64,000 nt of DNA from Skermanella pratensis (GTDB lineage: Bacteria > Pseudomonadota > Alphaproteobacteria > Azospirillales > Azospirillaceae): assembly GCF_008843145.1 (NCBI RefSeq), contig NZ_CP030265.1, positions 4,519,001 through 4,583,000 of the forward strand, read 5' to 3'. Numbering within the stretch: the first letter of the stretch is position 1; each line of letters begins with the position of its first letter. A program made the position numbers and the translations under genes. The notes under the pieces are model-generated. The model did not search any database and had not been told where the DNA came from. It was given only the letters and a program-made list of their open reading frames with translations. Positions 1 to 64,000 of this stretch are shown here, piece by piece.

Positions 1-1
1 C

Positions 2-1426
2 CGCGACCAGATGTTCACCTTCGTCCACCGGCCGGACACCATCCAGACGCTGGCGGTGGCGGCCGGCAAGGACGGCAAGCTCCAGGGCATCCGGCACGAC
101 GCGGTGGCCGAGACCTCGACCTTCGAGGATTACCAGGAGGTGGTCGTCAACTGGTCGGGCCTGCTCTACGACTGTCCAAATACCAAGCTCACCTACGAGC
201 TTGCGAAGATGAACACCTACACGCCCGGCGACATGCGCGCGCCGGGCGCCACGCTGGGCGTCTTCGCGCTGGAATCGGCGATGGACGAGCTGGCCTACGC
301 GACCGGCGTGGATCCCGTCGATCTCCGTCTGAAGAACTATGCCGAGAAGGACGAGAACGAGGGCAAGCCGTTCAGCAGCAAGGAGCTTCGGGCCTGCTAC
401 GCGAAGGCCGCCGAGCGCTTCGGCTGGTCGAAGCGGAACCCGAAGCCCCGCTCGATGCGGGAGGGCCGGGAGCTGATCGGCTGGGGCATGGCGACCGGGG
501 TCTGGGAAGCCATGATGATGCAGACCAGCGCGCGGGCCATCCTGAAGGCCGACGGCACGCTGGAGGTCGCGACCGCCACCGCCGATATCGGGACCGGCAC
601 CTATACCATCCTGGCCCAGCTCGGCGCCGATGCGCTGGGGGTTCCGATCGAGGCCGTGACGGTCAAGATCGGCGACAGCTCGCTTCCGAAGTCGCCGGTC
701 GAGGGCGGGTCCTGGGCCGCGGCGTCGGCCGGCACCGCCGTCCAGGCCGCCTGCTACACCGTGCGCGAGAAGCTGTTCAACGCGGCCCGCACGGCCGAGG
801 GCTCGCCGCTCGCCAATTTCAGCATCGACCGCGTCGTGTTCGGGAACGGGCGGATCTCGGTGGACGGCGACCCGAAGCGCTTCGTGACCCTGGCCGACGC
901 CCTGGCGGCCAGCGGACAGGCCGAGATCTCGGCCGAGGAGACGACCCAGCCCGATCCGGAGACCAAGAAGAAATACTCGGGCTACACCCACTCCGCGATC
1001 TTCGCCGAGGTTCGGATCGACGAGGAGCTCGGCGTGATCCGCCTGACGCGCATCGTCAACGCGGTGGCCGCCGGCAAGATCCTGAACACGAAGACCGCCC
1101 GCAGCCAGATCCTGGGCGGCGTCGTGTTCGGCATCGGCATGGCGCTCCATGAGGAGAGCCTGATGGACAAGGAGCTGGGCCGCTTCATGAACCACAACAT
1201 CGCCGAGTACCATATCCCGGCCCATGCCGACGTCCGGGACATCGACGTGATCTTCGTGGACGAGCACGACGACAAGGCGAGCCCGATCGGCGTGAAGGGC
1301 CTGGGCGAGATCGGCATCGTCGGCACGGCGGCGGCGATCGCCAACGCCGTGTACCACGCCACCGGCCGCCGCATCCGGCACCTGCCGATCACGATCGACA
1401 AGGTGATGGGCGCGGGAGAGGCGTAA
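2..1426 (+). CDS. Aldehyde oxidoreductase molybdenum-binding subunit, PaoC-like (5' truncated by window)
   Basis: The reading frame is already open at base 2, so the N-terminus lies outside the window and 474 codons are visible. The protein belongs to the xanthine dehydrogenase/aldehyde oxidase large-subunit family, which carries the molybdopterin cytosine dinucleotide cofactor. The substrate-channel segment RAPGATLGVFALESAM and the C-terminal GVKGLGEIGIVG, containing the catalytic Glu, are both intact. The final 40 residues resemble E. coli PaoC (YagR). In PaoABC-type enzymes the FAD and 2Fe-2S subunits are encoded just upstream, so they are probably outside the window. A GC-rich hairpin follows the stop codon. 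The substrate, probably an aromatic or aliphatic aldehyde, cannot be read from sequence. Confidence 0.9.
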   Translation, partial: RDQMFTFVHRPDTIQTLAVAAGKDGKLQGIRHDAVAETSTFEDYQEVVVNWSGLLYDCPNTKLTYELAKMNTYTPGDMRAPGATLGVFALESAMDELAYATGVDPVDLRLKNYAEKDENEGKPFSSKELRACYAKAAERFGWSKRNPKPRSMREGRELIGWGMATGVWEAMMMQTSARAILKADGTLEVATATADIGTGTYTILAQLGADALGVPIEAVTVKIGDSSLPKSPVEGGSWAAASAGTAVQAACYTVREKLFNAARTAEGSPLANFSIDRVVFGNGRISVDGDPKRFVTLADALAASGQAEISAEETTQPDPETKKKYSGYTHSAIFAEVRIDEELGVIRLTRIVNAVAAGKILNTKTARSQILGGVVFGIGMALHEESLMDKELGRFMNHNIAEYHIPAHADVRDIDVIFVDEHDDKASPIGVKGLGEIGIVGTAAAIANAVYHATGRRIRHLPITIDKVMGAGEA

Positions 1427-1437
1427 GCTCGGACGCC

Positions 1438-1470
1438 GGGGGGTAGGATGGTGCGGCCATCCCGCCCCCC
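1438..1470 (+). terminator. GC-rich hairpin after the paoC-like gene
   Basis: Six Gs at 1438-1443 pair with six Cs at 1465-1470. GGATGG (1446-1451) pairs with CCATCC (1457-1462) around a 5-nt loop, leaving a 2x2 internal bulge. There is no T-tract, so it may be a weak or Rho-assisted terminator. Confidence 0.45.
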
Positions 1471-1775
1471 CGGGTTATGGACGCGAATGTCATCAATCGT
1501 GCGCAGGGGCCGGGGTGGGTGTCGCCGGGCAGCATGACTGTCCGGCATGGCCGTTCCCCAGCGGCCGTTGGAAGCTGCTCCCTTGCGCGGGCTCGAGCGC
1601 GCGCGGTCCGTCCTGCCCCACCGGGGAAAGGTCATCATTCGTCATCCCCCGGCGCGACGAATACGTATTCACTTTTCGAAGATCCCGCCGCGGCACGGCG
1701 CGACCATGATCGCACGGAAGTATTAAGGATAGTTTTCCCAGGCGTTCTTCCGGCGCACCCTGCCGGCACATTCCT
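1471..1775. other. Intergenic stretch, no gene recognised
   Basis: About 300 bases between the paoC-like gene and the 3' remnant of the disrupted gene. Short open frames occur on both strands, but none has a ribosome-binding site or a recognisable product. Confidence 0.5.
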
Positions 1776-1850
1776 TCACTCGATCATCTTTCCGGTCCAG
1801 CGGTCTTGGCCGATCCAGAATGGGCACCGAGGACAGGTCTGCCCCTCATT
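1776..1850 (-). pseudogene. 3' remnant of the conserved hypothetical gene split by the insertion
   Basis: Read on the minus strand, this segment encodes EGQTCPRCPFWIGQDRWTGK, then MIE and a stop. That is the expected C-terminus (CPxCPFWxGxDRWTG) of the same small family whose N-terminal part is encoded at 3548-3853. The 5' piece ends at GCPHGETID, exactly where the inverted-repeat element begins, and this piece starts where the element ends. The two fragments are therefore one gene interrupted by the 1.7 kb insertion. The Cys-rich tail suggests a small zinc-binding knuckle, which the interrupted copy lacks. Confidence 0.75.
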
Positions 1851-1851
1851 A

Positions 1852-1918
1852 GAGCTGTGCCCGATCAGGTCGATCCGCCCGGAGCAGCCGAACCGATGCG
1901 TTGGGCCATGGGCCCAAC
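1852..1918 (+). repeat. Left arm of the inserted palindromic element
   Basis: Starts GAGCTGTGCCCGATCAGGT and ends with the imperfect palindrome GTTGGGCCATGGGCCCAAC (1900-1918). The first ~31 bases match the inverted right arm at about 27 positions, and the terminal 19-21 bases match exactly in inverse orientation. Confidence 0.75.
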
Positions 1919-3127
<1,209 letters not shown>

Positions 3128-3178
3128 GCCCCATCCCTTTGTTCGACCGGCGGCACCATCCCTCCGTCCCGACCTGAG

Positions 3179-3283
3179 GGTCCAGCGGGCGGCGGGCGGA
3201 GCGGCGGTCAAGGAGGGCCGAAGGCCACCGCGGAGCGGCGCGCAGCGTCCTTGATGGCCGCTCCGCCCGCCGCCCGCTGGACC
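3179..3283. repeat. Large hairpin downstream of the transposase
   Basis: Bases 3179-3205 are the exact reverse complement of 3257-3283 (27 bp). After a two-base mismatch the stem continues for seven more pairs (TCAAGGA / TCCTTGA), giving a ~36-bp cruciform-capable structure within the IS110 right end. It may terminate transcription of the transposase or be a structural part of the element. Confidence 0.7.
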
Positions 3284-3460
3284 GAGGTGGGGGCGGCCAA
3301 GAGCACGTCCGACAACCGCCGCGGCAAACCGCTGACGGCGGCGTCTTCCCGTGACCATGCATGCTGCTTGAAGTTGTATATCCACACCCAACGATGCGGC
3401 TCACAAAAACAGTTGCTACGATCGACAGCCCGTATCACCTCCGCCCTGCATCGAACCGAA

Positions 3461-3545
3461 GTTGGGCCCATGGCCCAACGCAACGCGGCGAGTGGAACGG
3501 CAGGCTGCGTGGACCGGAGCGGTTCAACCTGATCGGACACAGCTC
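3461..3545 (-). repeat. Right arm of the inserted palindromic element
   Basis: Begins with GTTGGGCCCATGGCCCAAC (3461-3479), the reverse complement of the left-arm palindrome. It ends at 3545 with the inverted terminus ACCTGATCGGACACAGCTC. The TA that follows forms the TAG stop codon that truncates the neighbouring minus-strand gene. Confidence 0.75.
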
Positions 3546-3547
3546 TA

Positions 3548-3853
3548 GTCGATGGTTTCCCCATGCGGGCAGCCGATGATCCTGTAGGTCACGATGACGG
3601 TGAGACCTCCGGATTGCTGAATGAACTCCGGGATTTCAGTGACGATATTCGGGTCGGTCCTGACAACCCGGTCGTCCGATAGCCATCGGTGCATCAAATG
3701 AGGCTCGTGCCCCTCGGCCAGGACGATCGCGACGGTGGCTTTCGATGCCCTCCGGTCGTCGGGGCCATAGCAGGCGACCGTCGCGACGGGAAAACCGTGG
3801 AAACCCTTCCGGGCCTTCTTGCCAAGCCGCTTCACGGCCTGCCCTTTGAGCAT
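3548..3853 (-). pseudogene. Conserved hypothetical protein, 5' part of the split gene
   Basis: The minus-strand frame encodes a basic N-terminus (VKRLGKKARKGFHGFP), a central part VATVACYGPDDRRASKATV and ends IIGCPHGETID. This looks like a small alphaproteobacterial family of unknown function whose members normally continue with Tyr/Pro-Glu-Gly and a CPxCPFW motif. Here the frame runs into the repeat arm and stops at a TAG created by the element (3545-3547). The missing tail is found on the far side of the insertion at 1776-1850. The start at 3853 (MLKGQ) is a guess, with an in-frame GTG at 3865 as alternative. A shortened product could still be made, but it would lack the cysteine knuckle. 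Confidence 0.7.
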
Positions 3854-3971
3854 CCAAAAGCTCACGCGATGTTTCGGCTCCCAGTCGACTATAGAGTCTT
3901 TGAGGCTGCCCGGACTCCTTCGTCCTTCTGCGTAAGGAACGGTCGGGCGGCGTGATCCGGAGAGGAACGGC

Positions 3972-4535
3972 ATGGCGGTCCAGGATGACAAGGTCGGCAC
4001 TTCCAAGGCGAACGGCGTCAGGGCGCACCTGACGGACGAGGAGCACCGGCTGCTGTCCCGGCTGCGGCACCGCAAGCCGGCGCGCAACCCTCCGGCCGGG
4101 GAACCCGGGCCGGAGTTGGGGGGCAGGCTGGCGGACCGGGTCGCCAGCGTCGTCGGTTCCTGGCGTTTCATCATCGTACAGTCGGCGGCCCTGTCCCTCT
4201 GGATCGTCGCCAACCTGTTCGCCTGGTGGAGCGCCTGGGACCCGTATCCCTTCATCCTGCTGAACCTGGTGCTGTCGTTTCAGGCTGCCTTCACGGCGCC
4301 GGTGATCCTGATGAGCCAGAACCGCCAGGGCACCATCGACCGGATGAACGCTCAGCACGATTACGAGGTCAATACCAAGGCCGAGTTGGAGATCGAACTG
4401 CTGCACCAGAAGATCGACCTGCTGCGCGAGCAGGAGATCGCCTTGCTGCTGAAGATGGTGAGCCGGTTCGAGCAGCGGATGGAGGCGATGCAGGAGCGGG
4501 GCGAGGTCGGCAGGACGGACGGCCCGACCGGGTAA
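3972..4535 (+). CDS. DUF1003 domain inner-membrane protein
   Basis: A 187-aa protein with a GAGAGG ribosome-binding site just upstream. Residues ~50-115 form the DUF1003 core: GSWRFIIVQSAALSLWIVAN, then WDPYPFILLNLVLSFQAAFT, giving two membrane helices. The conserved MSQNRQ follows and the tail (~125-175) is a likely coiled coil (ELEIELLHQKIDLLREQE). The function of DUF1003 proteins is unknown. The gene is transcribed away from the disrupted hypothetical gene and may share its divergent promoter region (3854-3971). Confidence 0.9.
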   Translation: MAVQDDKVGTSKANGVRAHLTDEEHRLLSRLRHRKPARNPPAGEPGPELGGRLADRVASVVGSWRFIIVQSAALSLWIVANLFAWWSAWDPYPFILLNLVLSFQAAFTAPVILMSQNRQGTIDRMNAQHDYEVNTKAELEIELLHQKIDLLREQEIALLLKMVSRFEQRMEAMQERGEVGRTDGPTG

Positions 4536-4568
4536 GGGCGCGCGTGTGCCGGGGTGCCGGACGCGGCG

Positions 4569-5720
4569 TCAGGAGGCCTGCGCATCCCCGAACAGTTCGG
4601 CCACCGCCTCCTCGCCGATGGCGAAAGCGGTGCTCATGCCGGTTCCGCTGGAAACGACGGAGAGGCGCACCGCCGGATCGGGAGCGTCGATGAAGGCGGT
4701 TTCCGTAGGAGACGACGGGTAGCAGCCGAGCCAGCGTTCGGTCACGGTCATGTCGGGAATGTCGAGCGTTTCCGCCGCGTGCCGCAGGATGATGCCGTCA
4801 ATCCCGGCGGGGGCGAAAGGATCGGGCGTCGGGTCGTAGTGATGGCTGTCGCCGACCACCAGCGAGCCGTCGGCGCCCTGGACGACGATCAGGTGGATAC
4901 CGTTCTCAAGCGCGTCCCCCGCCTCGGCTTCCAGGCGCGCCTTGAGCGCCGGCACGCCGGGCAGGTCGGTAAAGCCTTCGTAGCGCACCAGGCTGAGATC
5001 CTGCATCACCGATCCCGGCAGGCGCCACCCGGCCGGCTGCGGCGCGAGGCGCAGCATGTGGAGCTTGCTCTGGGTGAGGCCGCGCCTCGCCAGGGTTTCG
5101 GGGAAGAGGGACAGCAGGTCCCCGCCGGGGCAGACGGCGACGCGGGATGCCGTGATGCGTCCGGCGGTGGTGTCCACGACGGCGACACCGGCCGCGCCGG
5201 TCTCGACGCCGCGCGCCTGGACGCCCCAGAGGAAATCGACGCCATGGGCGGAGGCCAGGAAGGCGCCCAGTTTCGGCAGGGCTTCGCGCGGCTCGACCCG
5301 CAACTCGTGGGGGCTCCACAAGGCGCCCCGGATGCCCGGACGGACCATCGGCAGGGTCCGCGCCGCCTCCGCGGGATCGAGCAGGCGGCACCCCTCCCCC
5401 ATGGTTCCGCCGGCGAACTGTTCGAGGACCGCCATGGCCTCGGGCCGGTGGGCGACGACCGCGGTCCCCCGGTGCAGGACGGGAATGCCTGCCAGGGGCG
5501 CCACCTCGGCCCAGATGTCGCGGCTGCGGCGCGCCCGGTTCCAGGTGACGCCGGCACGCTGCCCGGTGACCGTCACGAAACCGAAATTGCGGATCGAGGC
5601 GCCGTTGGAGCGCCGGTCACGGTCGATCACGCAGACCTTGAGGCGGCGCTTCGCGGCGGCCAGAGCATGCGCCAGCCCGACGATCCCGCCACCGATGACC
5701 GCCAGATCGTAATGCGTCAC
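4569..5720 (-). CDS. FAD-dependent oxidoreductase, HpnW/TIGR03364 type (DAO family)
   Basis: A 383-aa flavoprotein of the D-amino-acid oxidase (DAO) fold. The N-terminal dinucleotide-binding motif is VIGGGIVGLAHALAAAKR, followed by the acidic strand end VCVIDRD and ASIRNFGFVTVTGQ, typical of the TIGR03364 group. That group is often found near 2-aminoethylphosphonate or hopanoid genes, but no such neighbours occur here. The GTG start at 5720 is supported by GGGAGAGG six bases upstream; the longer frame to 5888 is not family-like. The substrate is probably a secondary or primary amine. Confidence 0.85.
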   Translation of the reverse strand: MTHYDLAVIGGGIVGLAHALAAAKRRLKVCVIDRDRRSNGASIRNFGFVTVTGQRAGVTWNRARRSRDIWAEVAPLAGIPVLHRGTAVVAHRPEAMAVLEQFAGGTMGEGCRLLDPAEAARTLPMVRPGIRGALWSPHELRVEPREALPKLGAFLASAHGVDFLWGVQARGVETGAAGVAVVDTTAGRITASRVAVCPGGDLLSLFPETLARRGLTQSKLHMLRLAPQPAGWRLPGSVMQDLSLVRYEGFTDLPGVPALKARLEAEAGDALENGIHLIVVQGADGSLVVGDSHHYDPTPDPFAPAGIDGIILRHAAETLDIPDMTVTERWLGCYPSSPTETAFIDAPDPAVRLSVVSSGTGMSTAFAIGEEAVAELFGDAQAS

Positions 5721-5906
5721 TTGACCTCTCCCGCCTCGAAGCTCGCCACACCCATGCGCCCTGGGACCGGGCGATGACCGCGGACAGGAGAATCCGACAA
5801 CGGACGCGGTTCGGCCACTGGTTTTTTCGGTGGGATGAGAGACCCGACATCCCGGCTCAATCATCACGTCCAGAACTTTGGTGATCATACACGGCGATCT
5901 TGATCG

Positions 5907-6020
5907 GTCCGCCGTAGGTCGGCCTCGGCCGAAGGCCGACGCCGACAGCGTGGCCGGAGCCTTGACGCAGGGTGTCGGCGTTCGCCCTGACGGGCGAAGG
6001 CCGACCTACGCCGCCGGACC
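5907..6020. repeat. Dispersed palindromic repeat, copy 1
   Basis: GTAGGTCGGCC (5914-5924) is inverted at 5999-6009, with imperfect GGTCC/GGACC outer ends. The internal segment around 5920-5987 (GGCCTCGGCCGAAGG, then GACAGCGTGGCCGGA) recurs at 37679-37751, so this is a dispersed intergenic repeat. It fills most of the 400-base gap between the flavoprotein and the acyltransferase; nothing else was recognised in that gap. Confidence 0.7.
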
Positions 6021-6124
6021 TATCGGAACCACCGTGCGGCACCGGCAGAAGCCTTCCTGGTGGCTCCGCGCCTATCCGTTATAACCCATTGCCCGGCGGC
6101 CCGAAGGCATGCTCCAAGGGCGGC

Positions 6125-6763
6125 ATGGCGGATGATCTCGGTTTCAGGACGATGGCCAAGGCGCTGGTCGACGGCTTGTGCCTCGCGGTCGCGGCGCTGC
6201 CGGCGGGCCTGTGCCGGCTGGAGGCGCGGTTCGGCGAGCGGGGCGACCTGTTCACGCTGTTCGGGCAGGGATTCTCGGTCGTGCCGGGATTGCCGGGCAA
6301 CTTCCTGCGCAGGGCCTTCGCGAGGCTGACCCTCGACGGCTGCGCGCCGGACTGCGAGATCGGATTCCTGACCTGGTTCTCCAGCCGCCACGCCCGTGTG
6401 GGACGGGGAGTTTATATCGGGCCGATGTCGGTGATCGCCGATGCCGAGATCGGCGACGGGTCGCTGGTGGCGACGCGGGTCAGCATCCTGAGCGGCAAGA
6501 AGCAGCACGGGTTCGACGCGGAGGGCCGGCTGATCCCGTTCAGCCGCGACCGCGCCGCTTTCGTCAGCATCGGCCGGAACACCTGGATCGGAGAGGGGGC
6601 GATCATCATGGCCGATGTCGGCGACGGATGCGTGGTCGCGGCGGGAGCCGTGGTGACCCGGCCGGTGCCCGCCGGACAGATCGTCGGCGGCAACCCGGCA
6701 AGGGTCATCGGAGCAGCGGATGCCACTCTCGGAAGCGAAGAAAAAGGCAGAACCATGGCATGA
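6125..6763 (+). CDS. Left-handed beta-helix (hexapeptide repeat) acyltransferase
   Basis: A 212-aa protein. The N-terminal ~75 residues are helical (MADDLGFRTMAKALVDGLCL), followed by hexapeptide turns (VYIGPMSVIADAEIGDGSLV, then VSIGRNTWIGEGAIIMADVG, VVAAGAVV, IVGGNPARVIG). This is the fold of CatB/LacA/WbbJ-type O-acetyltransferases that use acetyl-CoA. Downstream lie a GT2 and a polytopic glycosyltransferase, so modification of a surface polysaccharide is plausible. The start at 6125 is preceded by a GGGCGG site; 6152 is an alternative. Confidence 0.85.
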   Translation: MADDLGFRTMAKALVDGLCLAVAALPAGLCRLEARFGERGDLFTLFGQGFSVVPGLPGNFLRRAFARLTLDGCAPDCEIGFLTWFSSRHARVGRGVYIGPMSVIADAEIGDGSLVATRVSILSGKKQHGFDAEGRLIPFSRDRAAFVSIGRNTWIGEGAIIMADVGDGCVVAAGAVVTRPVPAGQIVGGNPARVIGAADATLGSEEKGRTMA

Positions 6764-7003
6764 TTCGGGTAACTAAATCTTATCTTTTTCGATAGTTAAT
6801 CATAATCAGGCATATAGCTTGGTGCGTTCGGTCGTGTTATAGAGCGCGTCGGCATTACTGGAACAATCTTGGGAGCAGGCGCCAGCCTTGCCGGGGCGGC
6901 GTTAACGTTATAGGCATTTGAAACCATGTCTTCCCTGGACGCAGTGTCGCCGATCGTCGCGCAGTTCGAACCCCGTTCCACCGAGCGCGACCGGGAGGGG
7001 CGC

Positions 7004-8002
7004 ATGCTGCTGTCCCTGGTGATCCCCTGCTACAACGAGTCGGCCAATATAGAGCCGCTGTTCGCCCGGCTGTTTCCCGTGCTGGACACCCTGCCCCTGG
7101 ACTGGGAGGTAGTCTGCGTCAACGACGGCAGCCGCGACGACACCCTGGAGAGGCTGACCGCCGTCCATGACCGGGAGCCGCGGGTGCGGGTGGTCGACCT
7201 GTCCCGCAATTTCGGGAAGGAGGCGGCCCTGTCCGCCGGCCTGGCGGTGGCCGACGGCGATGCGGTCGTCCCGATGGACGCCGACCTGCAGCATCCGCCG
7301 GAGCTGCTGCCCGACCTGGTCGCCAGGTGGCGCGAGGGTTTCGACGTCGTGATCGCGATCCGCCAGGCGAGGACCGGCCAGTCGGCGGGCAACCGGCTGG
7401 GCGCGCGGGTCTTCTACTGGCTGTTCGACCGCATGTCGGAGGTGCCGCTGCCGCGCGAGGCCGGGGATTTCAGGCTGCTCGACCGTGTCGTGGTCGACGT
7501 GATCAACCGCATGCCGGAGCGTACCCGGTTCATGAAGGGCATCTTCGCCTGGGTCGGTTTCCGTCAGACGACGATCCCCTATGTCCAGGGCGAGCGCGCC
7601 AGCGGCGAGACCAAATGGGGCTTCCTGAAGCTTCTGCGCTTCTCCATGGTCGGGCTGACCGCCTTTTCCACGTTCCCGCTGAGGGTATGGGGATTGGTCG
7701 GGGCCGTCGTCTCCGGGCTGGCCTTCTGCTACATCGTGATGCGGCTGATGCGCACGGCGTTGTACGGCATCGACGTGCCCGGTTATGAATCCATCATCGT
7801 CACCGTGCTGTTCCTGGGCGGGGTCCAGCTGCTGACCCTGGGCATCATCGGCGACTATCTCGGCCGGGTCTTCGACGAGGTGAAGGGGCGGCCGCTTTAC
7901 ATCGTGCGCTCGATCCGCGGCAGGGCGGCGCCGTCGGCGGTGTCGCGCGGGATGGAAGCCGCGCCCGGCGCCGAGCGCATGTACCCGCGCGGCGATTCCT
8001 GA
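7004..8002 (+). CDS. Family 2 glycosyltransferase, polyprenyl-phosphate sugar synthase type (GtrB/ArnC-like)
   Basis: The product starts MLLSLVIPCYNES, the classic GT-A N-terminus, and contains VNDGSRDDT and the DAD motif (PMDADLQHP). The ERASGETKWGFLKLLRFSM segment and two C-terminal membrane helices (~235-315) are typical of GtrB/ArnC/DPM enzymes, which load a sugar onto undecaprenyl phosphate on the cytoplasmic face. The ATG at 7004 has a GGGAGGGG site five bases upstream; an in-frame ATG at 6926 lacks one, so the shorter 332-aa form was chosen. The next gene is a likely lipid-linked-sugar glycosyltransferase only 14 bases on. No GtrA-type flippase is adjacent. Confidence 0.9.
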   Translation: MLLSLVIPCYNESANIEPLFARLFPVLDTLPLDWEVVCVNDGSRDDTLERLTAVHDREPRVRVVDLSRNFGKEAALSAGLAVADGDAVVPMDADLQHPPELLPDLVARWREGFDVVIAIRQARTGQSAGNRLGARVFYWLFDRMSEVPLPREAGDFRLLDRVVVDVINRMPERTRFMKGIFAWVGFRQTTIPYVQGERASGETKWGFLKLLRFSMVGLTAFSTFPLRVWGLVGAVVSGLAFCYIVMRLMRTALYGIDVPGYESIIVTVLFLGGVQLLTLGIIGDYLGRVFDEVKGRPLYIVRSIRGRAAPSAVSRGMEAAPGAERMYPRGDS

Positions 8003-8016
8003 CCGGTTCGCCGCCG

Positions 8017-9660
8017 ATGACCGTCATCGATCCACGGATCCCGCAATCCGCCTTCGATCGGGTGGTCGCGGGGGTCCTGCCGAGAAGCCTGTTCGACGAC
8101 CTGGCCCTGGGGCTGCTGTTCTCCCTGGGCGTCCTGATCGCCCTGACCTTTCCCAATTACGGCATCATCTGGGACGAGGAGGTGCAGCGGACCTACGGGC
8201 TCCTGCTGCTGGACTACTACGCCTCGGGGCTCCGGGACCTGTCGGCCTTCGGCTATGACAATCTCTACCTGTACGGCGGCGGCTTCGACATGGCGGCGGC
8301 CCTGCTGGAGCGGGTGTCTCCCCTGGGCGCGTACGAGACGCGGCACCTGCTCGGCGGGATGATCGGGCTGCTCGGGATGGCCGGCACCTGGCGGCTGGCG
8401 AGGCTGATCGGGGGCGAGAGGGCGGGCTTCTTCGCGCTGCTGCTGCTGGCGCTGCTGCCGGCCTATTACGGCCATATGTTCTCCAACCCCAAGGACATTC
8501 CGTTCGCCTGCGGCATGGTCTGGTGCCTTCACCTGTCGGCGCTTATCCTGCGCGAGCTGCCGCGGCCGCGCTGGGGCTTGGTCCTGGGTTTCGGCGTCGT
8601 GCTGGGCCTGACGCTGGGGACCCGCATCGGCGGCGTGCTGGCGGTCTTCTTCCTGGGGGCGGCGGTGCTGGGCCACCTGGGACGGGTCGCGCTGCTGCGC
8701 CGCGGCTTCGGTCCGGCTGCCCGGCAGGCCCTGTCCATCGCGCTGCGCCTGTCGCCGGCCCTGCCGGTCGCCTGGACGGTGATGGTCCTGGTCTGGCCCT
8801 GGGCGCACCTGGACTTCCTGAACCCGGTCCGGGCCTTCCTGAAGTTTTCCGCCTTCCCCTGGCCCAACGAGGTGCTGTACGGCGGGCGGTGGATCTCCGC
8901 GGACGACCTGCCGGCGACATACCTGCCGACCATGCTGGGGCTGCAACTGCCCGAGCTGCTGCTGGCGGGGCTAGTGGCCGCGGCCTGGTACGGGTTCCGC
9001 GCCCTGGTTCGGCCTCCCCTCGTGGCGGACGCGACCCGCCGCCTCCAGGCGGGGCTGGTGGCGCTGGCCGCCGTCTTTCCCGTGGTCTATGCGCTGGTCA
9101 GCCATCCCGTCCTGTACAACGGGTTCCGCCATTTCCTGTTCGTGCTGCCGCCCCTGGCGGTGCTGGCGGCGCTGGGATTCGACCGGCTGTGGGCGGCGGT
9201 GGCCGACAACCGGTCCCGGCTGCGCGCCCGCCTGCTGGCCCTGCCCTTCACGGCCGCCGGGGTGGCGCAGCTCTGGACCATGGCGGCGCTGCATCCGTAC
9301 GAATACATCTACTACAACCGCATCGCCGGCGGAATCGCCGGAGCCGAATGGCGCTACGAGCTGGACTATTGGGGGGCCGCCCTGCGCGAGGCCGCCCTGG
9401 AGCTGGACGAATACGTGGCCAACGAGCGCGGCGGCAGGATCGGCGCCGGCGACCGGGTCCGCGTCTTCGTCTGCGGCCATCCGAACTCCGCCATGTATTT
9501 CCTGCCGCCCCAGTTCAGGCTGGTGGGGGAGCCGGAGCAGGCCGACTTCCTGGTGTCATGGACCCAGGCGGGCTGCAACTTCACCATGTTCGGGCAGGTG
9601 GTCGCGGAGGTCCGGCGCTTCGGGGTGACGCTGGCGGTGGTGAAGGACCTTCGGGAGTAG
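8017..9660 (+). CDS. Polytopic membrane glycosyltransferase (GT39/PMT-ArnT-like)
   Basis: A 547-aa protein with about ten predicted membrane segments. After the first helix comes an acidic periplasmic loop (NYGIIWDEEVQRTYG), matching the catalytic-loop position of the GT-C fold used by ArnT/PMT enzymes. A second conserved loop (MFSNPKDIPFA) follows helix 4-5. Such enzymes transfer a sugar from a polyprenyl-phosphate donor to lipid A, polysaccharide or protein in the periplasm. The gene follows the GT2 gene by 14 bases with no clear ribosome-binding site, so translational coupling is likely. The acceptor is unknown. Confidence 0.82.
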   Translation: MTVIDPRIPQSAFDRVVAGVLPRSLFDDLALGLLFSLGVLIALTFPNYGIIWDEEVQRTYGLLLLDYYASGLRDLSAFGYDNLYLYGGGFDMAAALLERVSPLGAYETRHLLGGMIGLLGMAGTWRLARLIGGERAGFFALLLLALLPAYYGHMFSNPKDIPFACGMVWCLHLSALILRELPRPRWGLVLGFGVVLGLTLGTRIGGVLAVFFLGAAVLGHLGRVALLRRGFGPAARQALSIALRLSPALPVAWTVMVLVWPWAHLDFLNPVRAFLKFSAFPWPNEVLYGGRWISADDLPATYLPTMLGLQLPELLLAGLVAAAWYGFRALVRPPLVADATRRLQAGLVALAAVFPVVYALVSHPVLYNGFRHFLFVLPPLAVLAALGFDRLWAAVADNRSRLRARLLALPFTAAGVAQLWTMAALHPYEYIYYNRIAGGIAGAEWRYELDYWGAALREAALELDEYVANERGGRIGAGDRVRVFVCGHPNSAMYFLPPQFRLVGEPEQADFLVSWTQAGCNFTMFGQVVAEVRRFGVTLAVVKDLRE

Positions 9661-9696
9661 CGGGCCTTCACGGGGTTTTTCATGGAGTCGCCGGCG

Positions 9697-11151
9697 TCAT
9701 GCCGGCGGCTTCCAGTGCTGCGCGCCTTCCAGCAAGCGGGCGGCGCCCGCCCGGTCGACCGGGCGGGAGAAGTAATAGCCCTGGCCGAAGTCGCAGCCCA
9801 TGGACCGGAGCTGCGCGATCTGCCCTTCGACCTCCGCGCCCTCGGCGACCACGTCCATGCCCAGGCTGCGGGCCAGGTTCATGATCGTGTTGACGATCTG
9901 GAAGCTCTCGGCGCTCTGGTCCATGGCCGACACGAAGGAGCGGTCGATCTTGAGCACGTCCAGCGGCAGCCGGTGCAGGTAGCTGAGCGACGAGTAGCCG
10001 GTGCCGAAATCGTCGATGCTCAACCGGATCCCAAGCTCCTTCAACTGGGACAGCATGCTCACCTCCCGGTCGGCGTCGCCGATGGTGACGCTCTCGGTGA
10101 TCTCCAGCCGGAGGGTGTGCGGATCGATCCCGGTCTCCTCGACGATGCGGCGGACCTGGGGCACCAGGTCGGGTTCGGCGAATTGCCGGGGCGAGATGTT
10201 GACGCTGACGGTGAGCGGCGTCTCGCGCGGGTATTCCTCCTGCCAGGCCCTGGTCGTCATGCAGGCCTCGCGCAGGATCCAGAAGCCCAGGGCCACGATC
10301 AGGCCGGTATCCTCGACGACGGGGATGAAGTCGCCGGGATAGACCAGGACGCCGTCGGGACGCCGCCAGCGCACCAGGGCCTCGAAACCGACGACCTCGT
10401 GGCTTGCGAGCGACACGATCGGCTGGTAATGCAGGACGAATTCGCCGTTGGCGTAGGCCCGCCGGAGATCGGCTTCCAGGATCAGCCGCGTCATCGCCGA
10501 GCGGCGCATCTCGCGGTGGAACAGCTGGACCCGCGACTTGCCCAGCGTCTTCGCCCGGTACATCGCCAGGTCGGCGTCGCGCAGGACGTCCTCGGCATAG
10601 GCGTACGCCGTCGTGCCCAGGCAAATGCCGATGCTGGCGCTGGAATAGACCTCCTGCCCGTCGATCACGAAGGGGTGCTTCAAGGCTTCCTGGACGCGGT
10701 CGGCGAAGCGGACGGCGTCGCCGGGATCGGCGACGTCGGTCAGCAGGACGGCGAACTCGTCGCCGCCGATCCGGGCCAGCGATCCGGCGCCGGGTTCCGC
10801 CAGCCCGGTCAGCCGGGCCGCGACCTCGACGATCATGCGGTTGCCGGCAGGGTGGCCCAGGCTGTCGTTGACCACCTTGAAGCGGTCGAGGTCGATGAAC
10901 AGGACCGCGAAGTCGAGCCGGCGGTCCTCCCTCTTGCGGACCATCGCCCGGGTCAGCAGGTCGAGGAACCGCGCCCGGTTCGGCAGCCCGGTCAGGGGAT
11001 CGTGCGAGGCGTCGTGGATCAGCCGCTCCTCGGCCCGGCGCCGTTCGCTGTCGGCCTCGGTGGCGATCGTCTCCAGCAGGGCGATCCGCCGCTTCTGCCG
11101 GGACAGCCGCCTTTTCAGCCGCACGATCTCTGCCGGTTCGTGGGAGGTCAT
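9697..11151 (-). CDS. Cytoplasmic GGDEF-EAL dual-domain cyclic di-GMP protein
   Basis: A short coiled coil (LKRRLSRQKRRIALLETIA) is followed by a GGDEF domain with DPLTGLPNR and an intact signature RIGGDEFAV, then an EAL domain with FEALVRW, ITESV, DDFGTGYSSLSYL and VVAEGAEVEG. Both active sites look intact. No RxxD inhibitory site is seen five residues before GGDEF. There is no membrane segment or sensory domain, so the protein is cytoplasmic with unassigned input. The start at 11151 (MTSHEP) just precedes the coiled coil; an ATG at 11250 and a TTG at 11259 are in-frame alternatives without clear ribosome-binding sites. It runs convergent to the glycosyltransferase gene and divergent from the thiolase gene. 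Confidence 0.92.
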   Translation of the reverse strand: MTSHEPAEIVRLKRRLSRQKRRIALLETIATEADSERRRAEERLIHDASHDPLTGLPNRARFLDLLTRAMVRKREDRRLDFAVLFIDLDRFKVVNDSLGHPAGNRMIVEVAARLTGLAEPGAGSLARIGGDEFAVLLTDVADPGDAVRFADRVQEALKHPFVIDGQEVYSSASIGICLGTTAYAYAEDVLRDADLAMYRAKTLGKSRVQLFHREMRRSAMTRLILEADLRRAYANGEFVLHYQPIVSLASHEVVGFEALVRWRRPDGVLVYPGDFIPVVEDTGLIVALGFWILREACMTTRAWQEEYPRETPLTVSVNISPRQFAEPDLVPQVRRIVEETGIDPHTLRLEITESVTIGDADREVSMLSQLKELGIRLSIDDFGTGYSSLSYLHRLPLDVLKIDRSFVSAMDQSAESFQIVNTIMNLARSLGMDVVAEGAEVEGQIAQLRSMGCDFGQGYYFSRPVDRAGAARLLEGAQHWKPPA

Positions 11152-11377
11152 GGAGACCCGCGATCCAGGCAAATCACTTCTTCCGGAAGATCGGAGGCGG
11201 TTTCCGTCATGTTTTACGCTAAACCTTCCGGAGATAGATTCGTTATGCATGTTCGACAATCATTAGTCGCAGTCCGTGAAAAATCGTTAAATACGACCTT
11301 ATGACGATAGTCGGGGTGACGGTGGCGCGGGACCGATGTGCCGGGTAGATTGCAGGCAAAGATCGAAGGAGGAAACC

Positions 11378-12580
11378 GTGAGCGACACTCGAGGAGCGGG
11401 CCAGGACGTGGTCATCGTCAGCGGCGTGCGGACCGCCATCGCCGACTTCGGCGGCGGGCTGAAGGACGTCCCGCCGTCCGAGCTGGGCGCCCTGGTGATA
11501 GGCGAGGCGCTGGGCCGGGCGGGCGTGCCGGCCGCGGACGTGCAGCACGTGGTCATGGGCCAGGTGATCCAGAGCGAGCCGCGCGACATGTACCTGTCGC
11601 GCACGGCCGCCATCGGCGCCGGCATCCCGCCGGAGGTCCCCGCCTTGACGCTCAACCGGTTGTGCGGGTCGGGCGTCCAGGCGATCGTGTCGGCGGCCCA
11701 GATGATCATGCTGGGCGAATGTTCGGTCGCGGTGGCCGGCGGCGCCGAAAGCATGAGCCGGGCGCCCTATGTCACGACCGGGGCGCGCTGGGGCGTGAAG
11801 ATGGGCGACAGCACCCTGGTGGACGCCATGACCGCCGCGCTGAACGATCCGTTCGGCAACGGCCACATGGGCGTCACGGCGGAGAACGTGGCCGAGCGCT
11901 TCGGCATCGACCGGCGCACCCAGGACGAGTTCGCGGTGGAGAGCCACCGCCGCGCCGCCCGGGCGATCGACGCCGGATACTTCAAGGACCAGATCGTGCC
12001 GGTCGAGGTCAAGACCCGCAAGGGCGTCCAGGTGTTCGACACCGACGAGCATGTCCGGCGCGGGCTGGCGGTCGAGGACGTGGCCAAGCTGCGGCCGGTG
12101 TTCAAGCCGGACGGAAGCGTGACCGCCGCCAACGCGTCGGGCATCAACGACGGGGCCGCCGCGGTCGTGCTGATGTCCGCCGCGGAAGCCGAGCGGCGCG
12201 GCATCCGGCCGATGGCGCGCATCCTGTCGTGGGGCCATGCCGGCGTGGCGCCGGAGGTCATGGGCCTGGGGCCGATCCCGGCGGTTCCCAAGGCGCTGGA
12301 GCGCGCCGGCCTGTCGGTCGCCGACCTGGACGTGATCGAGAGCAACGAGGCCTTCGCGGCGCAGGCCTGCGCGGTCGCGAAGGAGCTGGGGCTGCCGGCG
12401 GACCGGACCAACCCCAACGGCGGCGCGGTCGCGCTGGGCCATCCGGTGGGCGCCACCGGCTGCATCATCACGGTCAAGGCGCTGTACGAGCTGAAGCGGA
12501 CCGGCGGGCGGTACGGGCTGATGACCATGTGCATCGGCGGGGGCCAGGGCATCGCCCTGGTGATCGAAAACCTTGGCTGA
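11378..12580 (+). CDS. Acetyl-CoA C-acyltransferase (thiolase)
   Basis: A 400-aa type II thiolase. The acyl-accepting Cys lies in NRLCGSGVQAI, the His in GGAVALGHPVGATG, and the second catalytic Cys in MCIGGGQGIA. These catalyse reversible acetoacetyl-CoA/3-ketoacyl-CoA cleavage for beta-oxidation or polyhydroxybutyrate synthesis. The GTG start at 11378 has a near-perfect AAGGAGG site. The next gene, a thioesterase, begins within a few bases of the stop, suggesting one transcript for acyl-CoA handling. Confidence 0.95.
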   Translation: MSDTRGAGQDVVIVSGVRTAIADFGGGLKDVPPSELGALVIGEALGRAGVPAADVQHVVMGQVIQSEPRDMYLSRTAAIGAGIPPEVPALTLNRLCGSGVQAIVSAAQMIMLGECSVAVAGGAESMSRAPYVTTGARWGVKMGDSTLVDAMTAALNDPFGNGHMGVTAENVAERFGIDRRTQDEFAVESHRRAARAIDAGYFKDQIVPVEVKTRKGVQVFDTDEHVRRGLAVEDVAKLRPVFKPDGSVTAANASGINDGAAAVVLMSAAEAERRGIRPMARILSWGHAGVAPEVMGLGPIPAVPKALERAGLSVADLDVIESNEAFAAQACAVAKELGLPADRTNPNGGAVALGHPVGATGCIITVKALYELKRTGGRYGLMTMCIGGGQGIALVIENLG

Positions 12581-12587
12581 CCATCCC

Positions 12588-12989
12588 ATGACCTTCGAGG
12601 AGCTTGCGGCGGCCGGGTGGGAGCAGCTGCCGGATTCCGGCTTCCTGGGCCTGGTCGGCCCGATGTGGCGGCGGGGCGAGGTGTTCGGGTTCCTGGCGGA
12701 ACCCCGGCACGCCAATTACATCGACGTCGTCCAGGGCGGCATGCTGATGACCTTCGCCGACCGCGCGCTGGGGATCTGCGCGTGGGAGGCGGCGGTCAAC
12801 AAAGCCTGCGTCACGATCCAGTTCGACATGCAGTTCATCGGGGCGGCGGATATCGGCGATTTCGTCGAGATCACGCCGGAGGTCATCCGCAGGACGCGGA
12901 CCCTGGTGTTCCTGCGCGGGACGATCCTGGACGGCGACCGGGTCGTGGCGTCGGCCAGCGGCGTCTGGAAGATCCTCGACCGGAAGTGA
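12588..12989 (+). CDS. PaaI-family acyl-CoA thioesterase
   Basis: A 133-aa hotdog-fold protein. The conserved helix region is YIDVVQGGMLMTFADRALG, with the catalytic acidic residue expected in the MTFAD segment. The C-terminal strand set (VVASASGVWKIL) is typical of PaaI/YbgC thioesterases. A TTG at 12573 would overlap the thiolase stop and add five residues; the ATG at 12588 was preferred. Its position directly after the thiolase gene suggests release of free acid from an acyl-CoA product. Confidence 0.88.
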   Translation: MTFEELAAAGWEQLPDSGFLGLVGPMWRRGEVFGFLAEPRHANYIDVVQGGMLMTFADRALGICAWEAAVNKACVTIQFDMQFIGAADIGDFVEITPEVIRRTRTLVFLRGTILDGDRVVASASGVWKILDRK

Positions 12990-13022
12990 TAGCCTGTCCC
13001 TCTGCATTGACAGGAGGGCGGC

Positions 13023-13466
13023 ATGGTCGAGATCAGGGATCCGAAGCCGGAGGACGAGGGCGTCTGGCGGGAGTTGTGGGCGGGGTACAACCGCTTCTAC
13101 GGGGCGGACGTGCCGGAGGAGGCGACCGCCGGCACCTGGGCCCGCATCCTGGACCCGGAATCGGCGATCTTCTGCCGGCTGGCGGTCCGGGACGGCGCCG
13201 TCGTCGGCTTCGCCAACTGCGTGGTGCATCCCAGCACGTGGTCGACGGCGTCCTCCTGCTATCTCGAAGACCTGTTCGTGTCGCATGACGCGCGCGGGAC
13301 CGGGGCCGGCCGCGCACTGATCCAGGACCTCGCCGACCAGGGGCGGGCCAAGGGGTGGCGGCGGGTCTACTGGCATACCAGGCAGGACAACGCGGTGGCC
13401 CGGCGGCTGTACGACCGGTTCGCCCCGGCGGACGGTTTCGTGCGGTATGTCGTCGATCTGACTTGA
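13023..13466 (+). CDS. GNAT-family N-acetyltransferase
   Basis: A 147-aa protein with an AGGAGG site. It has the GNAT fold with the acetyl-CoA loop in LFVSHDARGTGAGRALIQDL and the C-terminal YWHTRQDNAVARRLYDRF motif. The substrate is unknown. It lies between the thioesterase gene and the divergent control region of the apiose locus and shows no clear link to either. Confidence 0.88.
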   Translation: MVEIRDPKPEDEGVWRELWAGYNRFYGADVPEEATAGTWARILDPESAIFCRLAVRDGAVVGFANCVVHPSTWSTASSCYLEDLFVSHDARGTGAGRALIQDLADQGRAKGWRRVYWHTRQDNAVARRLYDRFAPADGFVRYVVDLT

Positions 13467-13488
13467 GCTTTGCCGGCACTGGCGCGAT

Positions 13489-13515
13489 CATGATACCAGT
13501 TCGCATAGCTGTATC
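13489..13515 (-). promoter_or_regulatory. Candidate regulator operator (autoregulatory site)
   Basis: The reverse complement of 13489-13500 reads ACTGGTATCATG. The same core, ACTGGTATGATG, occurs at 16075 and 25228 upstream of two apiose-catabolic transcription units. GATAC (13492) and GTATC (13511) form a dyad here. The site lies ~17-43 bases upstream of the FadR/NanR-like regulator gene. Confidence 0.6.
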
Positions 13516-13531
13516 CGCCAGAGCCGCCCCT

Positions 13532-14242
13532 ATGACCTCCATCGACCCGATCCCCCGGCGCAAGCTCTACCAGGAGGTTCTGGACCGCCTGCTCGCCCGG
13601 ATCTCCAGCGGCGAGTACGCGGTCGGCGACCAGCTTCCCAGCGAGCGCCAGCTGATGGAGATGTACAAGGTCGGCCGCCCGGCGATCCGGGAGGCGATGC
13701 AGACCCTGTCCCATATGGGGCTGGTGTCGATCACCCACGGCGAGCGGGCGCGGGTCACGCCGATCACCGCGGACCGGGTGATCGAGCAGGTCGGCGAGAC
13801 GGCCAAGCACTTCATCGCAGGGGCGCCGGAGAACCTGGAGCACCTGAAGGAGGCCCGCGTCTTCTTCGAGGTCGGCATGGTCCGCTTGGCGGCGGAGCGG
13901 GCGACCGAGGAGGATATCGGCCGGCTGGCCCGCCGGCTGGAGGACCACCGGGACGCGCTGGCCGACCTGCCCAACTTCCTGCCCTGCGACATGGCCTTCC
14001 ACCGCGAGATCGCCACCATCTCCGGCAACCCGATCTATGTGGCGGTCAGCCAATCCATGTTCGCGTGGCTGGCGGTCTACCATGTGAAGCTGCTGCGGGC
14101 ACCGGGCGCCGAGCTGATCACCATCGAGGAGCATGAGAGGATCTTCGACGCCGTCGCCGACCGTGACCCGGACGCGGCGGCGGCGGCCATGTCCGACCAC
14201 CTGAAGCGGGCGAGCCAGCTGTACCGGCAGTTCGAGAGTTGA
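13532..14242 (+). CDS. GntR/FadR-family regulator, NanR-like, of the apiose locus
   Basis: A 236-aa protein. The winged helix-turn-helix occupies residues ~10-75 (LPSERQLMEMYKVGRPAIRE, then GLVSITHGERARV). An all-helical FCD ligand-binding domain follows, with the metal-binding pattern around DMAFHREIA and a late His (DHLKRA). The sequence resembles E. coli NanR (RKL...GRPxxREAM...GERARV), which binds GGTATA repeats. The gene lies upstream of apnL, and GGTATSATG-type sites occur before this gene, before the ABC operon and before the RuBisCO-like gene. It is therefore inferred to repress the apiose regulon and itself, with an apiose-pathway intermediate as inducer. Confidence 0.88.
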   Translation: MTSIDPIPRRKLYQEVLDRLLARISSGEYAVGDQLPSERQLMEMYKVGRPAIREAMQTLSHMGLVSITHGERARVTPITADRVIEQVGETAKHFIAGAPENLEHLKEARVFFEVGMVRLAAERATEEDIGRLARRLEDHRDALADLPNFLPCDMAFHREIATISGNPIYVAVSQSMFAWLAVYHVKLLRAPGAELITIEEHERIFDAVADRDPDAAAAAMSDHLKRASQLYRQFES

Positions 14243-14292
14243 CCGGACGAGCATAAGGCCGCGCATAAGCGGCCGCAAGGGAGGAACGAGCC

Positions 14293-16050
14293 ATGAACTG
14301 CGTCACCTTGTACGGGACGGAGATCCCCCCGGCCGTGCCCCGCGTCCTGCGGGCCGGGGGCTTGAGCGCGGAGCTGGAGGACGGCGCGGTGCGGGCGGTG
14401 CGCTGGCACGGGGTCGAGATCCTGCGCGGCATCGCCTATCTGGTGCGCGACACCGGCTGGGGCACCCTGCCCGCCACCCTGTCGAACCTGTTCATCGAGG
14501 AGAGCGGGGAGGCTTTCGCCGCGTCGTTCGAGGGCGCCGTGGCGGGAGGCTTCGCGTACCGGGCGGAGATCCGGGGCGATGCCGAGGGCCGGCTGAGCTT
14601 CGAGGTGACCGGGAACGCCTCGGCCGACCTGGAGACCTGCCGCACCGGCTTCGTGGTGCTTCACCCGATCGACGGCGTGGCCGGGGAGCCGGTGGAGGTG
14701 GAGCATGCCGACGGCAGCCGGGAGACGACAAGGTTTCCCAGGCTGATCAGCCCCGGCCAGCCGATCCTCTCGATCCGCAGCCTGACGCACGCGCCGGCCC
14801 CAGGCGTGCGGGCGATCTGCGGCTTCGAGGGCGACGTGTTCGAGATGGAGGACCAGCGGAACTGGACCGACGCCTCGTTCAAAACCTATGTCCGGCCGCT
14901 GTCGCTGCCCACGCCCTATACCATCCCGGCGGGAACCCGGCTGACCCAGGCGGTGCGGCTGGAGGTGGGCGGACGGCCGGAGACGGTGCCGGCGCGGGCG
15001 GCTGACGGCATCGCCGTGACCGTGGGGCGGGCGCTGGACCGGACCATGCCACCGGTGGGGACCGGGATCGACTGGCAATGCATTCCCGAGCGGGCGGAGC
15101 CGGGGTTGGGGCTGCTGGTCGCCCGGCTGGGCGCCCGGCAGGGCGACGTCGAGGCACTGCGGACCTATGGCGCGCTGGCCCGGCAGGCGGGCGCCGAGCT
15201 GTTCCTGGAGCTGCCGCTGGAGTGCAGGGAGCCGCCGGAGGCGGAGTTGGGGGAGATCGCGCGGCGGATCGAGGCGGCGGGGGCCGAGGTCGCCGGGGTG
15301 ACGGTGGCGCCGGCGGCGTACCTGAAGAGCTACCAGCCGTCCGGGCCGTGGCCGGACGTGCCGGGCTTCGCGGAGGTCTACCGGGCAGCGCGGGCGGTCT
15401 TTCCGGGGGTACGGGTCGGCGGCGGCATGCATTCCTTCTTCACGGAGCTGAACCGCGCCCGGCCGCCGGCGGAGGGGCTGGATCATGTCGGCTTCACCAC
15501 GTCGCCGATCGTACATGCGGCGGACGAGCGATCGATCTGGGAATCGCTGGAGGCCTTGCCTTTCGTGATGGAGACGGCGCGGTCGTTCTGCGGCGACACG
15601 CCGATCCGGGTCGGGCCGTCCGCGATCGGGATGCGCGACAATCCCTACGGCAAAGCTCCGGTGGACAATCCGGGGAACGGCTGGGTCGCCATGGCGCGGC
15701 GGGACCCGCGCCGGCGCGGGACGTTCGGCGCCGCGTGGTACCTGGGCTATGCGGCGGCTCTCGCCTACGAAGGGGCGGCGTCGATCGCGCTGGGCGCGCT
15801 GGAAGGCGATTTCGGCATGGTGGGCACGCCGGCCTGGCCGGTCCTGCGGGCACTGGCGGAAGCGCGCGGCGCGCGGCTGCGGGAGGTGTCGGTGACAGGC
15901 AGCCGGGCCGTGACCGGGATCGCCTGGAACGGGCCGGAAGGGCCGGTGCTGTGGCTGGCGAACGGGTCGGCCGAGCCGGTGCGGGTCCGGGTGGAGGGCG
16001 GGAGTGTGATGGACCTGCCGGCCTGCGCGGCGGTGCGTGCCACCCTCTAA
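14293..16050 (+). CDS. apnL: D-apionate lactonase (ApnL)-like protein
   Basis: A 585-aa protein. The N-terminal half is beta-rich (MNCVTLYGTEIPPAV...), the middle resembles a glycoside-hydrolase-like barrel (GGMHSFFTELNR, VGFTTSPIVHAADERS), and the end is a small beta domain (WLANGSAEPVRVRVEG). This matches the ApnL family described in D-apiose catabolism, which opens D-apionolactone to D-apionate. The assignment rests on overall likeness plus exact context: an ApsD-like dehydrogenase, a DUF1537 kinase, an ApnO-like oxidoisomerase and a RuBisCO-like protein all occur within 15 kb. A good ribosome-binding site (GGGAGG) precedes the ATG. No signal peptide is present, so the enzyme is cytoplasmic. 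Confidence 0.82.
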   Translation: MNCVTLYGTEIPPAVPRVLRAGGLSAELEDGAVRAVRWHGVEILRGIAYLVRDTGWGTLPATLSNLFIEESGEAFAASFEGAVAGGFAYRAEIRGDAEGRLSFEVTGNASADLETCRTGFVVLHPIDGVAGEPVEVEHADGSRETTRFPRLISPGQPILSIRSLTHAPAPGVRAICGFEGDVFEMEDQRNWTDASFKTYVRPLSLPTPYTIPAGTRLTQAVRLEVGGRPETVPARAADGIAVTVGRALDRTMPPVGTGIDWQCIPERAEPGLGLLVARLGARQGDVEALRTYGALARQAGAELFLELPLECREPPEAELGEIARRIEAAGAEVAGVTVAPAAYLKSYQPSGPWPDVPGFAEVYRAARAVFPGVRVGGGMHSFFTELNRARPPAEGLDHVGFTTSPIVHAADERSIWESLEALPFVMETARSFCGDTPIRVGPSAIGMRDNPYGKAPVDNPGNGWVAMARRDPRRRGTFGAAWYLGYAAALAYEGAASIALGALEGDFGMVGTPAWPVLRALAEARGARLREVSVTGSRAVTGIAWNGPEGPVLWLANGSAEPVRVRVEGGSVMDLPACAAVRATL

Positions 16051-16059
16051 ATTCCAGTT

Positions 16060-16096
16060 GTCGGCACGGTGCCGACTGGTATGATGACTGTATAAG
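16060..16096 (+). promoter_or_regulatory. Operator/promoter region of the apiose ABC operon
   Basis: Contains the dyad GTCGGCACGGTGCCGAC (16060-16076) followed by GGTATGATGACTGTATAAG (16078-16096). The latter matches GGTATGATGAGTATATAAG before the RuBisCO-like gene at all but two positions. TATAAG may also serve as a -10 element, so the regulator would occlude RNA polymerase. Confidence 0.65.
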
Positions 16097-16136
16097 CAAA
16101 CCAAGCGGCTGAAGCCGCGGCAGGGAGGAAAAACCA

Positions 16137-17138
16137 ATGAGGCTGACGCGTCGGCAATTCACGATTGGCACCCTCATCGCGGCCGGCACCGCCGGGATGC
16201 CCCTGTACGTCAAGGCGCAGGGCAAGAAGACCATCGCGGTCCTGTTCGACGGTCTGTATTCGCCGTTCTGGGTGGCGGGCCTGGATGTCATCAAGCAGGA
16301 CCTGACCAAGCGCGGGTACGAGATGGTCCAGGCGATCTCCGACAAGGACGACAACCGCCAGTTCGAGCAGGTGCGGGCCATGCTGGCGCGCAAGGTGGAC
16401 GGCATCATCATCGTCCAGACCGACAGCAACGCGGTCATCCCGGCGATCAAGGCGGCCAACGAGGCCAAGGTGCCGATGGTCCACTTCAACCGCCCGCCGG
16501 CCAAGACGGAGGCCTTCTCGGTCGCGGTGGTGGCCGACAACCGCAAGATCACCAACGCCACGGTCGAGCACATGGTCGAGGTCGCCCGCAAGCAGGGCGG
16601 CAAGTTCAAGGCGGCGATCCTGATCGGCAACCTGGGCGATCCCAACGCGATCGGGCGGCGCGACGGCTTCTTCGACGTGGTGGACAAGAACAAGGACATC
16701 ATCGACGTGGTCGCCCGCATCCCGACGGAGTGGAACGCCGACGTGGCGTTCGCGGGTCTGACCAACGCGTTCCAGGCGAACCCCGACATCAACTTCCTCT
16801 TCACGTCGTCCGACTTCCTGTTCCCGCAGATCGTACAGGCAATGAAGGTTAGGAACAAGTTCCATACGATAGGACATAAGGACCATGTCATCTTCGGCGG
16901 GTTCGACGGCGACGCGATGGCCTACGAGCTGCTGAAGGACAAGTACCTGGACGCCGACGGGGTGCAGGACCTGTTCAAGGAGGCCGAACTGGCGGTCAAC
17001 GCGATCGTGGACCTGCAGGAGGGCAAGACGGTGGACCGGGTGCTGCTGGACCCCGGCTTCGCGATCCACCAGGCCAACCTGGAGCAGGTCCGCGACCGGA
17101 TGTGGGGCTACACCATATACAAGCAGAAGAACGGTTGA
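16137..17138 (+). CDS. Sugar ABC transporter substrate-binding protein (apiose locus)
   Basis: A 333-aa periplasmic binding protein of the ribose/galactose type (Peripla_BP_4). The N-terminus MRLTRRQFTIGTLIAAGTAG carries a twin-arginine signal ending near VKAQ. Core motifs are TIAVLFDGLYSPFWVAGLD, GIIIVQTDSNAVIPAI and FGGFDGDAMAYELL. It is the first gene of an operon followed by two permeases, an ATPase and the ApsD-like dehydrogenase. The likely ligand is D-apiose or a close branched sugar, by context only. Confidence 0.9.
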   Translation: MRLTRRQFTIGTLIAAGTAGMPLYVKAQGKKTIAVLFDGLYSPFWVAGLDVIKQDLTKRGYEMVQAISDKDDNRQFEQVRAMLARKVDGIIIVQTDSNAVIPAIKAANEAKVPMVHFNRPPAKTEAFSVAVVADNRKITNATVEHMVEVARKQGGKFKAAILIGNLGDPNAIGRRDGFFDVVDKNKDIIDVVARIPTEWNADVAFAGLTNAFQANPDINFLFTSSDFLFPQIVQAMKVRNKFHTIGHKDHVIFGGFDGDAMAYELLKDKYLDADGVQDLFKEAELAVNAIVDLQEGKTVDRVLLDPGFAIHQANLEQVRDRMWGYTIYKQKNG

Positions 17139-17149
17139 GCGGGCTGCCG

Positions 17150-18160
17150 ATGGCGGGGACGCGGTCGACCGGGCCGCGCCGCCTGCTGCGGCACCTGCTG
17201 TTCTCCGAATATCTGGTGCTCTATCTCAGCGTCGCGTATTTCGCGGCGGTGGTGCCGTTCGTGCCGCAGATGGCCTCGGCCGAGGTGATGCGGAACATCC
17301 TGTCCGACATGCTGCCGCTGCTGATGGTGGCGATCGGCCAGACCTTCGTGCTGATCGTCGCCGGCATCGACCTGTCGGTGACCTCGATCATCGCGATGGC
17401 GAGCGTGGTCGGGGCCAGCGTCATGACCGGCGACGGCGGCTACCTGGCGGATTCCGCGCTGGCGGTGCCGGGCGCGATGCTGGCCATGGTGGCGGTCGGG
17501 CTGGCGATCGGGGCGTTCAACGGCTTCTGCGTCACCCGGCTGGGCATGCCGCCCTTCATCGTCACGCTGACGACGATGATGTTCTTCTCCGGCGCCGCGA
17601 TCTGGTTCACCACCTTCCATACCGAGACCAGCAGCATCGCCAACCTTCCCCAGGGCTTCGTCGCGCTGGGCCAGGGGAATATGGGCGGCGTGCCGAACGC
17701 GCTGTGGGTCGTGGCGGCGGTCGGCATCGCGGCGCATCTGGTGCTGGCGCGGACGGCGCTGGGCCGGCGGCTGTATGCCTGCGGGCAGAACCGCAACGCG
17801 GCGGCGGTGGCGGGCGTGCCGGTGGCGCGGGTGGTCGCGGCGGCGTTCCTGATCTCCGGCGCGTGCGCGGCGGTGGCGTCGATCCTGTACACCGGGCGGC
17901 TCCAGACCGGAACGCCGATCCTGGGGCAGACGATCCTGCTGGACATCATCGGCGCCGTGGTGATCGGCGGCACCAGCCTGTTCGGCGGCAAGGGCAAGGT
18001 GCTGTGGACGGTGTTCGGCGTGCTGTTCCTGGTGCTGCTGGACACCAGCCTGAAGATGCTGGGGATGTCGCTGTTCTCGGTCTTCGCGATCAAGGGGGCG
18101 GTGATCCTGCTGGCCGCGGTGATCGACGCCGTCCGCACCCGCTTCGCCGCCCGGCTATAG
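17150..18160 (+). CDS. Ribose-type sugar ABC permease 1
   Basis: A 336-aa integral membrane protein of the RbsC family with about nine helices. It has the family motifs GIDLSVTSIIAMASVVGASV, NGFCVTRLGMPPFIVTL and GGTSLFGGKGKV (the ATPase-contact loop). The ATG at 17150 follows the binding-protein stop by 11 bases; an in-frame TTG at 17135 overlapping that stop is an alternative. It is predicted to pair with the second permease (19710-20690). Confidence 0.9.
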   Translation: MAGTRSTGPRRLLRHLLFSEYLVLYLSVAYFAAVVPFVPQMASAEVMRNILSDMLPLLMVAIGQTFVLIVAGIDLSVTSIIAMASVVGASVMTGDGGYLADSALAVPGAMLAMVAVGLAIGAFNGFCVTRLGMPPFIVTLTTMMFFSGAAIWFTTFHTETSSIANLPQGFVALGQGNMGGVPNALWVVAAVGIAAHLVLARTALGRRLYACGQNRNAAAVAGVPVARVVAAAFLISGACAAVASILYTGRLQTGTPILGQTILLDIIGAVVIGGTSLFGGKGKVLWTVFGVLFLVLLDTSLKMLGMSLFSVFAIKGAVILLAAVIDAVRTRFAARL

Positions 18161-18172
18161 GAGGCTTGCAGA

Positions 18173-19710
18173 ATGGCCCTGCTCGACTGCGAGAACCTTC
18201 GCAAGAGCTTCTTCGGCGTCGAGGTGCTGCACGGCGTCTCGTTCTCTCTGGACCGCGGCCGGGTGCTGGGGCTGGTGGGGGAGAACGGCTCCGGCAAATC
18301 GACCACCATGAACATCCTGGGCGGCGTGCTGAAGCGCGACGCCGGGCGCATCCGGCTGGACGGCGCCGATTATGAGCCGCGCGGGCCTCGGGACGCCCTG
18401 GCCCGCGGCATCGCCTTCATCCACCAGGAACTGAACCTGTTCGAGAACCTGTCGATCGAGGAGAACCTGTTCATATCCGGTTTCCCCCGGATCGGCCCGG
18501 CGATCCCGTTCATCAACCGGGGCCGGATGCGCCGCCGGGCGCGGGAGCTGCTGGAGCAGGTGGACATCCGCCACCCGCCCGGCACGCCGGTGGGCGCCCT
18601 GAGCCAGGGCGAGCGGCAGCTGGTCGAGATCGCCAAGGCGCTGAGCGTCGATGCCAAGGTGATCATCTTCGACGAACCGACCACCTCGCTGACCCGGCGG
18701 GAGGCCGACCGGCTGTTCGGCATCATCGAGCGGCTGCGCGGGCGCGGCATCGCGATGATCTATATCAGCCACGTGCTGTCCGACGTGACGCGGATCTGCG
18801 ACGACATCACCGTGCTTCGCGACGGCGCCGTGGTGGGCGGCGGGCCGGCGGCCGGGATGCCGACCGAGCGGATGATCTCCCTGATGGTCGGGCGGACCCT
18901 GGACCAGCTGTTCCCCGAGCGGACCTGCCGGCCGACCGACAGGCCGGTGCTGGAGGTGCGGGGCGTCACCCAGCCGGGCGTCGTCCACGGGATCGACCTG
19001 ACCCTTCATGCCGGCGAGGTGCTGGGCATCGCCGGGCTGATGGGGGCGGGACGCAGCGAGCTGGCCCGCATCCTGTTCGGCCTGGACAGCTTCGAGTCCG
19101 GGACGATCGCGGTGGACGGCCGGGTGATCGGGGAGCCGAGCCCCGGTGCCTGCATAGAGCGCGGCATGGCCTTCCTGACCGAGGACCGGCGCGGCGAGGG
19201 CCTGATGATGCACGCCACCATCGCGGAGAACGTGGCCCTGCCCTCCCTGGACGAATACGTGTCGCCGTGGACCCGCTTCATCGACCGGACGCGGCTGGGC
19301 GACGAGGTCGGGCGGATCGGCCAGAAGGTGCGGATGCGCGCCGCCGACCCGATGGCGACCCTTGTCCGGCACCTGAGCGGCGGCAACCAGCAGAAGGTCG
19401 TGCTGGCGAAGTGGCTTCTGCGCGCCCCCGGGTCTTCATCCTGGACGAGCCGACGCGCGGGATCGACGTGGGCGCCAAGTTCGAGATCTACAAGATCATC
19501 GACACGCTGGTGGCCGAGGGCGCCGGGGTGCTCATGATCTCCTCCGAGATGGAGGAGCTGATGGGCATGTGCGACCGAATCCTGGTGATGAACCACGGCG
19601 AGATCCAGGCGGAGTTCCCACGCGGCGACTTCGACGGCGGGCGCATCCTGGAGGCCGCCATGAAACGGCGCGGGCCGGCGGAGCCGGTCAGGCTGGAGGG
19701 GGCGGCGTGA
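18173..19710 (+). CDS. Sugar ABC ATP-binding protein (RbsA/XylG type), with a one-base frameshift
   Basis: A two-cassette sugar ATPase of ~512 aa once the frame is repaired. First cassette: Walker A GENGSGKST, signature LSQGERQLVEI, Walker B VIIFDEPTT. Second cassette: Walker-A-like GLMGAGRSE, signature LSGGNQQKV, Walker B FILDEPTRGIDVG. The frame breaks at the C5 run at 19425-19429. Upstream reads KWLLRAP in frame 1 and downstream reads RVFILDEP two bases offset, as if one base were missing. No other lesion was seen, so this may be a sequencing error. If real, the second nucleotide-binding site loses its Walker B and the importer would be dead. Confidence 0.88.
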
Positions 19711-20690
19711 TGGATACCACGAGGCTTCGGCTGGCCCTGCTGCGGAACGCGCCGGTCGGCTTGTTCCTGGTGGTGCTGGCGGTGTTCGGCAGCCTGTCCG
19801 ACCGGTTCCTGGACGTGCAGAACTTCACCAACATCCTGATCCAGTCCTCGCACGTCGCGATCCTGGGCATCGGCATGACCTTCGTGCTGCTGACCGCCGG
19901 CATCGACCTGTCGGTCGGCGCCGTGATGTACCTGTCGGTGGCGCTGCTGGGCATCTACATGGCGGAGCTGCCGGTGCTGCTGGCGGTGCCGGCCATGATG
20001 GCGGTGGGCGCCCTGTTCGGGCTGGTCAACGCCTTCTTCGTGGTGTGGCTTCGGGTGGCGGCCTTCATCGTGACGCTGGCGACCCTGTTCATCGGGCGCG
20101 GGCTGGCGCTGTGGGTGACCGAGACCCGCATGGTGTTCTACCAGGACCATATCCTGTCGCTGGCGCGGGCGGAATGGCTGGGCGTGCCTTGGGCGATCTG
20201 GGTCTTCGCAATCGTCTTCGCCGCGGCCTGGACGGTGCTGAACCACACGCCGTTCGGCCGGCAGGTCCACGCGGTGGGCGAGAACCCGGAGGCCGCCGCC
20301 AAGGCCGGGATCAACGTGCCGCTGGTGCTGACCGCCGTCTATGCGGTATCGGGCGCCTGCGCCGGGATCGCCGGGTTCGTGTCGATCACCCAGGTGGGGG
20401 CGGCGGCGTCCTCGTTCGCGATGGAGAAGGAGTTCGCGGCCGTCGCCGCCGCGGTGCTGGGAGGCGTCAGCCTGTTCGGCGGGCGCGGCGGCGTGGCCGG
20501 GACCGTGTTCGGCGCGGTGCTGATCCAGACCGTCCAGAACGGTTTGGTGATCGTCAACGCCGACCCGTACATCTATCCGCTGGTCACCAGCTCGATCATC
20601 TTCCTGGCGGTCTTCGTGGACAGCCAGCGCTCCCGAATCCTGCACCGGTTGGGCCGGCGCCGGATCCGCATCGAGGAGAGACCCGTATGA
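19710..20690 (+). CDS. Ribose-type sugar ABC permease 2
   Basis: A 326-aa RbsC-family permease with about nine helices. It contains AGIDLSVGAVMYLSVA, VWLRVAAFIVTLATLFIGRG and GGVSLFGGRGGVAG. Its ATG overlaps the ATPase stop by one base (TGATG), showing tight coupling. Together with the other permease it would form the heterodimeric channel of the importer. Confidence 0.9.
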   Translation: MDTTRLRLALLRNAPVGLFLVVLAVFGSLSDRFLDVQNFTNILIQSSHVAILGIGMTFVLLTAGIDLSVGAVMYLSVALLGIYMAELPVLLAVPAMMAVGALFGLVNAFFVVWLRVAAFIVTLATLFIGRGLALWVTETRMVFYQDHILSLARAEWLGVPWAIWVFAIVFAAAWTVLNHTPFGRQVHAVGENPEAAAKAGINVPLVLTAVYAVSGACAGIAGFVSITQVGAAASSFAMEKEFAAVAAAVLGGVSLFGGRGGVAGTVFGAVLIQTVQNGLVIVNADPYIYPLVTSSIIFLAVFVDSQRSRILHRLGRRRIRIEERPV

Positions 20691-21760
20691 CTTCCATTCC
20701 TTCCTCCGTTTACGCGCCGCGCACCGGCAAGCTGCGCGGCACCCTGGTCGGCTGCGGCTTCTTCGCCGAGAACCACCTGAACGCCTGGACCCTGATGCGG
20801 GACACCCCGCTGGAGGGCGTCGAGCTGGTCGCGGTGTGCGACAAGGACGTGGGCAAGGCGGAGGCCGCCGCCCGGCGCTTCGGCGTGCCGAACGTCTATG
20901 CCGACGCCGAGGCGATGCTGGCGGAGCAGAAGCCCGACTTCGTGGACATCGCGACCACCCTGCCCTCCCACCGGGCGCTGGTGGAACTGGCGGCCCGGCA
21001 CGGCGTGCCCGCGATCTGTCAGAAGCCCTTCGCCGCCAGCCTGGTGGACGCGGTGGCCATGGTGCGGGCCTGCGCCGATGCCGGCGTGCAGCTGATGGTC
21101 CACGAGAATTTCCGCTGGCAGCATCCGCTGCTGGCGGTAAAGCAGGCGCTGGACGAGGGCTGGGCGGGACGGCCGTTCTTCGGCCGCGTCCAGTTCCGCC
21201 ACGGCTTCGACATCATCACCAACCAGCCCTACCTGGCGGAGGACGAGCGCTACATCATCATGGACGTGGGGCTTCACCTGCTGGACGTGGCCCGCTTCCT
21301 GTTCGGCGAGGCCGGGCGGCTCTATTGCCGGACGGCGCGGATCGACCCGCGCGTGCGGGGGGAGGACACCGCGACCATGCTGGTGGATTTCGACGCCGGC
21401 GTGACGGGGGTGGTGGACCTGTCCACCGCGACCCGGACCGAGCCGGAGCCCTTCCCCGAATGCCTGGTGCGGATCGAGGGGACCGACGGCACGATCGAGC
21501 TGGAGCAGGGCTATCGGCTGGTGCTGAGCCGGCCCGGCCACCGGGAGGTGCGGCCGGTCGATGCGGAGCTTCTGCCCTGGGCCGCCCGGCCGTGGCACGT
21601 GGTGCAGGACAGCGTTCTGGCGATCCAGCGCCATTGGGTCGATTGCCTGCGCGAGGGCCGCGAGCCGGACACGTCGGGGGCGGACAACCTGCGGACCCTG
21701 GAGCTGACCTTCGGGGCGTACCGGTCGGCGGAGACCGGCGAAGCGGTGGCGTTCGGCTGA
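20687..21760 (+). CDS. apsD: Gfo/Idh/MocA oxidoreductase, D-apiose dehydrogenase (ApsD)-like
   Basis: A 357-aa two-domain NAD(P)-dependent sugar dehydrogenase. The Rossmann motif is LVGCGFFAENHLNAW, the conserved Lys motif is ICQKPFA (EKP-like), and the catalytic His lies in IIMDVGLHLLDVARF. The start overlaps the permease stop (ATGA), making it the fifth gene of the operon. In the described pathway ApsD oxidises D-apiofuranose to D-apionolactone, the substrate of ApnL. Specificity for apiose is inferred from context. Confidence 0.83.
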   Translation: MTSIPSSVYAPRTGKLRGTLVGCGFFAENHLNAWTLMRDTPLEGVELVAVCDKDVGKAEAAARRFGVPNVYADAEAMLAEQKPDFVDIATTLPSHRALVELAARHGVPAICQKPFAASLVDAVAMVRACADAGVQLMVHENFRWQHPLLAVKQALDEGWAGRPFFGRVQFRHGFDIITNQPYLAEDERYIIMDVGLHLLDVARFLFGEAGRLYCRTARIDPRVRGEDTATMLVDFDAGVTGVVDLSTATRTEPEPFPECLVRIEGTDGTIELEQGYRLVLSRPGHREVRPVDAELLPWAARPWHVVQDSVLAIQRHWVDCLREGREPDTSGADNLRTLELTFGAYRSAETGEAVAFG

Positions 21761-21992
21761 CACCCCCTCCCCCGTGGGAGAATGTCAACGGATGTCATGA
21801 TTTCCGGATCAAGCCCGCGACTGCCCGGCACGATGACTGGTTGAGTCATTGGAGAAATGTAGGTCGGGTAGAGCGAAGCGGCACCCGACGGCAACGCGCC
21901 GGCTCTGTCGGGTACCGCTTCACTCTACCGTGTTTACACGGCTGACACCCCCTCTCCCGTGCGAGAATGTCAGCCGATGTCATCATTCCCGG
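21755..21992. repeat. 53-bp direct repeat pair with an internal inverted repeat
   Basis: 21755-21807 and 21940-21992 are about 90% identical direct copies (both begin GGCTGACACCCCCT). The first copy starts at the last codon of apsD, so its GGCTGA supplies the stop. Between them lies an imperfect hairpin: 21866-21889 (GGGTAGAGCGAAGCGGCACC...) against 21907-21929 (...GGTACCGCTTCACTCTACC). This looks like a dispersed or mobile repeat at the boundary where apiose genes give way to unrelated DNA. Confidence 0.65.
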
Positions 21993-22381
21993 CGCGGAGG
22001 TGGTGACGTGGGCGCCGGAAAGGCCGGAAAGGTCATCTTCGGTCACTACGGCGGGGCCGGGTCGGGGCCGGTGCCTCTGTCGGGTGTCATCATGGAGCCG
22101 GCCGGAACAGCGGAGGCCCGGCAAGGCCGAAAGGATCACGGATGAACACGGATGAAAAAGGATGGGCACGGATCACGGCGAGTCGCTGCTTCCGCGATCA
22201 GGTGGCGGGTCACCATGACCGCTTGGAACCGGCCTGAAAGTCACTGGAAGTCACTATTCCGGCCTCGGGGCGGCCGGTCGGTCCGTCCACGGCATACGCC
22301 GGCATTCTTCCGGTTGTATTGACTCCTATTTCATTCTCGCTTTCGGCAAAATATCCCGATAATCAACTCGGGAGTGATCCG
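21993..22381. other. Intergenic stretch, no gene recognised
   Basis: Non-coding. It includes low-complexity GGATGAACACGGATG-like and GTCACTGGAAGTCAC-like short repeats (around 22140-22250). It ends with a plausible promoter region for the small YHYH gene (22315-22370, AT-richer). Confidence 0.5.
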
Positions 22382-22516
22382 ATGCGCCTGAAGCTTGTCG
22401 CCGTACTGTCCGCCCTCGCCCTCCTCCTGCCGTCGATCGCCTTCGCCCATTCCGGCGGGCTGGACCGCAAGGGCTGCCACCATGACCGGAAGAATGGCAC
22501 TTATCACTGCCATTGA
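22382..22516 (+). CDS. Small secreted YHYH-domain peptide
   Basis: A 44-aa product: signal peptide MRLKLVAVLSALALLLPSIA ending at AFA, then HSGGLDRKGCHHDRKNGTYH and CH. This is the YHYH domain, whose His/Cys pattern suggests metal binding; its role is unknown. A GGGAGTG site precedes the ATG. The gene stands alone between repeat-rich regions. Confidence 0.8.
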   Translation: MRLKLVAVLSALALLLPSIAFAHSGGLDRKGCHHDRKNGTYHCH

Positions 22517-23201
22517 CGCCCCAGGGTCATCATGGGTCATCACGGGTCATCATGATGGCCGCCGTAGGCGGGGTGGTTGGGATCTATTCTCATGTCAAAG
22601 ATCCGGCAAGGGCCGCGCCCTGCCCTGTCTTCTTACGGCTATCGGATCATAGCACAAGCGGACCAAGGACAGCAATCCTACTGATGTGCAGTGCGCCGCT
22701 GTTGTGGGAAGCAGGGATCGCATCGACTGGTGAAGGTTTGCGCTGCCGGGAGTTCGAGATCCTTCATCAGATCAGTCGGTTTCATCAGCCGTTGAAAATG
22801 CCGGATTCAGTGAAATCCCTCCAGGCATCTCCAAGTCCTGGGTTCTCCTCGAATGCTGAAACGAACAAAGGCGTGAAGAGTTCTTCAAGCGGGAATGATC
22901 GTTCGGGAATGCCGCACTCGGCCCTGGTGCGCAAAGACGGCAGGCTCGACGGAACGGGATCGGTTATCCTGTGCGACCTTCCGAGAATACAACCGTTACC
23001 CCGCTGTTCCGCTTGGCTGCGTAATGAAGCGTGATCCGTGGCGGCATGCCGCGTCGAGCCAACACCTTCCAGGTTACCGATGCATGCGCAACAAGGTGGC
23101 AGAGAACGCAACTCATGCTAGTACTTCATGGGAGCGCTGCTTATCAGAAGGCCTAATGGCATGGCGTCGTTCTCTCAAACAGGCATGGCTCCACCCTGGG
23201 A
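22517..23201. other. Lower-GC intergenic region, no gene recognised
   Basis: About 685 bases visibly poorer in G+C than the surroundings. Open frames exist on both strands (for example minus 22785-23111), but none has a ribosome-binding site plus a recognisable domain. Short GGGTCATCA repeats occur at 22525-22550. It may be decayed foreign DNA. Confidence 0.5.
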
Positions 23202-23504
23202 ATGGGCTCGTTGGCCGATGAACACTTGTCTGGAAAACCCAACCAAGATGGGTTATTGTTGACGGTAACGGTCCATAGGGCGTTTGGGTTTCGCTTCGTG
23301 ATGTTCACCAACGATCATTCTCCAGCCCATGTCCATGTCGTCGGTCATGGAGGCGAAGCGAAGATCACTTTGGCGGAGCCATTCCGCGCGAAAGTCGATT
23401 GGTCCATAGGGATCAGCCAAGCCGATCTCCGTCGGATCATGGCGGAGATAGAGCGTAAGCGGCCACTTTTGATCGAGGCATGGGAGACGAGATGTGATGG
23501 ATGA
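23202..23504 (+). CDS. DUF4160 domain protein
   Basis: A 100-aa frame whose core VHRAFGFRFVMFTNDHSPAH, then VHVVGHGGEAKITL, and C-terminal RRIMAEIERKRPLLIEAW are diagnostic for DUF4160. Family members usually begin just before TVHR, so the true start may be a TTG at 23256/23259 rather than the ATG at 23202. The stop lies within the start of the next gene (DUF2442). This DUF4160-DUF2442 pair is a common mobile module suspected to be toxin-antitoxin-like; no activity is proven. Confidence 0.8.
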   Translation: MGSLADEHLSGKPNQDGLLLTVTVHRAFGFRFVMFTNDHSPAHVHVVGHGGEAKITLAEPFRAKVDWSIGISQADLRRIMAEIERKRPLLIEAWETRCDG

Positions 23505-23910
23505 TCTTTCCTTCCAGATCGCGGATGCGGAACGGCGCGGCACCGAACTGCTGATGACTGAACCGCGGGCCAAATCCGCGCGCTTCGACGTCTCCACCGG
23601 ACGGATCATCGTGGATCTTGTCAATGGGTGCAGTTTCGCCTTTCCACCGGAACTGGCCCAAGGGCTTCAGGACGCCACCGCCGAACAGTAGGCCGAAGTG
23701 GAGGTGCTGGGACGAGGCATCGGATTACATTGGGAGAGCCTTGATGCCGATCTCAGCGTCCCCGGCCTGCTGGCGGGGTTGTTCGGCACCAAGGCCTTCA
23801 TGGACAAGCAGCGCGCCGCACGTGCCGGTGCGGCGACTTCGCCGGCCAAAGCTGTAGCAGCGCGGCTGAACGGCCGGAAGGGTGGCCGTCCTCCGAAAAG
23901 CTGCTGGTGA
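23494..23910 (+). pseudogene. DUF2442 domain protein with an in-frame amber stop
   Basis: Codons from 23494 give VSTGRIIVDLVNGCSFAFPP and ELAQGLQDATAEQ, then TAG at 23689-23691. The same frame continues without shift: AEVEVLGRGIGLHWESLDAD, then LSVPGLLAGLFG, and a basic tail GRKGGRPPK. The two parts together are a full-length DUF2442 protein (~138 codons), and Leu is usual at the stop position (TTG to TAG, one base). The upstream part overlaps the DUF4160 stop. Either the gene is freshly inactivated, or it makes a 65-aa product, or the base is a sequencing error. Confidence 0.8.
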
Positions 23911-24152
23911 TCTGGGGCGTGCTGCTGCCGCTGATCACCCTGCCCTCCACGGCGGCCGGACTGTACGGGATCATCCCGCTGCTGAAGATTTCGCTTTGGC
24001 ACATGGACGCGCGGATCGGGCCGGTGACCGTGGCCTATGAGACCATCGTCGTCGGGGCGCTGGTCCTGGTCGGCGTCGGGCTGTCGTGCTGCGTCCTGCC
24101 GCCACGGGAGCGCCGTCGGACGCAGCGTCGCGGACTGGAGAGAGTTGAATAA
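23907..24152 (+). CDS. Small two-helix membrane protein, unknown function
   Basis: A GTG at 23907 overlaps the DUF2442 stop and opens an 81-aa frame with two hydrophobic helices (VIWGVLLPLITLPSTAAG and TIVVGALVLVGVGLSCCVLP) and a basic tail (RERRRTQRR). I do not recognise a family. It could instead be the end of a degraded membrane gene. Confidence 0.4.
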   Translation: MIWGVLLPLITLPSTAAGLYGIIPLLKISLWHMDARIGPVTVAYETIVVGALVLVGVGLSCCVLPPRERRRTQRRGLERVE

Positions 24153-24285
24153 AATTCAGTAAATACGTATCCGGATAGGAAAAATATGCCGCGTGTCATG
24201 TCCTTAACGGAATAATTTGCCCACTGATTCCTGTCGATCCGCGTGGAATGGCGGGGCTTCACCTGTTTTCGGTTCGGAAACTACT

Positions 24286-24301
24286 TGGCATATCGCTTGC
24301 T
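24286..24301 (+). promoter_or_regulatory. Sigma54 (RpoN) promoter of the flagellin gene
   Basis: TGGCATATCGCTTGCT matches the -24/-12 consensus TGGCAYR-N4-TTGCW at every defined base, with 12-bp GG-to-GC spacing. Transcription would start near 24311, ~32 bases before the flagellin ATG at 24343. Confidence 0.75.
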
Positions 24302-24342
24302 TCAGTCCGCATTATGGAACCGGATGCGCTGGATTGGTCGGT

Positions 24343-25203
24343 ATGCTGTCTCTGAATACGAACGCCACGGTGACGCTTCTTCTGAATAACCGCAGCCGGC
24401 TCGACGCGGATTCGAAGGCCAGCCAGAAGGCGATCGCGACCGGCCTGGGCGTGGCCGACGTCTATGACGACGGGGCGACCAAGGCGGTCGCGATGCGCAT
24501 CCAGTCCCAGATCGTCGCCACCGCCGCCGTGTCCGAACGGCTTTCCATGGCGCAGGGCCTCGTCACCGTCGCCCGCGTGGCGAGCGAACGGCTGCTGGAC
24601 CAGATGGGACAGTTGAAGGAGGTCATCGTCAAGGCGGCCGACACGGCGACCAGCGAGACCGAGCGGGCCAGCTATGACCAGGAATACCGGCAGATCCTCG
24701 GCGACGCGAAGGCGATCCTGGCCGATGCGTCCTACAGGGACGTGAACATCCTGATCGACCTGACGCTCGATAACGGGACGTCGATCCCGTTCAACACGAC
24801 GCCGGGGGTCGTCAATTCGCAGGACGTAATCGTCTCGACCGACGGCGACACTACCCGGATACAGGCGTTCCGGCTGGACATGAACTGGAGCAGGCTGAAC
24901 CAGGAGAGCATCGGGTCGCCCGAATCGGCGCAACAGGCCCTGGCCGTCTGGGAGGAGCAGTGGACGGTGTTCGCATCGGCCGCGAACAAGCTGGGGGCCA
25001 CCCAGAAATCCCTGGAGAACCGCCAAGCCTCCCTGATGAACCAGTCCAACGCCCATGCCGCCGGCCTGGGGGCGATGGTCGATGCCGACTTGGCGAAGGA
25101 GAGCGCGCGGCAGCAGGCGACCGACCTGAAGATTCAGCTGTCCAACCAGGCGCTATCGATCGCGAACCAAGCTCCCCAGATCCTGCTCCGCCTGTTCCAG
25201 TGA
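24343..25203 (+). CDS. Flagellin
   Basis: A 286-aa flagellin. The N-terminal domain reads MLSLNTNATVTLLLNNRSRL with the coiled-coil region SERLSMAQGLVTVARVAS. The central part (~120-185) is short and beta-like. The C-terminal D0/D1 domain carries LGAMVDADLAKESARQQATD and ends QALSIANQAPQILLRLFQ, the polymerisation motif. A perfect sigma54 promoter lies 40-57 bases upstream. No other flagellar gene lies nearby, so this is an orphan copy sitting between the two halves of the apiose locus. Confidence 0.9.
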   Translation: MLSLNTNATVTLLLNNRSRLDADSKASQKAIATGLGVADVYDDGATKAVAMRIQSQIVATAAVSERLSMAQGLVTVARVASERLLDQMGQLKEVIVKAADTATSETERASYDQEYRQILGDAKAILADASYRDVNILIDLTLDNGTSIPFNTTPGVVNSQDVIVSTDGDTTRIQAFRLDMNWSRLNQESIGSPESAQQALAVWEEQWTVFASAANKLGATQKSLENRQASLMNQSNAHAAGLGAMVDADLAKESARQQATDLKIQLSNQALSIANQAPQILLRLFQ

Positions 25204-25227
25204 AAGGGCCTTGCGGTGTTCCCGCAT

Positions 25228-25249
25228 ACTGGTATGATGAGTATATAAG
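25228..25249 (+). promoter_or_regulatory. Operator/promoter of the RuBisCO-like gene
   Basis: GGTATGATGAGTATATAAG (25231-25249), preceded by ACT, matches the site before the apiose ABC operon (16075-16096) at 20 of 22 positions. It lies 38 bases before the RuBisCO-like start codon. Confidence 0.65.
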
Positions 25250-25286
25250 AAAGCACGAACACGGACCTGGGGAGGTCGGACGCCTC

Positions 25287-26507
25287 ATGGCAATGCCAGC
25301 GCAGCGCATCACCGCGACGTATCGCATAGAGACAGCCTACCCGCTGGACGAAGCGGTCGAGACCATGGCGGGGGAGCAGTCCACCGGCACCTTCGTGCGG
25401 CTTCCGGGCGAGACCGACGAGATGCGGGAGCTGTACGGCGCGCATGTGGAGCGGCTGACCGAGCTGGAGACGGTCGGGGTGCCGTCGCTTCCGGGGGCGG
25501 GCGTTCCCAAAGGGTTGGCCCAGGGACCGGGGGGCAAGCCGGTCTGGCGGCGGGCGGAGGTGGTGCTGTCCTGGTCGCTGGACAATTTCGGCGCCTCGCT
25601 GCCCAACCTGGTGGCGACGGTCGCGGGAAACCTGTTCGAGCTGCGGCCGTTCAGCGGGCTGCGGCTGCTGGACATCGGGCTGCCGGAGGCGTTCGCGGAG
25701 AAGTATCCGGGGCCGAAGTTCGGGGTCGCGGGGACGCGGCGGCTGGCCGGCGTGGAAGGCCGGCCGCTGATCGGGACGATCGTCAAGCCAAGCGTCGGCA
25801 TGGGGCCGGAGGCGACGGCCGACTTGGTCCGCGTGCTGTGCGACGCCGGGATCGACTTCATCAAGGACGACGAGCTTCAGGCCGACGGACCGCACTGCCC
25901 GTTCGAGGCTCGGGCGCGCGCGGTGATGCGGGTGATCGACGCCTGCGCGGAACGGACCGGCCGGAAGGTGATGTTCGCCTTCAACATCACCGGCGACCTG
26001 GACGAGATGCGGCGGCGGCACGACCTGGTGATGGAGCTGGGCGGCACCTGCGTGATGGCGAGCCTCAATTCGGTGGGCGTCGTCGGCATGGTGGAGCTGG
26101 GGCGGTTCAGTCAGCTTCCGATCCACGCCCACCGCAACGGCTGGGGCTACCTGTCGCGGGCGCCGGAGCTGGGCTGGTCCTATGTCGCCTGGCAGAAGAT
26201 CTGGCGGCTGGCCGGCGCCGACCACATGCATGTGAACGGGCTCCAGAACAAGTTCTGCGAGCCCGACGAGAGCGTGATCGCCTCGGCCCGGGCGTGCCTG
26301 ACGCCGATGTTCGAAAGCAAGCCCTGCACGGTGATGCCGGTGTTCTCGTCCGGCCAGTCGGCCCGGCAGGCGGCGGGCACCTATGCGGCGCTGGGTTCGG
26401 CCGACCTGATCTTCGCGGCGGGCGGCGGCATCATGGGGCATCCGGACGGGCCGGCCGCGGGCGTCGGCGCCCTGCGCGACGCCTGGGACGCGGCGCTGGC
26501 GTCATGA
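25287..26507 (+). CDS. RuBisCO-like protein: 3-oxo-isoapionate-4-phosphate decarboxylase or transcarboxylase/hydrolase (OiaX/OiaT type)
   Basis: A 406-aa RuBisCO large-chain homologue. The N-terminal domain starts ITATYRIETAYPLDEA. The barrel carries GTIVKPSVGMGP (first active-site Lys) and the carbamylation motif GIDFIKDDE. Phosphate-binding loops include HAHRNGWGYLSRAP and the glycine-rich AAGGGIMGHPDGPAAG. It is not a CO2-fixing RuBisCO by context. In D-apiose pathways such proteins act on 3-oxo-isoapionate 4-phosphate: OiaX gives L-erythrulose 1-phosphate, while OiaT gives 3-phosphoglycerate plus glycolate. No erythrulose-phosphate isomerase genes are seen here, which slightly favours OiaT. 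The ATG at 25287 has a GGGGAGG site, and a matching operator lies upstream. Confidence 0.85.
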   Translation: MAMPAQRITATYRIETAYPLDEAVETMAGEQSTGTFVRLPGETDEMRELYGAHVERLTELETVGVPSLPGAGVPKGLAQGPGGKPVWRRAEVVLSWSLDNFGASLPNLVATVAGNLFELRPFSGLRLLDIGLPEAFAEKYPGPKFGVAGTRRLAGVEGRPLIGTIVKPSVGMGPEATADLVRVLCDAGIDFIKDDELQADGPHCPFEARARAVMRVIDACAERTGRKVMFAFNITGDLDEMRRRHDLVMELGGTCVMASLNSVGVVGMVELGRFSQLPIHAHRNGWGYLSRAPELGWSYVAWQKIWRLAGADHMHVNGLQNKFCEPDESVIASARACLTPMFESKPCTVMPVFSSGQSARQAAGTYAALGSADLIFAAGGGIMGHPDGPAAGVGALRDAWDAALAS

Positions 26508-26563
26508 TGACGGGTGCTGGCGGGGTCCGGGGGTTGCCCGGCACGTTTTTTGTCTTCTCAATC

Positions 26564-26599
26564 AGAGGAGGCTTTTCTGGTAGAGCCTTCCTCTTTTTA
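26564..26599 (+). terminator. Rho-independent terminator after the RuBisCO-like gene
   Basis: AGAGGAGGC (26564-26572) pairs with GCCTTCCTCT (26585-26594) with one bulge, followed by TTTTTA. It separates this transcript from the downstream kinase operon. Confidence 0.65.
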
Positions 26600-26604
26600 T
26601 CGTC

Positions 26605-26835
26605 ATGACCGGGCTTGACCCGGTCATCGCTTGCAGACTCCATCAGCGCCGCCATGCGGGGAGATGCCCGGATCAAGTCCGGGCATGACGAAAAATGAAG
26701 ATGAAGTCGCTCGGAGAGCCCCTTTCAGTTGATCAGCAATCATCGTGCCGGTCAGCCGTGAACGTGATCCGGGTATCTCCCGGCACGGCGGCGTCGATGA
26801 CGCCCGCAAAAGATGACCGGATCAAGTCCGGTCAT
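26605..26835. repeat. Cluster of three REP-type hairpins
   Basis: Three perfect 9-bp stems with 5-nt loops: 26605-26627 (ATGACCGGG/CCCGGTCAT), 26664-26686 (ATGCCCGGA/TCCGGGCAT) and 26813-26835 (ATGACCGGA/TCCGGTCAT). They share the GATCAAGTCCGG style common in intergenic regions of alphaproteobacteria. A diverged copy is at 37622-37644. With the terminator, they fill the ~390-base gap before the kinase gene. Confidence 0.8.
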
Positions 26836-26895
26836 GACGATGAGAAAGTGCGAGCTCTTCCGGGGAAGCCTCTCCCGGTTGACGGGGCCACAACC

Positions 26896-28305
26896 TTGCC
26901 TGATCACCGGTGTTCCGGCCGAGGGCTGCCCGAGGGGCTGCTGCTGAGCTTCTACGGCGACGACTATACCGGGTCGTCGGCGGTGATGGAGGTGATGAGC
27001 TTCGCCGGACTGCCGACCGTGCTGTTCCTGGGCGTGCCGACGCCGGAGCGGCTGGCGCGGTTCGCGGGGTGCCGGGGGATCGGTTTCGCCGGGGTGGCGC
27101 GGTCGCAGGGGTTGGGCTGGATGGACCGGCACCTGCCGGCGGTGTTCCGGACGCTGGCCGGGCTGCGGGCGCCGGTGGCGCATTACAAGGTGTGCTCGAC
27201 CTTCGATTCCGCACCCCATGTCGGCTCGATCGGGCGGGCGGCGGAGCTGGCGGTGCCGCTGCTGGGGGGCGCGTGGCACCCGCTGGTGGTCGGAGCGCCG
27301 GAGATCGCGCGGTACCAGGCGTTCGGCAACCTGTTCGCGGTGGCGGCGGACGGCGGGCGCTACCGGCTCGACCGGCATCCGGGCATGTCTCGGCATCCCG
27401 TGACCCCCATGGACGAGGCGGACGTGAGGGTTCATCTGGGCCGGCAGACCGCCATGCCGGTCGGGCTGGTGGACTGCGTTTCCATGAAGCGCGGCGAGGC
27501 CGACGCCGCCCTGGCGCGCGAGGTCGCGCGGGGTGCCGCGATCGTGGCGCTGGACGTGATCGACGCCGAGACCCTGGCGGAGGCCGGGCGGCTGGTCTGG
27601 GAGCGGGGCGGCGGCCGGAACGGGGAGCGGGTCTTCGCGATCGGCTCGCAGGGGCTGGAATACGCGCTGGTGGCGTGGTGGCGGAAGGCCGGATTGATCC
27701 CGGAGGCTTCGGAGATCCCGCCGGCGCGGGCCGGGGCGGCGGAGCGGATCGCCTGCGTTTCCGGCTCCTGCTCGGCGGTGACGGCGGGGCAGATCGCGGC
27801 GGCGCTGGAGGACGGGTTCGAGGGCATACGGGTCAATGCGGCGCTGGCGGTGGACGGTGCCGCGTGGGAGCGCGAGCTGGGCCGGGCGGCGGAGGCCGCG
27901 CTGGCGGCGCTGGGCGCCGGGCGGGACCCGCTGGTGTTCTCCGCGCTGGGGCCGGACGACCCGGCCGTCGCTTCGATGCGGACGGCGGTGGAGACAAGCG
28001 ACGTGCCGGTGGAGGCCGTGAACGACAGGATCGGCGCCGGGCTGGGGCGGCTGCTGGACCGGGTGATGCGGACGGCGGGGCTGAAGCGCGGGGTGATCGC
28101 CGGGGGCGACACCTCCGGCCATGCGGCCATGACGCTGGGGGTCTTCGCCCTGACGGCGCTGGCTCCGGTGGCGCCGGGGGCTCCGCTGTGCCGGGCCCAT
28201 TCCGACGACCCGGCCCATGCCGGGCTGGAGATCGCCCTGAAGGGCGGGCAGATGGGCAAGCCGGACTATTTCCGGGCCGCGAAGCGCGGCTCCGGTGAGG
28301 CATAG
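26896..28305 (+). CDS. oiaK: DUF1537 kinase, 3-oxo-isoapionate kinase (OiaK)-like
   Basis: The N-terminal domain has LLLSFYGDDYTGSSAVMEVM, typical of four-carbon-acid-sugar kinases. A central segment VAHYKVCSTFDSAPHVGSIG matches the family's KxxSTxDSSP motif, and the C-terminal nucleotide-binding region is VIAGGDTSGHAAMTLG. In the apiose pathway OiaK phosphorylates 3-oxo-isoapionate at O4 with ATP. The start is uncertain: a TTG at 26896 gives 469 aa, while upstream in-frame ATGs (26695, 26797) would translate through REP hairpins and are unlikely. It is followed within 25 bases by the apnO-like gene and then the TRAP genes. Confidence 0.82.
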   Translation: MPDHRCSGRGLPEGLLLSFYGDDYTGSSAVMEVMSFAGLPTVLFLGVPTPERLARFAGCRGIGFAGVARSQGLGWMDRHLPAVFRTLAGLRAPVAHYKVCSTFDSAPHVGSIGRAAELAVPLLGGAWHPLVVGAPEIARYQAFGNLFAVAADGGRYRLDRHPGMSRHPVTPMDEADVRVHLGRQTAMPVGLVDCVSMKRGEADAALAREVARGAAIVALDVIDAETLAEAGRLVWERGGGRNGERVFAIGSQGLEYALVAWWRKAGLIPEASEIPPARAGAAERIACVSGSCSAVTAGQIAAALEDGFEGIRVNAALAVDGAAWERELGRAAEAALAALGAGRDPLVFSALGPDDPAVASMRTAVETSDVPVEAVNDRIGAGLGRLLDRVMRTAGLKRGVIAGGDTSGHAAMTLGVFALTALAPVAPGAPLCRAHSDDPAHAGLEIALKGGQMGKPDYFRAAKRGSGEA

Positions 28306-28327
28306 GAACGATGGGAGGAGACGGGAG

Positions 28328-29163
28328 ATGACCAAGATCGCGCTGCTGGGAGCCGGGGCAAGATGGGGGTCCGGCTGGCCACCAACCTGCACGGTTCGGA
28401 GTTCCAGGTGGACCATGTGGAGATTTCCGACGAGGGGCGGCAGCGCCTGAAGGACGCGATCGGCGCCGCCTGCGTGGACCAGGACCGGGCGCTGGGGGAA
28501 GCCGACGTGGTGCTGATGGCGGTGCCCGACCGGCTGATCGGCAAGATCGCCCACGGGTTCATCGGAAAAGTGAGGCCGGGGACGGCCATCATCATGCTGG
28601 ACGCGGCGGCTCCCCATGCCGGCGAGCTGCCGGTGCGGGACGACGTGACGTACTTCGTGACGCATCCGTGCCACCCGCCGATCTTCAACGACGAGGTCGA
28701 GCCGGCGGCGAAGAACGACTTCTTCGGCGGCATCGCGGCCAAGCAGCACATCGTCTGCGCCCTGATGCAGGGGCCGGAGGAGCATTACGCCCTGTGCGAG
28801 CGGATCGCCCGGATGATCTACAAGCCGGTGATGCGGTCGCACCGGGTGACGGTGGAACAGCTCGCGATCCTGGAGCCCGCACTGTCGGAGACGGTCGGCG
28901 CCACCCTGTCGCTCGCCATGCGCGACGCGGTGGACGAGGCGGAGCGCCGGGGCGTCCCGCGCGAGGCCGCGGTGGACTTCATGCTGGGGCACCTGAACAT
29001 CGAGCTGGCGATCGCCTTCGGGATCTTTCCGCAGGGGCGGTTCTCGGACGGCGCGCTGCATGCGATCGAGCAGGCCAAGCCGGTGATCTTCAAGGAGGGC
29101 TGGCTGGAGCGGGTGTTCGACAAGGACGCGGTGCTGCGGTCGGTCAAGGACATCTGCAAGTAA
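28328..29163 (+). CDS. apnO: D-apionate oxidoisomerase (ApnO)-like NAD-dependent enzyme, with a one-base frameshift near the start
   Basis: Reading from the ATG at 28328 (GGAGGAG site upstream) gives MTKIALLGAGA, then the frame is lost. One base more in the G4 run at 28355-28358 restores the Rossmann motif LLGAGGKMGVRLATNL, followed by EADVVLMAVPDRLIG and THPCHPPIFNDE. The last 150 residues form an all-helical domain of the 6-phosphogluconate-dehydrogenase C-terminal type. ApnO converts D-apionate to 3-oxo-isoapionate using NAD. The lesion is a single base in a short homopolymer, so a sequencing error is as likely as a real mutation. An internal ATG at 28363 would skip the Rossmann glycines. 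Confidence 0.83.
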
Positions 29164-29199
29164 AACCAAGAAGAACGCAATAGAGGGAGGAACGGGATC

Positions 29200-30171
29200 A
29201 TGAAGGGCGCGATATCGCTGTTCTCGGGCTTGGCGCTGCTGGCGGCGCTGGGCGGCCAGGCCATGGCTGCCGATCATGTCATCAAGGCGGGGCACGGCAC
29301 CCAGACCACCCACCCGACGCACCTGGCGCTGGTCAAGTTCGCCGAGCTGGCGGACCGGAAGACCGGCGGCGCGGTCAAGGTGGAGATCTACCCGGACCGC
29401 CAGCTCGGCGAGGAGCGGGAGATGGTCGAAGGGCTTCAGCTCGGCTCGGTCGACATGGCGGTGGTCTCCACCGGGCCGCTGCTGGCCTTCGTGCCGCAGA
29501 TCGGCGTGATCGACCTGCCCTTCGTCTTCAAGGATTCGGCGCACGCCTACAAGGTGCTGGACGGCGAGGTCGGCCAGACCCTGCTGAAGAAGATGGAGGC
29601 CAAGGGCATCGTCGGCCTCGCCTGGTGGGAGAACGGCTGGCGTCACCTGACCACCAAGAAGCCGATCGCCCAGCCCGCCGACATGAAGGGCATGAAGCTG
29701 CGCACCATGCAGAACCCGGTGCATATCGCGGCTTTCAAGGAGATCGGCGCGTCGCCCATCCCGATGGCCTGGGGAGAGGTCTTCACCAGCCTTGGACAGG
29801 GCGTGATCGACGCCCAGGAGAACCCGATCACGATCATCTATTCCAACTCGCTGTGGGAGGTCCAGAAATACGTGACCCTGACCGGCCACGTGTACGGGCC
29901 GCACGCCGTCATGCTCAGCGAGGCCAAGTGGAGCACCCTGCCCGCCGACATCCAGGCCAAGCTGCGCGAGGCGGTGACCGAGGCGACCGCGTACCAGCGC
30001 GAGCAGTCGCACCGGCTGGAAGCCGAGCAGCTGGTCAAGCTGCAGGAGAAGGGCATGGTGATCGAGACGGTGGACACCACGCCGTTCCGCACCGCCACGG
30101 CCGGGATCGCCGAGACCTCGAAGAACATCGATCCCGCGATGCTGGCGGCGATCCGCTCGGCCGGGGAGTGA
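29200..30171 (+). CDS. dctP: TRAP transporter substrate-binding protein (DctP)
   Basis: A 323-aa periplasmic protein with a signal peptide ending QAMA, then ADHVIKAGHGTQTTHPTH. It contains the ligand-carboxylate Arg region GMKLRTMQNPVHIAAFKEIG and the family motif VIDAQENPITIIYSN. DctP proteins bind organic acids or acid sugars and use the Na+ gradient through DctQM. Coming after oiaK and apnO, a likely ligand is apionate or a related branched acid sugar, so the locus could import both the sugar (ABC) and the acid (TRAP). Confidence 0.92.
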   Translation: MKGAISLFSGLALLAALGGQAMAADHVIKAGHGTQTTHPTHLALVKFAELADRKTGGAVKVEIYPDRQLGEEREMVEGLQLGSVDMAVVSTGPLLAFVPQIGVIDLPFVFKDSAHAYKVLDGEVGQTLLKKMEAKGIVGLAWWENGWRHLTTKKPIAQPADMKGMKLRTMQNPVHIAAFKEIGASPIPMAWGEVFTSLGQGVIDAQENPITIIYSNSLWEVQKYVTLTGHVYGPHAVMLSEAKWSTLPADIQAKLREAVTEATAYQREQSHRLEAEQLVKLQEKGMVIETVDTTPFRTATAGIAETSKNIDPAMLAAIRSAGE

Positions 30172-30205
30172 CCGGCTTTCCGGTGCCGTGAAGGAGGGCG
30201 CGCGG

Positions 30206-30712
30206 ATGCTCGTCATGAAGCTGTGGTACGGGATCGAGCAGGCGGTGAAGGCCCTGCTGATCGGGCTGGTGACCGTGATGGTCGCGACCAGCCTGGCCCA
30301 GGTGTTCTGGCGCTATGTCTTCAACGACCCGCTGACCTGGTCGGAGGAGCTGGCCCGCTACCTATTCGTCTGGATCGCGTATCTGTCGGCCTGGCTGACC
30401 TGGCGGCACCGCGCGCACATCGCGCTCGACGCCGTCACGTATCTGCGCTCGCCGCTGCTGGAGCGGTGGTCGGCGCGGCTGGTGGAGGTGCTGGTGCTGG
30501 GCTTCTGCGCCTACACCTTCTACGCCAACTTCCGGCTGCTGGGGCTGACGGTGGACCAGCCGTCGGCCGTGCTGGAGATCCCGATGGTCTGGGTCTACGC
30601 CGCCTACAACGTCATGACCTTCATGATCTGCGGCGACATCCTGGTGAACTGGCTGATGGGCGCCCTGGCCGCCCGGTCGGTCCGCGTCGCGGCCCCGGGC
30701 CGGCTGGCCTGA
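30206..30712 (+). CDS. dctQ: TRAP transporter small permease (DctQ)
   Basis: A 168-aa protein with four membrane helices. It has the DctQ signature QVFWRYVFNDPLTWSEELAR and the central RHRAHIALDA. The ATG at 30206 is preceded by AAGGAGGG at the right spacing; a GTG at 30188 would place that site inside the gene. Confidence 0.93.
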   Translation: MLVMKLWYGIEQAVKALLIGLVTVMVATSLAQVFWRYVFNDPLTWSEELARYLFVWIAYLSAWLTWRHRAHIALDAVTYLRSPLLERWSARLVEVLVLGFCAYTFYANFRLLGLTVDQPSAVLEIPMVWVYAAYNVMTFMICGDILVNWLMGALAARSVRVAAPGRLA

Positions 30713-30727
30713 GGAGGCATTCCGTCC

Positions 30728-32002
30728 ATGGCGACCATCCTTCTGGTGAGCTTCTTCGCGCTTCTGCTGGTCAACGTGCCGGTCTCGTTCAGCCTCGCCA
30801 TCGCCTCGACCGCGGCGATCCTGTTCGGCGGGATGCCGTCGGGCGTGATCGTGCAGAAGATGACGGCGGCGATCGACAGCTTCGTGCTGCTGGCGGTGCC
30901 GTTCTTCCTGCTGTCGGGCCACCTGATGGCGCGCAGCGGCATCGCCCGCGACATCATCGAGTTCGCGGACTCGGTGGTGGGGTGGCTGCGCGGCGGGCTG
31001 GCCCAGGCCAACATCGCCGCCGGCACGCTGATGGGCGGCATGACCGGATCGGCGGTGGCGGAAGCCGCCTCGACCGGCGGCGCGCTGATCCCGCCGATGC
31101 TGGAGCGCGGCTACGACCGGCCGTTCACCGCGGCGGTGACGGCCAGCGCCTCTACCCTGTCGGTGGTGATCCCGCCGTCGATCCCGATGATCATCTTCGG
31201 CGTGGTGACCGGCGTGTCGGTGTCGGACCTGTTCATCGGCGGGATCGTGCCGGGCATCCTGATGGCGCTGGCCCTGATGGTCACGTCGTGGGTGCTGGCG
31301 GTCCGGCGCGGCTATCAGAAGGGTCCGGTGCCGTCGCTCGGCAGCATCGCGAAGGCGACGCGGGCCAGCGTCTGGGGGCTGCTGATGCCGCTGGTGATCA
31401 TCGGCAGCATCCGGTACGGCATCGCGACGCCGACCGAGGCCTCGGTGGTGGCCGTGGTCTACGGCTTGGCGGTGGGCATGCTGGTGTACCGCACGATCTC
31501 GGTGAAGGACCTGCCGAAGATCGTGCTGGAGTCGATGGTGACGACCGGCATGGTGATGCTGATGATCGCCACCGCCTCGCTGTACGGCCTGATCGTGACC
31601 CGGGAGCAGCTGCCGCAGGCGGCGGCGGAGTTGATCCTGGGGCTGACGACCGATCCCTATCTGGTGCTGATCCTGTTCCTGGGGGTCTATCTGCTGGCCG
31701 GCATGCTGCTGGACCTGGGCGCCAACATCATCATCCTGGTGCCGGTGCTGTGGCCGGTGACCCAGAAGCTGGGGATCGACCCGGTGCAGTTCGGCATCGT
31801 GACGGTGATCGGCCTGGCGATCGGGCTGGTGACCCCGCCGGTGGGGGCGAGCCTGTTCGTCACCTGCGGCATCGCGAAGGCCAACCTGATCGAAGGCAGC
31901 CGCGCGGCGGCGCCCTTCGTCCTGGCGCTGATCGCGGTGGTTCTGCTGATCATCTTCGTGCCGGGAATCGCGACCTGGCTGCCCTACAGCGCGAAGGGCT
32001 GA
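30728..32002 (+). CDS. dctM: TRAP transporter large permease (DctM)
   Basis: A 424-aa protein with about twelve helices. It has the DctM hallmarks VPFFLLSGHLMARSGIARDI, MGGMTGSAVAEAAS, VVIPPSIPMIIFGVVTGVS and GLVTPPVGASLFVTCGIA. It follows dctQ by 15 bases with a GAGGAGG site. It is the last gene of the oiaK-apnO-dctPQM unit. Confidence 0.95.
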   Translation: MATILLVSFFALLLVNVPVSFSLAIASTAAILFGGMPSGVIVQKMTAAIDSFVLLAVPFFLLSGHLMARSGIARDIIEFADSVVGWLRGGLAQANIAAGTLMGGMTGSAVAEAASTGGALIPPMLERGYDRPFTAAVTASASTLSVVIPPSIPMIIFGVVTGVSVSDLFIGGIVPGILMALALMVTSWVLAVRRGYQKGPVPSLGSIAKATRASVWGLLMPLVIIGSIRYGIATPTEASVVAVVYGLAVGMLVYRTISVKDLPKIVLESMVTTGMVMLMIATASLYGLIVTREQLPQAAAELILGLTTDPYLVLILFLGVYLLAGMLLDLGANIIILVPVLWPVTQKLGIDPVQFGIVTVIGLAIGLVTPPVGASLFVTCGIAKANLIEGSRAAAPFVLALIAVVLLIIFVPGIATWLPYSAKG

Positions 32003-32041
32003 GGGGGTTTTCGGGTTTTGCCGCAGATGACGGCGATGGGC

Positions 32042-32659
32042 TCAGATGTTCGGCTTGTGCGCGGCCAGCCCGTCCCAGGCGGCCAGGGCGCAGCGGGCGG
32101 TGGCGGCCAGGGACTCGCGGGGGGCGCCGTCGCGGGCGCGGATCGACATGCCCTGCTGGACCGTGACGTAGAAATCCGCCGCCGCCGCGCAGTCGAAGCC
32201 GGGCGGCAGTTCGCCCTCGGTGACGGCGCGCTCCAGGCGGGCGCGGAGAAGGGCGATGCCGGCGGCGCGGTCCTGGCGCAGGTCCCGGCACAGGTCGGGG
32301 CCGGTGCCGGTGGCGTTGACGGCGCTCAGCACGACCATGCAGCCGGGCGGCTTGCCCGGCTCGCTGAAGGCGTCGGCGGTCGCCGTCAGGAACCCCTCGA
32401 CCGCCGCGCGCGCCGTGGGCGCCGCGTCCAGGCCGCCCCAGATTCCCAGCCCCTCCGTCGAGCCGTACAGGCGGAGCGCTTCCCGGAACAGCCCCTCCTT
32501 GCTGCCGAACGCCGCGTAGAGGCTGGGCGCCGCGATCCCCATGGCGGCGGTCAGGTCGGCCATGGACGCCGAGTCATAGCCTTTCGCCCAGAAGACCTCC
32601 ATCGCCCGCCGCAGCGCGCGGGCACGGTCGAAACTCCGCGGGCGTCCTCTTTCCGGCAT
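32042..32659 (-). CDS. TetR/AcrR-family transcriptional regulator
   Basis: A 205-aa protein. The N-terminal helix-turn-helix (~10-55) reads AMEVFWAKGYDSASMADLTA, then AMGIAAPSLYAAFGSKEGLF; the rest is an all-helical ligand domain. The ATG at 32659 has AAGGA at ideal spacing, better than 32665. It is transcribed divergently from an SDR oxidoreductase gene 101 bases away. The shared region holds two GTAACGAYC repeats, so it probably represses the SDR gene and itself. Confidence 0.92.
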   Translation of the reverse strand: MPERGRPRSFDRARALRRAMEVFWAKGYDSASMADLTAAMGIAAPSLYAAFGSKEGLFREALRLYGSTEGLGIWGGLDAAPTARAAVEGFLTATADAFSEPGKPPGCMVVLSAVNATGTGPDLCRDLRQDRAAGIALLRARLERAVTEGELPPGFDCAAAADFYVTVQQGMSIRARDGAPRESLAATARCALAAWDGLAAHKPNI

Positions 32660-32673
32660 TCGCATTCCTTTCT

Positions 32674-32738
32674 GTAACGACCGGTAAATAATTTACTTGA
32701 CGGGCCGGATCAAGCCGCGCATCAATTATGTAACGATC
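32674..32738. promoter_or_regulatory. Divergent TetR-SDR control region
   Basis: GTAACGACC (32674-32682) and GTAACGATC (32730-32738) are near-identical repeats, one next to each start codon. TTGACG (32697) and AT-rich stretches offer promoter elements. These are the likely TetR-family binding sites. Confidence 0.45.
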
Positions 32739-32760
32739 ACTATAGAAAGAGGAACGGACC

Positions 32761-33501
32761 ATGACCCGTCTGGCAGGAAAAGTGGCCCTGGTGACCGGCG
32801 GCAGCCGGGGGATCGGAGCCTCGATCGCGCGCCGGCTGGCGGCGGAGGGTGCCGACGTGGCGCTGACCTACGCCCGGTCGCCCGACAAGGCGCGGGAGAC
32901 CGTGGCGGCGATCGAGACGCTGGGCCGCAGGGCGCTGGCGGTCGAGGCCGACAATGCCGATGCCGCCGCCGTCACGGCCGCGGTGGAAGCGACGGTGGAG
33001 GCGTTCGGCCGGATCGACATCCTGGTCAACAATGCCGGCATCGCCCGCATGGGGCATGTGGACGAGCTGACGCTCCAGGACTTCGACGACACCATGGCGG
33101 TGAACGTCCGCGCCGCCTTCGTCGCGTCCAAGGCCGCGGCCGCCCGGATGGTGGACGGCGGGCGGATCGTCTCGATCGGAAGCTGCCTGGCGGACCGCGT
33201 GCCGGGGCCGGGCTTCAGCGTCTATTCCATGAGCAAGGCGGCGCTGGTCGGCATGACCAAGGGGCTGGCCCGCGACCTGGGACCGCGCGGCATCACGGTC
33301 AACGTCGTGCATCCGGGTCCTACCGACACCGACATGAACCCGGCGTCGGGACCGATGGCCGACGGCCAGCGCAGCATGATGGCGGTCCCGCGGTTCGGCA
33401 ATCCGGACGACCTCGCCGCGATGGTCGCGTGGCTGGCCGGGCCGGAGGCGCGCGGCATCACCGGCGCCGGGTTCGCCGTGGACGGCGGCACCAACGCGTA
33501 G
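32761..33501 (+). CDS. Short-chain dehydrogenase/reductase (SDR)
   Basis: A 246-aa classical SDR. The cofactor motif is VTGGSRGIGASIA, the NNAGIA motif is present, the catalytic Ser lies in VSIGSCLA, the Tyr-Lys pair in YSMSKAAL, and the C-terminus is the typical AGFAVDGGTNA. The Ala-Arg pattern after the second strand (TYARSP) favours NADPH. FabG-like length, substrate unknown. It is probably under control of the divergent TetR regulator. Confidence 0.93.
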   Translation: MTRLAGKVALVTGGSRGIGASIARRLAAEGADVALTYARSPDKARETVAAIETLGRRALAVEADNADAAAVTAAVEATVEAFGRIDILVNNAGIARMGHVDELTLQDFDDTMAVNVRAAFVASKAAAARMVDGGRIVSIGSCLADRVPGPGFSVYSMSKAALVGMTKGLARDLGPRGITVNVVHPGPTDTDMNPASGPMADGQRSMMAVPRFGNPDDLAAMVAWLAGPEARGITGAGFAVDGGTNA

Positions 33502-33515
33502 ACGCAGGGGGTCGG

Positions 33516-34232
33516 TCACGCCGTGAAGGTCTCCACGGCGGCGCCGGCGGCGAAGGCCAGGGCCGCCGCGGCCATGCCGATCGCCAGCGTCTCCAGCCCG
33601 GACCGCCACCATGCCGACAGCGACCACAGGCTCTTGACCGACCCGATGGCGAAGAACACGGCGGCGGTCGAGCCGGTAGACAGGGAGACCGGCGCCGGCA
33701 GGCCGACGACGAAGGGCAGCAGCGGGACGAACCCGCAGATCAGGAAGGCCAGGAAGGTGCTGCCCGCCGCCTTGATCGGCGAGCGCAGGGTCGCGGGCAG
33801 GCCGTATTCCTCCGCCAGCATGGTGTCGATCCAGCGGCCGCGGTCGGCGGTGATGACCTGGACCGCGTGCTCCAGGCCGCGGCCCTGGAAGCCCTTGGCC
33901 CGGAAGATCTCCCTGACCTCCTCGAGCTCGCCTTCCGGGACCAGGTCGATGTGCCGCTCCTCCACCGCGCGGAGCCGATCCTTGTCGTCCCGCTCCGTCT
34001 TGGTGCCGCTGTAGTTGCTGGCGGCCATGGAGAAGCCGTCCGCCAGCAGGTTCGCGGCGCCGAGGATCAGGACGGTCCGGGTCGACAGGCCGGCTCCGAC
34101 CACGCCCGCCACCACGGCGAAGGTCGTCACGGCGCCGTCGATGCCGCCATAGACCCAGTCGCGCAGGTAGCTCTGCTCCGGGCGGACGGCGAGACGCCGC
34201 CGGATCGCCTCGGGGTCATGGTCATGTTCCAT
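33516..34232 (-). CDS. VIT1/CCC1-family membrane transporter
   Basis: A 238-aa protein. WVYGGIDGAVTTFAVVAGVVG, followed by AANLLADGFSMAASNYSGTK, is the signature of the VIT1/CCC1 (vacuolar iron/manganese transporter) family. A cytoplasmic helical insert (~80-145, rich in Glu/Asp) precedes three C-terminal helices. Bacterial members of this subtype are membrane-embedded ferritin-like or iron/manganese exporters; the substrate is inferred only. The start at 34232 (MEHDHDPEAIRR) gives the family-like N-terminus. It is convergent with the SDR gene. Confidence 0.88.
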   Translation of the reverse strand: MEHDHDPEAIRRRLAVRPEQSYLRDWVYGGIDGAVTTFAVVAGVVGAGLSTRTVLILGAANLLADGFSMAASNYSGTKTERDDKDRLRAVEERHIDLVPEGELEEVREIFRAKGFQGRGLEHAVQVITADRGRWIDTMLAEEYGLPATLRSPIKAAGSTFLAFLICGFVPLLPFVVGLPAPVSLSTGSTAAVFFAIGSVKSLWSLSAWWRSGLETLAIGMAAAALAFAAGAAVETFTA

Positions 34233-34441
34233 CGGGTCCTGTTCCTCGCATTCTCGGTCGCATCGTCGATGGCCCCCGGTTTCCCGGCTCCGGTTGCCGG
34301 AAGTCATGCATCGAATCCGTCAAGGCGCGCCTTGATGAAGATCACGATGGGTCGATGATTCACACCCACAAGGAATAAGCCATCCGGCCTGGGGCGGAAT
34401 TGCTTTACCGTGGGATGGATTCTCTGGTTTATATGATCTCC

Positions 34442-34460
34442 AAAGCAATAATATTGCTTT
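34442..34460. promoter_or_regulatory. AAAGCAAT dyad upstream of the DUF2279 gene
   Basis: AAAGCAAT and ATTGCTTT form a perfect 8-bp inverted repeat with a 3-base centre, 20 bases before the start codon in an AT-rich stretch. The size and position suit a repressor operator. Confidence 0.4.
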
Positions 34461-34479
34461 CCCGAACGAAAGATCATTG

Positions 34480-35337
34480 ATGAGACGTTATTGGCGCTCA
34501 GTCCTGTGTGCCGGGTTGCTGAGCCTGACGAGTACCGGGGCGGCGGCGCAGACCGAAGGCGGCGCGGACTGGCTGGTGTCGGACTGGTCGAAGGAGGACA
34601 AGGCGCTGGCCCTCAACCTGGGCATCGGCGCGGCGATCCTCGGGTGGGGCTTCGCCAACTGGGATTACGGCACCGGCGGCCCCCGGTTCCAGGACGAGGG
34701 CTGGTTCGGCCGGGACACCGACGAGGGCGGAGCCGACAAGCTGGGCCACCTTTACACGACCTACCTGTTCAGCCACCTGTTCGCGGGCCAGTACGAGCGC
34801 TGGGACTTCGGAAAGGACGAGGCGATCGGCTGGGGCGCCCTGTCCGCCCTGGGGGTAACCGGCCTGATCGAGGTCGGGGACGCGTTCAGCGACCGCTACG
34901 GGTTCGCCTATCAGGACATGGTGTTCAATACGCTGGGGGCCGCGGCGGGCTATCTGCTCTGGTCCTATCCGGAGCTGTCGCGCAAGATCGACCTGCGCGT
35001 GGAGTACAACCCGTTCCTGGACGGCGATCACCAGTTCGACGTCACCACGGACTACGACCGCCTGGGCTACGTGATGGCGATCAAGGCCGATGGGTTCGAC
35101 TTCATCGAGAACGAATACCTGAAGTACCTGGAACTGCATGTCGGGTTCCGGGCCCGGAACTACGCCGACTACAGCGACCGGCCCGACATCGACCTGCGCA
35201 AGCAGTTCGTGTATGTCGGCATCGGCCTGAACCTGTCGAAGCTGCTCGATCCTTATCTGGACATTCCCGTTTTCAACTATTTCCAGATGCCCTACACCTA
35301 TCTCCCCGCGACCGCCCGGATTTCCGGCCCGCCGTGA
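34480..35337 (+). CDS. DUF2279 (YfiM-like) outer-membrane/periplasmic protein
   Basis: A 285-aa protein with a signal peptide ending GAAAQ. It contains GGADKLGHLYTTYLFSHLFA, the DKxGH motif of DUF2279, and YGFAYQDMVFNTLGAAAGYL. The C-terminal third (DVTTDYDRLGYVMAIKADGF, ELHVGFRARNY, QFVYVGIGLNL) has alternating strands suggesting membrane beta structure. The family's function is unknown. A palindromic element lies just upstream. Confidence 0.85.
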   Translation: MRRYWRSVLCAGLLSLTSTGAAAQTEGGADWLVSDWSKEDKALALNLGIGAAILGWGFANWDYGTGGPRFQDEGWFGRDTDEGGADKLGHLYTTYLFSHLFAGQYERWDFGKDEAIGWGALSALGVTGLIEVGDAFSDRYGFAYQDMVFNTLGAAAGYLLWSYPELSRKIDLRVEYNPFLDGDHQFDVTTDYDRLGYVMAIKADGFDFIENEYLKYLELHVGFRARNYADYSDRPDIDLRKQFVYVGIGLNLSKLLDPYLDIPVFNYFQMPYTYLPATARISGPP

Positions 35338-35376
35338 CGGCGCCGGGAAAACGATAAGAACAAAGGGAGGAAAGCC

Positions 35377-36534
35377 ATGCCGGCGACACCGGAACCATTC
35401 CGGCTCCATGTGCCCGACGACGCGATCGAGGATCTGCGCGACCGCCTGCGCCTCACCCGCTTTCCCGACCGGGCGCCCGGCGAGTCCTGGGCCTTCGGGA
35501 CCGACGTGGACTGGATGCGCGGCTTCGCGGAGTACTGGCGGGACGGCTTCGACTGGCGGGCGCAGGAGGCGCTGCTCAACGGGTTTCCCCAATACAAGGT
35601 GCCGCTGCACGGGATCGACCTGCATTTCCTGCATGTACCGGGAAAGACCGCCGGCGCGATGCCGCTGCTGCTGTCGCACGGCTGGCCCGGATCGGTGTTC
35701 GAGTTCCTCGACCTGATCCCGCGCCTGACCGACCCCGCGGCCTTCGGCGGCGATCCGGCCGACGCCTTCACGGTGGTGGCGCCGTCCCTGCCCGGCTTCG
35801 GGCTGTCGTTCGCGCCCGGGCAAAAGCGCTTCGGCGCCGAGGAGATCGCCGACTGCTTCGCCGAGCTGATGACCGGGGTGCTGGGATACGACCGGTTCGG
35901 CGCTCAGGGCGGCGACTGGGGGTCCTTCATTTCGTCCCGAATCGGCTATACGCACCGGGACCATGTAGCGGGCATCCACCTGAACCTGCTTCCCCTGCGG
36001 CGCGACCCGGCGATGGTGGAGTCGCCGACCCCGGAGGAGCGGCGCTATCTGGAGGAGCTGAAGGTCTTCATGAAGGAGGAGACGGGCTACCAGTGGATCC
36101 AGGGGACCCGGCCGCAGACCCTGGCCTTCGGCCTGACCGACAGCCCGACGGGCCTGGCCGCTTGGATCGTCGAGAAGTTCCGGGCCTGGTCGGACTGCGG
36201 CGGCGACGTGCTGTCGGTGATCGACCGCGACCGCCTGCTCGCCAATATCGGCCTGTACTGGTTCACCGGGGCGATCGGGTCGTCCTTCTGGCCCTATTAC
36301 GCCCGCATGCACGGCCCCTGGCCGATCCCGGAAGGCGGCACGGTGGACGTGCCGACCGGCTATTGCCAGTTCCCGACCGAGATCCTGCGCCCGCCGCGCT
36401 CGATGGCGGCACGCACCTTCACCGACATCCGGCGCTGGAGCGTGATGGAGCGCGGCGGCCACTTCGCGGCGCTGGAGCAGCCCGACGCGCTGGCCGGGGA
36501 AATCCGCGCCTTCTTCCGGCCGCTGCGCCGATGA
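35377..36534 (+). CDS. Epoxide hydrolase (EHN domain, alpha/beta fold)
   Basis: A 385-aa protein. The N-terminal EHN domain (~1-110, FRLHVPDDAIEDLRDRLRLT) is typical of microsomal-type epoxide hydrolases. The alpha/beta core has the oxyanion motif HGWPGSVFEF, the nucleophile Asp in QGGDWGSF, a Tyr in FWPYYARMHG, and the catalytic His in ERGGHFAALEQP. It would open epoxides to diols. A GGGAGGA site precedes the ATG. There is no signal peptide. Confidence 0.93.
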   Translation: MPATPEPFRLHVPDDAIEDLRDRLRLTRFPDRAPGESWAFGTDVDWMRGFAEYWRDGFDWRAQEALLNGFPQYKVPLHGIDLHFLHVPGKTAGAMPLLLSHGWPGSVFEFLDLIPRLTDPAAFGGDPADAFTVVAPSLPGFGLSFAPGQKRFGAEEIADCFAELMTGVLGYDRFGAQGGDWGSFISSRIGYTHRDHVAGIHLNLLPLRRDPAMVESPTPEERRYLEELKVFMKEETGYQWIQGTRPQTLAFGLTDSPTGLAAWIVEKFRAWSDCGGDVLSVIDRDRLLANIGLYWFTGAIGSSFWPYYARMHGPWPIPEGGTVDVPTGYCQFPTEILRPPRSMAARTFTDIRRWSVMERGGHFAALEQPDALAGEIRAFFRPLRR

Positions 36535-36559
36535 GCGGGCTTACGGCGGCTGGATGCGC

Positions 36560-37081
36560 TCAGCCCTCGAAGGGGAACTCGCCCAGTCGCTGCCACGGTC
36601 CCCCGAGATAGCGCCACAGCAGAAGGCTCTCGCCCACCACCTCGAACGGGGAGAAGCCGGCTTCGAGCCGTTCCAGCAGGGCGCGCGCCTCGGCCGGATC
36701 GGCCTTGTTCTGGATCGTGACATGGGGCCGGAACGGCTGCCGGTCCTGCGGGGTCAGGCAGCCGGCCCAGCGGGCCGCCAGCGCCGCGCGGAGCTCCGCC
36801 AGGCCGGGGGCGTCGAAGGCGTAGGCGACGCCTTTCCCCAGGAAGCGCAGCCCCGTCGCCCGAAGCGGCGGGCGGGCGCGCCCGGCCAGCACGTCCCGGA
36901 GCGCGGCGGCGATGCCGGCCGGATCCTCTCCGGGCAGGTGGTGGAACAGCGTGAGGTGCGCCGGCAGGAAGTTCCGTTCCGCCGGGAAATGCGCCCGGCG
37001 CAGGGCATCCAGGCGGCTGAACGACCCGGCGTCCATCCCCAGCGTCAGGATCAGGGGAGCCGGCCCGCCCCGCACCGTCAC
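36560..37081 (-). CDS. 2'-5' RNA ligase/phosphodiesterase family protein (2H superfamily)
   Basis: A 173-aa protein with the paired HxT motifs of the 2H superfamily: HLTLFHHLP and HVTIQNK. The central region GLRFLGKGVAYAFDAPGL is family-like. Members act on cyclic phosphates or 2'-5' linkages; the natural substrate here is unknown. Convergent with the epoxide hydrolase gene. Confidence 0.88.
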   Translation of the reverse strand: MTVRGGPAPLILTLGMDAGSFSRLDALRRAHFPAERNFLPAHLTLFHHLPGEDPAGIAAALRDVLAGRARPPLRATGLRFLGKGVAYAFDAPGLAELRAALAARWAGCLTPQDRQPFRPHVTIQNKADPAEARALLERLEAGFSPFEVVGESLLLWRYLGGPWQRLGEFPFEG

Positions 37082-37320
37082 GATCCCTTCCCCTGCGGAG
37101 CGGCTGCGGCGAGTCGTCCCATGAATTCACCCAAGGCAATACCATGGAGGGCAGTGCCCAGTCCTTTGGCAAGATAACAGGATATATCAATTTGCTTAGA
37201 TTTGGGGTCGCTATGCTCTGACATGCCGCCATCATTCTTTCGGAAGGCTGGAGATATTAACCGCTCGTCAATTCATTCCTTATAAATTGAAGCTATCGCA
37301 AGACAAAGAGCCCGAAAGCC

Positions 37321-37554
37321 ATGCACTCCTCCGCTTCCCAGTCATCCTCGTCCACTCCCTTTTCCGCCGCCTTCCCCGTCGAGCAGCTCCATGCCGAATA
37401 CGCGGCTGCCCGCGATCAGGTGCTGCGGCAGACCAACTCGACCCATGTGAGCGAGTGCCTGGACGCCATCCGCCCCCTGTGGGCCGCGTACCAGGCGAAG
37501 CTTGCGGCGCTCGCTTCCGTCGAGGAGCCCGTCCTGGTCCGGCTGTCCGCCTGA
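37321..37554 (+). CDS. Small hypothetical protein
   Basis: A 77-aa, mostly helical product (FPVEQLHAEYAAARDQVLRQ, then HVSECLDAIRPLWAAYQAKL) after a Ser-rich N-terminus. I do not recognise a family. The frame is preceded by an AT-rich stretch, and a strong hairpin follows seven bases after the stop codon, supporting a real short transcript. Confidence 0.5.
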   Translation: MHSSASQSSSSTPFSAAFPVEQLHAEYAAARDQVLRQTNSTHVSECLDAIRPLWAAYQAKLAALASVEEPVLVRLSA

Positions 37555-37560
37555 CAGGCG

Positions 37561-37602
37561 ATATGGGCCGTTTCCTGCCGAAGGCCAGGAAACGGCCCAT
37601 AT
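37561..37602. terminator. Perfect 17-bp hairpin after the small gene
   Basis: ATATGGGCCGTTTCCTG (37561-37577) is exactly inverted at 37586-37602 around an 8-nt loop. There is no T-tract on either side, so it may be a terminator, an mRNA-stabilising stem or a repeat-element hairpin. Confidence 0.6.
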
Positions 37603-37621
37603 CGCACCGGTTCGCGCGGGG

Positions 37622-37751
37622 ATGCATGGGTCAAGCCCACGCATGACGAAGATTGCCGTTGATCGGGGCGCCTGAAGCAGGTCGGCCTCGGCCGAAGGAC
37701 GACGCAGACAGCGTGGCCGGAACGTTGATGCGGGATGCCGGACTTCGCCCT
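37622..37751. repeat. Diverged REP hairpin and second copy of the dispersed repeat
   Basis: 37622-37644 is a REP-like hairpin (ATGCATGGG/CCCACGCAT) related to those at 26.6-26.8 kb. 37679-37751 matches 5919-5988 along most of its length (GGTCGGCCTCGGCCGAAGG, GACAGCGTGGCCGGA). Together with the 17-bp hairpin and a T8 run at 37782 these fill the ~330-base gap before the methyltransferase gene. Confidence 0.65.
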
Positions 37752-37883
37752 GCCGCCTCCCTCCCCCGCCGCACGCCGCGTTTTTTTTGCATTCATATGC
37801 AACTGTTAAGCATACTAAGGTATGCAGTATAACGGCATCATTGATCTGCCCAAGGTGCTGTTTCCGTTCCTCAAGGTGTCTTC

Positions 37884-38687
37884 TTGCTCTCGCCTCTTTG
37901 TCCCTGCTGCCGGAATTCTGGGTATCCGATTGGTCAGATCGATCTTGGTGAAAGTTGCAACGACGCATTCGAAGGCCGTCGGATGTTTCCCGACACGGGT
38001 ACGATGGTCCGATACTCGGTCTGCATTGCGTGCGACCATATCTGGACCGCCTGCCTGGATCATTGGACTTCGTCGGATTTTCAGCGCCACATTTACAATG
38101 ATGACTACATACTTGCCGATCCGCCCTTCACCTACGACCGCCCGGCGCGCAACGCGGCGCTGATCGACCGGATCGTCGGTCCCATGAAGGAAACGATCGG
38201 CCTCCTGGATTGGGGCGGCGGCAACGGCCTGATGGTGCGGCTGCTGGCCGAGCGGGGGTTCCGGCGCGCGGCCTCCTGCGACCCGTTCTACGGCGGCGGC
38301 CGGCCGGCGCCGGGACGGAGCTTCGACCTGGTGACCTGCTTCGAGGTGGTCGAGCATGTCCCCGACCAGCGGGCGCTGTTCGCCGAGCTTGCCCGCCTGG
38401 TCGCCCCGCGCGGAGCCCTGCTGCTGAGCACCCTGGTCCAGCCGGACGACATCCGCGAGGTCGGGCTGGACTGGTGGTACGCCAGGCCCCGCAACGGCCA
38501 TGTCCGCCTGCACAGCGCGGCCAGCCTGGAGCACTGCCTGGCTGTCGCCGGGATGGAGCTGGTGTCGCTGTCGGCCGAACTGCACGTCGCGTTCCGGACC
38601 GCGGAGTCGCCCCTGGTCCGGGCGCTGCTGGCGGCTAACGTCCACGAGCCCTCGCTGCCGAACCTCGATTCCCGCACGGCCGGCTGA
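37884..38687 (+). CDS. Class I SAM-dependent methyltransferase with an N-terminal zinc ribbon
   Basis: A 267-aa protein. The N-terminus has paired cysteines (LCPCCRNSG and VCIACDHIW) forming a probable zinc ribbon. Then comes a Rossmann methyltransferase core: LLDWGGGNGLMVRLLAERGF (motif I), FDLVTCFEVVEHVPDQRALF (motif IV) and GALLLSTLVQP. The TTG start at 37884 has AAGGTG just upstream; an ATG at 37822 is out of frame with the core. Similar proteins sit in polysaccharide or sugar-modification clusters, but none is adjacent here. Confidence 0.82.
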   Translation: MLSPLCPCCRNSGYPIGQIDLGESCNDAFEGRRMFPDTGTMVRYSVCIACDHIWTACLDHWTSSDFQRHIYNDDYILADPPFTYDRPARNAALIDRIVGPMKETIGLLDWGGGNGLMVRLLAERGFRRAASCDPFYGGGRPAPGRSFDLVTCFEVVEHVPDQRALFAELARLVAPRGALLLSTLVQPDDIREVGLDWWYARPRNGHVRLHSAASLEHCLAVAGMELVSLSAELHVAFRTAESPLVRALLAANVHEPSLPNLDSRTAG

Positions 38688-38692
38688 GCCGC

Positions 38693-40120
38693 TCAGGGAA
38701 GGGACCGGGAGGCCGGGACGGCCGCGCCGAGGAACGCGCGTTCGGGCGGCAGCTCGACCACCACCTCGGTGCCGACGCCGGGCTCGCTCGACATCCTGAC
38801 CGTGCCGCCATGGCGCTCCACCAGCTGGCGCACCAGCGGAAGGCCCAGCCCGGTGCCTTTGGCCTGGCGGGCGTGCCGGCTGTCCGACTGCTCGAACGGC
38901 AGGAAGACGCGCACCAGATCGTCCGGCGGAATCCCGATGCCGGTATCGGTCACGACGATGATCGTATGGCCGTCGGCAGGCTGTTCCAGGGAGACCCCGA
39001 TCAGCCCGTCGGCGGGCGTGAACTTGATCGCGTTGGACAGCAGGTTGTCCAGGATCTGGCGCAGCCTCAGGCGATCGCCGAAAACGCCGATATGGCCGGC
39101 TGCCGGCTCCAGTTCGATCCTGACGCCCGCGGCGCGGGCGGACTCCCGCAGGTCGCGGATCGCCTCCGCGGCGATCGCGACCAGGTCGACGCCTTCCTCC
39201 CGAAGCTCCAGCTTGCCGGCCTCCAGCTTGGCGAGGTCGAGAATGTCGTTGATCAGTGCCAGCAGCCTTTGGCCGGCATGGTGGATGTCGCCGATATACT
39301 CGGCCTGACGCTCGCCCAGCCGGCCGAAGATCCCGGTCATGAGGGCTTCGGAAAATCCCAGGATCGCGTTCAGCGGGGTGCGCAGCTCGTGGCTGACATT
39401 GGCGAGGAAGTTGGACTTGGCTTCGCTGGAGCGCACGGCGGCGTCCCGCGCGGCCACCAGGTTGCCGGTCAGGTCCAGGAGCTGGCGGTTGGTGGCGCGC
39501 AGCGCCGTCTCCGAATGCATGTGCCGGCGCATCAGCCAGCCGAGCGCCAGCAGCAGGACGACGAAGCCGACGCAGTAGCCCAGCAGCTTGACCTGGAAGG
39601 CGTTCACCTGCGCCTGCATCCGTCCGATCAGTCCGTTCTGCCGGTCGACCACCGCGAGCGACATCCGGCGATGGACGACGATGGCATTCCGGACCCCCTC
39701 GTCCGCCACCCGGCGGAACTCGGCCGGCGCGGACTCCAGCAGGGGCAATTGCCGGTCGACCAGGTCGATGGCGCGGCGGACGTCTGCGATGCCTTCCTCG
39801 GACCTGATTCCCCGGGTATGCCATTCGGAACTGCCGGTCTCCGGCAGCGAGTTGATCCGGTTGAAGACGTTGTCCAGCCGGAGCCTGATCTCCTCGACCT
39901 GCTCGGGGTCGGCCGTTTCCGGCGTGACGTCGGGATGCAGCCCGCGAACGGCGACCTGGAAACGCAGCAGATCCCCGGCAAGCTGCCCGTCGTACCAGAT
40001 GTCGGCACCGCTGGCGATCTCCACCGACCGCTGGATGGCGATCAGATCGAAGACGAGCATCGGCGAACTGCACAGCAGCAGTACGAAGGATACCGTCCAG
40101 ACGATCTTGCCCAGGTCCAT
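38693..40120 (-). CDS. Membrane-bound sensor histidine kinase
   Basis: A 475-aa protein. A first membrane helix (IVWTVSFVLLLCSSPMLVFD) is followed by a ~140-residue periplasmic helical sensor, a second helix (LLGYCVGFVVLLLALGWLM), a HisKA H-box (FLANVSHELRTPLNAI) and an HATPase_c domain with N-box NLLSNAIKF, VTDTGIGIPPDD and GTGLGLPLV. The ATG at 40120 has AGGAAG at six bases; 40141 is an alternative. No response regulator is adjacent. It lies just downstream of a gene for an exported SUOX-fold protein, which may be its sensory partner. Confidence 0.92.
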   Translation of the reverse strand: MDLGKIVWTVSFVLLLCSSPMLVFDLIAIQRSVEIASGADIWYDGQLAGDLLRFQVAVRGLHPDVTPETADPEQVEEIRLRLDNVFNRINSLPETGSSEWHTRGIRSEEGIADVRRAIDLVDRQLPLLESAPAEFRRVADEGVRNAIVVHRRMSLAVVDRQNGLIGRMQAQVNAFQVKLLGYCVGFVVLLLALGWLMRRHMHSETALRATNRQLLDLTGNLVAARDAAVRSSEAKSNFLANVSHELRTPLNAILGFSEALMTGIFGRLGERQAEYIGDIHHAGQRLLALINDILDLAKLEAGKLELREEGVDLVAIAAEAIRDLRESARAAGVRIELEPAAGHIGVFGDRLRLRQILDNLLSNAIKFTPADGLIGVSLEQPADGHTIIVVTDTGIGIPPDDLVRVFLPFEQSDSRHARQAKGTGLGLPLVRQLVERHGGTVRMSSEPGVGTEVVVELPPERAFLGAAVPASRSLP

Positions 40121-40202
40121 GAAACGCTTCCTGGCAGCCATCACCGGGTACGATGCCGCGGAAGGTTCCGGACAGTGCCGCGGCGGAAACTCACCCTGTT
40201 CG

Positions 40203-40835
40203 TCATTCCACCATGATCGACTTCAATTGCCAGACCCAGCGCGACAGGAAATCGCGATGGCCCAGTTCGGGAAAGGCATGCTGCGGATAGATCACCCAGA
40301 TCGGGCCGCGGTCGCGCCGCGGCATGTATTCGCCATCGCGCTTGAGGGCCAGCATTACCGGCCAGGTGCGGGCGTCGGCGGCCGGAATCAGGCTTTCGAA
40401 TTCGTTCAGCGCGATCAGCCTCAGCGTGGTGGCGGCCGGGTCGGCGCCGACCGCGTCGAGCAGGGCCGAGAGCAGGACGCCCTCGAACACGGAGGGATCG
40501 ACGGTCCAACTCGTCAGCGTGGTGAAGCGGATCAGCCCCAGTGCCTCCAGGGTCGGAAGGTCGAACCGGATGGGGCGATCGGAGGCGATTCTTCCGCCGA
40601 CCGTCAGGACGACCGGACCTTTCGGTTCCGGGAAATCCATGCCCGCTTTCAGCGCCGGCTCAGTGACGCGTTCGTAGATCGGCTTGGAGGCTTGGGCGGC
40701 GGCCTGACGGGGAGCCACCGCCAAGCCGGCGGCCAGGATGCAGAAGAAGACGCCCACGAGCAAACGCCCGAGAACAGCGATACCCTGCGGTGAGGAGGGA
40801 GAGACGGATAGCTGCGCCACGGCGAGAGTGCCCAT
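40203..40835 (-). CDS. Exported molybdopterin-binding-fold (SUOX-like) protein paired with the histidine kinase
   Basis: A ~210-aa protein with a long signal sequence ending RQAAAQA. The mature part resembles the sulfite-oxidase-type molybdopterin-binding fold (VVLTVGGRIA, VFEGVLLSALLDAVG, LNEFESLIPAAD, GPIWVIYP, WVWQLKSIMV), but no catalytic cysteine is seen at the usual position. It may therefore be a cofactor-free binding domain. The histidine-kinase gene begins ~80 bases downstream on the same strand, suggesting a sensory role. A TTG at 40847 is a possible earlier start. Confidence 0.65.
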   Translation of the reverse strand: MGTLAVAQLSVSPSSPQGIAVLGRLLVGVFFCILAAGLAVAPRQAAAQASKPIYERVTEPALKAGMDFPEPKGPVVLTVGGRIASDRPIRFDLPTLEALGLIRFTTLTSWTVDPSVFEGVLLSALLDAVGADPAATTLRLIALNEFESLIPAADARTWPVMLALKRDGEYMPRRDRGPIWVIYPQHAFPELGHRDFLSRWVWQLKSIMVE

Positions 40836-41090
40836 GCCCAGGATCAAGTTGAAACATTATATGCACTGCCTAGGCGTGCAACTGTTATCAAATTTGGTCC
40901 TTCATTACTTAAGATCACGTGAAAATTTCATTTCCAACCAGTCCAGATGTCGTTTGTGGACCTTTGTGGTAAAGCATCTGCCCGGATTCATATCCAAGGG
41001 CATATGACTGCGGGCAACCGGCGTTCCGTCCGGATCACGGATGGGCGGGCCCGGAAGCATGCATTCCGGACCCGCCTGCTTCCGCCGACC

Positions 41091-42761
41091 CTAGAGCAGG
41101 ATGGTTTCGCCTTTCCGGCGGACGCGGAACCAGCGGCAGCCGTAGCGGTCCAGGTCGATGCTGACGTTCCCGCCCTTGCCCAGGGTGAAGTCGCCATGGC
41201 CGAACAGGTCGATCAGGCTGTCCCAGCCCAGCGCGCTCTCCACCTTGAAGGTGGCGCCGCATTCCTTGTCTCCCAGGTTGTGGATGGTCAGCACGGTCCG
41301 GCCTTCCCAATCGTAGCGCAGCGCGAACACCGCGGGATCGGTCACCGGAACGATGCTCCAGGTGCCGTAGGCGATCTCGGGCGTCTCGTTGCGGCGGCGG
41401 ATCAGCCGCTCCATCCAGTTCAGCAGCGAGGCGTCGTCGCGCCGCTGGGCGGCGACGTTGATGCCGGCCGGCCCCCATCGCTTGCCGGCGACGACGGGAC
41501 GGCGCAGGGCGTCGGGCTTGGCGGTCGAGAAGCCGCCGTTGACCTCGTCCGACCACTGCATCGGCGACCGCACGCTCAGACGGCCGGGGATTTCCAGGTT
41601 CTCCGACATGCCGATCTCCTCGCCGTAGAAAAGGACGGGAGCCCCCGGCAGCGCGAACATCAGGCTGTAGGCCATGTGGACGCGGGCCTGGTCGCCGTCC
41701 AGCATGGTCGGCAGCCGGCGGCGCAGGCCGCGGCCGAAAAGCTGCATTTCCGGCTTGGGGCCGAACGCCCGGAAGACCTCCTGCCGCTCGGCCTCGGTCA
41801 GCTTGTCGAGCGACCATTCGTCGTGGTTGCGGATGAAGTTGCCCCACTGGGCGTTCGGCGGCAGCGACGGCAGGGCCTTCAGGCCGTGGATCAGCCCGCT
41901 GGCGTCGCCCCGCGCCAGCGCCATGGCGAAAGACTGGTTGAGGTTGAAGTTGATGCACATGTGCAGTTCGTCGCCGTCGTCGCCGAAGAAGCGGCGGACG
42001 TCTTCCGGCTCCAGGTTGACCTCGCCCATCAGGATCGCGTCGCCCCGGCGCCGGCATAGGAAGGAGCGAAGCTCGCGCAGCCAGTCGTGGGGCGCTATGT
42101 CCATGTCACCCTGGATGCCGGTGGTCTCCAGCAGGAACGGCACCGCATCGACCCGGAAGCCGGCCAGGCCGAGTTCGAGCCAGAAGCCGATGATCTTGCG
42201 GATCTCGTCGCGCACCGCCGGATTGGAGATGTTGAGGTCGGGCTGGTGCTTGTAGAAGCGGTGCAGGAAGTACTGGCCGGCCTGCTCGTCCCATTCCCAG
42301 TTGCTGTCCTCCTGGTCGGGAAAGACCAGGCCGCCCTGGTCGCCGGCAGGGATGTCGTCGCTCCAGACGTACCAGTCCCGGAAGGGCGAATTCGGGTCGG
42401 ACCGGGCCGACTGGAACCAGGGATGCTCCTTCGAGGTGTGGTTGACCACCAGGTCGGCGATGACCCGGATACCGCGGTCGCGTGCGGTCCGGATGAACTC
42501 CACGAAGTCGCCGAGCGAGCCCAGGCGGGGATCGATGCCGTAATAGTCCGTGATGTCGTAGCCGTCGTCGCTGTTGGGCGTCGGGTAGAACGGCATCAGC
42601 CACAGGCAGGTGACCCCGATCCCGGCGAGATAGTCGATCCGCTGGATCAGCCCGGCGAAGTCGCCTATACCGTCGCCGTTGCTGTCCTGGAAGGTCTCCA
42701 CGTCGAGGCAATAGAAGACGGAGTTCTTCCACCAGGTGTCGCTGGTCTGGGTGATCGCCAT
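41091..42761 (-). CDS. GH13 alpha-amylase-family enzyme (trehalose synthase/alpha-glucosidase-like)
   Basis: A 556-aa GH13 protein. The conserved regions are VIADLVVNHTS (I), GFRVDAVPF (II, nucleophile Asp), ILMGEVN (III, acid/base Glu) and FIRNHDEWS (IV). The N-terminal WWKNSVFYCLDVETFQDSNG and GIGDFAGLIQRIDYL resemble TreS/oligo-1,6-glucosidase-type enzymes. Trehalose synthase is the best guess, but an alpha-glucosidase role is possible. It is cytoplasmic and stands alone between the kinase pair and the tct genes. Confidence 0.9.
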   Translation of the reverse strand: MAITQTSDTWWKNSVFYCLDVETFQDSNGDGIGDFAGLIQRIDYLAGIGVTCLWLMPFYPTPNSDDGYDITDYYGIDPRLGSLGDFVEFIRTARDRGIRVIADLVVNHTSKEHPWFQSARSDPNSPFRDWYVWSDDIPAGDQGGLVFPDQEDSNWEWDEQAGQYFLHRFYKHQPDLNISNPAVRDEIRKIIGFWLELGLAGFRVDAVPFLLETTGIQGDMDIAPHDWLRELRSFLCRRRGDAILMGEVNLEPEDVRRFFGDDGDELHMCINFNLNQSFAMALARGDASGLIHGLKALPSLPPNAQWGNFIRNHDEWSLDKLTEAERQEVFRAFGPKPEMQLFGRGLRRRLPTMLDGDQARVHMAYSLMFALPGAPVLFYGEEIGMSENLEIPGRLSVRSPMQWSDEVNGGFSTAKPDALRRPVVAGKRWGPAGINVAAQRRDDASLLNWMERLIRRRNETPEIAYGTWSIVPVTDPAVFALRYDWEGRTVLTIHNLGDKECGATFKVESALGWDSLIDLFGHGDFTLGKGGNVSIDLDRYGCRWFRVRRKGETILL

Positions 42762-42857
42762 GCTGGTCCCTCTCTTCCTTGGTGGACGCCCACGACGCGG
42801 GCATCCCCATGGAAAGGCCGGCGGCGGCGATAGGTTCCAGCCGCCCCATGGCGCGGG

Positions 42858-44360
42858 TCAGGCCCGCCCCGCCACCCCGGCCCGCCTCCGCCGACGCAGC
42901 AGGATCGGAACCAGGACCAGCAGGAACGCCACGGCCAGAAGCCCCAGCGAGATCGGCTGGGTGAAGAACACCGACACGTCGCCCTGGCTGATCGCCAGCG
43001 CCCGGCGGAACTGCTGCTCGGCCAGCGGCCCCAGGATCAGCCCGACCACGCACGGGGCGACCGGCACGTCGAGCACGCGCATGCCGAAGCCGATCAGCCC
43101 GATCACCCACAGGATGACGAGGTCGACCACGTTGTTGTTGAGCGTGTAGGCGCCCAGGGTGGCGAACACCAGGATGCCGCCGTAGAGCCACGGGCGCGGG
43201 ATGGTCAGCAGCTTGACCCAGATCCCGACCATGGGCAGGTTCAGCAGCAGCAGCAGCACGTTGCCGATATACAGGCTGGCGATCATGCCCCAGACCAGTT
43301 CGGGGTTGGTGTCGAACAGCAGCGGTCCCGGCTGGAGCCCGTACTGCTGGAAGGCGGCGAGCATGATCGCGGCCGTCGCCGATGTCGGCAGGCCCAGAGC
43401 CAGCAGCGGGGCGAGCGTCCCGGCGGCCGACGCGTTGTTGGCGGCCTCCGGCCCGGCGACCGCCTCGATGGCGCCCTTGCCGAACTCCTCCGGGTGCTTG
43501 GACAGGCGCTTTTCCAGCAGGTAGGACAGGAAGGTCGGGATCTCGCTGCCGCCGGCCGGCAGGGCTCCGATCGGGAAGCCCAGGAAAGTGCCGCGCAGCC
43601 ACGGCTTCCACGACCGCTTCACGTCCTCGCGGCTCATCCATTTCGAGCCCTTCAGGGCGTAGATCTCCTCCGTCTCGAAGCGGTAGCGCGACGCGACGTA
43701 GAGCGTTTCCCCGACCGCGAACAGCCCGACCGCGACCACCACGGTGTCGATCCCGTCGAGCAGTTCGGGGATGCCGAGGGTGAAGCGCGCCTGGCCGGTC
43801 TGGAGGTCGATGCCGACCAGGCCCAGCGACAGGCCGAAGAACAGGCTGGCGAGGCCGCGCGGCAGGCTGTCGCCCAGCACGGCGGTGACGGTGACCAGCG
43901 CCAGCACCATCAGCGCGAAATACTCCGCCGGCCCGAACAGCAGCGCCATCTGCACCATCAGCGGCGCCACGAAGGTCAGCGCGATGGTGGCGATGGTCCC
44001 GGCGACGAAAGAGCCGATCGCCGCCGTGGCGAGCGCGGTGGCGCCGCGTCCCTGGCGCGCCATCTCGTGCCCGTCGATCGCGGTCACGATGCTGCCGGAC
44101 TCGCCCGGCGTGTTCAGCAGGATCGCGGTGGTCGAGCCGCCGTACATGGCGCCGTAATATATTCCGGCGAACATGATGAAGGCGGAGGTCGGCTCCAGGT
44201 TGTAGGTCACCGGAAGCAGCAGGGCCACGGTGAGCGCCGGGCCGATGCCGGGCAGCACGCCGATCGCCGTGCCGACGGTGACGCCCAGGACGGACCAGAG
44301 CAGGTTGTAGGGTGTCAGCGCCACGGTGAAGCCGTGGCCGAGGGCCGCGAGGGTTTCCAT
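42858..44360 (-). CDS. tctA: Tripartite tricarboxylate transporter large permease (TctA)
   Basis: A 500-aa protein with about eleven helices. The family motifs are [20 protein letters not shown] and [20 protein letters not shown] near the N-terminus, with [20 protein letters not shown] and [20 protein letters not shown] mirrored in the second half. It is coupled to tctB (10 bases upstream on the same strand). No TctC-type binding protein lies next to it. Confidence 0.94.
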
Positions 44361-44370
44361 CAGTGCCCGC

Positions 44371-44880
44371 CTATTCCGCCGCCGGCTCGGCCGGGGCAAG
44401 GAAGTCCTCGACCATCTCGCCGGGAATGCCGCCGGGCAGGCCCAGGTCGAGGCCGTAGTTGAAGACGACGAAGGCCAGGACCGCGAGGCTCAGGCCGAGC
44501 GCCGCGTCCATCAGGATCCGGCTGCTCAGGAAGGCCCGCGCCACCAGGACGAACAGCAGCGTGGCCGCGACGATCCAGCCCGCGTATTCGATCAGCAGCA
44601 TCTCGACGATCAGGCCGCCCGAGACCAGCGCCACGGCGCGCCAGTCCAGCTCGATCCCCCGCTCGTGGGCGATGCGGCCGGCGAAGGCTTCGCGCAGCAG
44701 TGTGCCGCCGATGACCAGCAGCCCCGCCGCGATCAGGAAGGGGAACAGCCTGGGGCCGACCGGCGCGTTGCCGCCCGCGCCGCCCAGCATCAAGGTCTCG
44801 TATCCGATGAACAGGCCGAGCGTCAGCACCGCCCCGCCCAGTACCGCCTCGCCCAGGCGCAGGCTGCGTCCCGTCGTCAT
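44371..44880 (-). CDS. tctB: Tripartite tricarboxylate transporter small permease (TctB)
   Basis: A 169-aa protein with four helices and the family pattern [20 protein letters not shown]. The ATG at 44880 has CTGGGGGGAC at good spacing. It pairs with TctA. A TctC binding protein is missing locally, so a distant or promiscuous one must serve it. Confidence 0.9.
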
Positions 44881-45168
44881 ATGTCCCCCCAGGTCTTCCG
44901 CCGTTGTGGTCCGGCTTTGCGTGCACCGTCCGGCCAGCTTAACCCCGATCCGGGCCGTGGTCATCATGCCGCGGCGGCAACGCCCGGACGAGATGGGCCC
45001 CCCGGAAAGTTACAGTTAAAAGTACTTTTCAAGTAGAGCTGGAAATGGAAAGCGGCATCTATATCGAATTATAGACCAGAGAGAAGATCCTATAAATCAT
45101 AGCACGGTATAAGGTCCAGTCACGGCAACACATACTTAGCAATGTCCATTATGGGACAGGAGAAGAAA

Positions 45169-46788
45169 ATGATCGTAGATCCGATTCTGTTTTGGAACGA
45201 TGTCTCCCTTGAGGTACATCGCCGTGATTTCAGCTTCGAGGAAGCGCCGGCGAAAGATCACGGGTCCAAGGCCTACATGGATCAGCAGATTTCGGTTCCC
45301 GAGCAGGGCGGCCCCACGAGAACGTCCCGCGCGCTGGCGATCGTCCATCTGGCCATGCACGACGCCTGGGTCGCCTACCGCAACCAGGGGACCCGCTACT
45401 TCGCCGACCCCGTCCTGTCCCTGGCCGAAGTGGACACCGATGGCGGCTATGCCGCCGTCGGCGAGGCCGCCGCCATGACGCTGACCGCGCTGTATCCCGG
45501 GCAGGCGGCCTTCGTCCGGAGCAAGTGCCAGGAATGGACGGGGCTGATCGCCGACATCGGCGCGGCCGAATCCGACCGGGGCGCCATCTTCGGCACGGCG
45601 GTGGCCAAGTTCCATCTGGACGACCGGAAGGACGACGGTTCCAAGGAAGCCGGCGACTACATGGTCGCGGGAACTCCCGGCGCCCATCAGCCCGACCCGT
45701 ACGCTCCCGACCAGGGCTTCCTGACCCCCGCGTGGGGCGCGGTCAGGCCGTTCACGAGCAATGCCCCCGTCCCGGGGATCGGGCCGTTCGGCCTGACGGA
45801 TCTGTCGGACATCCTGAAGCATGCCGACTGGCACAAGGAAGTCGACGAGACCCGCACCAAGGGCGGCGCTCCGGGCACGCTCGGGCTGATCCGGACTCCC
45901 GAGGAGACCATCGTCGGGACATTCTGGGGGTATGACGGCGTCCGCAACCTCGGGACGCCGCCCCGGCTGTACAACCAGTGCGTCCGGGTCATCTCCAAGC
46001 AGGTCGGCCTCAACCCGACGGAGAACGCCAGGCTGTTCGCGCTGGTCAACATGACCATGGCGGATGCCGGCATCGCCGCCTGGAAGCTGAAATACGAGGT
46101 CAACCTGTGCCGCCCCGTCATCGGGGTGCGCGAGGCCGCACATGGATTCGGCAAGTACGGAAACTCGTCCGGCACCACTTTCGCTGCCGGCAGCCTCGCC
46201 ATGCCGGTCCCGGGGACGACGGAAGAGATCGCGGACTGGCTCGCGGTGGAGCCTGCCGGCGTCTCGACCCGGTATCACACCCGGGCGGCGGATCCCGTCG
46301 CGATGACGCCCGAGATGCATTTCCACGGCGATCCGGCGTGGCGCCCGCTGGGCGCGCCCCAGACCAACGACGAGGGGAAGTTCCACCGCACTCCGAACTT
46401 CCCGGCCTATCCGTCCGGGCACGCGACGTTCGGCGCCGCCTGCTTCCTGACGGTCTACCATTTCCTCAAGGCCCGCATGGACTGCGGAGGCACTGCCGAT
46501 CCAGACACCCTCGCCTTCGCCTTCACGTCGGACGAGTACAACGCCGTCAACAAGGATCCCGACGGCTCGGTCCGGCCGAGGCACATGCGGAAGATGACGC
46601 TGGCGCAGGCGATACACGAGAACGCCGTCAGCAGGGTCTATCTGGGCGTCCACTGGCGGATCGACGCGATCGAGGGCGTGCGGCTCGGACAGAAGATCGC
46701 CCGGCAGGCCGCCACGCTGATACCCGGGACCGGCAGTGCCACGGAAGCCATCGCGGAGTTGAAGAAGTCCCTGGTCGCGGGCGACTGA
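45169..46788 (+). CDS. Vanadium-dependent haloperoxidase (PAP2 superfamily)
   Basis: A 539-aa protein. The vanadate-binding and catalytic residues are in NFPAYPSGHATFGAACF (Arg/Ser-Gly-His motif) and SRVYLGVHWRIDA (Arg...His). An upstream Lys/Arg segment (LKYEVNLCRPVIGVRE) completes the site. It resembles bacterial vanadium chloro/bromoperoxidases in length. No signal peptide is evident. The ATG at 45169 has AGGAG six bases before it; an ATG at 45142 would place that site inside the gene. An AT-rich 280-base region, including AAAAGTACTTTT (45016-45027), precedes it. Confidence 0.88.
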   Translation: MIVDPILFWNDVSLEVHRRDFSFEEAPAKDHGSKAYMDQQISVPEQGGPTRTSRALAIVHLAMHDAWVAYRNQGTRYFADPVLSLAEVDTDGGYAAVGEAAAMTLTALYPGQAAFVRSKCQEWTGLIADIGAAESDRGAIFGTAVAKFHLDDRKDDGSKEAGDYMVAGTPGAHQPDPYAPDQGFLTPAWGAVRPFTSNAPVPGIGPFGLTDLSDILKHADWHKEVDETRTKGGAPGTLGLIRTPEETIVGTFWGYDGVRNLGTPPRLYNQCVRVISKQVGLNPTENARLFALVNMTMADAGIAAWKLKYEVNLCRPVIGVREAAHGFGKYGNSSGTTFAAGSLAMPVPGTTEEIADWLAVEPAGVSTRYHTRAADPVAMTPEMHFHGDPAWRPLGAPQTNDEGKFHRTPNFPAYPSGHATFGAACFLTVYHFLKARMDCGGTADPDTLAFAFTSDEYNAVNKDPDGSVRPRHMRKMTLAQAIHENAVSRVYLGVHWRIDAIEGVRLGQKIARQAATLIPGTGSATEAIAELKKSLVAGD

Positions 46789-47282
46789 CACCCCGGCACG
46801 GCTGAGGTCGGGCGGACCCGCGCCATCCGCTCGACCGCGTCGGCCGTCGCCACCGGCCGCCACCGGCCATGTCGGCCGGCACAGGACATCCGCGAAGTCG
46901 GTCCCGTTCACCGCTCAGGAGAAGGGATCGCATCGCTCCGGGCGGAAAGTTTCCGGAAGGTCGCCCCGCGATGGTCCGTCATCGCCGGCCGAGGGGCCAT
47001 GCGGAAGAAGCGCGCGCACGCCCCCGCCGACATGCCGCCCGTCCGGCGGGTTTCACCGAAAATGCACAAAACGGCGTCATGGATTGTTGACTACTTGCGC
47101 GGTCTTCGCAGGGCGGGACGGTCTGCCGAGAAGACTTCTCGCATTTATGGTATGCAGGAACTAAATGGCAGTGTATCTTGTCGCAAATATCTCACAGGGA
47201 GGGGTGTCTCCGGTAAAAACCCGGTTCATCACCTGGCAGCATAATGGCATCTTCTCATTACGCTTCTTTGGAACTAAATAAA
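46789..47282. other. Intergenic stretch, no gene recognised
   Basis: The first ~300 bases are GC-rich without a convincing frame. The last ~200 bases are AT-richer and probably contain the promoter of the Nudix gene. Confidence 0.5.
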
Positions 47283-47771
47283 ATGCCACGCTCTCAACTT
47301 GCCGTCATTCCGTTCGAAGTGCGTCAGGGTCAGGTGATGGTGCTGATGGTGACCTCGCGCGAGACACGGCGATGGGTGGTTCCCAAGGGGTGGCAGGAGA
47401 AGAAGGTCCCCGATCCCGAGCAGGCGGCGCGCGAAGCCTACGAGGAGGCCGGAGCGGTCGGCCAGGTCGGTACGAAGCCGATCGGCTCCTATCGCTACGA
47501 GAAGCGCCTCAAGAACGGCCGGTCGAAGACCTTGGACGTCGCGGTCTATCCGTTCGAGGTCGAGGAGCTGCTGGACGAATGGCCGGAAATGGAAGAGCGC
47601 GAGCGCCGCTGGATGACCCCGGCCCAGGCCGCCCTGGCGGTCGACGAGGGGTCGCTGGCGGCGCTGCTGCTCGGCCTCGCGGTGGCCCCGCCGCGGCTCA
47701 GCGGGTCCGGATCGTCCTCGAAACCCTCCGGCCCCCGCAGGAACGGCCGCGCCCTGGCCCACCCGTTCTGA
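47283..47771 (+). CDS. Nudix hydrolase (diphosphoinositol-polyphosphate-type)
   Basis: A 162-aa protein starting MPRSQLAVIPFEVRQGQVMV. The Nudix box GWQEKKVPDPEQAAREAYEE, then AGAVG, keeps the GX5EX7REUXEEXGU pattern. The RRWVVPKGW lead-in is typical of DIPP-like members that cleave diphosphates. The Ser/Gly/Pro-rich tail is unstructured. An in-frame ATG at 47244 would add 13 residues; neither start has a clear ribosome-binding site. Confidence 0.87.
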   Translation: MPRSQLAVIPFEVRQGQVMVLMVTSRETRRWVVPKGWQEKKVPDPEQAAREAYEEAGAVGQVGTKPIGSYRYEKRLKNGRSKTLDVAVYPFEVEELLDEWPEMEERERRWMTPAQAALAVDEGSLAALLLGLAVAPPRLSGSGSSSKPSGPRRNGRALAHPF

Positions 47772-47997
47772 CACGTCTTCCTCCTTGGGGCAGGCCGTGG
47801 CGCAGGCCGGCGACCAAGCCCGTCCTTACGCCCCAGCTGCTCCGCTCGCCGCGATAGGCCGGGCCCGAAGGCCGGGAGCTGATCTGACTTGCGCCGGGGG
47901 ATCGGGCCGAGACGGCGCTTGAAACGGGGCGGAGGATGTATAGCATTCCGCCGCACGCAGAAGCTTCCCCCCGTCGGGGCTCCAGGAGTCCATCCTC

Positions 47998-49554
47998 GTG
48001 CATGATTACGTGAAGAAGATCCTCACCGCCCGGGTCTACGACGTCGCCGTCGAAAGCCCGCTGGACGCGATGCCCCGCCTGTCGCAGCGGATCGGCAACC
48101 GGGTCTTCCTGAAGCGCGAGGATCTCCAGCCGGTCTTTTCCTTCAAGATCCGCGGCGCCTACAACAAGATGAGCGGCATGGCGCGGGCCGACCTGGAGCG
48201 CGGCGTGATCTGCGCCTCGGCCGGCAACCACGCCCAGGGCGTCGCCATGGCGGCGGCGCGGCTGGGCGCGCCGGCGATGATCGTGATGCCGTGCACGACG
48301 CCGGCCATAAAGGTGCAGGCGGTCGAGCGGCGGGGCGGCCGGGTGGTGCTCCACGGCGACGGCTTCGACGAGGCCTATGCCCATGCCCGCCTGCTGGAGG
48401 CGGAGCACGGGCTGACCTTCATCCATCCCTACGACGACCCGGAGGTGATCGCAGGCCAGGGGACGGTGGGGATGGAGATCCTGCGCCAGCATCCCGACCC
48501 GATCGAGGCGATCTTCGTGCCGATCGGCGGCGGCGGGCTGGCCGCCGGCGTCGCGGCCTACGTCAAGTTCCTGCGGCCCGACGTCAAGGTGATCGGGGTG
48601 GAGCCGGACGACGCCGCCAGCATGAAGGCGGCGCTGGAGGCCGGCGAGCGGGTGGTGCTGGACCAGGTGGGGCTGTTCGCCGACGGCGTCGCGGTCCGCC
48701 AGGCCGGCGCCGAGACGTTCCGGCTGTGCCGCGAGCTGCTGGACGGCATCGTCACGGTGGACGCGGATTCCATCTGCGCCGCCGTCAAGGACATCTTCGA
48801 CGACACGCGGGCGATCGCCGAGCCATCGGGCGCCGTGGCGCTCGCCGGGCTGAAGCGCTACGCGGAGCGGGAAGGCATCTCCGACCGGGCGCTGGTCACC
48901 GTCAACAGCGGCGCCAACCTGAACTTCGACCGGCTGCGCCACATCGCCGAGCGCGCCGAGATCGGCGAGCACCGCGAGGCGCTGCTGGCGGTCACCATCC
49001 CGGAGCGGCCGGGCAGCTACCGGCGCTTCATCCAGATCCTGGGCCGCCGGTCGATCACCGAGTTCAACTACCGCTATGTGGACGATCCCGAGGCGCACAT
49101 CTTCGTCGGCGTCCAGCTGACCGGGGGCGAGCGCGAGAAGCGGGAGATCATCGGCCTGCTGCGGGCCGAGGGCCTGCCGGTCCAGGACATGAGCGACAAC
49201 GAGATGGCGAAGCTCCATGTCCGGCACATGGTCGGCGGGCGCGTGCCCGGCCTGCGCGACGAGCTGATCTACCGCTTCCAGTTCCCGGAGCGGCCGGGCG
49301 CGCTGCTGAAGTTCCTGGACGGGCTGGCGACGGACTGGAACATCTCGCTGTTCCACTACCGCAACCACGGCGCCGACTACGGCCGCGTGCTGGCCGGCAT
49401 CCAGGTCCCGGAGGCCGACCGGGCGATCTTCCGGCAGCGGTTGGCCGAGCTGGGATACCCGTGCTGGGACGAGACCGATAACCCGGCCTATCGCTCTTTC
49501 CTGGACGGCGGCGGCCGAAATATCCGCAACGGGAAAGATCATTATCCGAACTAA
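47998..49554 (+). CDS. ilvA: Threonine ammonia-lyase, biosynthetic (IlvA)
   Basis: A 518-aa PLP enzyme that converts threonine to 2-oxobutanoate, the first step to isoleucine. The PLP lysine is in FSFKIRGAYNKM, the phosphate-binding loop is GGGGLAAGVAA, and ASAGNHAQGVA is conserved. Two C-terminal ACT-like regulatory domains (~330-410 with IPERPGSYRRFIQI and ~420-500 with FPERPGALLKFLDG) mark the isoleucine-inhibited biosynthetic form. The GTG start at 47998 has AGGAG ten bases upstream. Confidence 0.96.
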   Translation: MHDYVKKILTARVYDVAVESPLDAMPRLSQRIGNRVFLKREDLQPVFSFKIRGAYNKMSGMARADLERGVICASAGNHAQGVAMAAARLGAPAMIVMPCTTPAIKVQAVERRGGRVVLHGDGFDEAYAHARLLEAEHGLTFIHPYDDPEVIAGQGTVGMEILRQHPDPIEAIFVPIGGGGLAAGVAAYVKFLRPDVKVIGVEPDDAASMKAALEAGERVVLDQVGLFADGVAVRQAGAETFRLCRELLDGIVTVDADSICAAVKDIFDDTRAIAEPSGAVALAGLKRYAEREGISDRALVTVNSGANLNFDRLRHIAERAEIGEHREALLAVTIPERPGSYRRFIQILGRRSITEFNYRYVDDPEAHIFVGVQLTGGEREKREIIGLLRAEGLPVQDMSDNEMAKLHVRHMVGGRVPGLRDELIYRFQFPERPGALLKFLDGLATDWNISLFHYRNHGADYGRVLAGIQVPEADRAIFRQRLAELGYPCWDETDNPAYRSFLDGGGRNIRNGKDHYPN

Positions 49555-49668
49555 AGTTTTTCTTGTGGCGCGCCCGGGAAATAGATATGCCGATGCGGAC
49601 AATTTTCGGGATGTGCGCGGGACGGCGAACGTCCCGTCGGACGAAGGGATGGAGGGGAGGTGGCGCGG

Positions 49669-50550
49669 ATGGCGCGAGCAGCCGCAGTATCGGGAGAGGC
49701 AGCATCGGGGGAGGCGGCAACCGGCGGGAGTGGGCGTGAACCGGCTCGACGGGCCGCCGCGGTGGCGCTCGACGGGGTCGGGATCAGCTTCGCCCTGCCG
49801 GACGGCGGGACCTATCAGGCGGTCGCCCCGACCCGCCTGGAGGTGGCGGAGAGCGAGTTCGTCGCGATCGTCGGGCCGACCGGCTGCGGCAAGTCCACGC
49901 TGCTGAACGCCGCCGCCGGGCTGCTGAAGCCGGCGTCCGGAACGGTCAGCATCCTGGGCGAGCCGCTGACCGGCCTGAACCGCCATGCCGGCTACCTGTT
50001 CCAGCAGGACAGCCTGATGCCGTGGAAGACCGCGGCCGAGAACGTCGCGATCGGGCTGGAGGTCGCCGGCATCCCCCGGACCGAGGCGCGCGACCGATCC
50101 CGCGACTGGCTGGGCCGGGTCGGCCTGAAGGCGTTCGGCGACCGTTATCCGCACATGCTGTCGGGCGGCCAGCGCAAGCGCGTCGGCCTGGCGCAGGTGC
50201 TGATCCGCGATCCCAGGATCATCCTGATGGACGAGCCGTTCGGCCCGCTCGACGCGCAGACCCGCCTGATCATGGGCGACCTGCTGCTGGAGCTGTGGTC
50301 GGCCGACCGCAAGGCGGTGATGTTCGTGACCCACGACCTGGAGGAGGCTATCGCCCTGGCCGACCGGGTCGTGATCATGTCGGCGGGACCGGCCGCGCGG
50401 ATCATCGGCGATTACCCGATCCCGCTCGACCGGCCGCGCGACATCGGCGAGATCAAGCTGGACCCGCGCTTCCTGGAGACCCACCGGGAGATCTGGCACG
50501 CGCTGAAGGAGGAAGTCCTGAAAGGCTATCGCCAGAGCGAGGGAGCATGA
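49669..50550 (+). CDS. NitT/TauT-type ABC transporter ATP-binding protein
   Basis: A 293-aa ATPase: Walker A GPTGCGKST, Q-loop LFQQDSLMPWKT, signature LSGGQRKRVGLAQ, Walker B IILMDEPFGPLD, H-loop FVTHDLEE. The LMPWKT segment is typical of SsuB/TauB/NrtD. The ATG at 49669 follows GGAGGGGAGG; a GTG at 49660 is inside that site. The stop overlaps the permease start, forming an ATPase-permease-binding protein operon. Confidence 0.93.
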   Translation: MARAAAVSGEAASGEAATGGSGREPARRAAAVALDGVGISFALPDGGTYQAVAPTRLEVAESEFVAIVGPTGCGKSTLLNAAAGLLKPASGTVSILGEPLTGLNRHAGYLFQQDSLMPWKTAAENVAIGLEVAGIPRTEARDRSRDWLGRVGLKAFGDRYPHMLSGGQRKRVGLAQVLIRDPRIILMDEPFGPLDAQTRLIMGDLLLELWSADRKAVMFVTHDLEEAIALADRVVIMSAGPAARIIGDYPIPLDRPRDIGEIKLDPRFLETHREIWHALKEEVLKGYRQSEGA

Positions 50551-51335
50551 CCATGAGCCGCGCGAAACTGCTGCCGCTCCAGATCCTCGTCGGGGTCGCG
50601 GCGATTCTGCTGTGGTACCTGGTGTCGGAGACGGCGCTGTTCGGCGACCCGAAGACCATGCGGTTCTTCTTCTCGACCCCGCTGGACGTGGCGACGCGGA
50701 TCGGCGAGTGGATGGTCGGCGGGACGATTTGGTACCACCTGGGCATCACGCTGCTGGAGGCGGCGCTGGCCTTCGTGATCGGGTCGGTGAGCGGCGTCCT
50801 GATCGGATTCTGGTTCGCCCGGAAGCCGCTGGTGGCCGGCGTGTTCGACCCCTACGTGAAGGCCGCGAACGCGCTGCCGCGCGTCGTGCTGGCGCCCATT
50901 TTCGCGCTGTGGCTGGGACTGGGCATCTGGTCCAAGGTGGCGCTGGGCTTCACGCTGGTCTTCTTCATCGTGTTCTTCAACGTCTACCAGGGCGTCAAGG
51001 AAGTCAGCCCGACGGTGCTGGCGAACGCGCGCATGCTGGGCATGAACGAGCGGCAGCTGTTGCGCCACGTCTACCTGCCGTCGGCGCTGAGCTGGATGTT
51101 CTCGTCGCTCCACACCTCCGTCGGGTTCGCCATGGTCGGCGCCGTCGTCGGCGAGTATCTGGGATCGTCGGCCGGGCTCGGCTACCTGATCCAGCAGGCC
51201 GAGGGCGTGTTCGACGTGACCGGGGTGTTCGCCGGCATGTTCGTCCTGATGGCCTTCGTGATCCTGATCGACTGGCTGGTGACCAAGGTGGAGAACCGCC
51301 TGCTGGTCTGGCGTCCGCAGCCGGCGGCGTCCTGA
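50547..51335 (+). CDS. NitT/TauT-type ABC transporter permease
   Basis: A 262-aa BPD_transp_1 permease with six helices. The ATPase-contact EAA motif is ANARMLGMNERQLLRHVYLP. The N-terminal half includes FFFSTPLDVATRIGEWMVGG. It overlaps the ATPase stop by ATGA. The likely cargo is a sulfonate, nitrate-like or pyrimidine-type compound, but nothing fixes which. Confidence 0.93.
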   Translation: MTMSRAKLLPLQILVGVAAILLWYLVSETALFGDPKTMRFFFSTPLDVATRIGEWMVGGTIWYHLGITLLEAALAFVIGSVSGVLIGFWFARKPLVAGVFDPYVKAANALPRVVLAPIFALWLGLGIWSKVALGFTLVFFIVFFNVYQGVKEVSPTVLANARMLGMNERQLLRHVYLPSALSWMFSSLHTSVGFAMVGAVVGEYLGSSAGLGYLIQQAEGVFDVTGVFAGMFVLMAFVILIDWLVTKVENRLLVWRPQPAAS

Positions 51336-51379
51336 GGCAAGCCATCAATGAAAATCGGAATGCAAGAGGGGAAGCATCC

Positions 51380-52420
51380 ATGAAGTTCCTGATGAAGGGT
51401 GTGAAGGCGGGCCTGTCCGGCGCGCTCGCGGTCGCCGGCCTGGCGCTCGCCCTGGCGGGCGGCGCCGCGGCGGCGGAGCCGGAGAAGACGGACGTGTCGC
51501 TGGCGGTCGGCGGCAAGCCGCTGCTGTACTATCTCCCGCTGACCGTCGCCGAGCGGAAGGGCTTCTTCAAGGAAGAAGGCCTGAACGTGGAGATCAACGA
51601 CCTGGGCGGCGGCGCCAAGTCGCTCCAGGCGCTGATGGGCGGGTCGGTCGATGTCGTGACCGGCGCCTACGAGCACACGATCCGCATGCAGCAGAAAGGC
51701 CAGGACATCCGGGCCGTGGTCGAGCTGGGGCGCTTCCCCGGCATCGTGCTGGCGGTGCGCAAGGACCTGGCGGGCGAGATCAAGTCGCCGGCCGACTTCA
51801 AGGGCCGCAAGATCGGCGTCACGGCACCCGGTTCGTCCACCGCGCTGACGGTGCAGTACGCCATGGTCAAGAACGGCCTGGCCGCGGCCGACGGCATCCT
51901 GATCGGCGTCGGCGGCGGCGCCAGCGCGGTGGCCGCGATGAAGCAGGGCCAGATCGACGTGATCTCGCACCTGGACCCGGTCATCGCCAAGCTGGAGGCC
52001 GACGGCGACATCAGCACGCTGATCGACACCCGCACCGAGGACGGCGCGCGGGCGCTGTTCGGCGGATCGAACCCGGCGGCCGTGCTCTATGCCAAGGCCG
52101 ACTTCATCGAGAGCAACCCCGAGACCATGCAGCGCCTGACCAACGCCTTCGTGAAGTCGCTGACCTGGATCGGCAAGGCGACCACCGAGGAGATCGCCGC
52201 CGTGGTCCCGCCCGAATACCACCTGGGCGACAAGGGCCTCTACATGAAGGCCGTCGAAAGCTCCAAGGAGAGCTATTCGCTCGACGGCATCATCAAGAAG
52301 CAGGGCATGGAGAGCATGCTGGCGATGCTGAAGACCCTGGAGCCCGACTTCGCCAACGCCCAGATCGACCTGGACAAGACCTTCGACCCGACCTTCGTGC
52401 AGAAGGCGCAAGCGAAGTAA
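51380..52420 (+). CDS. NitT/TauT-type ABC transporter substrate-binding protein
   Basis: A 346-aa SsuA/ThiY-like periplasmic protein. The signal peptide ends GGAAAAEP. It then reads LPLTVAERKGFFKEEGLNVE, GGAKSLQALMGGSVDVVTGA and GRKIGVTAPGSSTALTVQY, all family-typical. It is the last gene of the operon and is followed by a clear terminator. Confidence 0.92.
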   Translation: MKFLMKGVKAGLSGALAVAGLALALAGGAAAAEPEKTDVSLAVGGKPLLYYLPLTVAERKGFFKEEGLNVEINDLGGGAKSLQALMGGSVDVVTGAYEHTIRMQQKGQDIRAVVELGRFPGIVLAVRKDLAGEIKSPADFKGRKIGVTAPGSSTALTVQYAMVKNGLAAADGILIGVGGGASAVAAMKQGQIDVISHLDPVIAKLEADGDISTLIDTRTEDGARALFGGSNPAAVLYAKADFIESNPETMQRLTNAFVKSLTWIGKATTEEIAAVVPPEYHLGDKGLYMKAVESSKESYSLDGIIKKQGMESMLAMLKTLEPDFANAQIDLDKTFDPTFVQKAQAK

Positions 52421-52478
52421 GGGGAACGAAGCAAAGGGCTTGCCGCCGGGTCCGTCTCTGTCATCTCCGGGCATTCGG

Positions 52479-52504
52479 AAAAGCACACCGGAAGGTGTGC
52501 TTTT
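52479..52504 (+). terminator. Rho-independent terminator of the ABC operon
   Basis: AAAAGCACACC (52479-52489) pairs perfectly with GGTGTGCTTTT (52494-52504) around GGAA, and the stem runs into TTTTC. The symmetric A/T ends make it usable in both directions. Confidence 0.88.
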
Positions 52505-52654
52505 CTTGTTTCTGGATATTTTCAGAACTGAAATCCAGGCTGAAGAACAAATCCGGTTTATTTTCCGGATGGTGTTTGTATAATTAAGAGCATTACTAGA
52601 AGGTAGTGCATTCACAGGTAGTCAATTTTCAAACCATTGCATGGAGGCAACAGC

Positions 52655-52990
52655 ATGACCACGCATACCGCCTTGGCCGCTCGCCAGGACTTCAGCGCCC
52701 ATATCGCTGCCATGGTCCTGAACGGCGAAGGTTTTCGTGACAGCATGATGGACGACCCCACCGCGGCGCTGGACGCCATGCTGTCGTCGGCCGGCCTGGA
52801 ACTGCCGAAGGGCCTGCGAGTCGAGGTCACCCGCAAGGCCGACGGCACCCTCGACATCCGCCTGCCCAGCATGGCTTCGCCGAAGCCCGGTTTGGCCCGG
52901 CTGGACGAGGAGCTGGAGTCGATGCAGATGATGGGCTGCTCCGCCTCCTACGCCACCAGGGTCGGCAGCTTCTGCTGCTCCTGCCCGTAA
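52655..52990 (+). CDS. Lanthipeptide precursor with NHLP-type leader
   Basis: A 111-aa RiPP precursor with a GGAGG site before the ATG at 52655. The leader resembles the nitrile-hydratase-like (NHLP) family: FRDSMMDDPTAALDAMLSSA, then GLELPKGLRVEVTRKADGT and LDIRLP. The acidic segment LDEELESMQMMG leads into a C-terminal core GCSASYATRVGSFCCSCP. The core contains four Cys and several Ser/Thr, the composition needed for lanthionine rings. A single Gly, not Gly-Gly, precedes the first Cys, so the cleavage site is uncertain. A LanM gene lies convergently 98 bases downstream, and no second precursor was found. Confidence 0.88.
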   Translation: MTTHTALAARQDFSAHIAAMVLNGEGFRDSMMDDPTAALDAMLSSAGLELPKGLRVEVTRKADGTLDIRLPSMASPKPGLARLDEELESMQMMGCSASYATRVGSFCCSCP

Positions 52991-53017
52991 AGTCCAGACG
53001 ACCCTTCCGAGGGAGTG

Positions 53018-53046
53018 GCGGCCCGCACGTCGATCGTGCGGGCCGC
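53018..53046. terminator. Bidirectional terminator between the precursor and lanM genes
   Basis: GCGGCCCGCACG (53018-53029) pairs perfectly with CGTGCGGGCCGC (53035-53046) around a 5-nt loop and is followed by TTTCGTCTT. It lies between two convergent genes. Confidence 0.8.
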
Positions 53047-53088
53047 TTTCGTCTTGCGGGGCCGCCGCCCGGTCGATCCCGGATCCCC

Positions 53089-56000
53089 TTATTCCCAGAC
53101 CAGGACGGAGGGCAGGCGTTCGGGCCGCGCGAGGCGCAGCAGCATGTAGCCGATCCCGGCGCTCCCCTGCCAGAATCCGGGATTGAAGACGGACCGGGGC
53201 AGCGACGGATAGTGCTGGAAGCCGCCTTCCGAGTCGGCCGCCGCGACCAGCGCCGCGCCGATCCGCCGGGCCTCCCCGACCAGGTCGGGCCGCGTGAGTC
53301 CCTGTCCGGCGTTCAGCAGCAGCTCGGCCCGGCCGAGGGTGCCGCAACAGGGGTGATCGACCTCGGCCAGGCCGCCCCCGAGCACCGCCGCGACGGCGGC
53401 ATCGATATCCCCGTCGATCGCCGGGCCTTTCAGGACCGGCAGGCCGGCGAGCCGGGCGAGGCCGATGCCCGCCGCGCCGTGGCACCAGGAATTGATCGGC
53501 CGGGAATGGTCGTGCCCGGCGACGGCCATGCGGCGCCACGTGCCGACACCGCCGATCAGGACCTCGTTCTCCCAGGCCACGGCTTCGGCCGCCGCGTCCA
53601 GGAACTCGGTCGAGCCCGTGGCGCCGGCGAGCCGGGCCAGCGCATAGGCGATGCCGGCCGCGCCGTGCGACAGGCCGGTCACCGGCTCGCCGCCGGCCGA
53701 CCAGACGCGCGCGCCCGATGAGCGGCAGGGCCGCCGCCGCGCCAGCAGGTGCCGGCCGCACCGGTCGGCCCGGGAACGCAGGGACCCGTCCGCGTCGCCG
53801 GAGACCTCGGCCAGCGCCAGCAGGGCCAGCAACGCTCCGGCCGAGCCGTCGACCACATCCAAGCGCTCGTCGTCCGCGACGGCCCGGTCGCCGATCAGGG
53901 CGGCGGCCCGGCAGGCATCGTCCAGCAGGTCGGGCCGGTCCAGCAACCCGGCCACCCGCGCCAGGCCATAGGCCACCGACCCGATGCCCGAGCCGGCGCC
54001 GACCTTGTGGCCGACCAGGGCGCCGATCAGCCCGTCGGACAGGGCGGCCCGGACCGGCACCAGGGCCGCGAGGGCGGCGGCCCGGTCCTGCTCGCGACCG
54101 CCGGTCGCCGCGACCGCCGCGAATAACAGCGCTATTCCCGTGGAGCCGCCATAGAGATCCGGCCCGACCGGCCCGATCGTCAGGCTGTGCCCCTGGGCCG
54201 CGATCCACAGGGCTCCGCCGTCCTCTCCCCGGCAGGAACGCCGCCACAGGTCGTCGGCGAGGCGCTGCGCATAGGCCAGCGCGTCCCGCCCGTCCAGCGA
54301 TCCCGTCCCGTCAGGCAGCGGCCGTTCGGCCAGTCCCGGGACGTGGCCGTCGTCCACGCCGCGCTGGTCGCGCACCACCTGCATCGCGACCGCCATGCGG
54401 ATCAGCATGGACTGGTCGCCGCGGTCGGCCTCCCCCAGTTTCCGAGGTGCTCGCGGGCGCCCGCCAGGCCCGACGCCGCCAGGGCGTCGGCGACGACCCG
54501 GTCCGGGGCCACCTCCAGGGAGGTCGAGCCCGGATGCGCCCGCAGGAGCGGCACGTCGCCGTCGGACAGGGCCGCCCGCTCCGCCGTGACGAGCGGCCAT
54601 TGCAGGGGCTGCCTGACCTTGACCTCCTCCGGCAGCTCGTCGTCCACGGCGCGCCGGGTCAGCACGTCGGCCCGGGCGCTCCAGGCGGCGCCGTCGCCCA
54701 GGAACTCGGCATGGGTCAGCTCGCCCATCAGCAGGGAGTAGAACTTCGTGTCGCGGCACAGGACGCGGATCCATCCGGCTTCCGGCATCTCCAGCGGCCC
54801 GCCCTCCTCGGACAGGATGCCGGACAGGAGATCGCGGCTGCCCAGCAGCAGGGCGTATCCCTCGTCGAAGCCGTCCAGGACGGCGTCGAGATGGTCCTGG
54901 ATGCGCAGTGCCACGCCGTCCAGGCGCGGCAGGTTGGACGGGGGTTCGTCCGCCATCGGGACCGTCTCGATGTACATCAGGTCGGTGTTGATGTGGAACC
55001 ATTTCGGCCCCGGGACCGGGACGTCGTCCCGGCCGCCGCTGAAGCCGCCGATGTCCCGGTCGCCCTCGCCGGCCTGGATCATGGACGGCAGCAGCAGCGT
55101 CGAGAGGACGGAGCGGCGCAGCCGGCGTTCGGCGGCACGCCGGGCCGGAGACCGCGGGTCGGTCCAGCCGAGCCGGAGCTCGGGGGACAGCACCGTCTCC
55201 AGGTCGATCAGGACGGGATGCTCGCCGGCGGCGATCAGGTTCTCGTGGTGGCAGTCGGTCAAGGCGACCGCGTAGGCCAGCGCCAGGAGGAGGCCGGCGC
55301 GCCTGAAGTAACGCCCGGCCGCCTCCCCGTCCGCGCAGGGCATGGCGGCGATGAACTCGGCCCAGCCATAATCGCCGCGGTCGAGCACCCGGACGGCGCG
55401 CAGGTCCAGGCTCGGCCCGAGGCCGTTGAACCAGTCGATCAGATCGGCGAAGTACCGGTCCGGGGCCATGCCGCGCGGCTTGTAGACGGTCTTGAGGCCG
55501 CCGCCGAACTCGACCACGACGACCGACCGGCCGCCGCGGTGGAGGTCGGACAGCCCGCCCCGCGCCTTGACGCCCCTCCCCGGCTCCGCCCCCTGCGCGA
55601 AGTGCCCGGCGATCGCCGGCAGATCGGCTTCCAGCCGGCGGCCGAACTCCTCGACATGGGCGGCCCAGTTGAGGGCGAGAGTGCCCAGCAGCCGCGCCAG
55701 GACCGGATGCCGGCCGCAGAACTCCAGGAATCCCGGTCCCCGGCGCTCGGCGACGAACCGATCGTAGAGGTTCCGGCCGGGTTCGCCCCGGGCGAGGCGC
55801 AGCAGCCGTTCCAGCCCGGAGATCTCGGCATCGCGGAGAGCCACGAGTTCGGCCAGCAGCGCCCGCTCCGAGGCGCCGCACAGCGTCTTCAGCAGCTCGC
55901 GGTTCAGCGCCTCCACCACGCCGTCGGCGAACAGCCGCCGCCAGCCCGTGCCGGCCGGGGTCAGGCGCCGCAGGGCGGCCTCGGCCAGCGGAGCCAGGAT

Positions 56001-56351
56001 CCCGATGAAAGGCAGGGCCGCGGGGTCCGTCGATGGCGATGTCGCGGAATCGGGACCATTATCGGGATCGGCCGCCTTGGCGAGCACCCAGCCCCAGTCC
56101 GGCACCGCCTCGACCCGCGGCACGCCGGACAGAAGCCGGCGCGCCGAAGCCTCGTCGAGGCCGTCATAGGCCAGCCGGCGGGCGAACTGGGCCTCGTTCC
56201 CGCCGACGGCAGCCTGCCGCCAGGCGTCCAGCCAGTCCGCGACGGAGCCGGCCGCCCCCTCGCGCGGTTCCAGCGGCACGCCCATCCGCTCATCGATCCT
56301 GGTCGCCGCCGCCGCGATGCGCCGCAGCTCCGCCGCGATGTCGGTCGTCAT
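53089..56351 (-). CDS. lanM: Class II lanthipeptide synthetase LanM, with a one-base frameshift
   Basis: About 1087 aa if repaired, normal for LanM. The N-terminal dehydratase (DUF4135) has GGGLKTVYKPRGMAPDRYFA (ATP-site Lys), the kinase-like DCHHENLI and HPVLIDLETVL. The C-terminal LanC-like cyclase has LSHGAAGIAYALARL, the zinc motif NSWCHGAAGIGLARL and HPCCGTLGRAELLL. The last is the Cys-Cys-Gly variant seen in substrate-tolerant ProcM-type enzymes. The frame breaks at 54439-54443: upstream ends EHLGN and downstream resumes KLGEADRGDQS, as if one base were missing beside AAA. The start at 56351 (MTTDIAAEL) lies four bases inside the upstream GNAT gene. Confidence 0.88.
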
Positions 56352-57316
56352 CGATCCTGCTCCCCGTCCTGAGAATACGTTCGGCACCCGACCTTCCGGC
56401 CCCAGATCACCGAGGAACCGGTGCGGACCCATCCGGCCTCTTCGTAGATCCGCCGGATCGCGGCGTTGCGGCGGCGGACCACCGCGCCGATCAGGGGAAT
56501 CCCGGCGCTCCGCGCCCGCTCGACCAGGAGGCGGGAGAGCGTCAGAACGAATTCCCCGGCCAGTCCGGTCCCCCAGTGCCTCCGCGCGACCAGGAACCAG
56601 TCCAGGCTGAGTTCGGCGGGCCGGGCGACGATGACCGCGACCGCCGCCGGGCCGCCGTCGCGTTCCAGCGCCAGGAGGCTCAGCGCGGGGTCGGAACGCC
56701 AGCCGGCGACCGTCCCGGGCAGGAACGGCGACACCAGGGGATCGCCCCGGAAGCCGCGGTTGAAAAGCTCGGCGATATCATGGTCCCAACGGTCGTCGGC
56801 GGGGCCGAGGATCGTCGGCATCTCCCCGGTTCCCGCCTGCGGGGCGATCGATGACAGGCGGTCCGGATCCAGGACGACGCGGTCGGTCGTTTCGAAGGGA
56901 TGGAAGCCCGCGGCCCGCAGCATGGTTTCGGCGGCGACGTTCTCCGGCGCGGGAAAGGCGATCACCGTCCCGCCCTCCGGTTCCAGGGCCTCCAGCAAGG
57001 CGCCGAGCAACCGGCGGCCGATGCCCCGGCGCTGCCGCTCGGGGGAGACCCACACCGCGACGCCGTGCATCGCTTCGCCGCTGAACGAGGTCCGCCGCCA
57101 CGCCACGGCCAGGGCCACGGGGCTGCCATCCACTTGGCCGACCAGCCCCAGGGCCGGGCGGCCGACGTGATCGCTCAACCGTTCCGCCGAGGGTGCGCCT
57201 TCCCCGGTCGTGTCGGCGCCCGTCGGATCGCCGGCATCGGGCGAGCCCCGCTCAGCCGCGATGACAAGCCTGCACAGGGAGTTCTCGGCGCAGGCCGACA
57301 TGGGTTCGATCAGCAT
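56348..57316 (-). CDS. Tandem-GNAT acetyltransferase coupled to lanM
   Basis: A 322-aa protein with two GNAT domains. In the first (~45-165) the acetyl-CoA loop is VWVSPERQRRGIGRRLLGAL. The second (~190-315) has SLDWFLVARRHWGTGLAGEF and NAAIRRIYEEAGWVRTG. Its stop overlaps the lanM start (ATGA), so the two are co-translated. It may N-acetylate the mature peptide or confer self-protection; this is inference from coupling. Start choice is uncertain (57316, 57325 or a TTG at 57361). Confidence 0.82.
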   Translation of the reverse strand: MLIEPMSACAENSLCRLVIAAERGSPDAGDPTGADTTGEGAPSAERLSDHVGRPALGLVGQVDGSPVALAVAWRRTSFSGEAMHGVAVWVSPERQRRGIGRRLLGALLEALEPEGGTVIAFPAPENVAAETMLRAAGFHPFETTDRVVLDPDRLSSIAPQAGTGEMPTILGPADDRWDHDIAELFNRGFRGDPLVSPFLPGTVAGWRSDPALSLLALERDGGPAAVAVIVARPAELSLDWFLVARRHWGTGLAGEFVLTLSRLLVERARSAGIPLIGAVVRRRNAAIRRIYEEAGWVRTGSSVIWGRKVGCRTYSQDGEQDR

Positions 57317-57495
57317 GTTTCCCATCTCGGCCGCAATCGCGAAGGGTATCTTTGTATGCAATTCAGGAATGTATTTTATTGCAGAATTGATGCCTTGAAG
57401 GGCAATTCAACCATAACCCACATCCATTACGATTTGTATCGATATTTACGCGCTTTGGAGATGCAGCCGTCCGCCCCCGCGGAGTCCCCTGCGCC

Positions 57496-58266
57496 TCACG
57501 GCCGCACGCCCGGCGTTTCCATCGGCAATCCCCGCGCCCGCGTCATCAGGAAAAGCTCCAGTTCGGCGTGTTCGGGGGAGCCGTAGGCGTAGGGTTCGGC
57601 GCGGACGCCGGTCATGCAGTTGCGCAGGCGCCGCTGGAGGGAGCCCATGGACTGCCATTCCAGGCGGTAGATCGGATAGCCGGTCGGGTGCGCCTGGGGG
57701 ATCACCGCGCCGCCGAGATGCCGGCCCCAGTTGTCGTCGTGGCAGTCGGCGCAGGAGAAGTCGAGTTGTCCCTTGGGGCGGGTGAAAAGCTCGCGCCCGC
57801 TCTCGGCGAAGGGGGCGAGCCGGGGGTCGGCACCGGTCTCGACCGGCAATCCCCGGGACTGGTGGGCGACATAGGCCGAGAGGGCCAGGAGGTCGGGGCT
57901 TTCCCACTCGAACGGTTCGGCCCGCTGGCGGGACTCCCGGCACTGGAGGATGCGCCGGTCCAGCGTGACCGGGCGCCCGGCAGCCTCGTCGAAGGCGGGA
58001 TACCGGGCGGCGACGCCGCGCATGGAGGCGGCCGCGTCGCCATGGCAATCGGCGCAGGAGCGGCCCGACGCGCCGCCGGCGCGGTTCCACAGCGCCTCGC
58101 CGTCCAGGACCGAGAGCATTCCGGGATTGGACATGTCGTCCTGCTGCATCGCCCGGGTCTGCGGCCCCAGGAAGTCGAAGCCGGAAAGCCGGTCGGCGGC
58201 GCCAAAGGCCGCACCGCCCAGCAAGGCCAGCGCCAGGGCGGCCGCGAGATGCCGCCCCCTGGTCAT
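57496..58266 (-). CDS. soxA: SoxA, diheme sulfur-oxidation cytochrome c subunit
   Basis: A 256-aa exported protein (signal peptide MTRGRHLAAALALALLGGAA). Two CADCH haem motifs lie in SCADCHGDAAASMRGVAARY and SCADCHDDNWGRHLGGAVIP. The conserved RNCMTGVRAEPYAYGSPE region provides the active-site Cys haem ligand. SoxAX couples a reduced sulfur compound to the SoxYZ carrier in the periplasm. It is the last gene of the operon and overlaps soxZ by four bases. Confidence 0.94.
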   Translation of the reverse strand: MTRGRHLAAALALALLGGAAFGAADRLSGFDFLGPQTRAMQQDDMSNPGMLSVLDGEALWNRAGGASGRSCADCHGDAAASMRGVAARYPAFDEAAGRPVTLDRRILQCRESRQRAEPFEWESPDLLALSAYVAHQSRGLPVETGADPRLAPFAESGRELFTRPKGQLDFSCADCHDDNWGRHLGGAVIPQAHPTGYPIYRLEWQSMGSLQRRLRNCMTGVRAEPYAYGSPEHAELELFLMTRARGLPMETPGVRP

Positions 58267-58583
58267 TCCACCGTGATCGTGACGGTCTCCGTCTGGGTCT
58301 TGCCCTGGTCGTCGGTCCAGCTCAGTGCGATCTCGCCGCTCTCATTGGCCACCGTCGTGAAGGTGAGGAAGGGATTGGCGGTGATCGCGGGGAACAGGTC
58401 GACGCTGAACACCTCCTCCCCGTTATAGGTGCAGGCGAAGCGACGGATGATGTCGCGCGGGATCAGGGCACCGTCGGAAGCGGGGCGGAAGCCGGTCTCC
58501 ATGGGGTGGGAGATCAGGGCCTTGATTTCGACGACCTCGCCGCGCTTTGCGGTGGCCGGGACGTTGATCAGGGTGCGGGCCAT
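58263..58583 (-). CDS. soxZ: SoxZ, sulfur carrier partner
   Basis: A 106-aa immunoglobulin-like protein without a signal peptide, as is usual because it is exported with SoxY. ALISHPMETGFRPASDGALI and RDIIRRFACTYNGEEVF are typical. It is three bases downstream of soxY. Confidence 0.94.
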   Translation of the reverse strand: MARTLINVPATAKRGEVVEIKALISHPMETGFRPASDGALIPRDIIRRFACTYNGEEVFSVDLFPAITANPFLTFTTVANESGEIALSWTDDQGKTQTETVTITVE

Positions 58584-58586
58584 GGC

Positions 58587-59051
58587 TCAGCTCTCCGCGC
58601 AGGCGGGAAGCGTCACGATCACCTCGGCCTCGTCGGACCAGAAACTGCCGTCGCTGAGCTGGGCGATGGCAACGATCTTCTGGGAATCGCCGAGGCGGAT
58701 GCGGGTGGAGACGCTTGCCCGGCCGGACCGGGGGGTCAGGTGGAAGGTCGCCACGTTGGGCTGGGGGTTCTTCTCGTTGAACACGGCGATGGTTCGGACG
58801 AAGTCGCCGGGCTGCATCCAGTGGGCCACGTTGACGCCCAGGGGGACGGAGTTGCCGTTCTCGACCAGCGCCGGCAGGACAAGCTCGACCTTGCCGGGGT
58901 TGACCGGCGCGCCCTTGGTGAAGGCTTCGATCGCGTCCGCCATGGCGGCCGGCGTCGCCCCGGCCGGCCGCACCAGCAGGAGCACGCCGAGAGCGGCGCC
59001 GGCGCGCAGGACGTTCCGCCGCGTGGTCCCCATCGGATCGCCATTCGCCAT
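58587..59051 (-). CDS. soxY: SoxY-family sulfur carrier with a non-canonical C-terminus
   Basis: A 154-aa protein with a twin-arginine signal TTRRNVLRAGAALGVLLLV. The core KVELVLPALVENGNSVPLGV and FNEKNPQPNVATFHLTPRSG are SoxY-like. Canonical SoxY ends in GGCGG, whose Cys carries the sulfur substrate. Here the protein ends VTLPACAES: one Cys remains, four residues from the end, but the flanking glycines are gone. The frame is clean up to the stop, so this is not a visible frameshift. The altered tail may change substrate or partner enzyme. Confidence 0.9.
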   Translation of the reverse strand: MANGDPMGTTRRNVLRAGAALGVLLLVRPAGATPAAMADAIEAFTKGAPVNPGKVELVLPALVENGNSVPLGVNVAHWMQPGDFVRTIAVFNEKNPQPNVATFHLTPRSGRASVSTRIRLGDSQKIVAIAQLSDGSFWSDEAEVIVTLPACAES

Positions 59052-59064
59052 GGGCAGGGTCTCC

Positions 59065-59487
59065 TCAATCCTTCAGTGTCGCCAGGAACGCCACGACGTC
59101 CTCGATCTGCCCGGCCGACAGGATCGGCTTGCCGCGCCATGCCTCGGCCACGCGGTCGAGCCCGTCGGTCCTGTAATAGGAGGGCATGATGGTGTCCGGA
59201 TCAAGACTGCGCGGGTCCACGATCCGCAGACGGATCTGTCCTTCGGTCAGTCGGGCGCCGACGCCGGCGAGCGACGGCGCCAGGTCGCCCTGGAACCGCT
59301 CCTCCGGGAACGGGCCGGAATGGCACAGAAGGCACAGCCCGGTCTGGCGGCTGGTCACGATCCCGCGCCCGCGGGCCGGGTCCCCGGCGGCGGCGGTCAG
59401 CGGCTCCGGGATCGAATCGCCGACGACCGTATAGGCCGGGGCCGGGGCGGGGGCCAGCGCCAGGGCAAGTCCGATCGTCCACATCAT
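59065..59487 (-). CDS. soxX: SoxX, monohaem cytochrome c subunit
   Basis: A 140-aa exported cytochrome with a short signal (MMWTIGLALALAPAPAPA). The haem motif is in TGLCLLCHSGPFPEERFQGD, and IMPSYYR supplies the distal Met. The C-terminal GKPILSAGQIEDVVAFLATL is typical of SoxX. The start overlaps the stop of the flavoprotein gene. Confidence 0.92.
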   Translation of the reverse strand: MMWTIGLALALAPAPAPAYTVVGDSIPEPLTAAAGDPARGRGIVTSRQTGLCLLCHSGPFPEERFQGDLAPSLAGVGARLTEGQIRLRIVDPRSLDPDTIMPSYYRTDGLDRVAEAWRGKPILSAGQIEDVVAFLATLKD

Positions 59488-60752
59488 CCGAAGACCTCCG
59501 CCGTCACGATGTCGAACCAGGAGTGGGCATAGGCCGCCTCCTTGGCGCGGGCTTCGGCGGGAGCGTCGAGCGGGCTGGTGCCGCCGGCGCCTTCCACGTC
59601 GGCCAGCGTGCCGGAGGACGGCGCATAGACGCCGGCGACCGAGATGCCGTAGTCGGGCGCCACCAGGCTGTAACAGGTGTTGATCAGCTTGGGCGGAACC
59701 GGTCGATTGCCGCGCAGCAGGGCGGCGACGGCTTCGGCGCAGACCTTGGCCTGGGCGTTGGCGGAGAAGGCCGACTTCGGCATGGCGCCGGCGATGGCGG
59801 CATCGCCGATCACGTGGATGCCGGGCTGGAGCCTGGATTCGAAAGTGACGGGGTCGATCGGGCACCAGCCGGAGCGGTCGGCGACCCCCGTCGCCGCCGC
59901 GATCTCCGCCGCCTTCTGCGGCGGGATCACGTTGGCGACATCGGCCTTCACCCGGTCGAAATCGGTCACGAAGGTCAGGCCGTCGGGCTCCACCGCGGTG
60001 ACCTGCCCGCCGCCGGACAGCGGCACCAGTTCCAGCAGCCCGGGGTAGAGCCTGGCCCACGCCGCCTGGAACAGGCGCTGCTTGGAAAAGCCGTCCTTGG
60101 CGTCGAGCACGATCAGCTTGGAGCGCGGCTTGCGGGTCTTCAGGTAGTGGGCGATCAGGCTGGCGCGCTCGTACGGCCCCGGCGGGCAGCGGTAGGGGTT
60201 GGCCGGGACCGACATGACGACCACGCCGCCGTCCTCCATGGCTTCCAGGCGGCGCGCCAGCAGGACCGTCTGCTCACCCGCCTTCCAGGCGTGCGGCATC
60301 ACCTGAGCCGCCTTCTCGTCGTAGCCGGGCAAGGCGCCGTACCGGATGTCGATGCCGGGCGCCATGACAAGGCGGTCGTAGTCGAGGGTGGAGCCGTCGC
60401 CGAGCGTGACGCGGCGGGCCTGCGGATCGACGCCGACGGCCCGCTGGTGGACGACCGCGACGCCGGCGCGCCGGATGCCGTCATAGCCGAACCGCTGCCG
60501 CTCGACGGACCGCAATCCGACGGCCACCGAATTGCTGAGCGGACAGGCGGTGAAGGTCGGGCTGGGCTCGACCAGGGTCACGTCGATGCCGTGGGTCCGG
60601 AGGAACCGCGCGCAGGTGCCGCCTCCGAAACCGCCGCCGATGACGACGGCCCTGGGCGGCGCCTGGGCGCGGACCGGACGCACGAGCGCCGCCGACGCCC
60701 CGGCGAGCAGGGAAGCCAGCACCGCACGGCGGCTGGGATGGAGCAGGTCCAT
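59484..60752 (-). CDS. soxF: Flavocytochrome c sulfide dehydrogenase flavoprotein (FccB/SoxF)
   Basis: A 422-aa FAD protein with a twin-arginine-like signal (SRRAVLASLLAGASAA). The FAD motif is VVIGGGFGGGTCARFL, followed by FTACPLSNSV, where one of the redox Cys lies. CPPGPYERASLIAHYL and VIGDAAIAGAMPKSAFSANA are conserved in FccB. INTCYSLVAPDYGISVAGVY holds a further Cys. It should oxidise sulfide or a protein-bound sulfane with the adjacent cytochrome as acceptor. It is 10 bases downstream of that cytochrome gene. Confidence 0.92.
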   Translation of the reverse strand: MDLLHPSRRAVLASLLAGASAALVRPVRAQAPPRAVVIGGGFGGGTCARFLRTHGIDVTLVEPSPTFTACPLSNSVAVGLRSVERQRFGYDGIRRAGVAVVHQRAVGVDPQARRVTLGDGSTLDYDRLVMAPGIDIRYGALPGYDEKAAQVMPHAWKAGEQTVLLARRLEAMEDGGVVVMSVPANPYRCPPGPYERASLIAHYLKTRKPRSKLIVLDAKDGFSKQRLFQAAWARLYPGLLELVPLSGGGQVTAVEPDGLTFVTDFDRVKADVANVIPPQKAAEIAAATGVADRSGWCPIDPVTFESRLQPGIHVIGDAAIAGAMPKSAFSANAQAKVCAEAVAALLRGNRPVPPKLINTCYSLVAPDYGISVAGVYAPSSGTLADVEGAGGTSPLDAPAEARAKEAAYAHSWFDIVTAEVFG

Positions 60753-60762
60753 GGCGTCCCTG

Positions 60763-61071
60763 TCAGCGGCGGGAGGCGATCCAGGCGGCTATCGCCCGGA
60801 TCTCCTCCTCCGTGAAGCCCTTGGCGATGCGGTCCATCACCGTCGGGCTGCCCTCGCCCGCCCGGTATGCCAGCATCGCCGCCGCGATCTCGTCGGCCGG
60901 TTTCGACAGGATCGGCGGGATGCCTGCCGATGCCTCCCCGCGCAAGGCGTGACACCCGGAGCACGACGAGGCTCCGGGCGGTTCCGCCGCCCGGGCTCCG
61001 GCGGCCACCAGGGACAGCACGCCGCACAGGGCGCCGCACAGGGCGCGGAACAGGACAGGGGCGCGGATCAT
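60763..61071 (-). CDS. Monohaem cytochrome c, flavocytochrome small subunit (FccA/SoxE-like)
   Basis: A 102-aa exported protein: signal peptide ending GARAAEP, haem motif SSCSGCHALRGEA, and C-terminal KGFTEEEIRAIAAWIASRR. Its ATG overlaps the molybdenum-hydroxylase stop (ATGA) and it directly precedes the flavoprotein gene. It is positioned to take electrons from either enzyme. Confidence 0.88.
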   Translation of the reverse strand: MIRAPVLFRALCGALCGVLSLVAAGARAAEPPGASSCSGCHALRGEASAGIPPILSKPADEIAAAMLAYRAGEGSPTVMDRIAKGFTEEEIRAIAAWIASRR

Positions 61072-63272
61072 GCCCTGCGCAGATCCGCGTTCGCCAGGGG
61101 CACCGAGCGGATGCGCTTGCCGGTCGCGGCGAAGATCGCGTTGAGCACGGCGGGCGCCGCCACGAAGATCGTCGGTTCGCCGACGCCGCCCCAGAAGCCG
61201 CCCGACGGCATGACGATGGTCTCGACCTGCGGCATCTCCTCCATGCGCATCATCGGGTAGGTGTCGAAATTCTCCTGCTGGACCCGGCCGTCCTTCAGCG
61301 TGATCTCGCCGTAGAGCAGGGCCGAGAGGCCGTAGACGAACGATCCCTCGACCTGCGCCTCGATCTGCTGCGGGTTGACCGCGTGGCCGCTGTCGGTGGC
61401 CGCGACGATCCGGTGGATCTTCAGGGCCCCGTCGTCGCTGACCGACACCTCGGCGCAGGCCGCCACGTAGCTGCCGTAGCCCATGTGCTGGGACAATCCG
61501 CGATGGACGCCTTCGGGCGCGGGTGTGCCCCAGCCCGCCTTCTCCGCGACCGCGTTCAGCACGGCCAGGTGCTTGGGATGGTTGACCAGCAGCTTGCGGC
61601 GGAACTCCAGCGGATCGGCGCCGGCGGCATGGGCCAGCTCGTCCATGAAGCATTCCAGGTATATCGCGTTCTGGTTGTTGTTCACGCCGCGCCAGAACCC
61701 CGGCGGCACCGGCGGGTTGCGCATGGCGTGGTCGACCAGCAGGTTCGGGACGGTATAGCCGAGCACCCCTTCCGTGCCGCCCGGGTTCAGTCCCTGGAAC
61801 GTGGCGGGGTCGCGCCCGCCCTGAAGCGCCTGCGGGTTGATCGCCGCCAGGATCGACTGGCCGGAGATCCGCATGTGCAGGCCGTCCAGGTTGCCGTCGG
61901 CGTCCAGCGCGCCGGTCAGCTTGCACTGGGTGATCGGGTGGTAGCGGCCGTGGAGCATGTCCTCCTCGCGCGACCAGATCAGCTTGACCGGCGTGCCGGG
62001 CATCTGCTTCGCGATCAGCACCGCCTGCCGGACATAGTCGTGGCTGGACGAGCGCCGGCCGAAGCCGCCGCCGAGGTGGAGCCGGTAGACCTCGCATTGC
62101 GGGATCGGCAGCCCGGCGGCGGTGGACGCGGTGGCGAGCGCCGCCTCCGCGTTCTGGGTCGCGGTCCAGACCTCGCACTTGTCGGCCGTGAACAGCGCGG
62201 TCGCGTTCATCGGCTCCATGGTGACGTGGTGCTGGTAGGGATAGCTGTAGACCGCCTCGATCACCTTGTTGCCGGGCTTGGCGAGCGACGCCTTGATGTC
62301 GCCGGCCTGGTTGCCGACGAAGGCTTCCGGCGCGTCGAGCCCCTCGCGGAGCGTCTCGGCGATCGCCTCGCTGGACAGGCCGGCGTTCGGTCCCTCGTCC
62401 CACTCGACCGGCAGGGCCTCCAGGGCCGTCTTGGCGCGCCACCAGGTATCGGCGACCACCGCCACGCCGGTGTCGCCCACAGCGACCACCCGCTTGACGC
62501 CGGGCATCCCTTCGACCGCGGCGGCGTCGAAGCCCTTGACCTTGCCGCCGAACACGGGGCACTCGCGGATCGCGGCGTTCAGCATGCCGGGCAGCTTGAC
62601 GTCCATCGAGTAGACCTGGGCGCCGTTCAGCTTCTCCGCCGTGTCGAGGCGCTTGACCGGCTTGCCCGCGATCTTCCAGTCCTTGGGGTCCTTGAGCGGC
62701 ACGTCGGCGGGCGGCTGGAGCTCGGCGGCGGCGAGCGCCACCTTGCCGTAGGTCGTGGTCCTGCCCGACGCGGCGTGGGTGATGACGCCCTTGTCCACCG
62801 TGCATTCGGCGGCCGGGACGTTCCATTCATTCGCGGCGGCCTGGACCAGCATCATGCGGGCGGCGGCGCCGCCTTTCCGGACATAGTCGTGGGAATCGCG
62901 GATGCCGCGGCTGCCGGCCGTCTGGAAATTGCCCCAGATCCGGTTGCGCGCCACGTTCTGGCCGGGAGTCGGATATTCGGTCGTGACCCGGGACCAGTCG
63001 CAGTCCAGCTCCTCGGCGACGAGCTGGGCGAGGCCGGTCAGCGTGCCCTGCCCCATCTCGACGCGGGCGATCCGGACCACCACGGTCTCGTCCGGCCGCA
63101 CCACCACCCAAGCGTTGAGTTCGGGCGTCGCGGCCCCTCCGGCAGACCCCATGGCGGCAGGCGTCGCCGCCTCGGCCCCGAACGGGATATGGAAGCCCAG
63201 CATGAAGCCGCCGGCCGCGGCGGCGGAGCCGGCCAGGAAGCCCCGGCGCGACGTCTTGAGCGCGATCGTCAT
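61068..63272 (-). CDS. Periplasmic xanthine-dehydrogenase-family molybdenum subunit (IorB-like)
   Basis: A 734-aa protein with a twin-arginine signal (KTSRRGFLAGSAAAAGGFML). It contains ARVEMGQGTLTGLAQLVAEE, HLGGGFGRRSSSHDYVRQAV, PGFWRGVNNNQNAIYLECFM and the C-terminal GGFWGGVGEPTIFVAAPAVL with the catalytic Glu. The arrangement is that of isoquinoline 1-oxidoreductase beta subunits, which pass electrons to cytochrome c. GGGAGGATGAT precedes the ATG at 63272. It sits in the same transcript as SoxXYZA; its substrate is unknown. Confidence 0.92.
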   Translation of the reverse strand: MTIALKTSRRGFLAGSAAAAGGFMLGFHIPFGAEAATPAAMGSAGGAATPELNAWVVVRPDETVVVRIARVEMGQGTLTGLAQLVAEELDCDWSRVTTEYPTPGQNVARNRIWGNFQTAGSRGIRDSHDYVRKGGAAARMMLVQAAANEWNVPAAECTVDKGVITHAASGRTTTYGKVALAAAELQPPADVPLKDPKDWKIAGKPVKRLDTAEKLNGAQVYSMDVKLPGMLNAAIRECPVFGGKVKGFDAAAVEGMPGVKRVVAVGDTGVAVVADTWWRAKTALEALPVEWDEGPNAGLSSEAIAETLREGLDAPEAFVGNQAGDIKASLAKPGNKVIEAVYSYPYQHHVTMEPMNATALFTADKCEVWTATQNAEAALATASTAAGLPIPQCEVYRLHLGGGFGRRSSSHDYVRQAVLIAKQMPGTPVKLIWSREEDMLHGRYHPITQCKLTGALDADGNLDGLHMRISGQSILAAINPQALQGGRDPATFQGLNPGGTEGVLGYTVPNLLVDHAMRNPPVPPGFWRGVNNNQNAIYLECFMDELAHAAGADPLEFRRKLLVNHPKHLAVLNAVAEKAGWGTPAPEGVHRGLSQHMGYGSYVAACAEVSVSDDGALKIHRIVAATDSGHAVNPQQIEAQVEGSFVYGLSALLYGEITLKDGRVQQENFDTYPMMRMEEMPQVETIVMPSGGFWGGVGEPTIFVAAPAVLNAIFAATGKRIRSVPLANADLRRA

Positions 63273-63294
63273 ATCATCCTCCCAGATTGCGGCT

Positions 63295-63762
63295 TCAGCC
63301 GCGCCCGACGTCGCCGCCGCCGGCGGCAAGCTTGATGGCCGCGCGGATGCGGTTGTAGGTCCCGCAGCGGCAGATGTTGGTCATCTCGGCGTCGATGTCG
63401 TCGTCGCTCGGGTTCGGGTTGGATTCCAGCAGGGCCGCTGCGGCCATGATCTGGCCGGACTGGCAGTAGCCGCATTGCGGCACGTCCAGTTCCGCCCAGG
63501 CCTTCTGGAGCGGATGGCCGTTGTCCGGCGACAGCCCCTCGATGGTGACGATGCGCTGGTCGGCGCCGACGGCGCTGACAGGCGTCACGCAGGAGCGGAC
63601 GGCGACGCCGTCCAGGTGGACCGTGCAGGCGCCGCACTGCGCGATGCCGCAGCCGAACTTGGTACCCGTCAGGCCGACCTGCTCCCGGATCACCCAGAGA
63701 AGCGGCGTATCGGGTTCGACCTCGATGTCGTGCGACGTGCCGTTGATGGTAAGCTGGACCAC
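63295..63762 (-). CDS. 2Fe-2S subunit of the molybdenum hydroxylase (IorA-like)
   Basis: A 155-aa protein. The plant-type cluster is in [16 protein letters not shown] and the second cluster in [16 protein letters not shown] and [15 protein letters not shown]. The GTG start at 63762 has AGGAGG at ideal spacing. It has no signal peptide, so it is probably exported as a complex with the twin-arginine-bearing large subunit. It is the first gene of the eight-gene operon. Confidence 0.93.
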
Positions 63763-63937
63763 TTGATTCCTCCTGTGCCGCCGCCCCTGGGCAATAACCG
63801 GGCGCGGTAACCGCAATCCCATGTAATGAATTGTTCTTTTTGTTGGTAGTTCCAACCAAGATAGACCGTGCGGAAGCAACGCGCAAACACCGCCGGCATT
63901 TTGTCATGACGGCGGGCGGATGCCGGCCCGCCGGCCA
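63763..63937. promoter_or_regulatory. Promoter region of the molybdenum-hydroxylase/sox operon
   Basis: An AT-richer stretch with TTGGT (63843) and ACCAA (63855) forming a short dyad ~85 bases upstream of the GTG. It is a plausible regulator site; no -35/-10 pair could be assigned with confidence. Confidence 0.35.
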
Positions 63938-64000
63938 TCAAGCCTTCGCGATGTCCGCCTCGATCGCCCTCAGGACCTTCAGAAGGTGGTCGGACGTCCC
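63938..64000 (-). CDS. C-terminal end of an unidentified protein (cut by window)
   Basis: The last 20 codons of a minus-strand frame entering from beyond the window: GTSDHLLKVLRAIEADIAKA then TGA. It looks like a helical protein end and could be a regulator, but too little is visible to name it. Confidence 0.4.
   Translation of the reverse strand, partial: GTSDHLLKVLRAIEADIAKA

Follow-up and report, generated by a model that had tools for sequence, protein, structure and literature searches.

The Sox thiosulfate system, described in Paracoccus and in sox locus I of Bradyrhizobium, combines the SoxXA cytochromes, a SoxYZ carrier with one cysteine in a GGCGG arm, SoxB and the molybdenum enzyme SoxCD, and truncated Sox systems without SoxCD keep SoxB. 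SoxYZ-type carriers are also found beside dehydrogenases other than SoxCD, as in the quinoprotein-dehydrogenase-associated TIGR04557 proteins, in which SoxY and SoxZ are fused and which lie beside PQQ alcohol dehydrogenases (SoxYZ-S2 and S4, as given in excerpts of PMC11237559). Two further groups resemble parts of the locus described here, namely the flavocytochrome c sulfide dehydrogenases, with their FCSD domains and three cysteines, and the isoquinoline 1-oxidoreductases and membrane-bound aldehyde dehydrogenases, which pair a molybdenum subunit with a [2Fe-2S] subunit.

A sox-like operon with a xanthine-oxidase-type molybdoenzyme is widespread in bacteria. We studied it in a window of 64,000 nucleotides from Skermanella pratensis (the whole stretch of DNA that was analysed), where eight genes on the minus strand (63762-57496) follow one another in the order iorA-iorB-cytC-fccB-soxX-soxY-soxZ-soxA; the gene coordinates confirm the tight packing, with gaps of at most 22 bases, that the first-pass annotation had pointed out (Table 1). 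The operon shares with the Sox thiosulfate system the catalytic residues of SoxXA, SoxZ, the single arm cysteine of SoxYZ and a molybdenum enzyme of periplasmic type, but it differs from the canonical system in having no SoxB and no SoxC, in the family of its molybdenum enzyme and in the arm, which reads LPACAES instead of GGCGG. No description of IorAB paired with SoxYZ or a sox operon was found in the open-licence literature.

Table 1. Genes of the operon, listed from iorA to soxA, with positions in the window.
Gene	Position	Strand	Features	Junction with next gene
iorA-like [2Fe-2S] subunit	63295..63762	-	155 aa, GTG start; Fer2 and Fer2_2; eight cysteines kept in 66/66 loci	22-base gap
iorB-like molybdenum subunit	61068..63272	-	734 aa; MoCoBD_1 and MoCoBD_2; RR motif read as Tat signal	4-base overlap
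Small monohaem cytochrome c (cytC), FccA-like by place	60763..61071	-	Marginal Pfam cytochrome matches; CSGCH	10-base gap
fccB/soxF-like flavoprotein	59484..60752	-	FCSD domains; PDB 5n1t, 1fcd; three cysteines kept	4-base overlap
soxX	59065..59487	-	TIGR04485 over cutoff; one CxxCH in 66/66 loci	13-base gap
soxY-related carrier	58587..59051	-	Arm end LPACAES, not GGCGG; TIGR04487 over cutoff, TIGR04488 under cutoff	3-base gap
soxZ	58263..58583	-	TIGR04490 over cutoff	4-base overlap
Dihaem soxA	57496..58266	-	TIGR04484 over cutoff; 1h31 at 4e-51; two CxxCH in 66/66 loci	

Some genes of the operon are named for thiosulfate or sulfur oxidation in the public NCBI records, and three of the products score above the NCBIfam cutoffs of their families: SoxX (74.6 bits, cutoff 61), which has no Pfam match, SoxZ (97.4 bits, cutoff 76) and SoxA (231.7 bits, cutoff 110), which is present in a single copy in the genome. 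In Pfam, the small cytochrome c reaches 26.8 against a cutoff of 27 for Cytochrome_CBB3 and 26.1 against 21.3 for Cytochrom_C. FccB is over the Pfam cutoffs of both FCSD_central and FCSD-flav_bind, matches 5n1t at 5e-136 and has the three cysteines of flavocytochrome c sulfide dehydrogenase, from which it differs in being an optional member of an operon: 45 of 80 IorB loci show it in the stretch, five have it behind soxA, and 35, some of them truncated at contig ends, lack it there. Across the 66 loci compared, SoxXA, IorAB and FccB keep their catalytic residues almost without exception; the active-site cysteine of SoxA is kept in 65, with a gap in the remaining one.

The assignment of the molybdenum enzyme to the xanthine oxidase family, already made in the first-pass annotation, is sustained by its MoCoBD domains, its fold and the catalytic glutamate of IorB, kept in 66 of 66 loci. 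Both subunits exceed the Pfam cutoffs of the domains listed in Table 1 and neither reaches an NCBIfam equivalog cutoff; the name isoquinoline 1-oxidoreductase is given by resemblance only. The best PDB match of IorB, and its nearest solved relative, is the aldehyde dehydrogenase 8gy3, with which IorAB has in common the two-subunit arrangement, the fold and the residues of the molybdenum site. The predicted structure of IorB (pLDDT 78) served for the fold search only, and the modelling is poor in its loop 401-410, where some of the GGGFG motif lies. IorAB is set apart from this group by its linkage to SoxYZ and by its phylogeny, since sox-linked IorB forms one clade (102/102, support 1.0) with private conserved positions.

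The SoxY of the window is above the cutoff of TIGR04487, "SoxY-related AACIE arm protein" (194.5 bits, cutoff 172), and below that of true SoxY, TIGR04488 (102.4 bits, cutoff 125), so that NCBIfam already separates this type of carrier from true SoxY; a search of the open-licence literature for the role of the TIGR04487 protein found no paper. The carrier cysteine is retained while the GGCGG motif is replaced, the A-C pair of the arm is invariant in 23 of 23, and most AAC-arm SoxY have an acidic residue two positions past the cysteine, which is missing in three loci (L054, L056 and L057). The 40 SoxY loci inspected divide into 24 with AAC-type arms, 20 of them with IorAB adjacent and none with SoxB, and 16 with GGC arms, none with IorAB and 12 with SoxB. 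In a FastTree phylogeny of SoxYZ the AAC clade has a support of 0.73, and two loci (L227 and L228) are long branches within the GGC clade. The carrier also differs from the TIGR04557 fusions, which accompany another dehydrogenase, in being encoded by separate genes that score 57.1 and 49.3 bits against 140.

SoxB and SoxC, whose absence had first been noticed within the window, are missing genome-wide: no protein exceeds the SoxB profile cutoff of 550, which also distinguishes this genome from those with truncated Sox systems, and SoxC gives no match at E<=0.001. Two matches to the SoxB profile (L007 and L008, with 114 and 64 bits) were taken as 5'-nucleotidase-like by these scores alone, and the same model gives below-cutoff matches in 10 of 14 control genomes. 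In tblastn searches, SoxB and SoxC were found at none of the 80 IorB loci and none of the 24 AAC loci. SoxB over the cutoff is lacking in 20 of the 24 AAC genomes, and in the other four a second SoxY adjoins the SoxB.

The 80 loci with close IorB relatives come from Alpha- and Betaproteobacteria, and among the 69 with at least 4 kb downstream, SoxY lies downstream of IorB in 67, which supports the grouping noted in the first-pass annotation as a conserved unit. IorB of at least 63% identity occurs together with the AAC SoxY in 23 of the 24 AAC genomes, the remaining one having broken IorB pieces, and it is found even where it is not adjacent to SoxY; the AAC SoxY is present in 23 of 24 genomes with IorB at this level of identity. 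Less similar IorAB pairs likewise adjoin SoxYZ. Reduced versions of the operon retain IorAB and SoxYZ, and SoxXA seems not to be always needed, since one locus consists of IorAB-SoxYZ without SoxXA (L155), L227 and L228 also have no SoxXA, and three more have no SoxA in view (L158, L162 and L172). Besides, IorAB is accompanied by SoxX and SoxA without SoxYZ in G066, and by no sox genes in the 10 kb downstream in L130 and L156. A search for a conserved extra gene covered 66 of the 80 loci, only 3 of the 17 from Bradyrhizobium being used, and found none among flanking open reading frames of at least 90 aa, a floor of our simple script below which short genes would be missed: the best cluster, ABC-ATPase-like, was common to 10 of the 66 flanks and the next to 7, and within 4 kb any cluster was common to at most 6 loci. 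Methanethiol oxidase (SBP56) was not enriched in AAC genomes (2/24 against 17/265, p 0.66).

On the best explanation, the operon could quite possibly work as one unit and form a Sox-like pathway in the periplasm: SoxXA would load a thiol on SoxYZ, and its oxidation would fall to IorAB, not to SoxB or SoxCD. This reading draws on the SoxY linkage, the absence of SoxB and SoxC from all 80 loci, the IorB clade, the kept residues and the kinship with 8gy3; against it count the 35 loci where FccB is missing, the loci without SoxXA, the exceptions L130, L156 and G066, the gaps in the acidic residue and the lack of SBP56 enrichment. Gene content, conservation, the absence of SoxB and SoxC, the kept catalytic residues and the changed arm are read directly from sequence, and we infer export, three chemical steps and the kind of substrate. 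The operon probably oxidizes some sulfur compound other than thiosulfate, which is an unlikely substrate because there is no SoxB and most members have the acidic residue near the arm cysteine. In the first step, SoxXA would oxidatively couple a thiol (an organic thiol, or sulfide or sulfane) to the arm cysteine of SoxY, passing electrons to c-type cytochromes. IorAB would then use water to oxidize the carrier-bound organosulfur group at carbon, or an aldehyde released from it, with electrons moving over two [2Fe-2S] clusters to cytochrome c. Sulfane sulfur that remains bound to the carrier may finally be cleared without SoxB hydrolysis, via FccAB where present or by thiol exchange. In a more specific and rather doubtful proposal, SoxXA makes a mixed disulfide between SoxY and an organic thiol, which is thereby tethered to the swinging arm of the carrier. 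IorAB would hydroxylate the tethered thiol at the carbon adjoining sulfur, and carbon would separate from sulfur in the periplasm with neither SoxB nor SoxCD taking part; if true, the Sox carrier would be cleared in a new way, and common bacteria of soil, plants and fresh water would have a new route for organosulfur compounds.

The combination of a carrier, a periplasmic molybdenum enzyme and cytochromes also follows the logic of SoxCD, and with SoxC absent and FccB keeping its three cysteines at many loci, IorAB might instead stand in for SoxCD and oxidize SoxY-bound sulfane sulfur, originating from sulfide or polysulfide that FccAB has produced. The resulting sulfonate would be released through thiol exchange, in the form of thiosulfate or sulfite, not via SoxB. 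This seems improbable, however, because the xanthine-oxidase-family enzymes known so far hydroxylate carbon, the nearest solved relative of IorB is an aldehyde dehydrogenase and many loci show no FccB. The kinship with 8gy3 and the likeness to SoxYZ fusions beside alcohol and methanol dehydrogenases, for which carbon roles are proposed in the excerpts of PMC11237559, point in another direction, in which IorAB would oxidize an aldehyde that SoxYZ holds or traps as a hemithioacetal while SoxXA and FccAB maintain the thiol state of the carrier. Although L155, L227 and L228 retain only IorAB-SoxYZ, this reading has an equally low standing, given that most loci have a SoxXA whose catalytic cysteine is kept and 45 of the 80 have FccB, both of which indicate sulfur, and that the carrier is not of the fused type. 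It is very unlikely that IorAB is a separate dehydrogenase merely travelling with the sox genes, as L130 and L156 might suggest: several less similar IorAB-SoxYZ pairings exist, IorB persists in genomes where it is non-adjacent, and the fortuitous adjacency considered in the first-pass annotation fits poorly with co-location at 67/69 loci against at most 10/66 flanks for any other cluster. The agreement of distance matrices between IorAB and Sox (Mantel r 0.38-0.67, 299 shuffles) is lower than within each block (0.83; 0.70-0.80), in favour of a separate IorAB, but these correlations cannot tell shared ancestry from coupling. That the operon performs ordinary thiosulfate oxidation, with SoxB and SoxCD encoded elsewhere in the genome, is barely credible despite the family cutoffs passed by SoxX, SoxZ and SoxA, the NCBI names of some of the genes and SoxB in four AAC genomes, given the second SoxY beside SoxB in those four, the 20 AAC genomes lacking SoxB over the cutoff and the two soxY of B. 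diazoefficiens, of which only soxY1 is required for thiosulfate (excerpts of PMC5748708), and for the present genome it is refuted unless an unrecognised hydrolase replaces SoxB.

If the operon is indeed one sulfur-oxidizing unit, Bradyrhizobium, Methylobacterium, Duganella, Roseateles and other common genera would carry an undescribed route of sulfur, or carbon-sulfur, oxidation, and counts based on nothing but soxX, soxZ or soxA would give too high a figure for thiosulfate oxidation. Operons of this type may also explain the thiosulfate-dispensable soxY copy in Bradyrhizobium, soxY2 of B. diazoefficiens presumably being of the AAC-arm type. The arm motif provides a simple sequence test to distinguish the operon from canonical Sox.

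The iorAB-sox operon of Skermanella pratensis is a real and widespread unit. The first-pass annotation had described eight tightly packed genes on the same strand, which proved right, as the genes are joined by three 4-base overlaps and by gaps of 22, 10, 13 and 3 bases. SoxX, SoxZ and SoxA passed their NCBIfam cutoffs, and SoxY passed the cutoff for TIGR04487 ("SoxY-related AACIE arm protein") while remaining under that for true SoxY. An RR motif followed by a hydrophobic stretch opens IorB, SoxY and FccB, and these N-termini were read as predicted Tat signals. The absence of SoxB and SoxC, which the first-pass annotation stated for the window, holds across the 5.87-Mb single-contig genome, in which no SoxB exceeded the cutoff (best scores of 114 and 64 bits against 550) and no SoxC match was obtained at E<=0.001; soxA occurred as a single copy. 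Outside the window, two weak SoxY-like matches in ORFs of 287 and 314 aa (G000:C1:4307908 and 2161912, same genome) are perhaps SoxYZ fusions of the type associated with dehydrogenases. PMC11237559 connects fused SoxYZ with dehydrogenases for alcohols and methanol.

Coordinates of the operon and of neighbouring features in the window
Feature	Coordinates	Strand	Basis
Eight-gene run iorA, iorB, small cytochrome c, fccB, soxX, soxY, soxZ, soxA	63762-57496	minus	sequence reading
LanM-like lanthipeptide synthetase, split over two frames	53089-56432	minus	
DUF4135 domain	54402-56432	minus	Pfam, LanM-like
LANC_like domain	ORF 53089-55881	minus	Pfam, LanM-like
Small ORF with Ser/Thr/Cys-rich tail	52637-52990	plus	no Pfam match
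NMT1/THI5-like ABC substrate-binding protein	51392-52417	plus	

Searching 289 genomes of the class with the TIGR04487 profile gave 69 matches, 16 of them over the cutoff, and the neighbourhoods of the best 40 of the 69 were examined, the window's own included and several being short contigs. The SoxY arm was of the AAC type at 24 loci and of the GGC type at 16, and IorA or IorB lay beside the sox genes at 20 of the 24 AAC loci but at none of the 16 GGC loci. Among the remaining AAC loci, two end at a contig edge (L041, L013), one has less than 2 kb left upstream (L060) and one lacks adjacent IorAB (L051); IorB is encoded elsewhere in all four genomes (63 to 81% identity). The A-C of the arm was invariant in this set (23/23), the acidic residue was absent at three loci (L054, L056, L057), and the position before AC can be G or S. 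At the phylum level the cutoff was passed in 15 of 398 genomes, four of which, about 2 Mb in size and from one genus, carry IorAB-SoxXYZA. From genome size and from PMC3308952 we infer this genus to be Polynucleobacter; that paper describes its sox clusters as partly Bradyrhizobium-like and states that a gain of energy was not confirmed.

An alignment of 17 IorB sequences retrieved at least 592 confirmed stretches, and the best 80, mutually non-independent (17 are Bradyrhizobium), were analyzed. Judged by title, nearly all belong to Alpha- and Betaproteobacteria, including Skermanella aerolata (89% identity), Microvirga, Azospirillum, Bosea, Methylobacterium, Ancylobacter, Roseomonas, Duganella, Roseateles and others. 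Within these best 80, SoxY followed downstream at 67 of the 69 loci having at least 4 kb there, SoxX, Y, Z and A were all seen at 67 of 80 in a separate count, and the arm read [APS]AC-x-[ED] in 73 of 73 readable cases out of 74 (one was cut). The commonest order was IorAB-SoxXYZA (26 loci), followed by cytC-FccB between IorAB and SoxXYZA (19), FccB with cytC unseen (15), cytC-FccB behind soxA (5) and rarer orders. Despite enough downstream sequence, two loci have IorAB without sox (L130, L156), L155 lacks SoxXA, and L158, L162 and L172 lack SoxA. Conversely, an AAC SoxY was present in 23 of 24 genomes with an IorB of at least 63% identity (two IorB genes partial). One genome (G066) keeps IorAB-SoxX-SoxA (L229, 8782-12915) with no space for SoxYZ between soxX and soxA. 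Another with an AAC SoxY (G011, 77% complete) has IorB as two pieces of 51% and 53% identity (L057, G011:C53), one with an in-frame TGA, which is either a broken gene or an assembly error.

SoxB and SoxC queries for tblastn came from canonical loci; the SoxB queries agree with proteins scored as SoxB, and the SoxC query was identified from gene place and sequence alone. SoxB was found at 12 of the 16 GGC loci (two being query sources) and SoxC at six (one being the query source), and neither was detected at the 24 AAC loci or at the best 80 of at least 592 IorB stretches. A conserved co-occurrence of IorAB and Sox genes without SoxB or SoxC, a check proposed in the first-pass annotation, is what the loci display. 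Genome-wide, SoxB exceeded the cutoff in four of the 24 AAC genomes (G122, G011, G127, G044), in each less than 1 kb from a second SoxY, and in six of seven other searched genomes whose best SoxY is of the GGC type. Two of these seven (G087, G200) also carry divergent IorAB-SoxYZ loci.

These divergent loci were chosen because earlier searches placed both genes close together, so no rate can be derived from them. Less similar IorAB lies beside SoxYZ with SGAC-x-E arms (L225, L231), GACE (L243), or GACS and SGCI (L227, L228, where SoxX and SoxA were not found), and L226 combines two tandem IorAB pairs with SoxYZ, FccAB and SoxXA, its SoxY being extended at the C-terminus and its arm unreadable. 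At L155 and L166 no SoxX lies between IorAB and SoxYZ, the L166 sequence stopping 1.7 kb past IorB. The common core of the variants is IorAB plus SoxYZ. The SoxYZ tree places L227 and L228 among the 16 GGC members, a grouping with support 0.87, whereas the four remaining divergent loci group with the 38 AAC members (0.73).

Conservation was checked at 66 loci having six core genes, the window among them. One CxxCH in SoxX, two in SoxA, eight cysteines in IorA, the SoxY cysteine, and in IorB the catalytic glutamate, the glutamine of TQN, the phenylalanine of GGGFG and the arginine of GFWR were each kept in 66/66. The active-site cysteine of SoxA was kept in 65, the last sequence having a gap there. 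Of 40 FccB, all keep two of the three cysteines and 39 keep the other, with one gap. The functional roles we give these residues are presumed. SoxA aligns with dihaem SoxA 1h31 (4e-51), SoxY with 2oxg, and FccB with 5n1t and 1fcd. All 102 Sox-linked IorB fell into a single clade (support 1.0), apart from the 14 other sequences in the tree; H445, F693 and T701 are among the positions private to it.

The kept cysteine-haem site of SoxA implies thiol coupling onto SoxY, and the known chemistry of thiosulfate oxidation, deprived of SoxB, would halt at the thiol-loaded carrier. Together with a possible carbon oxidation by IorAB, this favours an organic thiol on SoxY: SoxXA would couple the organic thiol onto the carrier, IorAB would oxidize it at carbon using water, and FccAB would clear leftover sulfane or sulfide. 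A serious alternative is that IorAB acts on aldehydes, as IorB has an aldehyde dehydrogenase (8gy3) for its nearest solved relative and SoxXA is missing from a few versions. An anionic guest is argued against by the acidic residue near the SoxY cysteine in most members, and co-occurrence across genomes gave no support to a methanethiol link.

No pathway with this combination was known to the first-pass annotation, and likewise the open-licence papers searched yielded no description of IorAB paired with a SoxYZ-type operon and no paper using "AACIE arm". In PMC11237559, SoxY without 'GGC' were removed ahead of tree building, so the AAC-type group is absent from its tree. According to PMC5748708, B. 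diazoefficiens has two soxY and thiosulfate requires soxY1 only. In a B. diazoefficiens strain analyzed here, a single SoxY exceeds the true-SoxY cutoff, a second, in the operon region, falls short of it, and a third match is weaker; in three further Bradyrhizobium, two or three SoxY exceed it. With such counts, soxY2 can be equated with the AAC type only tentatively. No SoxY over that cutoff was found in Skermanella aerolata, a Bosea, Roseateles depolymerans or Duganella radicis. Gene naming of the operon is piecemeal on plasmid records: Methylobacterium sp. NMS14P has all eight genes, Roseomonas marmotae has FccAB behind soxA, and the gene table for Neorhizobium galegae, as annotated, shows none at the IorB place.

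Beyond the operon, the substrate-binding protein gene lies about 5 kb from soxA. The split of the LanM-like synthetase may reflect a frameshift, a sequencing error or two genes, and the small ORF beside it on the opposite strand is a possible lanthipeptide precursor.
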